Source of the DNA: Diprion similis | Taxonomy: Eukaryota; Arthropoda; Insecta; Hymenoptera; Diprionidae | Direction: 5' to 3' | DNA length: 64,000 nucleotides | Assembly: GCF_021155765.1 (NCBI RefSeq) | Contig: NC_060107.1 | Location: 18,338,501-18,402,500, forward strand | In this document: one piece after another, positions 1 through 64,000 of the stretch | How the letters are laid out: each line of letters begins with the position of its first letter | Position numbering within the stretch: the first letter of the stretch is position 1 | Notes under the pieces: generated by a model | Database searches by the model: none | What the model was told of the DNA's origin: nothing | The model's input: the letters and a program-made list of their open reading frames with translations, nothing else | Position numbers and translations under genes: made by a program

Positions 1-1080
1 TCAAAAATATATTTTTGAAAAAGATATTAAAAAAATACGTAAAAATTCGTAAAAGTACAAAAATCAATCATTTCAAAAAAAAGGTGTGTTTTACATTTAG
101 AATTAATTTATTCTTTTAATTTTTCAAACCACTATAAAAATTGATTGGAAAAAGCAAAAATAAAATTGATTCTGAATATAAAGCATACCTTGTTTTTTTT
201 AAATGATGAATATTTGTTTTTTTAATGATTTTTGAAATATCGAGTAATTGATTTGTCGCCGCGTTGAGGCGGAATCAAAAATTCGTCCGCTAAACTTCGG
301 ACTCCTCCCACGCCTTATCTTTGGTAGGTAGAGGGGGTCAGTTGCGGACTTTTTTGTTGAGAATTTAATCTTCTACAAAACTGTTTTTTCGGATTTTCAA
401 AATTTTTAGATTTGTTCGAACCGCAACTGAGACACCGTTTTGGCGTCCTGATTTTCGGTGGTTTTTTTTTTTTTCACCCCCTATAGCACTCGGATTTCAA
501 AAATTTATGATGAAATGTTTCTTAGAATAATGTAACGCGTCTTTACCCTAAAAATCTCGAGCTGTAGATAATTTGTTCAGTTTGTTGATGAAAATTGAGG
601 CTCATTCAAGTGGCCTAAGACAACCATTGCGAGAAATTGGCGCGAAACATTAGCTGGCCCATACGTGAAGTGCATGCTGTAGCCGGCCCCCAAGTTCCGC
701 GGAGTGGGAGAGACGCTTGCATCCCACCGCAGTTTAGCATATTCGGTGGTTGCGAAAGGTCCGTTTGAATGGTCTCCGGTTATACGCTTTATATACGTCA
801 ATATCGCGTATGCCACGTGACTTATAAGTGAGTGATCGAGTTCCTCGCGAAGACGTTGCATCATAATTGGTAAGTTTTTTCACAGTAATAAATAACAATG
901 GGGATAAATGATAACTTGCCATGGGATCTGTTGCTATATATATAAGCACGCTATTGTGTCTAAAGATGCTTCAAATTTGCCTGCCAATACGACAAAATAT
1001 AATTTAGTATAACGATGGGGCTTCTCTATAGTCCTCGTGTTTTGCTCGTCGAGTGAAAAACCAACTCTCTAAACATCTTG
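1..1080. other. AT-rich region without a recognised gene
   Basis: I see no domain here. A 95-codon open frame on the minus strand (577-864) resembles nothing I know and is probably chance. Low-complexity A/T runs dominate the first 250 bases. Confidence 0.4.
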
Positions 1081-1830
1081 TGTATATTTTCCGTTTAAAA
1101 TACGGATTTATACGTGTAAGCTTCGTTTAAAAACCGTATAATATCGTCGCGAAGTGTTTTTATCGCAGATACAGACGCTGTGATCAAATTAATGCATGTA
1201 TTAACCGGTAATAAAGTTTGTTATTTTTCATCGTTGCTTTACCGAAACGAATCGATCACCGAATTATCACAATATCTCGAAGGCGGCGAAACGCTTTTTC
1301 TTTCGTATCCAAGTTTCGCTCTGTGTATATTTTCCGTTTAAAATACGGATTTATACGTGTAAGCTTCGTTTAAAAACCGTATAATATCGTCGCGAAGTGT
1401 TTTTATCGCAGATACAGACGCTGTGGTCAAATTAATGCATGTATTAACCGGTAGAAAAGTTTGTTATTTTTCATCGTTGCTTTACCGAAACGAATCGATC
1501 ACCGAATTATGACAATGTCTCGAAGGCGGCGAAACGCTTCTTCTTTCGTATCCAAGTTTCGCTCTGTGTATATTTTCCGTTTAAAATACGGATTTATACG
1601 TGTAAGCTTCGTTTAAAAACCGTATAATATCGTCGCGAAGTGTTTTTATCGCGGATATAGACGCTGCGATTAATAATGCATGTATTACCTTGTAATAAAG
1701 TTTGTTATTTTTCATCGTTACTTTACCAAAACGAATCGATCACCAAATTGTCACAATTATGTCTAGAAAGCAATGAACGCTTCTTCTGCCGTATCTGTGT
1801 TTCGCTCTGCTGTGTACGTCTTCTGTTTTA
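1081..1830. repeat. Tandem repeat, about 242-bp unit, three copies plus a decayed fourth
   Basis: The unit beginning GTGTATATTTTCCGTTTAAA starts near 1081, 1322 and 1564, with a degenerate restart near 1808. Copies differ at a few percent of positions, and the third is the most diverged. Nothing coding is seen in it. It lies about 430 bp upstream of the TNP2-like transposase gene and could be a subterminal repeat of that element, but I cannot show this. Confidence 0.85.
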
Positions 1831-2262
1831 AATTTGTTTTATGCTTTTTTCTGAAAACTCACTCACTTATATTTCAAACTGTTCAGACTATACTGGTAAC
1901 ACGTGCAGTGTGAGTTGCTTTACGCGTAATGCGTGCTCATATATGAAAATAATCTCACCCGTGGCAAAACAACATTGTAGGTTCTTTACTTTAACGTTTT
2001 TGAAAACATTTTATCACAGTCTTGTCTGATATTTAATTCTACTTTCACACTGAGGTCAAGATTGTTTTGTAATTGATTTTCGTTTAGCATGAGATATATG
2101 TACATCTTTTGGTATCCATCACTCGATTTTTCTGTTTCAGATCATACCGATTCACCAACGACCATCATTGATTGATATCTACGTTTTCCCATACATTCAA
2201 GTAAAACTTTACTAATTCAAACAAATTTCATCAAATTAGATTTCAAACGTTCCACGAAAAAT
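1831..2262 (+). other. Upstream region of the TNP2-like transposase gene, with a likely 5' UTR splice acceptor
   Basis: A polypyrimidine tract ending in CAG near 2141 (TTTTTCTGTTTCAG) looks like a 3' splice site. The following sequence to the ATG at 2263 would be 5' UTR exon. No upstream coding exon is evident. Confidence 0.4.
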
Positions 2263-4389
2263 ATGCCACCGTGTCATTCCAAAATGATAAGCAAACGACA
2301 TTCACGTCGAAAGAGAGCACTCATCGTTCGTAATATTATGTCGTCAGTTCAGCATTTAGAATTCGGAATTGATAGTCCTTCAGCAATTAGTGATAATTTA
2401 AGACGTACAGATTACAACGGTTCTAATGAAAATTATTCTCCAAATACTGTTAGTACCACCGATTTGTGTAGCGTATCTTCACCTGAATCTGAAAATTCAC
2501 CCATAACGAATTTAGTCTCCGAATGCATGCGAGATTCACGTCACGACGATTGTAACGAATCTTACGTATTGCACGATACGAGTAGTATTTCTGACAGTTC
2601 AGAAATTGTTGATAATAGTGATACCACGGAGGAATCGTTCACATTTCGTGTTGATAAAATACAGTTTCTCTCAGATTTACGAAAATTAGCGTTTGACGGT
2701 AACCTGACGCATGCGTCCATAAATGGGTTACTTAATTTGATTATGCCGGCTTATCCTTTTTTACCAAGAGACGCCCGGAGCCTGTTACACACTCCTAGAA
2801 GCTCAGAGACGGTGACTCTTGACAATGGGGAAATGTGTTATTTTGGCTTGGAAAAGTGTTTAATACGTAAATTGAAAAGTGGGCTAAAACAACAAGTACA
2901 AGAAATCACGTTGAATATCAATATCGATGGTTTACCATTATTCAAGAGTAGCTCCACTGAACTTTGGCCTATTTTAATACGGAGTGATGCTTTCAAAAAT
3001 AACACACCCTTCATGGTTGCTGTTTTCTGTGGTGTTGGCAAGCCGCTACCTCTTAACCAGTATCTTGATACATTTATCGACGAAGTCATATCTTTGCGAG
3101 ACAGTGGTTTTCAATTCAATGGTCAAACGTTCTATGTTCGTATAGGTTATTTTACATGTGATGCACCTGCCCGGGCTATGCTGAAAATGATTAAAGGACA
3201 CACAAGCCGCTACGGATGTGAGCGGTGTGTCATTCAAACAAAAACCGAAAATAGAAAGTTATTCTTTCCGGCAAATAGAATAAGGTCCGATAGATTAAGA
3301 TTGGATAGCGATTTTTTGTCGGAAAACATCGATTGGCTACATATGAAGGGAGAATCGCCTCTACTTCGCTTGCAAATAGGTCTTGTAAGGCAATTCGTAC
3401 TGGATTCACTACACTTAATATATTATGGAATCATGAAACGATTGATTGTGAAACGATGGATCGAAGGAGATCGAAATTGTAAACTTTCGCGATATAATTT
3501 GGCTTCAATCGATTTCAACATACAAAATATAAAACCATTCGTTACAAAAGATTTTGTTCGAAAACCTCGTAGTTTGTGCGAAGTTAAACGGTGGAAGGCC
3601 ACTGAATTTCGATTTTTTCTACTGTATGCGGGTCCAGTTGTTTTGTTCAATGTTCTTGACGACATCAAGTATCGTCATTTTCTGCTACTTCATACTGCAG
3701 TTAGAATTTTATCAAATGAAAAACTGATCTCCTTGTATCTTGATACGGCAAAGCAGGCCATAGAACTTTTTGTTTCACAGTCGGCTGAGCTGTATGATCG
3801 CTTTTTTGTTACTTATAATGTTCATTCTTTACTACATGTTTGTGACGATGTAGAAGCGTATGGACCACTAGAGAATTATAGTTGCTTCCCTTTTGAAAGT
3901 TATCTTAACCAGATAAAACGACGGATCCGTTCAAAGCAGTCACCTCTTCAACAGATAAGCAACAGGGTTGCCGAGTTAGAAACTATGGATTCAGAAGTTG
4001 AATGTTCAGTAAATGGCATTATTCCTAAACGAGTAAAATATCCGCATCCGAACGAGAACGATTACTTCGAATGTGACTCACTGACTTATCACGATTTGAA
4101 AATTTCAACTAGACGTCCAGATAACGTAGTGGCGATTGGTCGGACAGTTTATGTGATTGAAACAATTTTTTACATTGCTGGAAGGTACAAATGCATTGGA
4201 ACTCCATTTAAATATCTACACAGTTTATATCAAAACCCAATACGGTCGTCAAAGTTGGGCATTTATTTCGCTCAAAGTTATCGAGGTCCAACCACTTTCT
4301 TAGTTGATGAAATATCCCATAAATGTATGAGATTTCCCTTCAAAGATGGCTTTGCCATTTTTCCGGTACTTCATCAAATAAAAGTTTGA
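2263..4389 (+). CDS. TNP2/CACTA-like (CMC superfamily) transposase, copy A, intact
   Basis: A 708-residue single open frame with no internal stop. The N-terminal 130 residues are basic then Ser/Asp-rich. The core carries the NINIDGLPLFKSS motif (Asp near residue 221), TCDAPARAM (Asp near 300) followed by a GC-x2-C zinc-binding pair, DSLHLIYYGIMKR (near 380), and a C-terminal block with NVHSLLHVCDDV and FPFESYLNQIKR (Glu near 545). This order matches plant and animal TNP2/DUF4218-type transposases. The start is the first ATG after a likely 5' UTR splice acceptor. An insertion-split relative (copy B) lies at 24.1-38.35 kb on the other strand. Terminal inverted repeats were not found, so the superfamily call rests on the protein alone. 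A domesticated gene is an alternative. Confidence 0.75.
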   Translation: MPPCHSKMISKRHSRRKRALIVRNIMSSVQHLEFGIDSPSAISDNLRRTDYNGSNENYSPNTVSTTDLCSVSSPESENSPITNLVSECMRDSRHDDCNESYVLHDTSSISDSSEIVDNSDTTEESFTFRVDKIQFLSDLRKLAFDGNLTHASINGLLNLIMPAYPFLPRDARSLLHTPRSSETVTLDNGEMCYFGLEKCLIRKLKSGLKQQVQEITLNINIDGLPLFKSSSTELWPILIRSDAFKNNTPFMVAVFCGVGKPLPLNQYLDTFIDEVISLRDSGFQFNGQTFYVRIGYFTCDAPARAMLKMIKGHTSRYGCERCVIQTKTENRKLFFPANRIRSDRLRLDSDFLSENIDWLHMKGESPLLRLQIGLVRQFVLDSLHLIYYGIMKRLIVKRWIEGDRNCKLSRYNLASIDFNIQNIKPFVTKDFVRKPRSLCEVKRWKATEFRFFLLYAGPVVLFNVLDDIKYRHFLLLHTAVRILSNEKLISLYLDTAKQAIELFVSQSAELYDRFFVTYNVHSLLHVCDDVEAYGPLENYSCFPFESYLNQIKRRIRSKQSPLQQISNRVAELETMDSEVECSVNGIIPKRVKYPHPNENDYFECDSLTYHDLKISTRRPDNVVAIGRTVYVIETIFYIAGRYKCIGTPFKYLHSLYQNPIRSSKLGIYFAQSYRGPTTFLVDEISHKCMRFPFKDGFAIFPVLHQIKV

Positions 4390-4545
4390 ATAAATTAGTT
4401 TTGTCTTCTCGCGGAAAAAGTACGTAATGTACACGAGACACGTGCGATATTTCTTGGAACGTTGTATTTTAAATTTAAAAAAAAAAAAGCAAGGATTATA
4501 TTTGCTACATTTAGACATTTTCACATAAGACTGGGCTGAGGAACT

Positions 4546-6901
4546 ATGTATGCTATCGTGGAATTTAAGAAGGGCAAAGACAGAACGTGTGCTGTAGTTC
4601 CTCTGCTATGGCTGGTGGACAACAGAACTAGATGTTATTGGCCACGGAAGGCAACTGAGAAGTTGTTCAACATAGCTGTTGAGCGGAGAACACCCTATGC
4701 GAAATCTTGGCCTTTATACTCCGTACATCGAGTACTGGATACAAACGGTACGTACCACATGCTATACGAACAATGCAAGGCGCGTATTGACGTTTTTTGG
4801 TTTCGGAATTCCAAACTCCAAAACAGATACTAATCATCCTTCGAATATAAAAATAGAACAAATATCTAGCTAATAATCGCGTAATAAAAAAGTTCCTACA
4901 TACATACATGAACGTGCGTTATACATTTTGCAGGCGTACATTCGTCCTTCTTTTATACGTTGCAGGCGTTACGTGAATTATTGGAATACAATTTTGATCA
5001 TGAATTAGTCAGGAAAGAATTCAAACTTCAGTTTCAGAAGGTTTGAAGAATTTCGGATATTGGAAATTGCAAGTCTATGATTACTTTGATGTACTTCTAT
5101 CCAAAGCATTACTGAGAATCAGTTATATCTATCATCTTTATACACCAAGCTTCAGTTGCTCGTGTAAACAAAAAGTTTCAGCACTCATTTTTGAATCCTA
5201 TCTGCTTACTCCATATCAATCACTACGCTGCCAGTAGCTACATCCTATATGTATATAAAAATTCAAGGTGTCAAGATCTAATTTACTGAACTTGATATTT
5301 TTAGCGGACTACGAAGCTATTATGGATCGACTAAAAGAAATTCTGGACAACGGTACCTCCGAAGACGGAGGAGTGACGACGCAACATATAGACATGGAGC
5401 CACTCGTCTCGAATGTTGAGGAAAATGGTAATTCTGTTATAGAGTCTCAGAATGAAAATGCTGAAACAAGTACACATAGGAAACGTATGCACGGCAGCAG
5501 CACTTATTCATCCTCACATTCATCGGATAATGAAAATTCAACGAACGAGTCGCGTAAGCGCCGTAAACATAAAAAACAAAGGCATCAGGAATCAAAATCG
5601 AAAAAGCGTAGGCACAGCACTCCAGAGCAGCCACATAATTTACAGGATTCCTCTAGTAATGGCTTTGGCAAAGATGACGACCATTCAAGGCACAGCATTC
5701 CTCAACAGAACAAACACTCACAATCTGACTATACTTCGGGATTGATGAATACTAGCTGCCCAGGAGCAAGATCCCTTGAAGCATCCACTACTGAGAAAGT
5801 GACGAAACCCGCTACTCCACGAACTGGCGGAAATATACCGGACCGCTATATTACTCCTCATCGTCTTTCTGACTACATGCCAGATGATTTGAGTGCAGTT
5901 CTGACTCCTTCGTTACATCGTCATCCACCAACGCCACGCTCTTCTGTGAACAATCCATCATCGGTCCAACCTATGGACAACGGAGCATTCCAAGAACGAG
6001 TATTAAACAGGCTTGAACAAATATACAAGGAGCAAGAAGACCAGCATCAATTGATTACCCGAATTTTGATCATGTTAGAGGCTTCTTTAGAACCAAATAA
6101 AATACCTACTGGAATGCCTGAGTTTCCTCTAACGGACATGGCTTCGTTCGAAGAACTGGACGAGCTTTTGAAATCCGAAGTCCATTTCAAATATTTGGTA
6201 AGTGATGATGGCAAATAGAAATATGATTTTTGTAAAACCGATACTCTTTTCACCAGCAAAAATTGGTGTTCATTGACAAGACACCTGTATGGCTTACTGA
6301 CGGATGAGAATTTCAGACTATACAATTTATTAAATGGTGTTTCTTGAGATGCATACAATCAGCACCACTTCATGAATGCTGACTAATTATGAACAAGAAT
6401 TATCAGACTTAGAATCACTGTGACACTGAAAAATTTGAACATTAAAGCAAAATATATACCTTGTGTAATGAATATTGTATAATTGTAGAAAACTAGGCTG
6501 TCATCGATCGGAGGTAACTGTCAGAGAGCAAGTGTGATGAGCATGATGCGATTCCTGCTTACCAATAAACTGGCGATCAGGTTTAATTGGGCGGGACAGA
6601 ACAACAAAATACGCTTTAAGGGAGTCAAGGTTATGGCAGTTATAATGGGTATGCATATTCATTACAGATATTGACCATCTTTAATAGCTTAATTTATTTT
6701 ATTTTAAACATGTTGAGTGTAAAATATTGTGACTACTCATCTGAATAAAATTATAAAATAAGTTTTGTTTTTAACAAAGATGCCGCTAAGGTCCAGTTTA
6801 AGGGAAAGCATTCTTCCGACAAATACATCATCGATGCAGTACAAAGCTGGCTGAAACTTGCAAAAAGTAGATTCTTGTATGAGTCAGGCAAGAAGGCATG
6901 A
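4546..6901 (+). CDS. DUF4806-domain protein, five predicted exons
   Basis: Predicted exons are 4546-4747, 4934-5040, 5268-6197, 6489-6648 and 6780-6901. Their sum is 1521 nt, so the frame stays open to a TGA and gives about 506 residues. Exon 1 has the N-terminal YAIVEF...CYWP module typical of insect DUF4806 proteins. Exon 3 is Ser/Lys/Arg-rich with nuclear-localisation-like clusters, then ends with the conserved FPL segment. Exon 4 reads IGGNCQRASVM...FNWAGQ, and exon 5 gives the terminal segment with a WLKLAKSRF motif. Most splice sites are good (GTAAGT at 6198; TTGTAG at 6488), but the exon 3 acceptor at 5267 is weak and uncertain. The function of the family is unknown. The gene starts 156 bp after the transposase on the same strand, which suggests a second element-encoded protein. 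Confidence 0.7.
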
Positions 6902-7049
6902 GGCATTCAATTCACAGTTGACGTAGCAACTTATCAACATCTTCATCAATATCGGCAATATTTTATAACTATTATATGTTATAAAAGATGCTTATACTGT
7001 GTCGCCTGAATATATCACGTGGCTCCGGTTTTCACTTTATTTACTCAGG

Positions 7050-10000
7050 AATATTTTGTATTCGTACCTGTAAAAAAGTCATGTTAGTTTGTATTGCGAA
7101 AGAGTTTCATGATGTAATTTATCATTATTGTTGACTTACCTATATTTTTGTAGCTATACGGGATGAAAGATCCTTCTAGTTTGTCACACAAAGGTGTTCG
7201 ATTTGTCATTCTATCCACTTACATAATTTTGTATTCGTACCTGTAAGAAAGTCATGTTAGTTTGTATTGCGAAAGAGTTTCATGACTGACGTAACTTATC
7301 GTTATTGTTGACTTACCTATATTGTTGTAGCTATACGAGATGAAAGATCCTTTAGTTTGTTACACAAAGATGTTCGGCTAGTCATTCTATTCACTAACAT
7401 ATATTTTGTATTCGTACCTGTAAAAAGTCATATTAGTTTGTATTGCGAAAATGTTTCATGACTGATGTAATTTATCGTTATTGTTGACTTACCTATATTT
7501 TTGTAGCTATGCGGGATAAAAGATCCTTTTAGTTCGTTACACAAAGATGTTCGGCTAGTCATTCTATTCACTAACATATATTTTGTATTCGTATCTGTAA
7601 AAACGTGATGTTAGTTTATATTCCGAAAGAGTTTCCTGACTGACGTAATTTATCGTTATTGTTGACTGACCTATATTGTTGTAGCTATACGGGATAAAAG
7701 ATCCTTTTAGTTTGTTACACAAAAGTGTTCGATTTGTCATTCTATCCACTTACGTATATTTTGTATTCGTACCTGTAGAAAACTCATGTTAGTTTGTATT
7801 GCGAAAGATTTTCATGACTGACGTCACTTATCGTTATTGCTGACTTACCTATATTGTTGTAGCTATACGGGATAAAAGATCCTTTTAGTTTGTTACACAA
7901 AAGTGTTCGATTTGTCATTCTATCCACTTACATATATTTTGTATTCGTACCTGTAAAAAAGCCATGTTAGTTTGTATTGCGAAAGATTTTCATGACTGAC
8001 GTCACTTATCGTTATTGCTGACTTACCTATATTGTTGTAGCTATACGGGATAAAAGATTCTTTTAGTTTGTGACACAATGGTGTTCGATTTGTCATTCTA
8101 TCCACTTACATATATTTTGTATTCGTACCTGTAAAAAAGTCATGTTACTTTGTATTGCGAAAGAGTTTCATGACTAACGTAACTTATCGTTATTGTTGAC
8201 TTACCTATATTGTTGTAGCTATACGAGATGAAAGATCCTTTAGTTTGTTACACAAAGATGTTCGGCTAGTCATTCTATTCACTAACATATATTTTGTATT
8301 CGTACCTGTAAAAAGTCATATTAGTTTGTATTGCGAAAATGTTTCATGACTGATGTAATTTATCGTTATTGTTGACTTACCTATATTTTTGTAGCTATGC
8401 GGGATAAAAGATCCTTTTAGTTCGTTACACAAAGATGTTCGGCTAGTCATTCTATTCACTAACATATATTTTGTATTCGTATCTGTAAAAACGTGATGTT
8501 AGTTTATATTCCGAAAGAGTTTCCTGACTGACGTAATTTATCGTTATTGTTGACTTACCTATATTGTTGTAGCTATACGGGATAAAAGATCCTTTTAGTT
8601 TGTTACACAAAAGTGTTCGATTTGTCATTCTATCCACTTACGTATATTTTGTATTCGTACCTGTAGAAAACTCATGTTAGTTTGTATTGCGAAAGATTTT
8701 CATGACTGACGTCACTTATCGTTATTGCTGACTTACCTATATTGTTGTAGCTATACGGGATAAAAGATTCTTTTAGTTTGTGACACAATGGTGTTCGATT
8801 TGTCATTCTATCCACTTACATATATTTTGTATTCGTACCTGTAAAAAAGTCATGTTACTTTGTATTGCGAAAGAGTTTCATGACTAACGTAACTTATCGT
8901 TATTGTTGACTTACCTATATTGTTGTAGCTATACGAGATGAAAGATCCTTTAGTTTGTTACACAAAGATGTTCGGCTAGTCATTCTATTCACTAACATAT
9001 ATTTTGTATTCGTACCTGTAAAAAGTCATATTAGTTTGTATTGCGAAAATGTTTCATGACTGATGTAATTTATCGTTATTGTTGACTTACCTATATTTTT
9101 GTAGCTATGCGGGATAAAAGATCCTTTTAGTTCGTTACACAAAGATGTTCGGCTAGTCATTCTATTCACTAACATATATTTTGTATTCGTATCTGTAAAA
9201 ACGTGATGTTAGTTTATATTCCGAAAGAGTTTCCTGACTGACGTAATTTATCGTTATTGTTGACTTACCTATATTGTTGTAGCTATACGGGATAAAAGAT
9301 CCTTTTAGTTTGTTACACAAAAGTGTTCGATTTGTCATTCTATCCACTTACGTATATTTTGTATTCGTACCTGTAGAAAACTCATGTTAGTTTGTATTGC
9401 GAAAGATTTTCATGACTGACGTCACTTATCGTTATTGCTGACTTACCTATATTGTTGTAGCTATACGGGATAAAAGATCCTTTTAGTTTGTTACACAAAA
9501 GTGTTCGATTTGTCATTCTATCCACTTACATATATTTTGTATTCGTACCTGTAAAAAAGCCATGTTAGTTTGTATTGCGAAAGATTTTCATGACTGACGT
9601 CACTTATCGTTATTGCTGACTTACCTATATTGTTGTAGCTATACGGGATAAAAGATTCTTTTAGTTTGTGACACAATGGTGTTCGATTTGTCATTCTATC
9701 CACTTACATATATTTTGTATTCGTACCTGTAAAAAAGTCATGTTACTTTGTATTGCGAAAGAGTTTCATGACTAACGTAACTTATCATTATTGCTGACTT
9801 GCCTATATTATTGTATTTATATACAGGATAAAAGATCCTTTCAGTTTGTTACACAAAGATGTTGGTTTGTCGTTCTATCCACTTACATATATTTTGTATT
9901 CGTACCTGTAAAAAAGTCATGATAGTTTGTATTGCGAAAGAGTTTCGTGACTGATGTAATTTATCGTTAAATTGTTTACTTACGCATATTTTTGTAGCTA

Positions 10001-10230
10001 TACGGGATGAAAGATCCTCCTAGTTTTTCACACAAAGATGTCGGTTTGTAATTCTATTCACTTACATGTCGTTTGTATTCGTACCTATAAAAACGTCTAC
10101 GTAGTTTGTATTGCGAACGAGTTTCGTGACTGATATCATTTATTGTTATTGTTCACTTAAGTATATTTCATATCTGTACCTGAAGAATGTTAATTTCAGT
10201 TTGCATTGTAATGAAGTTTGGTTGTTTATC
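7050..10230. repeat. Satellite array, about 178-bp monomer, about 18 copies, with 4-mer higher-order repeat
   Basis: The anchor TTTTGTATTCGTACCTGTA recurs near 7058, 7231, 7408, 7585, 7763, 7941, 8119, 8296, 8473, 8651, 8829, 9006, 9183, 9361, 9539, 9717, 9896 and 10075, giving a 177-179 bp period. Blocks of four monomers repeat almost exactly at about 710 bp (for example 8119-8828 and 8829-9538). Outer monomers are more diverged than inner ones, as expected for an array homogenised by unequal crossover. Short minus-strand open frames in the monomers are by-products of the repeat, not genes. Confidence 0.95.
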
Positions 10231-11629
10231 GAATTCCTTTTTTTTTAATTTCAAATACTCTGGTATTGCGTGTAGCGTTCTTTGCAACAGAAAAAATCAA
10301 AGGCAACCAATGATATGTAATATTTTGAATTGAAGCATTACTACGAATCTGTGATATCTACTTTAAGTTGCATTCAACACGACGTAACTTCGAATGTAGA
10401 TAGGTAACAATGTGAAATTTGCAAAATAAAGACATGATTATATAAAAGCAATGAAAATAAATTCAATTTGTATACTTACCGTACTTTAAACTTGATCGTA
10501 TCGAAAGGAATACAAAACGTCTTTTATATACGTACAAAAATAAGACAAACGTCCGCCTGAAAAATGTAAAATCTATGCATATGTACGTATAAACGTTTAT
10601 TATTCGACTTTTAAGTCCGATTCGTCTAATTTTTGTTGATATACATATATAAAACATCTTACATTTGTTGAGAATATCTTACACATTGAACTAAATAAAG
10701 GGTCTCAAAGAGAGGGGAATTTATACATTTGATTAGATCCTTACCTTGCTATCCTAAAACCTTGCTATATTACGTATTTAAATGGGTTATGAACGTAAAA
10801 ACTGATGTTCCTTCACCCTTGTTAAGTGGTAGGCTGGATATTCATTTAATGCGTGTAAGACACGTATCAAATTACACATTTACAATCGGGTTATTACTAT
10901 AGGTGAATTAGAGCAACAGACTTCAAACGTATATATATTGCTAATATTATACTTGCAGGAATATTCGTTTTAAAAACCTTGGTGTAGTACGTATAAAAAT
11001 GGGTTAATTGACATAAAAAATAACGTTCATATCTACCATCATCTAGTGGTAGTCTTGACGGTCATGTGATACGTATAAGACACGTATTTCATATACATTA
11101 ACAATTGGGTTACTATTATACATGAATCGTAGCAACGTACTTAAAGCGTATAAATATAACTTATATTATACTCACATAAATATCCGTTTTAAAAACCTTC
11201 CCCCAATACGTATAAGAATTGGTTAATAAACGTTGAAGTCAACGTTTATGTGGCGGACATTCTGAAGACTGTTATCCGTTCTTCATGAACGTTTTTTAAA
11301 CTAATGGTTCATACTCTTTCTCAACGTTTATTATACTATCGTGTGTTCATTGGGTTCCGACATATTCGTTCGATTATTTTACCGAGTCCGCGGATACCGT
11401 TACACCACGACACTAGGATGGCGACCACGTGTCGACCAACAAGAGAAAAAAAAAAATCGAGATAACACTTTATTTATTTTAATGTCCACCGTTCTTTCGA
11501 CTACACAAATCTATTTTTCTGCAGGCTGCTTGCCTGGGCCCATAACCTATTGAGGATTGTGTAGGAATGTATGAGTGGTGAGAGAAGAAATATAAAGGTT
11601 CGGATAATGTAGACGTATGTGTTTATTGT
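10231..11629. repeat. Noncoding stretch with a decayed repeat of about 210 bp
   Basis: Between about 10740 and 11240 a unit with AAAAACCTT, an ATGGGTTA-type segment, a GTAAGACACGTAT-like segment and GGGTTACTATTA-like sequence appears two to three times in diverged form. No gene is visible. It lies just upstream of the Polinton-type genes and could be part of an element end. Confidence 0.45.
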
Positions 11630-13057
11630 ATGACGTGCTACCAACAACTGAACAGAAAAGTAAGGACGAAAGCTCGAACCTTGATATGCGATCTGCGCGC
11701 GCATGTGCTGGTATTATTCTCGACGTGCGAGAACTATTTTATTTTTCAACAAGAAGTCCTACATCAGATCGCTCAAGCGAGTGCTGCGATCCGTCGGAAA
11801 CACAGATTGCTCAAGTGGGGCAAGGAATCCACGGTTCGGAAATTGAGCGACGTTTTCAAACCAGTAGTGACTCCGTTGCGAGAACTGGTGAATGTTACAA
11901 AAGAGACGAAACCCGTGAAACAAGAAATGGCAGAAATTAAACAAGAAATAAAGCAGATGAAAAATGAAACGAACAATAAAACAGTCTCGGAAATGGATGA
12001 TTCCTTTGCTTCGGCAGGAGATGAAACAATCGTAGAAACACCTGTTGATGAAACCGAGAATGAGTATTTCGAAATGATGAGAGATGAGACGAGAAAAAGT
12101 GAATTGGATAACGTGTACGGTGTACGCAACCTTTCAACCGGACTAATGATTGGTGATTCGTTGATGACTTTTGAGAGTGACCAGATCCGTATTAGGGATA
12201 CGCTTTACCCAAAAACGAGGGGGTTGCTGGAACTTTTATTCAAAAAGAAGCCGGACAGGTCATATGTGAGCGACGGAGATCGGGAGAATTATAGAAACAT
12301 AATCCTCAATACGAACGCACATAAAAAGTATTACTTGTCTCACAGAGCTGTTCGAAGCGATAACAGTTACAAATTAAGAAATGTCATTGCCGAATTGTTG
12401 GATTATTCACCATCGCCTCAGCGAAAGGGTAAAGGTCTACTTCCGCAAGCTATGATTACACGACAAGGCGTTCAAACGAAATACGTTTTCTGGGATGATC
12501 CAAACGAGTTAGTGGAGCGTGTTCGTCTATTCCTAGCATCCCAGGCGGCGGGAAATCCAAGTCACAACAACGAAATAATGTCCATTATCGAAGAACTACG
12601 CGAAGCGGAAATCATTTATCAAGCAGCTCTTATCGCTTTTGAATTCCTTTCCGAGATGAGCGTCGATGTGTTCGGACGGCATCTGAATGAATACACAGCT
12701 GCGGGTAATCGCGGCCCTCCCGGTGTCGGATTTCAAATCACTGCGGACGGACATTATGATCTACAGAATAAAAGACTGTGCAATGTCGCAGAACCTGTTG
12801 AGCAAAACAATGCTGTCACTTTGAAAATCTTACGACGCAAATTCAACGTGCTGCAAAAACAAATCGACAATCTCGATCAAATGATCAAAGCTTTGGAGAT
12901 CACGACGGGGAAAGCTTTGGATACCTTCTACACAGATTTCAAAACAGGCAGAGACCTGTCGATTCAAAACGCTGAAATCATTTTCAAATTGGACACCAGA
13001 CTAAGAGCATTGGAATATGAACGAGAAAAAGCTAACGCTGGTGACGGAACTGCATAA
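11630..13057 (+). CDS. Polinton-associated DUF8207-like protein
   Basis: A 475-codon open frame. I recognise the family by the block YGVRNLSTGLMIGDS...FESDQIRI followed by GLLELLFKKKPD and NTNAHKKYYLS (residues about 160-245), which recurs in insect proteins encoded next to Polinton integrases. The middle is Lys/Glu-rich coiled coil, and the C-terminal third has another predicted coiled coil. The first 40 residues look unlike the family, so the true start may be later or spliced (family-like sequence begins near 11755). It overlaps the integrase frame by about 40 bases, in a different frame. Its role in the element is unknown; a structural or DNA-packaging protein is only a guess. Confidence 0.6.
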   Translation: MTCYQQLNRKVRTKARTLICDLRAHVLVLFSTCENYFIFQQEVLHQIAQASAAIRRKHRLLKWGKESTVRKLSDVFKPVVTPLRELVNVTKETKPVKQEMAEIKQEIKQMKNETNNKTVSEMDDSFASAGDETIVETPVDETENEYFEMMRDETRKSELDNVYGVRNLSTGLMIGDSLMTFESDQIRIRDTLYPKTRGLLELLFKKKPDRSYVSDGDRENYRNIILNTNAHKKYYLSHRAVRSDNSYKLRNVIAELLDYSPSPQRKGKGLLPQAMITRQGVQTKYVFWDDPNELVERVRLFLASQAAGNPSHNNEIMSIIEELREAEIIYQAALIAFEFLSEMSVDVFGRHLNEYTAAGNRGPPGVGFQITADGHYDLQNKRLCNVAEPVEQNNAVTLKILRRKFNVLQKQIDNLDQMIKALEITTGKALDTFYTDFKTGRDLSIQNAEIIFKLDTRLRALEYEREKANAGDGTA

Positions 13058-13841
13058 GCCTGCTCGCCGGAATGACCCGCGTCGCCGTGTAGACGTGCGC
13101 GGCATCGACGAGACCTGGCAGGCGGATCTTGTTGATATGATGTCATACGCAGGACAAAACAAACGCTACAAGTATATGCTCACAGTCATTGATATCTTTT
13201 CAAAGTAAGCGTGGGCTGTACCGATAAGGAGCAAGTCCGGGGATGATGTTACAAAGGCCGTGGAATCTGTGCTAACTCAAGGATGTGTACCGAAAAAATT
13301 ACACGTGGATAGAGGAACGGAATTCTACAACTCAAAATTTGAATCTCTTATGTCACGCTATGGAATCAAACTCTACTCCACGTACAGTAATTTGAAGACT
13401 TCGATCTGTGAACGGTTTAATCGTACGCTGAAAAGTCAAATGTGGAAACGGTTCAGTATGCAAGGAAGCTACAAGTGGCTTGACATCTTATCTGATTTAG
13501 TATCGGCTTACAACCACACGAAACACCGAACCATAAGAATGAAACCATCGGATGTCACCGTTGCGAACGAAAGGCTGGTATTACGTCAGTCGTACGGAGG
13601 GCTTCGAGCGAAACTTTCCAAACCGGCAAAGTTCAAAACCAGTGACAAAGTTCGAATCAGCAAGTTCAAAAACGTCTTTGAGAAAGGTTACACTCTCAAT
13701 TGGACGACTGAAATATTCACAATAAGCCAAGTAGCAAATACCAATCCTGTGACGTACAAGCTCAAAGACTACCAAGGTCAATTCATCGCTGGTGGTTTCT
13801 ACGAACAGGAGCTCCTCAAGGTGGAACATCCGGACATCTAA
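13017..13841 (+). pseudogene. Polinton/Maverick integrase (retroviral-type DDE), one nonsense codon
   Basis: The frame is open on both sides of a single in-frame TAA at 13206-13208, which directly follows the IDIFSK motif. Catalytic residues are visible: Asp in WQADLVDM, Asp in HVDRGTEFYNS, and Glu in SICERFNRTLKSQMW. The C-terminal region (KTSDKVRIS onward) is the basic domain expected after the core. The protein would integrate the element as a retroviral integrase does. Its 3' end lies 170 bp before the left arm of the large inverted repeat. Only one disabling change is seen, so the copy is not very old or the base is an error. Confidence 0.85.
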
Positions 13842-14009
13842 CTGTTGGAGAAGGTGCTTCAGAAGCGGGGAAAAAAGTTATGTCAAGTGGCTAGGTTTTG
13901 ATACTACACACAACAGTTGGATAAATGAATCTGATATGTGATGTTAAATAAACGAAATTATTTTTCAAACATTTGTCTTTATTTTTACATCTTAGAGATA
14001 CAATTGGGA

Positions 14010-14957
14010 ACGGTTCGTTTCTACAGAGATCATCTCTATAGAGTTCGTTCCTACAGAATTCATCTCTACAGAAATTCGTACCACAGCAGTTCATCTCTAC
14101 AGAGCTAACCGAGAGGTTCATCTCTACTGAGAAATATACCGAGGAGGTTCATCTCTACAGAATCAAACCGAAGCGGTTCATCTTTACAGAATCGAACCGA
14201 GGCGGTTCATCTCTACACAATTAAACCGAGGCGGTTCATCTCTACAGAATCGAACCGAGGCGGTTCATCTCTACAGAATTAAACCGAGGCGGTTCATCTC
14301 TACAGAATTGAACCGAAGCGGTTCACCTCTACAAAATCGAACCGAGGCGGTTCATCTCTACAGAAATTAACCGACTCCACAATTATCAACCAGTTTGGTC
14401 ATAGAAAAAATGTGGTTAATGTGCGAATGCGATGTTGCCAAATCGGCTACAAACGATTTAAAAATAATTTCCTGATTTTTTCAAATTTTCATCTCAACCC
14501 TAACCCGTGCCTGGAAGAGGGTGAATTCCATTCAATCTTTTCAGAGGCACATCAAATCTACTCAACGGATTTAGATCAAATTTGGTGTAGAAGGGTTTCA
14601 GTGGTGGCTGATTTATAATCTGAACTCAAAATTCAAATCTTTAAAATGGCGGATCCAATATGGTGAAGTGAAATCCAAAAAGTCATTTGATTTCAATAAA
14701 ACTTGGTACTCGAGGGTTTTTGCGGTTGCTGATCGCGAATCTGAACTCGAAATTACAAAATTCAAAATAGTGGGTCCAATATGGCAATATCAAGTGATTT
14801 TTGAGGTTTTGATTCTCCATGAGGGGTCCAACGCTATCAATTTTCAAATTTTGAGTTTAGATCTGTAATCAGCGATCCAAAATGTCGCCCTATACCAAAT
14901 TTCATCTAAATATGTTGAGTAGATTTGATGAGGAAATCCACGGTCTTTGAGGCACGT
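14010..14957 (+). repeat. Left arm of a large inverted repeat, with a 28-30 bp minisatellite
   Basis: This arm is the inverted copy of 18222-19175; the inner edge at TTTGAGGCACGT matches ACGTGCCTCAAA exactly. Its outer 370 bases are tandem units of the type GAACCGAGGCGGTTCATCTC, with decayed units at the outer edge. The rest is unique sequence shared at very high identity with the other arm. Paired small open frames in the two arms are mirror images and not genes. It abuts the Polinton integrase, so a Polinton terminal inverted repeat is the likely origin. Confidence 0.9.
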
Positions 14958-16835
14958 GTTAGAGAAAACTTTTATTCTTGAACTTTTTTCGGACGTTGAT
15001 ACAGTTTCGATATAAGCATCCTATGTCATCATTTATGGGCAAAAAAGTGTGCCCTTTACCGTTTGTGATTGAGAATACCGTACGTCAAATACATCTTTTT
15101 TTGTTCAAATAATCTTTATCAGTAATGACAGCGAAATTAACGTCTGTGAAATTCCTACAATTATTTTTGGAAATGTTTCACTATTTTCAGAACCATGTTT
15201 TACTTCGATTCGATTTCTGCATCATTTTTTTTTAACGTTTTCTTCATAAAACCTAAAATTGAGGTGGAAGCGAACTCCCGACATCATGAATTTTAGATAG
15301 AAAATTTGTATTTCTGACATCGAATTTTTTTTATGTTTTTAAACTACGACACTCGAGGTCCTTGAAAAAAATGTTTAAAAAATCATAACGTACTCAAATT
15401 TGGTTTTAAAAATCTGAAAAAAATTCTAAATGCTTTTTTGAGTTGGAAGAGTCATATAAAAATCGTAAACGAAATCCGCGAGATCGAGGATCACACGCAG
15501 GTCGATTTGGTCTGGAATGCCCCAAATGTATACAAACCGCTTTTTTCACTAGCTTTTTGAGGTTGTTCAGTATCTGGGCAGGAAAGACGGGTCCTCGTTA
15601 TCACAAGTACGAGTTGTTGCAAGGCTTATATCCCCTGCGCTAGATATCGGAATGAGTGGTGCTATAGATTGAAGTTGTAGTTTGATGTTTGTAACAAATA
15701 AATGTCGGTAACTCAACTATTGCCTCATATGCGGTCTGGCAGTGATTTCAAACCTGAAATTGGACCTTATTAGTAATTATCTTCCACCTTCTAAATATGT
15801 TTTATGCTTTTTTGGGCTGTATTGGCATATTCTGTAATAATTGTCTCCTTCGTTTGTATACACGCTTCAGATATTTTTGATAGCAATTTGGTCAGCAAGA
15901 CATGCACATTTTTTAACGAAATCGCAAGTTGGAGCAAATTGTCACATGCGACTAACTTCCCGACAACTTGCCCCCTTTCGACTTTTCCGTGGTTTCTCTG
16001 AGTCCGCGTTAAGGTTTTCGGGGGTCTTAGTATTTGGAGGTTGTCAGAGTCTAGGTTCACTATTTTGTAATTTCCAGGGAAAACTATGATGTAGAAAAAT
16101 ATTATTGCTTAAGAATATACATTCAAAACCCGAGTTTCTTCCACTCAACAGAAATAATAAGAAAGAGGTTCGCATAAATAAAAAAAATTATACATCATTT
16201 TCTACCAGTTTTCGTCGTTTGGAATACATACTAGGGACAACTTACCCCGGAGGCTGTACACATTCTGCAATTATTTTTTCCTATATTTGAAAAAACCCAT
16301 TCAGACTTCCTTTTCGACAACCACGAATATTGTTGAGGTCCGCAAAGGACGCACCTGTGGCCCCCATATCCAAGTTGAATAAAATTTCTATTAATATAGA
16401 AAAATGTAGAAATCAGCGAGTAAAAAGTGTGACAACTAAGGAAATTTTTTGTCTCCAACATTTATTAAAGTTACTTATCCTTTATCACAGTCAGTCATAT
16501 TATATACATGTATTACACATTACGTGCTTATAATAATTACCGAACACTGTAGAGATAGATCATTTGTGCAAACCCTTTACAATTCAGAAACACTACAGAT
16601 TCCGTCAGCTCCCTACAACTTCGACAATGGAAAAATATTTATTTGTGGCGTTTGTTTGCACATTTTTGTAAAACTTTATTCATGCATGGACATTTACCAT
16701 ATTTCTAACATATTCTCGTGATTTACTCTTGCAGTCATTGTTCTCGAATCGATGTGCAGCTGTGAATATGAATGATTCGTTTGACTTGCATTCATATATG
16801 TTTTCAGTGTATGGTGCAATTTTCTGAAAACAAAA

Positions 16836-18221
16836 TAACATTGTAATTTGACGCATCACTAGCGTTAATATTATTTGGTACTATTTAGGAAATTTTCCAA
16901 AGACAATAAGATATCCGAAATTTAAAAATCACAAACAATGTCAATGCACGACCTAATTATCAATTGGCACTATTCTGACAATTTTCTCAAGACAAGAAAA
17001 TATCTGAATTTGACATATCACAAGCAATATAAATGCACGAGTAATTATGATTTGGTGGCAATTTTCCGCAGACCAGAAAATATCTGAATTCGACATATAA
17101 CGAGCAATATCAATGCACGACTAATTATTAGGGGTGTGCGAATATCGTTCGAATCGAATCGAATCGAATATTAATATTAGATTCGAAATTCGAATCGAAT
17201 AATTCGAATTATTCGAAACTCGACGAATAATTCGAAAAAATTCGAACAATTCGCGCATTATCGAAATATCACTGGATTTTCTATTGTTTCCAATTTAAAT
17301 TCCATTACATCGTGTATCAAAATATTCTACTTACGAACAATATAATTTTTGATTAAAAATCAATTACCCGGAGAAAACAAAAACAATTGCTCAATTTCAA
17401 TATATCTTTATCTCTGTTAGTAACATAAAAATCTATAAACTACTATTGGCAAGAGATCTTTTCAATTCATTTTGGTTTTTATAATTATTAATTTTGGTTT
17501 GAAAAAAATCTATAAGAAAAAGGTTACACATGCAATGTTCTAAAATTCTCGAAATTAATTTCTCCAAGTTTTTTATACATATTTTGAATTTTTTGATCCA
17601 TGAAAAAAAAATAATTAACTTAGTCATTTTCTTCTATTTTATGTCTACAATTTGAAATTTATCATGCAACAAAGCAGTAGAAAGAACGACAGCTTGCATG
17701 AACCCGCACTCGAACGTATTTGAATTGAACCTATCTTCAGGTCTCTTCCCAGTCTCGACAGTATTTTTCTTCGGAAATCGGCTATTTACGGTAGTCTTCG
17801 GTGATCAGCTGAGAAGCATATAAATACAAACAAGTTTTCCAGTGAATATCGAACATAACGAACTCTGAGTTCAAAATACTCGAAAATTTGCGAATAATAT
17901 AATAATTCGGAAAAAAAATCGAATTATTCGAATTTGTCGAATTATTCGGGAACTTTCGAATTATTCGAATTTTCGAATTATTCGATTCAAGTTTCGAATC
18001 GAATATTAATATTCGATTCGGAACGAATAATTCGTAAGTTCGAATTGTTCGCACAGCCCTACTAATTATGATTTGGTATTATTCTGTCAATTATCTCAAG
18101 ATGTAGAAATATACAAATTTGACCCGTCACTAGCATTATAAATATTTAGGACTATTTTTGACATTTTCCAAATACAAGAAAATATTCGAATTCGACACAT
18201 CTCAAGCATTGCAAATTCATG
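16836..18221. repeat. Tandem repeat of about 86 bp, split by an insertion
   Basis: Four to six diverged units share the pattern of a short T-rich segment, CAAGACAAGAAAATATCTGA-like sequence, TTTGACATATCAC and AATGCACGACTAATTAT. They occupy 16836-17128 and resume at 18062-18221 after the foldback element. The insertion is therefore younger than the array. Confidence 0.7.
17129..18061. mobile_element. Non-autonomous hAT-like foldback element (MITE), 933 bp
   Basis: The termini are TAGGGGTGTGCGAA and, inverted at the other end, TAGGGCTGTGCGAA. An 8-bp direct duplication CTAATTAT flanks it (17121-17128 and 18062-18069). Eight-bp duplications and a T/CAGGG-type end fit hAT. Both ends are rich in TTCGAATCGAAT-type repeats that can fold back. 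No transposase is encoded. Confidence 0.85.
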
Positions 18222-19175
18222 ACGTGCCTCAAAGACCGTGGATTTCCTCATCAAATCTACTCAACATATTTAGATGAAATTTGGTATAGGGCGACATTTT
18301 GGATCGCTGATTACAGATCTAAACTCAAAATTTGAAAATTGATAGCGTTGGACCCCTCATGGAGAATCAAAACCTCAAAAATCACTTGATATTGCCATAT
18401 TGGACCCACTATTTTGAATTTTGTAATTTCGAGTTCAGATTCGCGATCAGCAACCGCAAAAACCCTCGAGTACCAAGTTTTATTGAAATCAAATGACTTT
18501 TTGGATTTCACTTCACCATATTGGATCCGCCATTTTAAAGATTTGAATTTTGAGTTCAGATTATAAATCAGCCACCACTGAAACCCTTCTACACCAAATT
18601 TGATCTAAATCCGTTGAGTAGATTTGATGTGCCTCTGAAAAGATTGAATGGAATTCACCCTCTTCCAGGCACGGGTTAGGGTTGAGATGAAAATTTGAAA
18701 AAATCAGGAAATTATTTTTAAATCGTTTGTAGCCGATTTGGCAACATCGCATTCGCACATTAACCACATTTTTTCTATGACCAAACTGGTTGATAATTGT
18801 GGAGTCGGTTAATTTCTGTAGAGATGAACCGCCTCGGTTCGATTTTGTAGAGGTGAACCGCTTCGGTTCAATTCTGTAGAGATGAACCGCCTCGGTTTAA
18901 TTCTGTAGAGATGAACCGCCTCGGTTTAATTCTGTAGAGATGAACCGCCTCGGTTCGATTCTGTAAAGATGAACCGCTTCGGTTTGATTCTGTAGAGATG
19001 AACCTCCTCGGTATATTTCTCAGTAGAGATGAACCTCTCGGTCATCTCTGTAAAGACGACTCTCTTGGTTAGCTCTGTAGAGATGAACTTCTGTGGTACG
19101 AATTTCTGTAGAGATGAACTCTGTAGGAACGAACTCTGCAGAGATGAACTCTGTAGAGATGAACTCTGTAGAGAC
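18222..19175 (-). repeat. Right arm of the large inverted repeat, with minisatellite
   Basis: Inverted copy of 14010-14957. The minisatellite occupies about 18800-19175. The outer edge cuts into the last codons of the Polinton DNA polymerase frame, which ends at 19185 just after the ITFND motif, shorter than the family usually runs. Confidence 0.9.
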
Positions 19176-19184
19176 GGTGCCCTC

Positions 19185-22100
19185 TCAATCATTGAAGGTT
19201 ATAGTTTTTAACAGGGATCCTTTGACACCTTCGGCTCGTTTTTCATCCTTATTCTCCCCCATCACTCTGAATGAGTTCAACTTCGCTCTCAAGACAATGA
19301 ATTCCACTATTATTTTTCCGTTACACTCATCATTCATCAAACCCAGAACTTTTTTGTTATCCAACGACATTCCATAGACGTTGTCAGGTGGATAATCGGA
19401 GGTATCAAATTTATCCAAGTCCTGTTTGATGCATTCGTAAATGTTGGGGACGGTGAAGTGATATATCGAACTATTCGTGTCAGTGTACATTAATTTCGCC
19501 TGATGCCCAAATTTCGTTTCAATATACTTGCAGTGAAAATCGTAGATGAAGGTCTTCGCAAGTTCTAAAATGGAGAAACATGCATACAATGGTTTGTTGA
19601 ATATGACTGTCGTTCTACGCAATTTAACTATTATCATTGTGACGAGGGGTGAACCTCGCACCTAGTTGGGGAGAGCGGAGGGAGACGAGAGACGAGGGAG
19701 AAAGAGTGCACGCGTCTGAGTCGTGAAGAACAATTATCGGGCGTATATTTTCTTGTCCCCCGAGGGGCCTTAAAAACTGAATTACAGAGCGTGGTCCCAC
19801 GTGGCGGCCGGTCACGCCCCGGCCGATTAGCGTGTACTTAAATCTAATTCCTTAAAACTACGGATGATGTATAACTGATGGTGTGGTTGAGAGGGTGTGT
19901 GTGTGAGTGTGTGGGTATGTGGGGTGTGTGTGTGTGGAAGGAAGAGATCTGAGGAGGATGTCGTGGTGCGATGCGGTGACGGGAGGAGTGGGTGATTAGC
20001 GTGGGGTTGCACAGAGGAGCAAGTACGGATCAGCTGACCTTTTCTCTAACGTGGCGGTGGCGTCGTCGATGCGTTCGTCTTGGCCGGCGGTTGTCAGAAG
20101 AGTGACTTCTCCGGCCGGCCCGGCGCGTCTTCGGGTGCGCCCGGGCCGGTTCGGCATTGTTCGGCCCCGCTCCGCGGGTTTGGGGCTTATTGTGACGTGC
20201 ACGCGGGGTGCAACGTCACATCATATCTTTATCAAAGATTGTACAACTGTGGAAAATTTGGTTTGGCTATAGTAGCTCTAGCACCGTATCTTCCATCCCA
20301 TTTCGTGATCACCCTGACATCTCTATACTTCCTAACATTTTCCATTGTCTTACCGAAAACTGCGTTGTTCATCAGTTTGCAGAAGTTTTTTTCGAATTCA
20401 TTGTTTAATTTTTTGCGTAAGTCTGCATTTAAATCTATGTACTTTTTGAGCCACGGTGTTTGTCTGAAGTTTCAAACTCTATGAACTTTAGCTAGTTTCA
20501 AACCTAATTCTAAGCATTGTTTCAAGATGCGGTAATGAACAACGTAATTTTGCTTGGAAAGTAGCGTGGTCGTCAATTTCGGCTGCTCACTTTCTGAGTT
20601 GGGAGGTATGTAGTGTTCCGGACACAGTGGTAAATCTTTATGCATTTCATGCAATTCCTCGGGATATTCCAAATCTACCTCTATTATGTAGCCAAACTCC
20701 GCCTCGTCTGTGATGGCAGAAACATCGAATTGTCTGAAATCTAATATCCATTCGAAAGAACTGCATGGCAGAGCAAAGCTCATAGCCGCGCCGTACGAGT
20801 TGTTAACGTCGAAGTACATGAGATAAGACTCTTCGAGCGCTGGATTGAAAGCATCTCTCATGTATCTATTGATAGCCTTTGCATATCGATTAGAGCATTG
20901 GGACACACCACCTCGAATACCTTTTTCTATAAACATAAGCATATCTCTGTCAGTGAGAAGCTCGAGTTCGATACCGGTACATTTCAACATTGCGTCAAAC
21001 GAAAGTCCGGGCGCTGTAAAATAATGTAACTGGTCCAGGTTGTATGTTGCATAAAAATTTTGTCGAAAGTTTTCAAAAACGTCAGCCAACAGAAAAACAT
21101 TAGTTTGCAAATATAAGTCTGAATATTCCATCAACGTTTTAAGGTTAAAAGCTTGCCAAACTTTACACGCGTGTGCGTAATCGTTATCCGAAATATCTTG
21201 GTTGTTTAATTTTGAATAAAATCTTTCTTTAGGTGGTAACTTTACGTCCTCGAGCTCCTCCCAACCATCCATGTACTCGTACGGAAAAATACCTTTCCTG
21301 GTTAATAACTCGAATTTTTCAGAGCTTGTGCAAAATTTACGTGTAATTGCTTTTTGATTATCATTCAAATATGTTACCAATTTTTCGAGACTGCTGGGCA
21401 TAAAACGGAACGAATCTAGAAATCTCAACTTTATATCTGTCCCCTTTACATGTTTTGTGAACGAAATGTACTTCTCTTTGTTCATGGGTAGAAGCTGAAT
21501 AGTACCCTAAAAAGTTGTGGTCAATGCTTTAATCAAAAAATGCGAATCGTAACCCGACAGATTGTGGAATATCACTGGGATAGTATGCGAGTTTTGATAA
21601 TTAAGATTACAGCTTTGATGCGCAGGACCACGGTACTTTCCTGTGAAATGACAGTGATCACGGTGTTTCACAAATATGACATACCTTTGATAAATTAAAT
21701 TCGTTAATTTGATTGAAGTTCAGCGACTCCATAGGTACAATAGTTTTGAAATACGTTTCTAACGAGTGTGCCAATTCCTCCAACTCGTTCACAAACCATT
21801 CGATGCAGGTCTACCCGAGGTTAATTTTGAACTTTGAAATGGAATCGTCAAAGGTGCAATGCTATACTGTAAGGAATATGATTTTGGTAAATTGTTCTAT
21901 TTTCTGACACTTGAATGTTAGTAGCTTGCAACAAGCATTCTATATCCGCGTAAATACAGAACAGAACGGTTTCTTTGTGCTTAAAATTTTCGAATTTCAA
22001 AATCTTTTCCTCTTCCTCGGGTAAAACAACTTTGTTCTCGTTTAAACTCATGCAATAAACTCTATGGTTTGCCAAACATCTCTCAGATTGGAAGTGCATC

Positions 22101-23274
22101 AGACATCTATCACATAACCAGATACGAGGATGGTGTTTAGAAATTTGAGAACTTGTCAAGCGTGATAAATTGCGAATCCAAGCAAAATGAAAGATTCTAT
22201 TTTCTTCACAATATTCCGTATCAATATCATCGTCATCGTCTGTAATTTCGGTTTCCACTGCCAAGAGATGAATTACGGGTTCATCAGACTTATTCTGACT
22301 CAAGTGAATCGGTACTATTTCCCTTTTTATCCTACCATCTTGGTCTATACCATAAACATTGATGGAAAGTCCGTTGAGTTTTTCAAATTTCGAAATAGTA
22401 TTTTTATCTAGAGACAGAGGAAAGTTTATACTGTCATACCGTAGCACTGAGCTGAAATGTGGATACGAGCTGGTTATGTTGGGATTTCTGTTGTTAGCTG
22501 GGTACAGAGCTGCGGTGACCGACCAAAGGAAGCAATACGAGTCGTTGTTTCGGATGTTCACCACAGCCTTCTTATCTCCAATGTGTTTCGGTAACGGGGT
22601 GTAGGTATACAGACCACCTCTGATGTTGACGGCAAGATTGATAATTTCAAGTAACGACCAGCCTGAATCCTCTTCCTGGAAATCTTCCACCTTTGTTAAC
22701 AAACGGTTTGTTACATTTTTGATGAACCATTCGTTAATATCCGTTGTCTGGAGGATGATTTCGTTCCTCGTATTAAAGAATTTGTTCTCTTCTACTGTGT
22801 GATCATCTTTTTTTACTTCGAATTTACAAGCCAGGATGGCGTTTACTTTTAGGCTCCCCGTTTCCCGCAAAGCGTTTTTCAGTCTTGTCGCAGCAAGTAA
22901 CTTTGCGTCTTTTAGAGACCTCTCCACGTCTTTATGCTTCCAATTGGTGATGGATCCTGTTCGTATTCTTCCCTCGAAAACAGACTTCAATTCCTCTCAG
23001 TGTACGCGATCGCTTCGTCTTTGTTTACGCGTACCGTCACCCGTTCTCCGAAGCCGTTTGAATTTTTCCGCCGGCGACTTCAAGAGTCCGATCGTTGTGA
23101 TAATTTTCGTTTTCTCACCCATAGATAAAGCCTTTCGCAGAATTTTGTTTGGAAGCCGGATATTTTGCGTCCCAAATTTAATCCATTTCTAATCTCCGTT
23201 GGCGATGATTTGTTGAACATTTTGTACGCAGATTCCATAATGTTGATCAATTTCAAACATTTTGCGGATTCCAT
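19185..23274 (-). pseudogene. Polinton protein-primed DNA polymerase B, degenerate
   Basis: Fragments on the minus strand run from 23274 down to 19185. They show a large N-terminal region (22990-21848) with NNDSYCFLWSVTAALYP and a zinc-finger-like CDRC...H, exonuclease-like [21 protein letters not shown] near 21640, motif A YFDVNNSYGAAMS near 20810, motif B region [14 protein letters not shown] near 20350, and motif C near 19475. Motif C reads YTDTNSSIY, so one of the conserved acidic residues is Asn. There is an in-frame stop near 21509, several frameshifts (near 21850, 20480, 20250 and upstream of 22990), and a 583-bp insertion at 19638-20220. In an intact Polinton this enzyme replicates the element. 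This copy cannot be functional. Confidence 0.9.
19638..20220. mobile_element. 583-bp insertion with TG...CA ends and 4-bp duplication: probable solo LTR
   Basis: It begins TGTGACG and ends CGTCACA and is flanked by TCAT on both sides (19634-19637 and 20221-20224). Removing it and one TCAT rejoins the polymerase motif TIFDKDMIIV. The TG...CA ends, 4-bp duplication and lack of coding fit a solo LTR of a gypsy-type element. It contains a GT-rich microsatellite (about 19870-19940) and a GC-rich half that stand out from the AT-rich surroundings. Confidence 0.75.
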
Positions 23275-24120
23275 CTTTCTTCCTTCTCACGTGCTCTTGA
23301 CAAGTTTAAACATGAATGATCGTTTGCTGTGATGGTAATCCTTTTTATAGAGCGAGCTATACGTGTGTCTATTAGGCGTGGTGTCGTGTCATTCGGTGAA
23401 CATGGGAGCCACCATACGATATCACATTTCTCCGTTTGCAAAACATAAACATAAGGGTTCGTTACAGTAGAGTCCTGGAGAGGTATTTGGTGGGGAGAAA
23501 GAACGTCACGTGGTTGATATCACTTCGGACTTGGGATTTTTGATAAGAATGTCAAGCGGTTGATAACGCACCGAACCTTGGACTCGAACAGAACATCACG
23601 TGATTCACCCCAGCCCTTCTCGGAACTATTAATTGTCGAATGTTACGTGGTTGATATCATACTGGTTTTTCGACCACACAAGCAGTTTTCGAGAAAAGAA
23701 TGTCACGTAATTGATATCGGCCAACGAAAACAATTTTCGGAACTATTAATTGCGGAATGTAGGGTGTCAAATATCACACCGCAAGCCGCTCAAAGTTAAC
23801 CGGAACATTCCTGAGATGGGTACGTTGGGAACAGAAGGGTTTGCGTCTCCGCTACACCTCGACCGTCGGTAGGGGGGAATAACAGCGAGACCGATGGTAA
23901 AGCCGCGTGATTTTGACCTTCGGCCGATGAAACAGCCGGTAAAGCAGCAAGATTTTGACCCTTGGCGGAAAACACTGTCGATAAGGTTGAACCTTCGGTC
24001 GATAAATAGGTAGCGCCATTTTGATCGACGGTCGGTACAGTAGACTGTGACGTCATCGCGGAGAAGGGTTTGAGTCTGGGGAAATTGTCGGTAAGTGTCG
24101 GTAACAGGAATCTACACGCA
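23275..24120. other. Noncoding region with CACGTG-containing repeats
   Basis: Units of the form GAATGTCACGTGGTTGATAT recur with variation near 23504, 23550, 23594, 23637 and 23698. A second short repeat (GCCGATGAAACAGCCGGTAAAG-like, glutamine/alanine shadows in translation) lies at 23800-24060. No gene is recognised. Confidence 0.5.
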
Positions 24121-25721
24121 GAATGCCCCTTGTATTACTACTATAATGCTTCCGAATCGGAATATGTTTTTACAATTAAACAAATTTGTTCTATCGGAGA
24201 ATAAATCTGATTCACATTAACAACTGTCCCATCTTTCAAACAACAACAATTATTAGGTACTTTCGTACTTAAAAAAAAATCATATTGAAGTGATTTTATT
24301 ACTTTTTTTATACCAGAATGTTCAATGGTATGATATTTATGACTGGAAACTCTGTTTTTTTCTGAGACATAGGAGTGACAGAATCTAACCTACGCTTCTC
24401 TTCATGACGGTTTATAAATTGTTGCAAGGGCTTACTTGATACTTTGACCATTTTTTCTATTTTTCGCATATGGTTTTCAAACTTAAAAGCGCTAAATTTG
24501 TCTAATGGTCCTTTCGACTTAACATCATCGCATAAGTGAACTAAATTGTGTACGTTATATGAAACATATTGATGTCCATGAAGCAGTGGGAAAGTTTTTA
24601 CGAAATATAGTAAAAGACTTCGAGCATAATCATTGTACTTGCGATGTAACTCGGAACTTCCCAAAATTCTAATGGCTATACTCAAAATAAGAAAATGTGT
24701 ATATTGATACTAGTTAGAGTATCTTCAAATATAACCGGTCCAGTATATAGTAATAATTGTCTGAGTTCGGTAGCTTTGTATCTATCTACATCCTGCAAAG
24801 GCCTTGGTTTTCTAGAGAACTCTTTCGATATTGAACCGCTGAGTGACAACAAATGATTTGATGCTCTTGTAAAGTTTTCATTTGTCATTCGAACATCCTT
24901 TTTTTCCTTGACCCAAAACTGAACTAATTTTTTCATCACACCTAGACATATCAGGTGCATGTAATCAAGTGGAAAAGTTGCTATCATGCATATTAATAAT
25001 CTTTCTAGAATAGACAATTTTTTATGATGCTCTTCATTCGTTTTTTGCCTGAATGATTCGTCAGTCCCTAATCGTGAATCGACTTCGGGATATGTTAGAC
25101 GGTTCTGAATGAATTCCCCCTCTTGTATACATTTGCCGCATCCAAAGTAGGAATTATGCCCTTTTGTTCCAGTTATATAAGATTTCGCGGGCGCATCACA
25201 GATAAAAGCATTAATTGTAATTTGGATATTCTTGTTATATATTGTGATACCTGTAGCAGAGACATCTTCAAAATCATCCACGAAATATTTCAAAAATTCG
25301 TTACTATCTGATGGTTTTTCGTAACCATGGTATATTCCAACGACAAACGGTTCTGTATGAAAATCTACTTCGATGGATGCTAAAATTGGCCAAAATTGGC
25401 CAAAATTGACTGCCAGAACTTTTTGTTAGTGGAAGTCCATCTATGTTGATGTTTATGTTCAACTCCGAGGGGCAATTTTTAAGTGAAAAATACTTGGAGA
25501 TAGAATGCAATAAGCCTGAACGCAATCCACAATGAAAATAATTTCCCGGATTCATCTTAATAAGTTTCAAATTTCTTGGAGTTTTAGTGAGAGTTCTCGA
25601 ATCGGATGGCACATCAAAGCCATTTCCACGCACGATTTGTAGCAATGCATCAAGATCTGCATGACTTATATTTCGAGTGATGGCCCAGTTCCGAAGGTCA
25701 GTCTGAAAACTTCTTTCATTG

Positions 25722-25725
25722 ATAT
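25722..25725. repeat. Target-site duplication (left) of the gypsy element
   Basis: ATAT immediately before the left LTR, matched by ATAT at 33504-33507 after the right LTR. The copies flank a clean insertion into the TNP2-like frame. Confidence 0.9.
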
Positions 25726-26009
25726 TGTTACAAAGGATAAAATCACCCGTTTTACCCCCTTTTCTAATGATCTAGTAGTCGACATGTGACGCAAGAAAAC
25801 TAAGTCTTCTTATGTCATCAAATGAATAAGGTTGCTGCGTCAACCGCTATTATTGTAAAAACAGATCTGTTTCAGACTTTGAACTGATAACACGTTCTTT
25901 ACCCCAAATACATTTTTCTCAAAGCATATTTCTCATTTAGCGCCTTTTAATTGCTCACCTAACTAAGCTTCTTACCCTCGTTTTATTCGTTACACCAAAA
26001 AGTGTAACA
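25726..26009 (+). repeat. Left LTR of the gypsy element
   Basis: 284 bp, beginning TGTTACAAAGG and ending AAGTGTAACA, so the ends are inverted TGTTAC/GTAACA. It is identical to the right LTR except at 25965 (A versus G). It should contain the promoter and poly(A) signals of the element; I do not assign a TATA box. Confidence 0.97.
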
Positions 26010-26029
26010 CTGGTGTCAGAATCGGGATT
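26010..26029 (+). promoter_or_regulatory. Primer-binding site, tRNA-Leu type
   Basis: TGGTGTCAGAATCGGGAT follows the LTR after one base. Its complement ends TGACACCA, the 3' end seen in tRNA-Leu species, so reverse transcription is probably primed by tRNA-Leu. The exact isoacceptor is not determined here. Confidence 0.75.
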
Positions 26030-26073
26030 TAAAGCTTTTCTTTCGTGAGTCAATTCAGTGCGCGAATTTGAAG

Positions 26074-27653
26074 ATGAGTGTCAGTCGTTCGACCCGCTCA
26101 CGCCGCCGGGAAAGTTGTGGAGATAGCCCCTCACTGAGAGGAGACCTACAAGTTCCCGAGCCAACTTTTGCGGCTCCAGAAGCTGCACCGACGGTGACCC
26201 CTGTTACAACACCTTCGACGCCCACCGTCACCGCTTTAGACCTTCTGAAGGTCCTTCAGGCTCAACAAGAAACAGCTGAGAGACAACGAGAAGCTGCTGA
26301 ACGACAACGTGAAGCAGCTGAACGTCATCAGCAGCATCTGATGGATCTTCTACAGGAACAACAAGAACAGCGTCGACTGGATCGCGAGGCCCAGACACGC
26401 TCAGAAACACAAATCATCGAGCTATTCCAATCCACAGTGTCGGCTCTTCAAGCTAAAAATCAAGCTCAGGAGTCTGGAGAACCGGTCGCTACTCCCAGAG
26501 TTTCCCCGGTACCCACTCCCAGGATGGTTCCTATCCCGACACCCCGGACTTCTCCTCGCCAGATCTTTTCGGATCAGGCTCCCCAGGATTCAAGGTCTGT
26601 CCCTTTTATTAGAGAACTTGACTGTTCTCCGATTTCGAGACCTAGAATAATAACCGAGACCTACTTTCCCGAGCCACCATCAAATGCTCAACCTCATTTC
26701 CCACAATCAAATCAAATAGATAATCAGAGAGTATTCCAAGTCCCCTCTGTGCGTTAAAACCGCCTATTTTTGACGGAAAAATTCCGTGGGCAGAATATGA
26801 AAGACAATTTAATACAATTGCTAGACATAATCAATGGGACTCCGCCATGAAAGCTCATAGCCTTGCCTCTTGTCTTAGAACGCCAGCTTTGAATGTATTG
26901 ACAGCTTTGTCAGAAGAAGAAATTTCTGACTTCGAAAAGCTCAGCTCCGCGTTGAAATTAAGATACGGTAATGATCATTTGACAAAATTATATACTGCTC
27001 AATTACAAACTAGAAGACAAGGACGAGACGAAGACCTTGCCTCTCTCGGACAAGACATAGAGCGACTGTCGCGAATAGCTTTGCCAGACCACGAACCGTC
27101 ACGTAATATTTTAGCGACACAAGCTTTTTTAAACGCTATTAACGACCCGGAAGTTAAAATGGCCGTTGGAACGTCGGGTTTAACTTCCTTACGAGAGGCA
27201 ATGGCCAAAGCTCTCGAGGTGGAGGCCATGCGAAAACAATATTTTGGAGCGAGCAGACTCCGCCAAGTACAGGTGGATAATAACACCTCTATAGAAAAGA
27301 GAGGTGGTCGCTCGGAAGAGACCGAGTCTCATAACCCGAAAAATAATAAAAATTACCATAATAATAGAAATTTTAAAGATAAGAATAGTCGCGGTTCTTC
27401 TCAGAACTACATTAAAAGACCTCAGTACGTCAATGACAGAGTAGACAATAGATTTACTACCCTCACTTGCTTATTTTGCAACCAAAAAGGCCATGACGCC
27501 AATCACTGCTTCGCGTTAAAACGCAAAGCAGAGACACAGACGCAAAGCTCAAATTCAAACGCTAATAATTGGCGAAATAGTAAAGTAGCCAGGGAAGATA
27601 GTCATCAGAATTCTAATCCCGACACCTCGACCATGGCTATCTCAAAAAACTAG
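26074..27653 (+). pseudogene. Gag of the gypsy element, with one frame break
   Basis: The start ATG at 26074 follows the leader. The first frame runs to a TAA at 26755-26757 and encodes a Pro/Gln-rich matrix-like part with a long coiled coil (repeated AERQREA units). The capsid part continues in the -1 frame from about 26745, recognisable by KPPIFDGKIPW...YERQF, and ends with a CCHC zinc knuckle (CLFCNQKGHDANHC, near 27475-27516) and a basic tail, stopping at TAG 27651-27653. A single-base loss near 26750 explains the break best; a sequencing error is possible. The stop is preceded by the slippery site for Pol. Confidence 0.85.
27644..27650 (+). promoter_or_regulatory. Programmed -1 frameshift site between gag and pol
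   Basis: The heptamer A AAA AAC stands in the gag frame as TCA AAA AAC directly before the gag stop TAG. Slipping back one base opens the pol frame (CTC AAA AAA CTA GAT), which is free of stops to 31039. This is the X XXY YYZ arrangement used by several retroviruses. I did not define a downstream pseudoknot. Confidence 0.85.
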
Positions 27654-30600
27654 ATTCAGATGATTTAGGAGGGCGAAAATCATCGCAGGTTGTTAGAGTA
27701 GAAAGCCCTTTTGCAACTCAGTTTTTACTAAGGAGTTTAAGACAGTCTGGTCTTTACGCACGCGGAACTGTCAATGGCGTTGACTGCCTCTGGGTAATTG
27801 ATACCGGAGCAGAGGTAACCGTTGTTCGGTCGGATCTTTTAAAATCTGACGACCAGACTGTTCCCTCTTTATCTTTGCGAACAGCCACTGGAGAGACGAC
27901 CCCGGTTTTGGGAGAGGTTATCGTGCAGATTAACCTCTTCGGATGTATCGACTCTCCACACAAGGTTTTTGTCGCAGATATCGAGGATGAAGGTATTTTG
28001 GGTTTAGATTTCCTCACAGCTCACGATTGTGTGATTTCCACCAAGAGGAATTCTCTGACGTCTAACAGCCGCGAAATCCCTCTGTGCTCAAAGAAAAGAA
28101 GAGTGTACTGGACTCCTCCAAGAATACGAGAAGTAGAACTCTCCAAAGACAATCATCAAAATCTGCTCCCTTCACATCTAGAAAATCTTTTTGAAAAATC
28201 GTCGACCACGCTGGATTTACAACAGAAGGAATCCTTTAAATCTGTTTTATTTAAGTACGCAGATTCTTTTGCAGTAAACAGCGGAGACAAGGGGAGATGT
28301 ACGTCGGTAAAACATAAAATCGACGTCGGAAACAATCCTCCAATTAAACAAGCTCCCCGGAGACTCGCTCTCAACGGCAGAGAAGAGGTGAAGAAACTCG
28401 TTGAAGATATGTTGACCAACGACGTAATCGAGCCTTCTTCCAGTCCCTGGGCTTCTCCGATCGTCCTGGTCAACAAAAAGGACGGCTCCAAGCGATTTTG
28501 CATAGACTACAGGAAGCTGAACGACATAACCAAGAAGGACTCCTATCCTCTCCCCAGAATCGACGAAACGCTCGATCTGATTGCTGGCGCGACCTGGTTC
28601 AGTACCATTGATCTTCAAAGTGGCTACTGGCAGGTTGAGATGGATCCCCTGGACAAGGAAAAGACAGCTTTCGTCACAGGACTAGGAGGATTATGGCAAT
28701 TTAAGGTAATGCCTTTTGGCTTAAGTAACGCCCCGGCTACCTTTGAACGGATGATGGAGACTGTTCTCCAAGGACTCACAGGAAAAATTTGCCTCGTTTA
28801 TTTGGACGACATAATCGTTTTCGGGAAAGACTTTGAAGAAGAAGTGTACCACCTCGAACAAGTCTTCTCCAGGTTAAAACAAGCAGGCCTAAAGATGAGT
28901 CCAAAGAAATGCCATCTGTTCCAGAAAGAAGTCAGCTTCCTCGGTCACATAGTCTCCGCTGAAGGAGTGAAGACCGATCCCTCCAAGATCGAAAAGGTCT
29001 CTGCTTGGCCGACACCGACGAACAAAGAGCAAGTTCAGAGCTTTTTGGGTCTCTGCACTTACTACAGAAGATTTGTAAAAGGTTTCGCCACGATAGCCAA
29101 ACCCCTCCATCGTCTCACAGGAATCAAGATTCCATTCGATTGGACTCCGGAATGCGAAGAAGCCTTCAAGAAATTGAAAGAAAATCTTACTTCTTCCCCG
29201 ATTTTAGCCTATCCAGAGGTCGAACTTCCTTTTATTTTAGATACAGACGCCTCTTTGTCAGGGATAGGTGGAGTCTTGTCACAGATTCAGGAAGGTCAGG
29301 AGAGAGCGATTAGCTATTACAGCAGAGTCCTTAGTAAAACCGAGAGGAACTATTGTGTAACTCGTAGAGAACTCTTAGCTGTTGTTAAAACCGTAGTCCA
29401 CTTTCATCATTATTTGTACGGGAGGAAATTCTTGATTAGAACAGACCATGCTTCTTTAAGGTGGTTACTTTCGTTTAAATCCCCCGAAGGTCAGGTAGCT
29501 AGGTGGATTGAGAGGCTCGGACAGTACGATTTCGAAATTCGTCATCGAGCAGGTTTACAACATGGAAACGCTGACGCTCTTTCTCGAAGACCCTGCGAAG
29601 AAACGACAGATTGTAGGCAATGTATTCGCCTTAAAAAATACAGAGATCCTCCTCCTACAATACGAAAGATTTCTCTTGGAGAAAACCTCGAAGATTGGAA
29701 AAGATCTCAACAAGAAGATTCTACTCTGTCTCAGGTTAAATCTTGGAAAGAAACACAAATTCGCCCAGACTGGCAAGAAATATCCTCAGCTGAGTCTGAC
29801 GTCAAAATTTACTGGGCTCAATGGGACTCTATTCTTTTAATAGACGGAATATTATACCGCAAATGGGAATCCGCAGACTTGAAAGAGATCAAGTGGCAAT
29901 TTTTGGTTCCCAGAAATCGAGTTCCAGAAATTCTTGCTCTTTACCACGATTCTCCTGCAGGTGGACACTTTGCCTCGAATAAAACTTTAGGCAAGATACG
30001 CGATCGTTATTTTTGGCCACGATGTCGTGCCGACGTAGAAGACTGGTGTCGGAGATGTCAAGTTTGTACGTCGAAGAAAGGACCTCGAGATAAAGGACAA
30101 AGCTCTCTCCAAGTTTACAACGTGGGAGCTCCTTTCGAGAGGGTAGCAATGGATATCCTTGGTCCTCTTCCTATAACCTACAGTGGGAATAAATACGCCT
30201 TAGTCATCGCTGATTATTTTACCAAGTGGCCCGAAGTAATTCCACTCGCCAGTCAGGAAGCCTCTACCGTAGCTCAGGCGTTCGTAAAAGAATTTATCTG
30301 TAGACACGGAGTACCTCTAGAAATACACACTGATCAGGGCCGAAATTTTGAGTCAAGCTTAATGAAAGAAGTTACTCAAATTTTAGGGGTTAGAAAAACT
30401 CGTACTACTCCCCTCCATCCTCAGTCTGACGGCATGATAGAACGTCTGAATAGGACTTTACTCCAATATTTGTCGTCCTTCGTAGAGCAGAATCAGAGAG
30501 ATTGGGACACCTGGATTCCTTTTTTCCTCCTGTCTTATAGATCTGCGATTCACGAGACGACAAAACAGACGCCCGCTTGTATGCTTACGGGGAGAAATCT

Positions 30601-31039
30601 TCGACTCCCGTCAGATTTAGAGAAAGGCCCTATTCCCGTGCAAACTCAACCTCAGACAGATTATGCCTCTGATTTACAACAACGCCTAGAAGAAATTCAT
30701 AATTTTGCAAGAGAAAGAATTTCTATGGTTTCAGATAAATTAAAAGCTCGCTACGATATACGAGCTAGAGATTTAAAATTTAATCCCGGAGATTCTGTCT
30801 GGCTTTTCCAACCTAGAAGACAGAAAGGAAAATGTCCAAAACTCCAACGAAACTGGGAAGGTCCATATTTAATAGTTAACCGGATCAACGATGTCGTTTA
30901 CAGGATCCGAAAAACGCCTCACTCTAAAGAAAAGGTCGTACACCTGGACCGTCTAGCTTCGTTCGAGGAACACACTCGAACGGAATCACCCGGACCTGGA
31001 ACATCCTCCCAGGTTAGACCACCTTTGAATCAACCCTGA
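27650..31039 (+). CDS. pol: Pol polyprotein of the gypsy element (PR-RT-RNaseH-IN)
   Basis: About 1130 codons, made as a Gag-Pol fusion through the -1 frameshift; it has no start of its own. The order is aspartic protease (VIDTGAEVTVV, near 27796), reverse transcriptase with FSTIDLQSGYWQ and the catalytic YLDDIIVF (near 28798), connection/RNase H beginning FILDTDASLSGIGGVLSQ (near 29231), integrase with an HHCC zinc domain (HDSPAGGHF...CRRCQVC, near 29947-30066), and a DDE core with Asp in AMDILGPL, Asp in HTDQGRNF and Glu in GMIERLNRT. A GPY/F-like module (WEGPYLIVNRI) closes the integrase. No internal stops are seen and all catalytic residues are present. It ends with TGA, 37 bases before the kinase frame opens. 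Confidence 0.95.
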   Translation, partial: LDSDDLGGRKSSQVVRVESPFATQFLLRSLRQSGLYARGTVNGVDCLWVIDTGAEVTVVRSDLLKSDDQTVPSLSLRTATGETTPVLGEVIVQINLFGCIDSPHKVFVADIEDEGILGLDFLTAHDCVISTKRNSLTSNSREIPLCSKKRRVYWTPPRIREVELSKDNHQNLLPSHLENLFEKSSTTLDLQQKESFKSVLFKYADSFAVNSGDKGRCTSVKHKIDVGNNPPIKQAPRRLALNGREEVKKLVEDMLTNDVIEPSSSPWASPIVLVNKKDGSKRFCIDYRKLNDITKKDSYPLPRIDETLDLIAGATWFSTIDLQSGYWQVEMDPLDKEKTAFVTGLGGLWQFKVMPFGLSNAPATFERMMETVLQGLTGKICLVYLDDIIVFGKDFEEEVYHLEQVFSRLKQAGLKMSPKKCHLFQKEVSFLGHIVSAEGVKTDPSKIEKVSAWPTPTNKEQVQSFLGLCTYYRRFVKGFATIAKPLHRLTGIKIPFDWTPECEEAFKKLKENLTSSPILAYPEVELPFILDTDASLSGIGGVLSQIQEGQERAISYYSRVLSKTERNYCVTRRELLAVVKTVVHFHHYLYGRKFLIRTDHASLRWLLSFKSPEGQVARWIERLGQYDFEIRHRAGLQHGNADALSRRPCEETTDCRQCIRLKKYRDPPPTIRKISLGENLEDWKRSQQEDSTLSQVKSWKETQIRPDWQEISSAESDVKIYWAQWDSILLIDGILYRKWESADLKEIKWQFLVPRNRVPEILALYHDSPAGGHFASNKTLGKIRDRYFWPRCRADVEDWCRRCQVCTSKKGPRDKGQSSLQVYNVGAPFERVAMDILGPLPITYSGNKYALVIADYFTKWPEVIPLASQEASTVAQAFVKEFICRHGVPLEIHTDQGRNFESSLMKEVTQILGVRKTRTTPLHPQSDGMIERLNRTLLQYLSSFVEQNQRDWDTWIPFFLLSYRSAIHETTKQTPACMLTGRNLRLPSDLEKGPIPVQTQPQTDYASDLQQRLEEIHNFARERISMVSDKLKARYDIRARDLKFNPGDSVWLFQPRRQKGKCPKLQRNWEGPYLIVNRINDVVYRIRKTPHSKEKVVHLDRLASFEEHTRTESPGPGTSSQVRPPLNQP

Positions 31040-31060
31040 GAAAAGTAAAGAAACTTCGAG

Positions 31061-31076
31061 TCTTCTTGTTTTCTAG
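31061..31076 (+). promoter_or_regulatory. Predicted 3' splice site for the kinase mRNA
   Basis: The run TCTTCTTGTTTTCTAG is a strong polypyrimidine tract and AG. Its TAG is also the last in-frame stop before the kinase frame, so the open frame begins exactly at the first exon base (31077), codon-aligned. A phase-0 donor upstream is required. One possible donor is after the second gag codon (26079), but its match to consensus is weak. Confidence 0.65.
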
Positions 31077-31757
31077 TCTTTGATTGATTGGGAATATAAC
31101 CTTCCCTTCGGAATTTCACTCCATAAGAAGAAGTCACTTTCTATTATCATCGAAGGGAATATCGGTTGCGGGAAGACAACCTTTACTAAAAGATTCTTGT
31201 CGGACCCTCAGGTTTGCACCCTATTAGAACCCCTCGATCAGTACCGTGATGTTGCCGGAGTCAACTTATTACAATTGATGTATGAAGACCCAATTAGATA
31301 TTGCTACCAGTTCCAGCATCACGTTCAACAAGTTATGTACGATAGACATCTTCTTTTAACCTCTCGGCCTGTCAAAATTATGGAAAGGTCGATGTTTAGC
31401 GGCGATTGTTTTATCGAAACTCATCGCAGGTTAGGAAATCTTCGAGATTTCGAGGCTCATCTACTCAGAAAAAATTCCGCTCTTCTCATTCAAGCGTTCG
31501 AACTCGGAGTAGATTTAATAGTTTATTTGCGAGTTTCCCCAGAAACCTCTTTTGTTCGGGTTAATTCTCGTGCACGCAAGGAAGAAACAGAGATTCCTCT
31601 GCAATTGCTTAGAACTATTCATGAAGTTCATGAAGATTGGTTAGTTAGAGGCATTTTTTCTTCCTTACCTGCCCCCGTGATAGTTATCGATGCAGAGAAT
31701 ACAACTGAACAGATCTATTTAGATTTTACAGAAAGACTACTCTCCAATCTCTACTAA
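31077..31757 (+). CDS. Deoxynucleoside kinase in the env position of the gypsy element
   Basis: An open frame of about 226 codons of the dNK/TK2/dCK/dGK family, which transfers phosphate from a nucleoside triphosphate to deoxyribonucleosides. Counting TTG 31080 as residue 1: P-loop EGNIGCGKTT (25-34), catalytic Glu 50 in LLEPLDQYRDV, substrate-contact Gln 79 in YQFQHH, MERSMFS with Arg 103, lid Arg 160/164/166 with EE 168-169, and the family signature IHEVHEDWL (180-188). Length fits the family (insect dNK about 250). No ATG lies before the P-loop, and the frame opens at a splice acceptor, so translation probably starts in an upstream exon. It lies between pol and the polypurine tract, within the LTRs, so it is part of the element. 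It would raise dNTP supply for reverse transcription (inference). Substrate range cannot be read from the sequence. Confidence 0.93.
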   Translation, partial: SLIDWEYNLPFGISLHKKKSLSIIIEGNIGCGKTTFTKRFLSDPQVCTLLEPLDQYRDVAGVNLLQLMYEDPIRYCYQFQHHVQQVMYDRHLLLTSRPVKIMERSMFSGDCFIETHRRLGNLRDFEAHLLRKNSALLIQAFELGVDLIVYLRVSPETSFVRVNSRARKEETEIPLQLLRTIHEVHEDWLVRGIFSSLPAPVIVIDAENTTEQIYLDFTERLLSNLY

Positions 31758-31801
31758 TTAACACAATAACAAAGAACATATGAAATTTTATTTTATTTTA
31801 T

Positions 31802-32273
31802 TCAAAGATCTTTTAAAATATGGGATATTTCCATGATTTTTTTTATCGAATCTTTAACCTCCTCACAAGATTCACACATATTAGTATTTCTTTCCAAGGT
31901 GATTAGTTCCTCATCACAATCCATACATTTTGGTCCATCTCCTCCAAAAGTGATATGAATACATAGTTCTTTAATTTCCTCTATTGGAACTTCGAAATGG
32001 AAACTATAAAAGAAAAATTTTTGAAGTATTGAAAGATGAAAAATCCTTATTCTTTTGAGAATTTGCCTTCAAGACTTACAATCTTAATAAGCAGCGTCGA
32101 CACCTTATGCCGCATTCCCTCCGAACATGAAAAGCATTTAGTTGCCCACATTTTAATTTAGCCCATTCTTCTGTGAATTTGGTTGCTATAATCTCAGCAG
32201 AAATTTCGTTGAAATCGGAAATTGAAAATTTTTTTACTAAAATAGCGGCGTTAATGAAATTATGTCTCGACAT
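31802..32273 (-). CDS. Antisense two-exon Cys-rich small protein inside the gypsy element
   Basis: On the minus strand, exon 1 is 32273-32080 (194 nt, from ATG) and exon 2 is 32003-31802 (202 nt, to TGA), separated by a 76-nt intron with a canonical GTAAGT donor and a TTCTTTTATAG acceptor. The phases match and give 131 residues. Cysteines occur as CGIRCRRC at the end of exon 1 and as KCMDCDEE...NMCESCEE in exon 2, i.e. CxxC-x13-CxxC, which suggests zinc binding. AATAAA directly follows the stop (about 31800-31785 on the minus strand). It is convergent with the kinase, the stops lying 44 bp apart. I do not recognise the family. A regulator of the element, or a gene captured with the kinase, are possibilities. 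The intron-preserving antisense orientation means it was inherited intact through the genomic RNA. Confidence 0.65.
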
Positions 32274-33207
32274 TTTTCGGCAGACTGGAGGATTCAAGTT
32301 TTGTTTTGAAGAAGCTTTTGTTCTCGCGTCGGTTTTTGTTTTCTTCTAGAAGATTCTTCTCATAAATCGAGTTTTGTATCAGATTGGCTCTGATTTCTTT
32401 GTGGTTTGAACAGAGCCGCGATTGTTATTTTTCATGGTCGATAAGCGATTATTTGATTTTCACATTTTTCTAACCCATGTGTCAGTTTTTGTCAGTACTT
32501 TTTCAGGTTGTTTTATGACATAACCTGATTTTCCTTCACCTTCTCCTGGAATTTGAGGATGACTGAAGGCCCCGATTTTAAAGAAACACTCAACGATAAT
32601 CCAGATAAGATCGTTTATTTTCTCTTTTAAAAAATAATAAAATTTATATGATCCGTGCTTTTCTCAAATTCACTTAGCGAATTCGGATTGGTCTGCCTTC
32701 ACTCACGTTTGTCCTCCCAATCTAGGGTGTGCAGTTTCCGAAAGAATTCGGGACCGGCTCGCCTCCTTTCCTCTCCCTCGTTCCCGAAGGTTGAGAAGAA
32801 GCCCTAAAAACCTCCTAAGGCCACCGTCGATTTGGACTTCTGTTGGAACCTCTCCTATTTCCGTGGTCCTTTTCCCGGACCATTTTGACCAAATTTGGAT
32901 TTTCCTGATTTCCGGAATTTGGAAACTAGCCGTTCCTTCGGATTTTACACGAAGCTATACACTACACACTTTTTACACTGACTTTTGTGAAAACACGGCA
33001 CATAAAAGTTTGAAAATTCAGTTCAATGCTCGACTATCTGCTCAAGGTTTTCTGTGGTTTACCTTGAGACTGTGGGCAAATGCCAGATAGCAGAAAGGGA
33101 GTCTTTGAATTTTTAGAGCCACAGCTCCGACTCACCTTCAAGCGTCGTATGCTAGATCAAGATCGTTATTGTTTTAATTTGTTCGAGTCGGGACGACTCT
33201 TTTCCTC
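32274..33207. other. 3' noncoding region of the gypsy element
   Basis: There is no convincing frame on the sense strand. It may hold the promoter of the antisense gene. Short open frames near 32791 and 33080 resemble nothing. Confidence 0.5.
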
Positions 33208-33219
33208 AGGGGGGAGTAG
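33208..33219 (+). promoter_or_regulatory. Polypurine tract of the gypsy element
   Basis: AGGGGGGAGTAG directly precedes the right LTR and would prime plus-strand DNA synthesis. Confidence 0.85.
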
Positions 33220-33503
33220 TGTTACAAAGGATAAAATCACCCGTTTTACCCCCTTTTCTAATGATCTAGTAGTCGACATGTGACGCAAGAAAACTAAGTC
33301 TTCTTATGTCATCAAATGAATAAGGTTGCTGCGTCAACCGCTATTATTGTAAAAACAGATCTGTTTCAGACTTTGAACTGATAACACGTTCTTTACCCCA
33401 AATACATTTTTCTCAAAGCATATTTCTCATTTAGCGCCTTTTAATTGCTCACCTAACTGAGCTTCTTACCCTCGTTTTATTCGTTACACCAAAAAGTGTA
33501 ACA
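33220..33503 (+). repeat. Right LTR of the gypsy element
   Basis: 284 bp, identical to the left LTR except at 33459. It is followed by the ATAT target duplication (33504-33507). Confidence 0.97.
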
Positions 33504-33976
33504 ATATTATGAAACAACTCGCCATGGTTAATCGTAAGGCCACTATTGTTGCTATCACTACTTTCATTGAAACTACCATCACGGAAACTATTCTGTGGAC
33601 TGGTTATATCTGGAGTATTATTATCGAGCTCTATTGATTCTAGTATCATAGCAGAATCAGCAGCAACAATTGGGTGTGCGAAAAAAAAATTTTTATCACC
33701 TCATTTATGCTAAAACAAAACATTGACCGTAAAATACAATAAATTTGAATGAATTTTTAATTATTGACCTTTCTTCAATTAAATAACGGGAATTTTATAA
33801 TCGCAAAAATTCGAACCGTGTCACGTGATTATGAAACGCATCACCATTGGAGGCCTGAGCCGATGACGTCATGATGTTACAGCCAAAAACGCGGCAGTCG
33901 ACGATACACAGCTTTCGAAGTTCTGTTAACAAGTTTCAATTATTATAAGTACTCAAACTACCACGTGTATGAAAAA

Positions 33977-35840
33977 ATGTGCGATACGGGTTTTGTCAAG
34001 GCAACTGCTAGTAATCTACCGACCATAGACATATTTATGGTCACAGAATTTCTAAAAGCAGATGATCGATTTAATGCTGCAGAAGTTCGGGGTGCCAAAG
34101 CATCAATGTAAGTCTCTGAGATGTGTAATTGTTAAAACTTTACCAACAAAATATCGTATGTTAATTGTAAAAATTAGTTTTAATAAAGTTTTTATTCTAT
34201 CACAGGGCATGTCGCGAAAGTTATGGAGATAAAGCTATAGGTTATGTACAGCTGAAGCGAGAAGGAAACATCTGCACCGTTAAACGTCGCGTATGTCCTG
34301 AACATAAAGTTCGAAGTAAGGCTTATGTGGCGACAATAACTATAAACGAAAAAGATAATGAAATTCAGAATGTCCAGTGTCATGATTGTGCTGCTGCGAC
34401 AGGTAAGAATTTACTTGTATAGTAATAATTAAGGTGGGGTTAACTTAGATTTTAAAATCATAGATGCTTTTTGCTGGAGTATTGCAATTTTGGGATTCAG
34501 TTGCATTATAGTACTTCCACTTTCCACGAACATTTATAAATATTCATTAATTTTGAAGTTATGGATTTAAAAGCATTCCTTTTTTATGCATTGATATAAA
34601 AATCTTTTCACAATGAATTTTTCATCGAAGCTACTTAGAATTTTCTTTGTTACCTTTCAAATGTATGATAAACCAAACGCAGAATGAACTTCTTGAAATG
34701 TTGTTTTTAAACTCATTTTGAACGTATGAATTTTTAAATGAAAAATATGAATTAGATCTCAAAGCATTTATAATTTTGCCGTGATATCAAATTGAACTCT
34801 ACTCATTTTTTGTTATATCATTTATTTCAATATGAAGGTGGATGTAAGCATGCCCTGGCATTCCTCATGTGGTTACATCGACGAAGCGAAGACCCTGCTC
34901 CTACAGAAGTGGAATGTTATTGGAAAAAATCTCGGTTATCCGGTGTAGGAAGTGCTATTAAATATATCGAATCGAAGGATCTAGGAAACCAAGACTCAAG
35001 ATCGGTGTTGAGTCATCCTCCAAATAATGAGACATTCTTGCAAAAAGTACTCGATATAGCCCAGGCGCAACAAATTGATGGCCAAATTTCAAGAATATCC
35101 TTTCAATTGATTGGTGAAAGAACCAGTAACTTATCAATGCACAGATTAGCTCTTCAGTTTTATTTACATGAATCTCCTCAATGTAAATCAGTAGGCGATT
35201 TTCTAACTCTTTGTACTAATGAAATGACGAAAGACTTGTGTGATGAAGCTCAAGTGATTACAAAAGAGCAAAGTAATTGCCCATTGTGGTACGATTTGAG
35301 ATATGGAAGAATCACAGCGTCTAAACTACACGAATCAGCTCACTGCAAGACAGATAATGGGTCACTTGTAAATCAAATTATTGGAGTATCCAAGATACAT
35401 GAAACAAATGCGATGCTACGTGGAAAGAAACTAGAAAAGGATGTGTTAGAGCAAATTCAAAGTCTATTGCAGACAAATATTCAAAATGCAGGACTTTTTC
35501 TCCTACCCGAATTTCCCATTTTGGGAGCATCACCTGATGGATTAACGAAACAATATATTGTGGAGATAAAATGTCCTATGAATGAAAAATCTTTCAACAG
35601 ATTTCTCTCCAATGGTGTAATCAATCCTCGCTGCATCGCACAAATGCAGCTACAAATGTTATTGACTGACAAAAAAAAGGATTATTTTGTGTTGCTGATC
35701 CATCCTTCGAAACTACCAAACAAGTTCATATGCAGTGGCTTGAATTCGAGGCAGCAGCAACACAAGATTTGATTCAAAAAGCTACATTATTTTGGACCAA
35801 TAATATATTTCCTAAGATAATGTCATCTGTACAGAAATAA
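33977..35840 (+). pseudogene. SWIM zinc finger / YqaJ-like nuclease protein of the ISL2EU element, C-terminal frameshift
   Basis: Predicted exons are 33977-34107, 34206-34402 and 34838 onward, with canonical sites and matching phases. Exon 2 contains CHDCAAATG, which joins GGCKHALAFLMWLHRR to complete the SWIM-type CxC...CxH finger. Exon 3 carries the YqaJ recombinase fold: WYDLRYGRITASKLHE, GASPDGL (Asp), VEIKCPM (Glu-x-Lys) and AQMQLQMLLT. The frame breaks near 35685: the literal frame stops at 35772, whereas the family-like C terminus (QWLEFEAAATQDLIQKA) continues one frame over to TAA at 35838-35840. In intact elements this exonuclease is thought to assist transposition. Confidence 0.8.
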
Positions 35841-36026
35841 ACTTGACTTAACTAACTAATAAAATCTGTTCAAGTTTTATACTATTATAACTTAATATAA
35901 TAAAAAAAGTCTTATCAAAATCTATTTTGCTTTTCCTTTACAATACAGTAACTGTATAAAATGTTAATTTAATAATCATACTTATAAGGTTATAAAATTA
36001 TAAGATTTTTATTCAAGTACTGAAAA
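35841..36026. other. Convergent intergenic segment of the ISL2EU element
   Basis: 186 AT-rich bases between the two convergent genes, with AATAAAA-type sequences in both directions that could serve as poly(A) signals. Confidence 0.4.
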
Positions 36027-37924
36027 TTACATTTTAATTATTGGAGATTGTAAATTAACTAATGCTGATGCGATGGTGATAACGTCATCAGTATAAGATA
36101 ACATACTGTGATTAATGACAGCATGTGGTTTCAGGAAATCGAATTCTCTCAATCTGCCAATGACTCTTTCCACGTGGATGCGCAAGCTGGCAATACGCTT
36201 TGTCTCTAACACTTCAGATTTTTCAGGTTTAACTGAAGACGATACACTGGGTGGTTTTAATAATTCACAATCTTTCATTGATAGTAAGCTCTGTATACTT
36301 TTACAGCCCCGGTCTGCCATCACACCACTATTTGCAGGAAGCTTATCTAATATACCACATTTTTCGAATAACAGCACATCTGAAATTCTACCTCCGTATC
36401 CGGTAGAAATATAGTTGATAAAGCCATCAGGCGAACAAGAAATCAAATATTTTAATGTATTTCACTTCTTATATTCTGACCAAGTCAGTGCCTGATTGAC
36501 AGGATCACTGGGCTTCTCAATTTGTATTTCAAGAGCGTCAACTATAGATCGAACATGACTATATGTACCTCTGAAAGCTATTGGTAAAATTTGTTTAACC
36601 GCGGTACGGTCCGGAAAAAAAATGAAAGTTTTCAACATATGTGCCAATATTGGATTTGTTTTTCTAAAAATAAAGGTTGCATTAGAAGTGGTCATACCAA
36701 ACTGTTCTCCCAGTCTCTCAAACGTGTCTTGCGTTCTAATTTTCATCAAGCATAATTTGATATTATCACTTTTAATTTTAGTATGCGAGCTAAGAATGTC
36801 CAGTAAAAAGGACCACTCATTCGGAACACCTAGGTACGACTTCATATTTATACTGATAAAATAGTTTGTGAGTTTTACAGCATCTGGAAATTTTTTCTGG
36901 GGACTATCTGAATTACTTGAATGGGATCCCTCTGTAGGCTCAAAATAATCAGTAGAACTGATAAATTCACTGACTGATCGTGAGACTGTACTTGATGACT
37001 TTAAATCAGTTTTTTGTGCTTTAATTTTTGGTATTAACTTGATAGGAGATGTTGCGCTATCCATAAGATTGGAAATTTTGATTGGCGAGGAACTCGTATG
37101 ACAAATCGATGGCATTATCTTACACATGGTAGCAATACTACGGTATCGTTTTCGAATATTAACTTGTACACCAATACTATGCTCAGTGGGGTTATACTCG
37201 GTTTGAGTTTGTGCATCCACTTTCACAGTCGCTGTGTCAAATATTCTGGAGTCGCTGACTAGATCACTATTAGAATTTATATCTTCCATAGATCTATCGA
37301 GGACTTCGTTCTCTCTTTGTAACTGTGCAAATGTGCTTGGTAGACTTTCAGAAGAGCAGGGTGGAATTTCAGCAGCTAACATTTCATTAATTTCATGCAA
37401 TCTTCTTCTTTTCTCTGCGACAGGTCGTGGAGGTGCATTTGCTGAACGTTTGCGGTTAGGTTGACATTCAAATTTATGTGGAACTGCAGATAATTTCATT
37501 CTCGCTGGACCTCCCTGATATGTATAATACAAATAGTTGTCCATATCTTCATGCAACTGCCCAAAAAATGAGTAACATTAGCTCTCACAAAAGTTTAAAC
37601 TTATTGTTATTGAGGTTATAAGTCTAGGATTTGATTTTTTTTTTGGCTAAATTTTTACATTCTTATATACTCGCGTTGTGAAATAAAACAGGCACGTGGG
37701 ATGATTTACTTTATATTGTAAGAAACTATACTTACATTGAAATGGTCTTCGCAGCAAAAGTAATTTGAAGCAGACTTGGGGTAATCACGACGTGCTGCAG
37801 CAAACCATTGTTTCCAACGCTTCACTTCTTTTGGCACTGTTACGAATACTTTTTCAGGGGTGCGTTTCGTAGTATTTTTGCACAAGGGCACAAAACACAC
37901 TCTATAAGTTTTTATTTTGCTCAT
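36027..37924 (-). pseudogene. THAP plus DDE_4 transposase of the ISL2EU element, one nonsense codon
   Basis: Exon 1 (37924-37736) starts with ATG and encodes a THAP zinc finger (CFVPLC...W..W...FCCEDHF). Exon 2 (from 37556) completes it, continues through an acidic/Ser-rich linker and a helix-turn-helix-like region (LGEQFGMTTSNATFIFRK), and enters the DDE_4 domain. An in-frame TGA at 36462-36464, after WSEYKK, interrupts the core. The same frame then runs on with SCSPDGFINYISTGYGGRISD, VMADRGCKSI (Asp) and RIHVERVIGRLREF (Glu) to 36027. Apart from that one codon the transposase looks whole. Confidence 0.85.
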
Positions 37925-38856
37925 TTCAACGAAAAATTAGTAAATTCGCCTTGGATTCTGCGCCAACGCACGTATTTAGAATATATTGCTGGAGCGCGTA
38001 TAACATCGTGACGTCACTATCGATTCGACCAACATCGGGTATCTCCGGCACGTAGTCGGCTATCCCCACTTACGTTTAAAGAAGTAAAATTTCAAAATTC
38101 GATATCTCGGCCAATTTTGAAAATTTTACAAAAATATGAATATTTTACAATGAAACTTATACCCAAAGAATGGAACGAAACAATAAAAAAAAAATCATTT
38201 GCAGACCCAATTGTTACAGGTGGTGGAAAATCACGACGAATCAATTCAGCATCTTGAGTACTACACTGCAGCTTCTTATATTTCCTCTGAACTAGTTGCC
38301 GATGCTGTCTTTTGGATAAACTGCTTTTGTCTTTGATTTTAGGCATCTTCAACAGCTGTAAAATGTAATGATTGAACCATTGGTCGTATACCCATTGACT
38401 TTATATTCTGTAAACCAGTATCTGTATCACATGTGGATGATACCTGTATCACATGTAGCAGACCACGCTAAATGGCTGGTCACAGTAAAGTTAGCCCACT
38501 AATTTTGTTGAGTAGTTTAATTTAAAGTTGCTACTTGTGAATATTTTTCATGTTTTAGTTAACTTGGGTACCTATTCAAGCACAAAGAAATAAAGGCTTT
38601 GTTTTCCATAAAACAATTATAAAACTGCACTTGCATTTTTGATAAATATGTAACGTAGAAAAGTAATTGAGAATTACCTCCACGTGTCGGATGTGTGATG
38701 ATCGATAATTATTCTAAGGATTGACACAAGTCGTAAATGCAGCAAAAACTACCCACAGTATTTATGTATATAATATGCACAGAAGTTTCGGTTGAAACTA
38801 AACTTTAATCATAAATCTAACCATTATAATAGTGACCGCAGACTAGATGACGCCGC

Positions 38857-38891
38857 GGCATGCGGACACACATTTGGTGTGCCCGCATGCC
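38857..38891. repeat. Perfect GC-rich hairpin
   Basis: GCATGCGGACACAC and its complement GTGTGCCCGCATGC flank a 4-5 base loop, with a weaker outer extension (TGACGCCG / TGGCGTCG). The surroundings are AT-rich, so it stands out. Function unknown. Confidence 0.6.
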
Positions 38892-40774
38892 GGTTTCGCA
38901 ATGGCGTCGTTCACTTCATGACCGGAGTGCTGGTCTGCTGGACCGGCTGGACCCTTGCCTTGTCGAAAGCGGATGTTGAAGATAAATGCGACATCAGTTG
39001 TACAACTTTTTTTCTTTCAAATTGTGATCGTAGACTCGATTTGTGTAATAGTTCATACGAATAAATTTCCTCGCTTTTTAGGGATATTGGTCTACTAGCC
39101 GGGTACCTTGATGAAAAAAAAAATTTCCTTACTTCCGGTGTATTATGTGTATGCATTGGTGTGATTATACCGGCATACAAAAAAGAAAAGTGGTCTGTAC
39201 AACTCTGAGGTCCGTTTGGTCCGTACACCCACAAAATATTGAGTACATTGCAAAAACCCGCTAAAAATTGCGAAAAAAAAATTGCGAAAAATTGCAGATA
39301 TTGAGATGAAAAAAATTTTATGGAACTGGATCGAGTTTGATTGTTATGTAGTTCGATCTGCTGAATCTGAATCTGAAGTTTATTTGGTTCGTTAATTCCT
39401 CCAAAATTTGAGTAAATTGCGAAAAACCGAAAAAATAGCAACAAATTGCAGTTATAAAAGTTGAAAAAAAATGATTGAAGACAATTATATACGTTTGTAT
39501 TCCATGCATCAAAATATACAAGAAACATATGTATATATAATCGTGTTTAATAAATTTTTGTTCATTTAAAAATTTCATTTATAAATAACTGTAATTTTTT
39601 CCAATTTACTCAAATTTTTTAAGGTCAACGGGCCAAATAATATTCAGATTCGGATTCAGCGCGTCGAAATACATATAGGTGGGTAGGTCTGGTCAAATGT
39701 ACGAACCACTCTCTTTTTTTGTGTGCCGGTGTTATTATACACATCAATTATAAATTAGTGTTTCGTGCCTCTACGTGCACAGTCGGCAGCACTCGAGCCG
39801 GTTCGATCATACAGATCAGTGGCGAGCTCGCTTGTCCACGTGTGTGCTTGGATGCTTGCAAATTGCAACAGGTTATCCACGCCACATGGTGTTATTGGTA
39901 TATATCTCAAACAGAGATTTCACGGATTACACAAATTTGCGAAGTAAGTAAAAGTCAAATTATTATACTCGATGTGCATGCGGTAACATTATTTGCCCAT
40001 ATTCAATGATCCTATACTATTGTCAACATTTTCACAATAAATTAATGCATATTAAATGAATTGTTGTAGTAGAGGTTAGCTGAACTTTTCGATACCTCTG
40101 ATCTTACACTAAAGAAGCTAATAAGGTTTTGCAAACTAGCACATCTGCTATGTTGTTTTAGTTTACTTGTCTTTATTTGAGGTATATTATATTCTCATAT
40201 TGATTCAGATAGCTCGCAAAATTTCACTTGCACATTGGTTAATGAAAAAATATAGAAGTGCTATTTCCAACAAAAATTTTTTTTTCCAAAATTTATACGA
40301 AATTATAACTCACGAAACATGTTAAAACTGCAAACCATTATGTTCATATAAATCCATACAATTTTACGTTATTTAAAAAAAATATGATACACTATATTAC
40401 TTAAATTAGAGAAAATTATATAGTAATATAAAAGAGACTGACTTTCATACATATATATAATAATATATGATAAACTTTTAGACATAATCCTTTGAAAACA
40501 TTTTGTTTAAATCAGTTTTGTTCTTGGAAAACATAAGAATTCAAAATAATATATTGTTTATTGCGAAAGTATTAATTTTGCTGGCCAAAAATTTTATGCA
40601 TTAATGATATGATTGAGAGAAATTCATATTGATAGTCAATATTTATTTTAACAATAATTTGTAGTTCAGATTTGAATAAATATATATACCTATATATACT
40701 TCATATCTTATAATTACATATTTTCAATATTTACCTATATATTGTGCTTTCATTTATCAATTTTACTATTCCAG

Positions 40775-40942
40775 ATTGTCAAGTACCTTTACAGCCTTGA
40801 CAGCAGTTGGTTAGTAAAAAAAGAAAATCTCTACATTTCGGTTACCGAAGACAATATAGTGATACCAGAAAATATTATAGGCTTAATAAAAACACCGATA
40901 GTGAAATTTGGCATCCGATTTATGTATGAAATGCCAACTTGA
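40775..40942 (+). CDS. Possible terminal coding exon, unknown protein
   Basis: A good acceptor (TTTTACTATTCCAG) is followed by 55 codons and a stop: it begins IVKYLYSLDSSWLV and contains NIIGLIKTPIVKFG. Composition is protein-like and not repetitive, but I do not recognise it and cannot find the upstream exon. It could be a fragment of a host gene or of an old element. Confidence 0.25.
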   Translation: MVKYLYSLDSSWLVKKENLYISVTEDNIVIPENIIGLIKTPIVKFGIRFMYEMPT

Positions 40943-41769
40943 TGTAGTCATTCGAAGAAACACACCCAAAACATGACAAAAACTGACGTCACCTTCGATT
41001 GAATCAGTACTTCAGATGAGACGAAAAACGAAAAGCAAAGCCCAAAAAAGATGCCCTTGATATCTGTCGAGAGCTGAGCTTTAAGTCCTACAATACAGCG
41101 AGCATGCTCGCTAATGCTAGCCAAAGTCACAAAATCATCACCTAATTTGTCCCGTAAGTTAATAATAATTACACGATATGGTCATTATTCTCTACATTTG
41201 TTTTCCAAATGTTTTTGTGTATTTGATTATTTGCTCCATTTACATTAATTTCACTATGGTCTTTATTATAAGTATATAAGGCTCAACAAATTTGCGGCTT
41301 AACAATATTTGTATAATAATAATTGTTTTAGACAATGTATTTTCTTTCGTAGATCGAGAAGCCTCTATGATGGTTTATGAGGACTACGCAAAAAGTAAGT
41401 AAAAACTGTTGATAAAGAACAGCCCCAAAAATATCTACACAACAAGGATACACACAGACTGCCCCAATAACGATGAGTATGGTTATGCTTGAAAGCCATG
41501 GAATATAACAACTCAATACATTCGTCTGTTACGAGTAATACTATATGATACAAATAGAGTAAGATAAGTCATATCTATGCAAAGAAGCGTAATTGACCAT
41601 CTTTGCAACATTGGGAGTCTCTGTCTGTATTTTATACATGATATTTTCATTTCTCTACTATTCTTAATTAACGCTTGCAAATCTATCTATCCAAAGCTAT
41701 TTAGAATGTTTGCTTTCGTCGGGGTATGGTCATGTTTGAAATTATTTATTGATTCGTATAATATAGAAC

Positions 41770-41805
41770 GACGTTTCGGTCGGGTTGCCCGCCAACCATC
41801 TTCAG
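41770..41805 (-). ncRNA. Hammerhead ribozyme-like core (left, inverted copy)
   Basis: On the minus strand CTGAAGA, a GC-rich hairpin arm and GAAACGTC follow in the order of a minimal hammerhead core (CUGANGA, stem II, GAAA, then the NUH cleavage site after GUC). Penelope-like elements are known to encode such ribozymes in their terminal repeats. Confidence 0.6.
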
Positions 41806-42237
41806 GCTATAATTGTAAAAAACAAAAAACTAATGTATATCTTACATGATAAACATTATGGTTTCCATCTATTTAATTGGACAATGGAAAACACAATTGG
41901 TCCTTAAACGTTAACAAAGTTTAAATTTTTAAGCAATCGCAATTATAGAATTGGATTGCCCATGTGCTGGGTTAGCATTTATAACCACTAGCAATTACAT
42001 TTTGGTGAGAGAAATATTTTTACAATGGTGAGTTTAAATTAAAAATTGGAAGCTAAATTAACACAAGAATTGGGATTACAACAATAATTACGGATTTTTA
42101 CTTACTAAATTATGACACCCTTCATGCTTGATATTGATCACAGCACCGCCATGGAGGAAGTGAACTAGATCAGTAAATCAATGGTGGTATTGATTTAATA
42201 CAATGACAACTGACATTTAAAATTCCGAAAACACAAT

Positions 42238-42858
42238 CTAAAATTAATTGACAACACACTATTAAATAATGGATACCCGGAATATCTTTTGAAACAGATT
42301 AAAACTGAAAGAATACACCTCCTGTACAATTCAATTGTTTGGAACGGTGACACCGTTAAAGAAAAAATTGATAACTCGATTCCTTATGTACAACATTTAT
42401 CACCTTCTATCAAAAAGATATTACGTGATGTAGGTATCAATATTACATACAAGATCACAAATAGCGCGCAATCTTTATTTACTGCTTTAAAATCAAAAAT
42501 TTCAACACCCAATACTATTAATAGCATTTACAAAATAGAATGTCTCGACTGTGAAAAAATCTATATAGGCCAAACTTCACAACATCTAAAAAATAGGATT
42601 AGTGGTCATAAGTCAAAAATCAAATGTCATGATCCGGATAGCTGTGCTTTAGCTGCACACGCATTAGACTTAGGACACAATTTTGATTTTGATCATGCAT
42701 CAGTGATTTCCACGGAGAACAACTGGTACAAAAGAAATATCAAAGAAATGATCAACATCAGCAGAAATAATAACATCACCTGCAATAGAAAAACTGACAT
42801 CCAACATCTTAGTCATTTGTACCAGGACATAATTCATTTTAAATGTTCCCGCCTTTGA
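42238..42858 (+). pseudogene. GIY-YIG endonuclease part of a Penelope-like polyprotein
   Basis: The frame is open from within the left side of the unique region to TGA. It starts with the connector after the reverse transcriptase (NGYPEYLLKQI), followed by a Cys pair in IYKIECLDCEKIYIGQTSQHLKNRISGHK (the GIY-YIG-like IYIGQT with the catalytic Arg in NRISGH), and a His/Asn-rich C-terminal part (HASVISTENNWYKRNIKEM with the conserved Glu). In Penelope elements this nicks target DNA for priming. There is no ATG near the start and no reverse transcriptase, so it is a fragment. Confidence 0.85.
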
Positions 42859-43276
42859 AAATTTGATCTCAGTTGTCATTGTATTAAATCAATACCACCA
42901 CTGATTTACTGATCTAGTTCACTTCCTCCATGGCGGTGCTGTGATCAACATCAAGCATGAAGGGTGTCATAATTTAGTAAGTAAAAATCCGTAATTATTG
43001 TTGTAATCCCAATTCTTGTGTTAATTTAGCTTCCAATTTTTAATTTAAACTCACCATTGTAAAAATATTTCTCTCACCAAAATGTAATTGCTAGTGGTTA
43101 TAAATGCTAACCCAGCACATGTGCTATCCAATTCTATAATTGCGATTGCTTAAAAATTTAAACTTTGTTAACGTTTAAGGACCAAATGTGTCTTCCATTG
43201 TCCAATTAAATAGATGGAAACCATAATGTTTATCATGTAAGATATACATTAGTTTTTTGTTTTTCACAATTATAAC

Positions 43277-43312
43277 CTGAAGATGGTTGGCGGGCAGCCC
43301 GACCGAAACGTC
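43277..43312 (+). ncRNA. Hammerhead ribozyme-like core (right copy)
   Basis: CTGAAGA, then a stem II hairpin from GGTTGG/CCGACC, then GAAACGTC. Flanking AAC / GTT can start stem I. Predicted cleavage follows GTC at 43312. Confidence 0.65.
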
Positions 43313-43422
43313 GTTCTATATTATACGAATCAATAAATAATTTCAAATATGACCATACCTCGACGAAAGCAAACATTCAATATTTCTCACCATGGTCACG
43401 AACTCATCACCAAAGCTATTTA

Positions 43423-45437
43423 TATTATTATTACACCTAATAAAACTATTTAAAGAGATGTTTAGTTTATATGACAATATTCACAAACTAAAATGAAAAG
43501 TATACAACAAAGTCTAAAGCTGACTGTCAACGTTCTTTCATTTCTCAAGGTAAGTCCATATTCCAACTATCAAAATCGGTATTGATGCTTCAAATGACTA
43601 CAAAAGGTCAGACCCTAGAATGTGTATCTGATTTTTAGATTATGGTTCAATGTTGGTGGAAAAATGATTTCAACCTTCTATGAAGAAACTTAAAGTCTTT
43701 CGCAGTACCCTTCGATAAGGTTCTGCCAAATGTTCCTTGCGTTTCAAGTTTCATCGCAGGAGGTTGAAATTTTTGTCCACTGACATATTATACCATATAT
43801 AATTTAGAGAATTAGATATGCATCTAGGATCTGTACCTTTTGTAGTCATTCGAAGTATTATGATAATACTGATTTTGACCCAGTTTGACTATATATGGGG
43901 TTTCCCCTTAACATACATCGTCATATTTTCTGTAAAAGTTGTCCTTATGTTACGGTACAAGGGGACGGCAGTCCATGTACCCACCCGATGGTGTTGGTTC
44001 GGGTGCTATTTTTGTAGGTTCGTAGTTGTCGCCGTTTTCGTTCAGGGAACGGAAGGGAAAGAACAGTAATTACAGAATGATTATAACTTCTATTTTGATT
44101 TGGAAATTGAGTGAAGTCGATGAGGAGTAGTTAAGACAATGGTTTTGGGGAACGGGAGTTGAAGTTGAATGTAAGAGGTAAGAGCGTTGGAATGAGAGTG
44201 AGTCTTTTGCATGAGAAAATGAGCGAGGATACAGGGTAGAGGGGGATCGAAATAGCAAGGTAAGGGCGATAGCGAGTGGTGTAAGCCAAGATGGAAATAG
44301 GATGACAAGATATGGAGTGTGGGAATGGTAGGTGAAGACAAGCGTCGAGGAAGGTGGTAGAGACGTGAGGCGGGACGTCGGACGTAACACTTATTTGTTT
44401 AATTTGTTTTCTGCAAGCCTTGAAGAGTTCCTATAATATTTTCTGAATCTATTGAAAAAATTATTTATACCAACGCTCAATATTAGTTGGCAATAATCAT
44501 GAACAGCTTTGGAATATGTATGATATAACTGTGTGAACAAATCAAATTATTTGGTTCAAAGCTGGAAGAGTTTCTGTTACTTATATATGTCGAGATTATT
44601 ATTATTTATCAAAAATGTATAGATGACCCATAATTTCGAATTTAATGTAATTATTTATTCTACATGTTTAGTTTTATGCTTGTGTATTTGGCAATACAAA
44701 AATATATATTAATAAACAGTAGCCCTGCGTTTAACTATGCATGCATGTTATTATTGATAATATCCTGTAACACAAATGTTATCAATAAACATGAATAATT
44801 TCTATGTTTTTCAATAAGTATTTTGTAGAACACAAAAATATTTGAAAATCGTTGGCTGCAGTTAATTTCTTGTAAAAAAGAATTTATATAATGAATTGAC
44901 TTGTAACTGCACACGGCTCATAGTGTATTTTGTGTTACATGTAATGAACTTTGCGCTTTCTCGGTGGCGTGAATCCGTGACATCTCTGTTAGGTAACAAC
45001 AATATCGATTTCTAGGAATACATGAGGATTGTACCTCGTAACATATGATTTACATTCAATCCATGATCTTAGTGTGGCATTACACTGTAACGTACCATGT
45101 ACATCACAGAAATATCAACGTCATTATGAGATGACAGTGTTACACATCGTTGACCTATACATCGTTATGTAACAGTGATATCTCAGTGTGATGCAGCAGC
45201 AATGTCGATTGCACAGAACGCACATGCAAATAAAACCGTGACGTATATGTTAGATACAATTTGTAATTTCTGAGTAGAGGTACACTGTTGTATAACTGGT
45301 ACATCCCAGAAACACCAAAGTTATTACTAGATAACAGTTTTACATACTGTTTACATAACTACCGATATATTACAGTAATCTCAGAGAGTGATGTCACAGT
45401 GATACCCTTGCACCAAGTGTGTTTGCTGGGTAGTTAT
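43423..45437. other. Noncoding region with a decayed repeat
   Basis: No gene is recognised. A purine-rich stretch on the plus strand (44050-44390) yields a chance minus frame. At 45060-45430 a unit of about 205 bp occurs twice in diverged form, sharing ACACTGT...GGTACATC and GTAATCTCAG...GTGATG segments. Confidence 0.5.
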
Positions 45438-46096
45438 TCAGTATACTTTTGTGTAGTTATTTGAAAATAGCTCTAGTACTCTCGCTTCATCGTCACTTAT
45501 CATCGAATACACAGTTTCGGAATTAAAGCGTCTAAGCATTGATGCTGTGGCCTTGAATTTATAACAATCGATATCGAGTGTGCAGCGAACATGCATAATC
45601 GCTTCGACCATCCTAATTAACATTTTGTTTCTTAATTTGTCTTTTACTATGTTGAGTATCGAGAAGGCACGTTCGACTGCGGCGTTTGAGAACGGTAAGC
45701 TGAGAAGTCCGAGAACGAGCATCGAAATATTTCCAAATCGCTTATTTCCACTGTGTCGGTGATTTCGTTGACCTCTGCCCAAAAGCTTTCTGTATCAGCA
45801 GTATTTTTTATTTCAGCTCTGTGGAGCAGATTCCATTCCTTCACCGTTGAATCAACGTCGTTGCACAAACTGCGTTTGAATTTTGACGCAATATACGTTA
45901 TATCGGCTTTGACTTGCGATGATGCAGATTGCGGTGAAAAAGTTGAAATTTGGTCCAGTATTTTTATGTTTTCCGGTACCCTCTTCTGTAATTGAGATAT
46001 GATCAGAAAATCCTTGCATCGTTCTTTAATCTCTGTAACTCTCTCTGAATTAATGTTCGTAGTTAGAATATTGAATTCTGTTAAAATATAAAACAA
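45438..46096 (-). pseudogene. hAT transposase C-terminal fragment
   Basis: The hAT dimerisation signature SLPFSNAAVERAFSILNIVK is at about 45690-45640, followed by DKLRNKM. The upstream part (46096-45740) is in another frame and joins by a frameshift near 45735, within FGNIS/EIFRC-like sequence. The N-terminal BED finger and DDE core are not seen. Confidence 0.75.
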
Positions 46097-46790
46097 TGAT
46101 TACTTGATTAAGTAAGAATAATAAGTTTAAATCTGGGCGCGCTTTCCTATTAGATATAGTTGACAGTGTGTTCAACCATTCCGTCCATACCTCCTTACCA
46201 AAGATGTAGAAGTGTCCCCACTCCTCTACTTCCTGTCTCACTCTCGATATATATGATGTAAGATATAAACGTGCGCAATAAATGTTCAAGTACTCTGTTA
46301 ATAACAAATCGATCCCTAATTATTCTTAACATCCATAAACCTAAATAACAAATTCGTATCCAAAATTGATGCAATCGAGACTCATGCAGTACCGCTTAAA
46401 CTCAAATCCCGCTAGATCACATCGCGACATTTTTTTCAGTTGCGATGGGACCAAAATTTAATCCGCTGTCGACCACCTCTTAGATTTTTTCAGCCTTCTA
46501 ATCATCACTTGGATTTTAATACCTTCGATGACTGGCCCATGCGTCCGACCGGCTGACACGTGCTGGCGGTTATCATTCCTTCAGCACAGCGCGCAGTCCC
46601 GTGCAGACGTCAGTTAGTCTCCAGACGCCAGCGGGTGAGGACGAAGTGGACGAGTAAAGTTAGTTGATTGTAAATTCATGTGTGATAAATTTTGGTCTAG
46701 CATTTTCGGAAATCTTTTGAAGCTCTTTAATTGATGCGTTATTATTTATTGGTAACTCTTAACTTGTATCAATAGATTGTACGTAACAGT
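46097..46790. other. Noncoding region, possibly the promoter of a coiled-coil gene
   Basis: A CAGTTAGT/TCAGTTAGTC-type initiator-like site near 46610 precedes the charged coiled-coil frame. There is no other support. Confidence 0.3.
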
Positions 46791-47361
46791 TTTTGGCTAG
46801 AGATGGATAAAATGCAGAAAAACGCGATGGAGGAAGAGAGGAGAAAATTGACGGAAGAGTGGTAGAGGATGGAGGAGCAGCAGGCAGAAATGGAGATTAA
46901 TAAACAGAAAATCGTGGACGAATGGGCGAAATTAGAAGCCAAACAGGGTGAACTTAACGAACAGGCCAGGGGCACTATTCTCGAACTCGTACGATAACTA
47001 TCGCATGTGATAATTATCGTGCAGACCAAATCGTATACGACTCGAGTTTGGTATTCTTCAATACCACACAGTCGCATACGTCTTGTCACATGTGATAATT
47101 TCCGCACGCGATAAGCCAACAGTGTTGCCGCGTGAGAGTATCTTGCAACAGCCAATCATTGCTCAGTTTACATGAGAAATTCGTAACGCATCATAACAAT
47201 GAGTATTCCTCGTTTGTTCTTCGGTTCTTCCCAACAATGTATCGAGAGGAAGCGTGAAGCGCATGTGTTTCCTAATAAGCGTCCTAAGCATAGAAGTATC
47301 GTAAGCATTACTCCAAAAGTACAATTAAAAATCAAATTTTTATAAATTAACTGTGTGAAAT

Positions 47362-50300
47362 ATGTCAATAATTGCTAAGAAGAGGTGCGGGTATATAACC
47401 GATGAACAAAAAACTTTACTTATTGGTAAGCATCTGAAAGTGAAAATAAACATTGCTTGAATTAATTCAAGACCTAGTGCAATACCTCGTGCAATATTTA
47501 TATCTACTTTATTATTTTGTTGGTAATTCATGGTCATTTCCAAGGGTCTGAAAGAGAAAATAAACATTGCTTGAATTAATTCAAGACCTAGTGCAATACC
47601 TCGTGCAATATTTATATCTACTTTATTATTTTGTTGGTAATTCATGGTCATTTCCAAGGGTCTGAATGGAAAAATAAACATTCCTTTAAGGGGGGGGGGA
47701 GTAAGGTGATAAAATTTTTAATTTAATTTTTCTTCCGAATGAACAACATGTCGAGAGTATTGTGTGAAAATTTCAAGTAAATCCGGGCAAAACTAACGAA
47801 GATACAACGTTTCAAGTGACTGCCCCTCATGCTCGATTTTTATACCTGTGTTACGTCCCGGCGAGGCTTTTTCAAATTTCACATAGTAACTACAGGAAGG
47901 GTTATTGCACTCAACATCTTGAGCGTTGAAAAGGAAGTTACGATGCAATAAATAACGCAAATATCATGTAATTTGTACTGGCAAGTTCCACCCCTCCTAG
48001 GAAATGTCACGTACAGTCCTCATATTAGGTTTTAACTAAGCATTATATTTAACATTACCAAGAACTGAGGCGTCAAGTGCTGAGTTAGCAAGCAGCGGCA
48101 CTCACCCTAAAAGTATCTACCTTTTTAAGGCAAAATTATCACTAGCAATTAGGCTAAACCGATCATACAATGTTTACCAAATTAAAATAGATTGCTTATT
48201 AAGAAGCATGGACGAATGAGTGAGCATTACATGCAAATATCTTTTATTCATAATTATAGCATGTATTTTTCATAGTAAATTTGATTGATGTTCCGCTCTG
48301 ATTGAAACCAATCAGGTAATTTTAAGTTATTAATAAGAATTACAAACATTCATCTCAACTCATTACCCCATTAAAACCAATTTGGTTACATAGATTCAAT
48401 CGCGTGTTTATGTAGACATTTCCAGACAATTGGCTATTGAACACTTCTGAACAATAACTTTTTGCCAACTGTAAATCATCAAAATTAATCGTGTTTTGGT
48501 GGCTGAACTCTGGCATTGTCAACCCTCCGTATTCAACAACCCGTATGACTCGAGGTGAGGCTCAGCTCCAGATAACTATTGACGCTGACCAGGACAATCC
48601 GACGCACTCAATCTCATCGTTAGGACCATCAAAGGATGAGTCAGTTCGATCAGTTTCATCCAACATCAACCGAATCCATATTTTCACCAATTTGATCAAT
48701 TTATGTTTTCATTCAAATATTGTATTTCTTTAATACCTGTTTTGGTGGCAAGCTTCGCTAGCCACATCCTTATAACACGACAAGTTGTATATCAATATTT
48801 CTATTATATCTATTTTTTAATTGAATTGAACACTAGAATCGGTGCCTAGTTGAACTCAATATCAATTGAGGTATTTCGAGAGTTATTCTCCAGCTTTCAG
48901 CTCGGCCCCTATCACATTTTGTTCTTATGTTAAATTCATAAATGATCACAAGTTTTCCATAAATCGCAAGATATATGAATATGTACATATGTTCATCCTA
49001 AGGAACGGAACCACACGCACAGGATCAATCAATATCTTATTCGATATCGATCGTCCTGGACATCTCTGTCTAGTAAGGGTATCGTCCGTGATACGCTCCT
49101 GCACACTCCGAAAGTTATTCTCCTGGCGAAACCTTACTCAATTAGGATATTATTAATAGACCAATAGGTGTGTGTGTTTCCGCGCTTCAGGGGAACATAA
49201 TTATACTATATAATTTCGGTTCAAGATCATATAAATCTAAAAAGAGAGATACAACTAATTATAACGACCATCTAGAATTAATACACGTTCAGTATAGATT
49301 TTCTTGGTATTGGTTCATTATTTTGTTTTATACCAATAAATTACCATTTCACTAAAGAGTGTAAACGGTCAAATTTAACTTGTTCTGCAGCTTCACTGCA
49401 TTTGAAATATAAATTTGCCCGTCGACATGGTCTTCATTATATAACTCAAACATTTATAAATCCAAATTGTTCTCTTTTTGAATTGTTCATCTTCTAGAAA
49501 TTTAACTGTTGATTTTAATCTTCACTCATTGTTATCGTTTCATACCAACAAATCGTTTAAAGAATATACTTTATCTTTTACCAGTTAAATCATTATAACC
49601 ATTTATTTTGAACCTCGGTCCTTCTCCAATTATTCATTATTATAAATTAGCCTCAACCTATTTAAACAGACCTCACAGACCTGTATAGGACTATAGCAAC
49701 ACGATCCCACAAATACCGGCGAACCGAAAGGTAGGTCTTTCTTAGTTTTTAATTTTTATTCAGCGCTGTCACGCGTGTGCATATTTGATTATTAACCTTA
49801 ATCGTCATAAACTACCATTGCTCTTCACACGTCTACCCTCCCACGTAACACCTGTCTGGCAGCATAAAGACTATATCTACTTTATTATTGTGTTAGTAAT
49901 CTAAGGTCATTCCTGGGACTATGAGAAAGTTTTCTTGGGGAAATATTTAATTATTGAATGGTAAGTTTGTTGTTATTCATGATATAGTACATTGTACAGC
50001 AAGGGAGGGTGGGCGTCAACTGAGCAAATTCTACAGATGGTCGAATGATAGTGCACACGAGCTATTAATTGCCTCCGTCTTTGTTGTACACTGTGCTTAT
50101 TTCAGCAGGTGCATGTATTGGCCCTTCTTTATGCATGCAGGGAAAAATAAAATATTAACGTTCCGTACAAAATAACTCTGTTATTGTTCAATATACATAA
50201 TCTTTCATTGTATAGATTTTATGAGCAATCATCCCGAGCTGACGTCAGGGAAATTTTCATCTTCATTCACCGTCAAACATGCCCAAAACTTGTGGGCTGA

Positions 50301-51580
50301 AGTCACTGGAAAACTCCACGAAATCCCAGGTGCCTTCAAAACTTGGCAGCAATGGCGAAAAGTATATTTCATATTTTTATTAAATTAATTTCATCATTAA
50401 CGTAAGCAAGTATTTTATGATTCACCCAAAGGATAAGTAGTACCCAGATAAGTTAGATTATGATTCTATTTGTGTATCCTCCGTAAATTTACAATCGTCG
50501 ATTGTTACCTTATTGATTTCTTCCAGACCTGGCAGGACATTCGATCAAAAGTGAAAGCAAAAAATACAATGCTGAAAAATCACAGAAATGCTACCGGTGG
50601 AGGACCAGTGTCAAATGAAACACTGACGCAAACAGACGAAAACGTCATGGCGATCATGGGAACAACAGTCATAGATGGGCACGATGGCATTGCTGAATCA
50701 AGCGTTGAATTTGTAAGTAATTGCTTACATCAAATTCCCTCTATTAGATAGAACCTGACAACTTTGCTCAAAACTTATTCTTAGAATGAAATTCTTATGA
50801 TAGGCTCAGTACAGGTTGGGATAATATAAATACCTAAGTCCTTCAAATTATATAGAGCCTTGTTTTATACTATAACGGATGTTCATGCAACCCTATTGTT
50901 TAATGACCATTGTGAATTTTTCTGCAAGTTCTATAGAATGTTCTCATACTGTGTACTTGTAAATATACAGTTTGAAGATATTTATTGTCAGAATTAGCGC
51001 GGCATTACATTATTTATAATTCATAAGTATTGTTTTGCAGGATTGGTCAAGTAGTGCTCCAAATGCTGACCCAGCTTCAGAAATACAGTGCTTATCTGAT
51101 GACTATGAGTTTGTTGAAAACCTTATTAAGGCTAATGGATGTAGTGTTCCAGTATTGCCAGAACGAGTCACAAAAACCATACATTCTGCAACAATTCGTA
51201 TCCGAGCTGCTGAAAATAGGGTTACTGAAATCAGAAAGATGACGCCGTTACAGCACATTTCAGATTCCACACCAAGTACCAGTTCCCAAGAAGATACACT
51301 TCTGATTGAACCTGAACATCTTGGCAGTTCAAACAGTGAGCACAATTTGCATAACGGAATGCACAGTGTCCCAAAAAAAAGATGCCAACGAAAAATGGCA
51401 GCTGTACAACGACTTGAAAAATCAATCACACAAGCTGATCAGCTTGCGATCATATCACAAAAAGATCAAGAATCCAGGCAGATTTATTATCAGCGAAAGC
51501 TCGAATTGTATGAAAGAGACGTCATAGCAAAAGAAAGAATTGCTCACAGTTTGAAAGAGTTGCTTAAAAATTACCAGTAG
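47362..51580 (+). CDS. Myb/SANT-like (trihelix) DNA-binding protein of the Harbinger element
   Basis: Exons are 47362-47425, 50216-50361, 50527-50712 and 51041-51580 (64+146+186+540 nt = 312 codons). All borders are GT-AG with matching phases. The Myb/SANT-like domain is assembled from exons 1-3: GYITDEQKTLLI + DFMSNHPELTSGKFS + KHAQNLWAEVTGKL...KTWQQWRK + TWQDIRSKVKAKN. The C-terminal exon has an acidic/Ser linker and a long coiled coil (NRVTEIRKM; ERIAHSLKELLKNYQ). In Harbinger elements this partner binds element ends and helps nuclear import of the transposase. Intron 1 is 2.8 kb because it contains a 2.0-kb insertion. Confidence 0.85.
47427..47670. repeat. Tandem duplication of about 121 bp in intron 1
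   Basis: The unit from AAATAAACATTGCTTGAATT to GGTCATTTCCAAGGGTCTGA occurs twice. Part of it recurs at 49868-49925, after the nested insertion. Confidence 0.8.
47849..49850. mobile_element. 2002-bp insertion with TG...CA ends and 4-bp duplication: probable solo LTR
   Basis: It starts TGTTACG and ends CGTAACA and is flanked by CCTG (47845-47848 and 49851-49854). No coding frame of note. The ends resemble those of the gypsy LTR (TGTTAC/GTAACA), but the length and sequence differ. The length is unusual for a gypsy LTR. It lies in intron 1 of the Harbinger Myb-like gene and does not break coding. Confidence 0.7.
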
Positions 51581-52659
51581 TATACATAGACTGCATAGCG
51601 CATGGTTTTTTCGACGATGGTAATCACGTCGGAATTGTTTTGTTTTTACACAGTACAACAAACCGAAAACGTTCCAAACCCAGAGTTCCTAATTCATAAA
51701 CTAGGGTGCCGTTATATTGGTAATTTTTGAATTTTGGTGATTGCGCTACTAAAATTTGTTCGTATTACGTAAAAATCAAAATTCACTGTAAATGTATAAA
51801 TCTTCGAAAAGTACCTATTAACACGTAAAATGAGGTGATAGAAATTTAAAATTTGAAATACATGGGAATTTTCTAGAATAATTTTTTTTGTTCATTTTTT
51901 CTTAAATTTAGATATAATGAAAAAATGAATTTGGTGCCTGACAATAATGTTTATACTTCGAACTAAATATAAGAACATATTTTGAGGTGCAATTGAAAAA
52001 AATTTAAAACAACCAAAATAACGGACACCCTAACAAACAGTAGTATTATTACGTATGTACCTGTTCACGAATTTATCGGCATTGAAGCTCGTTGTGAGCT
52101 GTCTATTGTACTTTTATACTAAGCCTAAAGCAACTAGTATGTACTGTTTAAGTATTTTTATCTTCTTGGTTATTCTAGTACCAGTATTTTATTTTAATGT
52201 CATAACACATTACACACTATATATGGAATTTTAACAAAAAAAAACTGCCAAGTTCAGTTTATATATTTTAACCTCATTGTTTCTTTTACTGCCGTTATTA
52301 TATTTTAATTTCATACCGCATTATAAGCAACGGAATTTTAACAAAAATATGCTGAGCAGAGTTTATATATTGCCTCCTCCTTGTTTGTTTTATTACCATT
52401 ATTAGGTATATATATTTAAATTTTAAACTGAATTATAAACTACTACATGTGCTACGATTTTTGTTTCTGTTTATTTCACCAACGTTTTATCTTTATTCTG
52501 TACGGGTAAAATTCATAAATATATGATTTTGTACCCACAACATATAAATTTTATCTATCGTTTTTTTATTGACAACATTTCTTACATACCTAACTGTTTT
52601 CGGTGATGAAATAAAGTGAACCATTCTGTGATTTCGTATATAACATTTGAATGATTGTC
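51581..52659. other. Convergent intergenic region of the Harbinger element
   Basis: AT-rich with diverged repeats near 52140-52440 (TTATATATTTTAACCTC / TTTATATATTGCCTCC segments). No gene is seen. Confidence 0.5.
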
Positions 52660-55246
52660 TTACATAAAATACTGTCTTATTATACTGTCCCTAAGTTGTC
52701 GCCCCGCTCTCAATTCTGGATTTCCATGACGTCCGAGTATGTTATTTTCGTCAGCATTATTTACAGGATGGATGCCAAGGTCCAAAATTTCATCTCCCGG
52801 TTCTGGTACGGGATCTGGTATATCATTGTGGACACACATATTGTGCAGAACTATACACGCATTGATTATATTAGAGCATACATCCGGGGCATAATGCAAA
52901 ACTCGGTGTTTTAAAAGGCAACGAAACCTCATTTTCAGCAATCCATTACAGCGTTCAATAATCGATCTTGTACTCATTTGCCTTTTGTTGTAGTTAATTT
53001 CTGCGGCACTAAGGTTATCATTTAGTATTGGAGTCATCATCCACGGTCTGAGTGCATAGCCAGAGTCGCCTGCATGAAAATTCATTATTTTCGGATTTGA
53101 AAGCATAAAGAACTTGTGCCAATAGACTTTTCGATAAGCGAGCCTCAATGACCTTGACATTGCCACATTTTGATGGTGTATCTAACATAATTGTTTTTGT
53201 TACATCTGTAACGTAAGGTCATATCTTTTAAGCATTATCCACCGGTACTTAAGAAGTCATTGAAACACAATTGCAAGAAAACATTCTAAATACTGCCAGC
53301 GGCTTTATAAAAATTCACTGCTGTTGGGTATTAGTCGTGTGAGAAATTTTTTTCACACTGGTGTGCGAAAGACTCTGTGCCCGTAGACGGTGCATAAAAG
53401 AGAACTTTAGATGCAGGTGTAGCAAAGTACAACATTGTGTAACAAGATAATGTAGAAGATTACTCCCGGGTGACGGTTTACTGCCTGAGCGAAGCGAGGT
53501 CAGTAATCACCTGATGGAATCAATGACGGTGAATTTTCAATTTTAGGGGTGTTACCAAATGGGGATAGAGAGGATGGTGGCAAGGTATGTGAAATAAATT
53601 ACAAAATTTGTTTTGTGCTTTTCATTTTATAAAGGCAAATGTCGCATTCCTGACGGCATTTTCTGAAAAAGTCTCATGGGTTAATAGTCAAAGTGTGGAA
53701 AAGTTGAAAAAAATTACAATAGTCGAAAATCCAGTAAGAAAATGAATCTATCAATTTTCAGTTGATAAAATTCAAAGTGTTGCCATACCGCAAATGATAC
53801 ACTGAACGGTGCCACCAGAACACAGGCAACACAAGAATTGCCGGCACAGGATGGAATAATCGGCTTTATTCCTGTGTTGCATATGAATCATTTTGTTCCG
53901 AACTTGACTACGGCAACTTTATTGACATGTAAAGTGGTTACCCTATTAACGGTAGAAAAGTACTACTTTTTACGGCAAATCAGCACTAGATAAAATATTT
54001 TGAGGGTACTTTTTTCCAGCTTTTTAAGGCAAATACATTGGCCATTATAGTTGAGTCGAGAATAAAGACCATAATCATGGAAGGCAATCAGTTAAGATAT
54101 TACCCAAACCTCACGGAAAATTCTCTTGTATCGGAGATTAATTCAAATGAACTATTCTTTGTTTTGTTTCCACACGAGCTGTTATAATGATTATAATAAT
54201 GACTGCAAATGAAAATTTTACCTAATAAGTATAAGCGATGGTCACGATTGTGTAGTTCTCGCATTAATGGAAGGACATTGCTATTGTTCCAAATATACGT
54301 GTCGTGAGTGGTACCTGGATAGCGGGCACTCACATTCATTATCTTCAAGTTGGAGTCGCATATCTAGAAAACAAAGATTTGATGTATAAATATCAAATAA
54401 CAATCAATATTCAAATTACTTAAGTTGACTGTAGTACCAGTTGAACATTTATGGAATGGTATCCTTTTCTATTCACGTAAATGTGTTCTGGAAAATTTAC
54501 ATCATCTCTCGGAGGTGGGAAAATGGCCACATGTGTACAATCAATACACCCTATAACTCCTGGAAAATGATGTTTCGTCCAAAACCTGCAAATGTACAAA
54601 GTCGTTCAGAATGATTCAATCATTTGTATGCATATGAGTCGTTTATGACTATAAACGTCATGATTACTGTAAGATTTGAAGCAGTGATGAAAACTTATGC
54701 TATTACTTCCTACCTATTCTGAACTTCAAGTAGGGACTGCAAATTATTTGGAAATTTAACCCAAGTGCCGAACACTTCTGGCCGAACTAAAATGCTTGTC
54801 ACTTTCTTTATCGATCTGCTCACTGACGGCTGGCTGATAGCCATATTCACATTCTGTCCAATGTCAAGTTGATAGCTTCCGGATGCAAGAAAGCGTAGTG
54901 TTGTTAAAACCTTGAAAAGTATAAGGTAGAATATCATCAACTTATATCAATGCATGGTGAAAAATTTGAAAGAATTGCCCAGATAGTTTTATTCAAAATT
55001 TACCTGTATAGTTGCATCCAGTGCTGAAGATCTTCGTGGTTCGTCTGAATATTGTTCGACGATATCAATCACATGATTTGTGACACGCTTATTTAGCCGA
55101 AATAACTTGATGAATTGTCTTTCAGGTAAATCGAAAGCATCACATCTGTGATTATATCGTCGAGGTCTGACATCTGCCTGATTGACTGCATCCTCTAGCA
55201 ACTCGGCAACTCGAAGCTGAACCGCATTCCGGAAGACCAGATCCAT
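52660..55246 (-). CDS. PIF/Harbinger transposase (DDE), five exons, intact
   Basis: Minus-strand exons are 55246-55004, 54910-54714, 54585-54438, 54363-54222 and 53069-52660 (243+197+148+142+410 = 1140 nt, 379 residues). Every border is GT-AG and the phases agree. The N-terminal part carries the helix-turn-helix-like LRFLASGSYQLDIGQ...ISQPSVSRSI. The catalytic residues are Asp in GVIGCIDCTHVAI (exon 3), Asp in GDSGYALRPWMMTP (made across the exon 4-5 junction) and Glu in STRSIIERCNGLLKMRFRCL. Length is typical of the family. Intron 4 is 1152 bp. It is convergent with the Myb-like gene. All the expected catalytic residues are present, so activity is plausible. Confidence 0.9.
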
Positions 55247-56050
55247 TATATTAGCTTCAACCTTGAATAAATAGGATCAAAAATATATGTCGAGCGAGGC
55301 AGACTATTGGCTTGCAATCTGGAATGTTATAATGCAGTATACCAGTGAAATTGAAAGAAGAGGTTGAAATTAATTATAATCGAATAATGACCAATTTACT
55401 TGGTAACTAAAGAAATGAAAATATTGCCGATATTCGAAAAAAAAAAATTTCCGATTTTTACGTCATTTTTAGAATTTTATTGCTAAATTATAAAACGAAT
55501 TATATCATCTCCTTTGATTATTTTTATTTTAACAACTTTTCTGTTTGATTCAAAAGGTAATTCAAATTATCGAATTTTTACCGCATACGATTTGCAGTAT
55601 CGCACGGTCTTACCCAGTCGATAAGCGGTGGACGATAATTATCGTACACGATTACCTAACCGAAGTTCAAGAATACAGTTACACATATCGCAATCGATAT
55701 TTCAGACATCTCGCATGCGATATCTAGGGTCCTCAATTCGAGAATAGGGCCCCAGGATGTTGTTGGAATGGAGAAAGGAACTCGAGGCAAAGGCGACCGA
55801 AGAAGCGAACTCCGAAAAAACAGTCGAGGAAGAAGTCTTGTGGCAGGTCTTGCTGCTGGAGCAGCCATCACCAGCAGGCAGTGGGGAAGGCCGGGCCGAA
55901 AACGTAGCGGAAACTGATCGGCAGCGCAAAAAGCGGGAGCGCGATGAAAAGTCAGTATGCACTGTGTTTAATTTTTATACAAATCATCTCGTAGGCGTGG
56001 TCGTGCCAATAATCAACGAGAAGAAATGGAATAAAATATGTAGTCTCTGA

Positions 56051-57989
56051 AAACAACTGTGAGAAATGAAAATATCTTTCGAGGGACAATTTTTTTCTGG
56101 AGTTTTTTCAAAAAATGAATCGTTGCGTGAACGTGACGAAATTCAAACTAGTAACTTGAATTATGTACTTGCTAATTTATTTCAAAATTCACTTTATAAA
56201 ATTTAATTGACCATCGGCAAAAAATACATTAGCATATTATTCAAATTAAAAGCCAAAATCATGCAACCTAAAGTGGAAACAAACCAGTCAATCATATTTG
56301 CTACGTAATCAACGTTTCGTATTATTGTTATGCATGGGCTATTATTTACGTATTGTATAATATACATACCGCTGGTGTAATAGACGCCCAAAGAAATACG
56401 GGGTGGTCGCGGCGGCGGTCCGGCAGCGGGGGGCAGAGGGGGGCGAGGAAGTAATGTTTACTGTTTTTACAATTAATTTAAACTAGCCAGATATTTTATT
56501 AAATAAATTTACTTCTTTAAATTTGTGATTCTTAAATTACTTTTTCACCCATGGGTTACAGTTAGTCTGTTCGCTATCGATGTAATTTACAGAGTGCATC
56601 AGTTCGACGGGGTTTTAGCAAAAAGGATTTCAATTCTTCGTTGGCAGACATGACTATATGGTGTAAGGCTCTTCCAATTGCCTCGGATGAGAGACAAAGA
56701 GGCACGACAGTCTTGCCAGCACTGAGAAAATTTTGTGGCAAATAACTACACAAAAGTATACTGAATAACTACTTACAGTATTACAGTGGTAGGATTTGCC
56801 GAAAATATAATGAATATTAAAATATTGTAAATGAAAAAATACTGCATGGGTTTCAACAAACTGTACATACTAAAAAAAAATAGCCGAGTATAATTCAATG
56901 TAGCACACGACTTTTCATTATTTTGGCAATATAAAGTACAGCTGGTTTGGCCATGTAGAATAGGAAAATGATCCAAAGTGATATATTGTTTCAAACGATA
57001 TTGAGCATACTGCGTACCAAATATTATTTAAAAATTAGAAAGCGAAATTGGAAAGAAGTCAGAAGGAGCTGATAAAATATATAGTCTGAAAATAACTGTG
57101 GGAAATGAGAGAGAAATATTGTTTTTATTTAATATAATATTTATTTATTTTAATAAAATTTTTATGATTACGAAAGCGTTACAATCCTTCGTTGGCAGAC
57201 ATATACATATATTATATACAACTCTTCCAATTGTCGCGGATTAGTGGCAGTGAGGCACGAGGGAGGCTCGGGGTAAGCGACGCAGCACAGACATAATACA
57301 CACGCATACATTGTATGGCCAGGCACCTTGTATTGCGCTAGCGATGGGCGTTTGATGGCGGGAGGGGGGATCGTTGTCTGCACGACTCATGCGAGACGCG
57401 AGACAGAAATTTGCATAAATACGTATATGCCTTACGCCTCTCCTCCGCTGGCCATGGTTAGGAGAGGGGGGCACCGGATTGTTGTCCGCTTTTGATTTAA
57501 AGAAGGCAATATTTTGTACAGAAATATTTTTCTACAGAATATTGTTCTGCAGAATGTGTTGGCATAGATTTTATTTGATAGAACGCGCATTCAGAACAAT
57601 CATCGACTACCAAAGATCGTACGTTTAATCGTCAATTTGGTACGGTTTGATTTAATTCGATTTATTACGATTTGATTTGAATTATTTGTGTTGAATTTAT
57701 GGGTGTGTTGAAAGTGTGTTCTGTTGATCGGGTATTACGTTAAATGTGTCCAAAAATTTTTTTCTCTGTAAAAATTTTTGTACAAAAACGTTCTGTAGCA
57801 AAATATTCCGTAGAATAATTAGTGCAGGATCACTTATGATGCGAATTCCTAATTTCTTACTGGAGGGAAACGTTCTGGACAGAGGAGTCTGCAAAACATA
57901 AGCATTTACCCGGTGGAACTGATTTTTGTAGAATTGATCCTCATTCTTCAAATTGAATCTCCGGAGTAACGAACCCGTAGGACCGCGAT
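56051..57989. repeat. Noncoding region with a diverged repeat of about 1.04 kb
   Basis: Segments near 56037, 56620 and 56660 (TAGTCTCTGAAAACAACTGTG; CTTCGTTGGCAGACAT; GCTCTTCCAATTG) recur near 57078, 57190 and 57220 in the same order. A G-rich run lies at 56400-56450. A 142-codon minus frame (57697-58125) is partly the outer end of the foldback below and is not supported as a gene. Confidence 0.5.
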
Positions 57990-59960
57990 TTAGTCTAGTC
58001 AACAAGTTCAAAATCGTGTTAATTCTTGACAAAGGTCCTAAAAATATGTGCGACAGCTCATTGGATTCGGAATGACGCCTAGAAAAATGTATCCGAAGGA
58101 TTTTACTGCATGATAAAAATTGCAAAAGTTATTAACAAGTTAAGATGAGAAAAAAAAAGGTATTTCATTTTTCGGCAATTCCACAAAAACTATTGATACT
58201 TAAAAATTTTGAAAAAAAAGATTCATAAAGAGGAGAAAATTTCAAAAAAAAAGTCCTACCTCCCGGAACTCTACCTCCATTATTTATAATTTTAATTTAG
58301 TGCTGAAAATAGGGCCCCGCGCGGCCGATTCAGCATGGCCGCGCTACCGCTCAACAGGGTCTATTACATAAAATAATGTTTTTATAGAATTAAATATCAA
58401 TAGAAAAATTTTAAAAAATTATGGTGTCATTAGAACATTTTAAAGAATAAAGTTCCTTTGTAAACAAAATTTTTTGTTTTGTTGATTTTTCAAAAAGTTA
58501 TACTATAGTTAACTAAGTAATTTTTCGTAGGGTTCAATTTTTACAAAAAACAGTATAAAAGTTTAAATAATCATCCCAAAAATCTTTTGACTTCTTGGAG
58601 CTCTTCTTAATTATATACTTAACAAGACCACCTTATAAACGCATCTTAAATTTGTGTATTTTGTTTATTATAACTTGTTCAAGTTAACAAAAGATGAAAA
58701 TCGTCGAAAATAATGTTGAAAAAAATTTTTTTGTGAATAAAGTTTGTAACTATTGTTGATTAGCTATAACATGCTTTTGTTTAAAAACATTGAAGATTTT
58801 TTTGACATATTTGTCTCTTTTATGACTTATAACTTGTTAAATAACGTAAATACGCTTATGGAGCTTTGAGACAATTTTGTTTATCGATAAAATATCTACC
58901 AAACGATCTTTTGATTACATCTATATCTCTCATGGTTTCAATTATAAACATATTTTCATTATTATTTATCAAACTAGTATCCTATTAGATATGAAATTCC
59001 TTTCTTTTTTGCATTTTTGCAGAGTTATGTGACCGATCAAGCTTTGGTATCGTGAAGTATTAGAAATAATTGTGAAAAATACAAGGAATTTGCTTTTCTC
59101 ACTTTGTTATACATGGTTGCTTTCGTAATTTTTTTTTGTTTTCAAAAAAAAAAAAATACTATGGTCATCTGAATTTGTTTAGAAACAATTGTCAAGTTAA
59201 TGAACAATTAAATTATTCACAAAAAAAAAATTTTTAACATCATTTTCGACGATTTTTATCTTTTGTTAACTTAAACAAATTATAATATACAAAATACACA
59301 AATTTGAATGCGTGTATAACGTGGTCTTGTCAAGTATATTTATAGTATAAGAAGAGCTCCAAGAAGTCAAAAGATTTTAGGGCTGATTATTTAAACTTTT
59401 ATACTGTTTTTTGTAAAAATTGAACCCCACGAAAAATTATTTAGTTAACTATAGTATGACTTTTTGAAAAATCAACAAAAAACTTTTTTTCAATGGAATT
59501 TTATTCTTTCAAGTGTTCTAATGACACCATAATTTTTTTAAATTTTTCTATTGATATTTAATTCTATAAAAAAATTATTTTATGTAATAGACCCTGTTGA
59601 GCGGTAGCGCGGCCATGCTGAATCGGCCGCGCGGGTTCCTATTTTCAGCACTAAACTAAAATTATAAATAATGGAGGTAGAGTTCCGGGAGGTGGGACTT
59701 TTTTTTGAAATTTTCTCCTCTTTATGAATCTTTTTTTTCAAATTTTTTAAATATTAATAGTCTTTGAGTAATTGCTAAAAAATGAAATACCTTTTTTTTT
59801 CTCATCTCAACTTGTTAATAACTTTTGCAATTTTTATCATGCAGTAAAATCCTTCGGATACATTTTCCTAGGCGTCATTCCGAATCCAATGAGCTATCGC
59901 ACATATTTTTAGGACCTTTATCAAGAATTAACACGATTTTGAACTTGTTGACTAGACTAA
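57990..59960. mobile_element. Long foldback element, about 750-bp arms
   Basis: Arms 57990-58740 and 59213-59960 are inverted copies with scattered mismatches, around a loop of about 470 bp. The outermost shared bases are TTAGTCTAGTC / GACTAGACTAA. No transposase is encoded, and the arms contain oligo-A/T runs. It is probably a non-autonomous DNA element; its family is not identified. Confidence 0.8.
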
Positions 59961-60162
59961 ACAATACCGACTAGCAGCGCACGAGAAGGGGTTCAGCACC
60001 GAGAGAGGGGAACTGCCGATATTTAAGGGGCATATAAAGACCCGTTGTACACTTCGAAAACGCGAGGATGCAAAACTCCTATACCGCTCAAGCGATCAGA
60101 GTGAAACTTGGGCAGTTAATGCCCTATTTTGGCAAAATGTGGAGCGTCTTTTTACTTTTTCA

Positions 60163-60592
60163 AAATTTCGAAAAAAATTTTACAGATTAGTTACCACCCA
60201 CAGAAATTAGCCAAATTTTCACAGTTACACTGAATTGATCGAACTATCCGGTATAATGCCACTCGGTGGTGATGAATCACACATTTTGAGCCCAGTCCCA
60301 TGAGATTTGATGGTAAATTCTTACCGACATTACACGCATACATTACCGGCATGCGCGTAATATCGGTAACAAATGTCGCCAAATTGAGATTCGGTGTACT
60401 TCGTAATCGAAAACCAGATCAGCTGCCATTTCGTCATTTCACCATCAAATCTCATGGAACTGGGCTCAAAATGTGTATTTCATCACCGCCGAGTGGAATC
60501 ATACCGGATATTCCGATCAATTCAGTGTAACTGTGAAAATTTGGCTAATTTCTGTGGGTGGTAACTAATCTGTAAAATTTTTTTCGAAATTT
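60163..60592. mobile_element. Small foldback element (MITE-like), about 152-bp arms
   Basis: Arms 60163-60314 and 60441-60592 are inverted copies (outer ends AAATTTCGAAAAAAATTT; inner TGAGATTTGATGGT) with a 126-bp loop. Noncoding. Confidence 0.8.
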
Positions 60593-62008
60593 AATGTATT
60601 TGCATCGACTCCACGGAGTGCTCTTCATGTGCTGAATTTTTTTTTTTTTTTTATCACAAAAAAATTCAAAAAACAATTCATAGCTTCAAAACCAAATCCC
60701 GGCCCATTCTGAAATTTGCAGACGTTTTTGAACACTAAGAGAGGGATATCCTCTGAAATTTTTAGCGAAAAAAATTATGCCGGTTTTGAGTAATCTCAAA
60801 AACTAATATTTTTTTGAGTTTTCAAGACTTTTCAGCGGCCTTGATAAATTTTTGCATATTTTCCCGTTAAAGTTCACTCAAAACTGAAACTTTTTTATCG
60901 AAACATTTTTGTAATATGATCAATAGTTTACGAGCTTTAGTTAATTAAAATTGGGACATTCTCGTAGTCTGCATAATCTATATGGGCTGCTCAACTCTGA
61001 ACGGCATCGAATAAAAATCTGAAAAAAATCACACATACTCTCAACGACTATTCAAAAGATTTCACGAAGTTTAGAACGATTCTGAGGGGGTCAGGCTTTT
61101 GGTCAGGTCGATTTGACGTGGAATGCCCCATATGTATACACGACGGAAAATTTGGTTGCTACATTTATCACTGTGGATTTTAATTGTCATGGATTCGATA
61201 CATTTTTTTGTTGCTAATTAATCTTAACGAACCTCACACTGTGAGCGAAAAATCTTGACACCAGAATTCGTTTATTGAGAACCAACGTGTGTCGGAAGAT
61301 CAAACAAATATAGTAACCAAAGACGATTTGTACCGGTTGTGTATTTGGGTTAGACGAGCCATTCGCAGGGATTCTGCAATTGAAACTTCATGAAATCATC
61401 CTGAAAACATTGCGTTTGACTCTCGATGTATTGTAATAATTATTAGCGCATCCGATATTTTTTAATACGAATTTATGTCCTGCATGACGCTACGTTTCTG
61501 GAGGTTGAGACGTAGGATACGATAAACCGAATAGACAAACTGTAGCTGAGTTTATATGGGGCTTATTTACTAAGGTAGTCTCAGCGAAATGTCCGAGGGT
61601 CCATAGTTACGGCATGACGGATTGATAAAGCGCCATGGGCCCGCACGAAGAGCATCCAATAAGACGGGGAGTAGAATCAAAGAAGCGTCACGTGGTCTGT
61701 CGCTGCAAGTCCACTCCCTCGCCGCTCGATTCGCGCCCTGCGGAGACTCAACGCGTCCTCGTTTTACCGCGCTTTATCGCGTCCTGACGAAGCCCAGCGG
61801 TCTTCACGTGGTTGGCGACGTGCTTGCATGTCTGACAGCGTGTCGTCTATCCTGCAATAATCAAGTCATTCTGAATTGCATTTTCTGAGTTGGTGATTAA
61901 TTGTGTTCTTCAACGAATTTCTTTAAAAAATAAAAAGATCACAATACTGTTGCTGTATACTTCAATAACGGTGAGTAAAACAACAATTGTATCGCGACAG
62001 TGTTCGCA
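60593..62008. other. Noncoding region before the P-element-like gene
   Basis: It contains a copy of the dispersed sequence also found near 15510 (GTCGATTTG...GGAATGCCCCA). A GC-rich block at 61620-61850 could be a promoter or 5' exon of the transposase gene. No coding unit is recognised. Confidence 0.45.
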
Positions 62009-64000
62009 ATGCCTGGCCACAGTAGCTCGTGTGCGTATCAGCGATGCGGTGCGCGCAGTAGAGATCATATACCAGATATACATTTCTATCGACTACCAGC
62101 GAATGATCCCGCTCGCGTGCTACAATGGTTAGTTAATAACGGCCTCGATCATTTTGCCGAATCTTCGGAGCAGGAACTAGATCGCTTGAGGATTTGTAGT
62201 CGACATTTTCCCGCGATTGCAATTTGCCACCGTGGTCGATTGCAACGCGATGCTGTTTCCTTTTCCATACAAACCTCTAACCGGAGACAGCCCAGTAAAA
62301 TTGATCGATGGTAAAAGTCAAGCCTCTCAATCGGAACAAATCCTGCATTTGCGAACCGAACTTAAAAATAAATGCCGTATAATTGTAAATCTGGAAACAG
62401 AAAATTCGTTTCTCAAAGAAGCTGTCACCAATTTGAAAACGGAAAATTCTCGTCTGCGAAAGCAAAATTCTCGGCTCAAATCTACTTCAGCTATCCATAG
62501 GCTGGAAAAAAAAATTCCCATCTCAAACAGGTCTTGCGTACAACTAAAGTAGCGTTTGCTCGTTGCAAAGAGAGGATACAAACCGGCATTTTACCTGACG
62601 AGTCTCTCCGTAAAGCCATCGTGCGAAGAGTTCAGAGCTTTTTGTGCACATTCGTAATGATGCAACTCTTTCACAAAGATTTCACCAAATTTTCCGATAG
62701 CGAAAGACAAATCACTATGGCGATGCATTATTCATCACCAAGTCTGTTCAGGAAACTGCGCGATAATTACGGATTTGTTTTACCTTCGGATTCGTCTTTA
62801 AAGAATTCGTTCGGAAAAATCGAACTTTGGCCCGGTCTATGCCCCAAGTTATTCCAGTGCTTACAAAATAAGGTGGCATGCATGGACGCGAACGAACGAC
62901 AATGTGTTCTTCTCTTTGACGAGGTCAAGTTAAAGAGAGGGTTTGATTCGATCGAAAAGCGCCAAAAGATTGAAGGTTTCGAAGATGTTGGTAATTTTGG
63001 GTCTTCCCCGGCGGTAGTAACTAGTGCTCCAGTTTTCATGGTGAGAGGTTTGATTCACAATTGGAAACAACCGATTGGATATTACTTGACAGCCGGCACC
63101 ATTGCTAACAACACACTTTCTGAAATAATTGATTCGGTTCTTGATGCTGTACACGAAGCTGGGTTAGAAGTGCGAGCGATGGTTTGTGACCATGGCACCA
63201 ATAATCAGAGTGCGATCCGTAAAATAGCTTCAATGGAAGAACCTTATTTCGTGCGAAATGGTCAGAAAATTTATGCTATACTTGACATTCCGCATATTTT
63301 TAAAAATGTTCGAAATCAATTATTAAAATATGACATACGATTTGATATCGACAGTACAGCTTCTTGGAGAGACTTGCGATTTTTGTGGGAACTGGAAAAA
63401 GACAAACTAACGAGGGCAGCATGTAAATTGTCTGAACGACATATTTATCCTAAACCATTCCAAAGGATGAATTGTCGATTAGCGATACAAGTATTCAGCA
63501 ATCGTGTTTCTGCAGCTCTATCAGCTGCTGCAACGAATAATTGCATCACCACCGATACGGCTCTGCATACTGCTCAATTTCTATCACTATTGAATGATTC
63601 TTTCAATAATTTAAATAATCGGTGTCCGAATGACGCTAATCCCAATCGATGCGCGTTGTCCGACCAGAGACCGTATATTCGTGAGAATTTATTAATGATG
63701 TTAGAAAAATCTGCAAATTGGTGCACACTGACAGACAAGGGTGAAAAAGTCCCTCCGTGCTTTAATGGTTTTCGTCAAACTGTTACTGCAATCCTTATGC
63801 TATTTCAAGATTTGCAACGCGAAGGAGTGAAATTTTCAATGACATCGCGATTAAACCAAGATCCCATAGAAAATATGTTTTCTATGATCCGGTGTCACGG
63901 TGGGACTTATAACCAAAACCCTACCGCAAAACAATTCCGCCTAAATTACCAAAAGCTCATCGTACTGAATTTGATGAAACCGGTCAAATCTGCGAACTGC
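62009..64000 (+). pseudogene. P-element/THAP9-like transposase, two compensating frameshifts, truncated by the window end
   Basis: ATG at 62009 (MPGHSSSCAYQRCG) starts a C2CH THAP finger (CAYQRC...FYRLP...W...ICSRHF). Near 62250 the family-like sequence shifts frame (PFPYKPLTGDSPVKLIDG) into a leucine-zipper coiled coil. It returns to the first frame within an A9 run near 62505, after which the frame is open to the last base (about 490 codons). Catalytic-region motifs are VLLFDEVKLKRGF (Asp), AMVCDHGTNNQSA (Asp), DIPHIFKNVRNQLL, and SRLNQDPIENMFSMIRCHGG (Glu). The two shifts cancel, so they may be small indels in a recently dead copy or base-calling errors. Confidence 0.85.

What the first reader, a model, noticed from the sequence alone, without database searches (positions are those of the whole stretch)
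31077..31757. LTR retrotransposon encoding its own deoxynucleoside kinase
Seen directly: a complete dNK-family frame (P-loop EGNIGCGKTT, catalytic Glu, MERS Arg, lid Arg and EE, IHEVHEDWL) lies between pol and the polypurine tract of a gypsy element with near-identical LTRs and a target duplication. Known: retroviral elements are limited by dNTP supply; some retroviruses carry dUTPase and large DNA viruses carry nucleoside kinases. I do not recall a described gypsy family with a kinase in the env position. Inference: the kinase salvages deoxynucleosides so that reverse transcription can proceed in cells with low dNTP pools.
Basis: partly seen in the sequence, partly recalled or inferred. Interest (0 to 1): 0.95.

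Follow-up and report, generated by a model that had tools for sequence, protein, structure and literature searches.

The report
Sawfly retrotransposon carrying nucleoside kinase
A family of virus-like jumping genes in a pine sawfly carries its own gene for making DNA building blocks, apparently read only after the RNA is spliced, and a second small gene on the opposite strand.

Summary
A Ty3/gypsy LTR retrotransposon (LTRs 25726-26009 and 33220-33503, 1 difference in 284; duplication ATAT; an element-free duplicate of the site elsewhere) has a deoxynucleoside-kinase frame after pol. It is not a one-off: 41 of 43 related integrase loci in this genome (probably Diprion similis) have a kinase match within 1.5 kb downstream; 0 of 90 other gypsy loci listed do. 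Kinase dN/dS against the window is 0.09-0.25. New here: the frame has no ATG before its active site. Two introns (26595-30903, 31013-31076) would join the first 174 Gag codons and a 36-residue integrase-frame tail to the kinase; three genomic copies lack one or both at the splice bases. A conserved two-exon gene lies antisense between kinase and 3' LTR. Against necessity: a young, otherwise complete-looking copy has only a decayed kinase, and 21 of 43 loci keep only pieces. Best reading: a selected accessory enzyme, made as a Gag fusion, supplying dNMPs for reverse transcription; helpful, not essential in cis. Enzyme activity, RNA and other species are untested. New variant of a known kind.

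The parts
25722..25725 (.). target site duplication, 5' copy (ATAT)
   Evidence: empty duplicate site
25726..26009 (+). 5' LTR, 284 nt
26011..26028 (+). possible primer binding site (TGG one base after the LTR); the tRNA was not identified
   Evidence: read; rule recalled
26074..26594 (+). exon 1 of the inferred kinase message: first 173 codons of gag and two bases of the next, donor AAG|GTCTGT
26595..30903 (+). inferred intron 1 (4309 nt), holds most of gag and pol
   Evidence: absent in L014 and L030
27875..31039 (+). pol ORF: reverse transcriptase, RNase H, integrase
30904..31012 (+). exon 2 of the inferred kinase message: 36-residue tail in pol frame, acceptor TTTACAG|GATCCG, donor CCCAG|GTTAGA
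31013..31076 (+). inferred intron 2 (64 nt, not a multiple of 3), holds the pol stop codon
   Evidence: absent in L030 and L042
31077..31757 (+). exon 3: deoxynucleoside kinase, 226 residues and stop
31802..32003 (-). exon 2 of an antisense Cys-rich gene; AATAAA overlaps its stop
32004..32079 (-). inferred intron of the antisense gene (76 nt, GT..AG, phase 2)
32080..32273 (-). exon 1 of the antisense gene (ATG at 32273)
32350..33190 (.). conserved 3' stretch without a codon-like pattern of changes; may hold the antisense promoter (not tested)
33208..33219 (+). polypurine tract before the 3' LTR
   Evidence: read
33220..33503 (+). 3' LTR, 284 nt
33504..33507 (.). target site duplication, 3' copy (ATAT)

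Best explanation
This is a lineage of Ty3/gypsy LTR retrotransposons in a sawfly genome that took up a deoxynucleoside kinase at the env position and kept it under selection. SHOWN by sequence: the unit lies within one LTR pair, was inserted whole, and is shared by diverged subfamilies. SHOWN indirectly, through genomic copies that lack the introns: the kinase is reached by splicing out two introns, so that translation starts at the gag ATG. INFERRED: the protein is the first 174 codons of Gag, an integrase-derived tail and the kinase. The Gag part carries the enzyme into or next to the particle. There it phosphorylates deoxynucleosides (pocket residues suggest thymidine and deoxycytidine) to dNMPs, which the cell turns into dNTPs, so that reverse transcription is less limited in cells with low pools. 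The enzyme is a helper: it can be lost or shared in trans, which explains young copies without it. My confidence by step: kinase gene of the element 0.97; spliced expression 0.9; active enzyme 0.8; role in dNTP supply 0.5; packaging through Gag 0.35.
For: Unit and insertion. Spread: 41 of 43 integrase loci at 63% identity or more have a kinase match within 1.5 kb downstream, 0 of 6 at 46-48%, 0 of 84 at 40% or less (all 88 kinase rows; 6 of the 139 rows, second pieces of split copies, dropped before the count). Selection: dN/dS 0.09-0.25 in 11 of 11 listed comparisons with the window. Splicing: phase fits at both junctions; intron 2 is 56-65 nt long, in all three length classes modulo 3, yet 12 of 13 rows have exon 2 ending in the right phase (related copies included; my script took only acceptors in phase with the kinase; the 13th, L026, has a broken exon 2). 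L014 lacks intron 1, L030 both, L042 intron 2, at the splice bases. Chemistry: counterparts of DmdNK E52, Y70, Q81, R105, R169, E172 are kept in the window (roles from passages of PMC11357392); V84 and M88 kept, A110 is G. Fold: mean pLDDT 90.5, pTM 0.85.
Against: L041 is a complete-looking young copy (LTR pair 1 difference in 287, reverse transcriptase piece of 250 residues identical) whose kinase is a decayed piece. 21 of 43 loci keep only stretches shorter than 180 residues and 2 have none within 1.5 kb. Of 10 full-length stop-free frames only 6 keep all motif residues I checked (my reading). Four short elements with gag and a kinase fragment but no pol match are young too (L035, L036, L039, L040). 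The intron-less junctions share AG or AGG on both sides, as splice junctions do, so a single one could also be a microhomology deletion; the case rests on three copies and on the phase. All 6 element kinases aligned, and P0005, have Y at position 56 (DmdNK W57, which stacks on the base), where 38 of 38 other kinases have W, so specificity may differ. No RNA, protein or enzyme data.
Confidence: 0.6

Rival explanations
1. Passenger gene: a kinase mRNA was captured once, is carried along, and is now decaying in most lineages without helping the element.
For: About half of the related loci keep only pieces and L041 is young without an intact kinase. The element kinase lacks the introns of the host gene (exon-wise matches in L037), as expected of capture from mRNA.
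Against: dN/dS 0.09-0.25 between subfamilies whose synonymous sites differ strongly; splice signals and reading phase kept across them. A passenger would not be expected to keep these.
Confidence: 0.15
2. The kinase is made as a Gag-Pol-kinase fusion: only intron 2 is removed and the enzyme enters the particle at the end of integrase.
For: Intron 2 removal alone puts the kinase in the pol frame; L042 lacks intron 2 but keeps an integrase match over the whole query (its reverse transcriptase region is missing). Two predicted proteins named Diprion similis run from the integrase tail into the kinase, P0003 at exactly this junction, P0004 at a later acceptor; whether RNA supports them is unknown.
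Against: L014 and L030 lack intron 1, so that intron seems to be removed as well. A kinase on every integrase tail seems a burden (inference). Both forms may exist.
Confidence: 0.15
3. The enzyme acts on the host cell or on competitors (general nucleotide pool, or a nucleoside-based defence) and not on the element's own reverse transcription.
For: Changes at positions 56, 86, 110 and 133, shared by all 6 element kinases aligned, may mean another substrate.
Against: Catalytic set and the V84/M88 pocket are ordinary.
Confidence: 0.07
4. Assembly artefact or chance: a host kinase gene misjoined to an element.
For: None found.
Against: Same arrangement at 41 places on several contigs; an empty site exists; the host gene is separate, with introns, on C2.
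Confidence: 0.01

Closest known systems
Bdelloid rotifer LTR retrotransposons with enzymatic ORF3 (GDSL esterase, DEDDy exonuclease) and dUTPase (PMC5408684; passages and the discussion section)
   Same: An enzyme gene in the ORF3 position of an LTR retrotransposon; the authors infer sharing of ORFs between element types; dUTPase also concerns dNTPs.
   Different: Different enzyme; their dUTPase lies in pol between protease and reverse transcriptase. The authors report no significant departures from neutrality for the ORF3s; here dN/dS is 0.09-0.25 against the window.
Insect endogenous retroviruses with spliced env (PMC12992720; passages)
   Same: A 3' gene in env position expressed by splicing; in the idefix subclade env is spliced from within gag, as inferred here for the kinase.
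   Different: No env-sized frame besides pol and kinase here; the 3' exon is an enzyme, and a second small intron removes the pol stop.
Drosophila MDG1-group elements with sORF2 (PMC11952523; abstract and passages)
   Same: LTR elements with accessory genes and without Envelope.
   Different: sORF2 is a membrane protein likened to cell-cell fusogens, and the full transcripts showed no evidence of splicing.
Plant Retand, Grande and similar elements with antisense ORFs between pol and 3' LTR (PMC7264820 and PMC11963269; passages)
   Same: Conserved antisense gene at the same place.
   Different: Their proteins are described as TRP28-domain or unmatched; here a small two-exon CxxC protein, in an insect, facing a kinase. 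I made no direct comparison of the proteins.
Drosophila melanogaster deoxynucleoside kinase (PDB 1j90)
   Same: Family and catalytic residues; E 5.7e-45. Fold by prediction only (no fold search was run).
   Different: Cellular gene; counterparts of W57, T87 and W135 differ in all 6 element kinases aligned.

Membership tests
Ty3/gypsy LTR retrotransposon | Two near-identical LTRs with TG..CA ends and a 4-6 bp target duplication | tested here: met
Ty3/gypsy LTR retrotransposon | Pol with order RT, RNase H, integrase | tested here: met
Ty3/gypsy LTR retrotransposon | tRNA primer binding site matching a host tRNA | not tested
   TGG seen only
Ty3/gypsy LTR retrotransposon | Gag recognised by a sequence family | tested here: not met
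   two gag-position ORFs, 0 Pfam families each at E 0.01; the class rests on pol
Deoxynucleoside kinase family (PF01712) | Profile match over the whole domain | tested here: met
   3.4e-40, residues 23-210, profile 1-187 of 203
Deoxynucleoside kinase family (PF01712) | P-loop, catalytic Glu, ERS Arg, lid Arg and Glu | tested here: met
Deoxynucleoside kinase family (PF01712) | Phosphorylates deoxynucleosides | not testable with these tools
   needs an enzyme assay
Insect endogenous retrovirus (errantivirus) | env gene downstream of pol | tested here: not met
   stop-to-stop frames between 31757 and 33220 are all under 150 residues; they were not scanned for env domains
LTR elements with a selected accessory enzyme | Gene shared by many copies and subfamilies under purifying selection | tested here: met
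LTR elements with a selected accessory enzyme | Same element in other species | tested here: inconclusive
   one protein of unknown source, P0005 (53% identity), groups with the element kinases; no genomic context; only the best 120 of 414 and of 1489 hits were listed

The most novel reading that the evidence does not exclude
A retroelement family that packs its own deoxynucleoside kinase: double splicing makes a Gag-kinase fusion that is assembled into the particle and raises dNTPs where reverse transcription takes place, while a conserved antisense gene at the same end of the element controls it.
Probability: 0.3. Interest if true: 0.88.

Novelty: new variant of a known kind. Interest (0 to 1): 0.75.

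Why it matters
Whether dNTP supply limits retroelements in animal germ lines is, to my knowledge (recalled), argued mostly from host factors that lower the pools. An element that brings its own salvage kinase would make the question testable from the element's side. The splice anatomy shows how a captured enzyme can be put under the gag start codon, and the antisense gene adds a second accessory gene for which I found no relative. I found no paper on a nucleoside kinase in an LTR retrotransposon: searches gave 0 papers each; one search (thymidine kinase, LTR retrotransposon, encodes) gave 16, of which I saw the 10 listed titles and abstract starts, none about this. These searches cover a library of open-licence papers only.

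Tried and rejected
Origin of the kinase: element kinases and P0005 form one clade on a long branch, apart from the host gene, but a common clade with sawfly or hymenopteran host genes is not rejected (p-AU 0.653; 0.238, 0.112, 0.138, 0.102). So neither capture from this host nor from elsewhere can be claimed.

Antisense protein: no Pfam family at its cut-off (window protein: best 0.13; L028 protein: best 0.0059, HypA, 17.1 bits against a cut-off of 28.9). In the large protein set only 1 candidate shared words with it and none reached E 1, so distant relatives could be missed. 54 exon-wise matches in the own genome.

Kinase in viral contigs: 3 pattern matches, none a relative. A pattern scan for the gag/integrase junction, up to 3 mismatches, gave 42 matches: 1 exact (L014), 16 with the unspliced TACAGGATCC, and 25 others that look like chance (control 9). 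Fold comparison was not run. The clade within Ty3/gypsy and the tRNA primer were not determined.

The kinase as a self-standing gene was rejected: no ATG before the P-loop. Plain readthrough from pol was rejected: pol stops at 31039 and the two frames differ.

Full report
WHAT IS THERE. The window lies in a 269-Mb genome (G000, contig C3). Two predicted Diprion similis proteins lie on records with the same lengths as contigs C1 and C10, so the genome is very probably Diprion similis. Between two 284-nt LTRs (25726-26009, 33220-33503; 1 difference) flanked by ATAT lies a Ty3/gypsy element. Its pol ORF has reverse transcriptase, RNase H and integrase domains, and the next frame, 31077-31757, is a deoxynucleoside kinase. 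The joined flanks match one other place in the genome without interruption (240 of 240 nt, 98%), so the whole unit came in as one insertion. The gag position holds two ORFs in different frames in this copy, the break lying behind the part used below; in L021, L022 and L041 the two parts lie in one frame.

A FAMILY TRAIT. The kinase query gives 88 matches in the genome. By my count 10 of the 88 cover at least 217 residues without a stop, and 6 of these 10 keep every motif residue I checked (P-loop G, G, K, T; E51, Y69, Q80, E103, R104, R165, R167, E170). I set the integrase matches against the kinase matches. Of 139 integrase rows I dropped 6 second pieces of split copies. Of 43 loci at 63% identity or more, 41 have a kinase match within 1.5 kb downstream: 20 keep at least 180 codons in one stretch, 21 only shorter pieces; 2 have none, one of them with a piece within 3 kb or a little more. 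None of the 6 loci at 46-48% and none of the 84 at 40% or less has one within 3 kb downstream. The tool scores only the best candidates (137 of 761), so other gypsy families were not all seen. This fits a single gain in this lineage. The host's own kinase gene is separate, on C2, in exons.

SELECTION. Against the window, kinase dN/dS (Nei-Gojobori, own script) is 0.09-0.25 for 11 of 11 listed copies (one more, L023, was too close to list); over all listed pairs it runs from 0.06 to 0.58. Many dS values exceed 1 and are rough, and tip decay of broken copies is included. In the same call the RT pieces give 0.03-0.15 and the integrase pieces 0.08-0.18 against the window. The kinase is under clear but weaker constraint than RT.

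HOW IT IS EXPRESSED. The kinase frame starts right after TTTTCTAG and has no ATG before the P-loop, but its first residues are conserved between subfamilies. A donor at 26594 in gag, an acceptor at 30904 and a donor at 31012 in the pol end, and the acceptor at 31077 give one open frame from the gag ATG: 173 Gag residues, one split codon, a 36-residue tail in the pol frame, and the kinase. Intron 2 is 56-65 nt long in the 13 rows compared, in all three classes modulo 3; in 12 of 13 exon 2 ends in the right phase, and the 13th (L026) has a broken exon 2. My script took only acceptors in phase with the kinase; the printed tracts show them at the end of a pyrimidine-rich stretch. Many rows are close kin; by my count they hold five intron types besides L026. 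Three copies look like products of reverse-transcribed spliced RNA: L014 lacks intron 1 and keeps intron 2, L030 lacks both, L042 lacks intron 2. Each junction shares AG or AGG on both sides, so one alone could be a microhomology deletion. Similar copies are known for human L1 (SpIREs, PMC5860796; title and abstract start seen). Of the 10 copies examined beside the window, a donor AG|GTCTGT was found in 9 (not in L029); a frame open from the gag ATG to it in the right phase was found in L021, L022, L023 and L041 and not in the other copies.

THE ANTISENSE GENE. On the minus strand, 32273-32080 and 32003-31802 make a 131-residue protein with three CxxC motifs, a phase-2 GT-AG intron of 76 nt, and AATAAA at its stop. 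Exon-wise relatives in diverged copies have 26-41% identity, and those printed show GT-AG introns of the same phase in L028, L029 and L033; L026 and L034 depart from it. AATAAA begins within 12 nt of the stop in 10 of 11 copies (five of them near-identical), L041 being the exception. Between window and L024 the codon-position differences are 3/3/13 and 4/2/17 in the exons but 17/19/18 in the non-coding 3' stretch. dN/dS is 0.11-0.28 in the 7 pairs with 35 or more differences and 0.36-0.48 in the 3 pairs with 9-10. L030, which lost both sense introns, still holds the stretch of the antisense intron, as it must if it came from sense RNA. In L025, L027, L031 and L032 I saw no such gene in the 540-570 nt behind the kinase. 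No relative was found.

AGAINST NECESSITY. L041 has LTRs differing at 1 of 287 positions, an RT piece identical to the window's, antisense exon matches without stops, and only a decayed, shortened kinase. Of 7 loci whose integrase lies in a stop-free frame of 1,100 residues or more, 4 have a full-length open kinase (one of them, L007, a chimera), 1 a kinase with a frame break near its end, and 2 only pieces (my count). Four short young elements with gag and a kinase piece but no pol match also exist. The kinase is therefore a helper that can be lost or shared.

CHEMISTRY. Counterparts of DmdNK E52, Y70, Q81, R105, R169 and E172 are present, as are V84 and M88; A110 is G (roles from PMC11357392, passages; the numbering was carried over by me from the alignment). 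All six element rows and P0005 have Y for the base-stacking W57, which is W in 38 of 38 other kinases aligned, and V, D or N, and N at positions 86, 110 and 133, where 38, 36 and 38 of 38 have T, R and W. The AlphaFold2 model has mean pLDDT 90.5 and pTM 0.85; residues 1-15 are of low confidence.

ORIGIN. The element kinases and P0005 form one supported clade on a long branch. Grouping them with sawfly or hymenopteran host genes is not rejected. P0005 comes from a 2459-nt contig of unknown source; it may mean that the element, or its donor, exists elsewhere.

MODULES. L007 has a window-type kinase with another subfamily's last residues, and L029 and L034 combine a window-like pol with an L027-like kinase: template switching, I infer, moves the 3' module about.

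PLACE AMONG KNOWN THINGS. [quoted passage not shown] splicing of env from within gag is reported for the idefix subclade (papers and calls under Closest known systems). A nucleoside kinase in this place was not found in my searches. I rate it a new variant of a known kind.

Noticed in passing
window 32273-31802 (-): Conserved two-exon antisense gene for a small CxxC protein without relatives found; its exons match without stops even in L041, where the kinase has decayed.
   Followed up: partly
L035, L036, L039, L040: Young elements (LTR pairs with 1-2 mismatches, one gap in L036) with gag and a kinase fragment but no pol match; six further matches to the same residues 100-218 were not examined.
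   Followed up: partly
L007; L029; L034: Chimeric copies: kinase end or whole kinase exchanged between subfamilies.
   Followed up: partly
window 20472-21485 (-) and 34792-35772 (+): Frames matching type B DNA polymerase (PF03175) and YqaJ / viral alkaline exonuclease; perhaps remains of a large DNA virus or Polinton-like element around the insertion site.
   Followed up: no
window 36462-37556 (-): Frame matching HTH_Tnp_4, helix-turn-helix of DDE endonucleases.
   Followed up: no
P0005 (2459-nt contig of unknown source): Kinase that shares Y56, V86 and N133 with the element kinases and groups with them, but is predicted with its own start methionine.
   Followed up: partly
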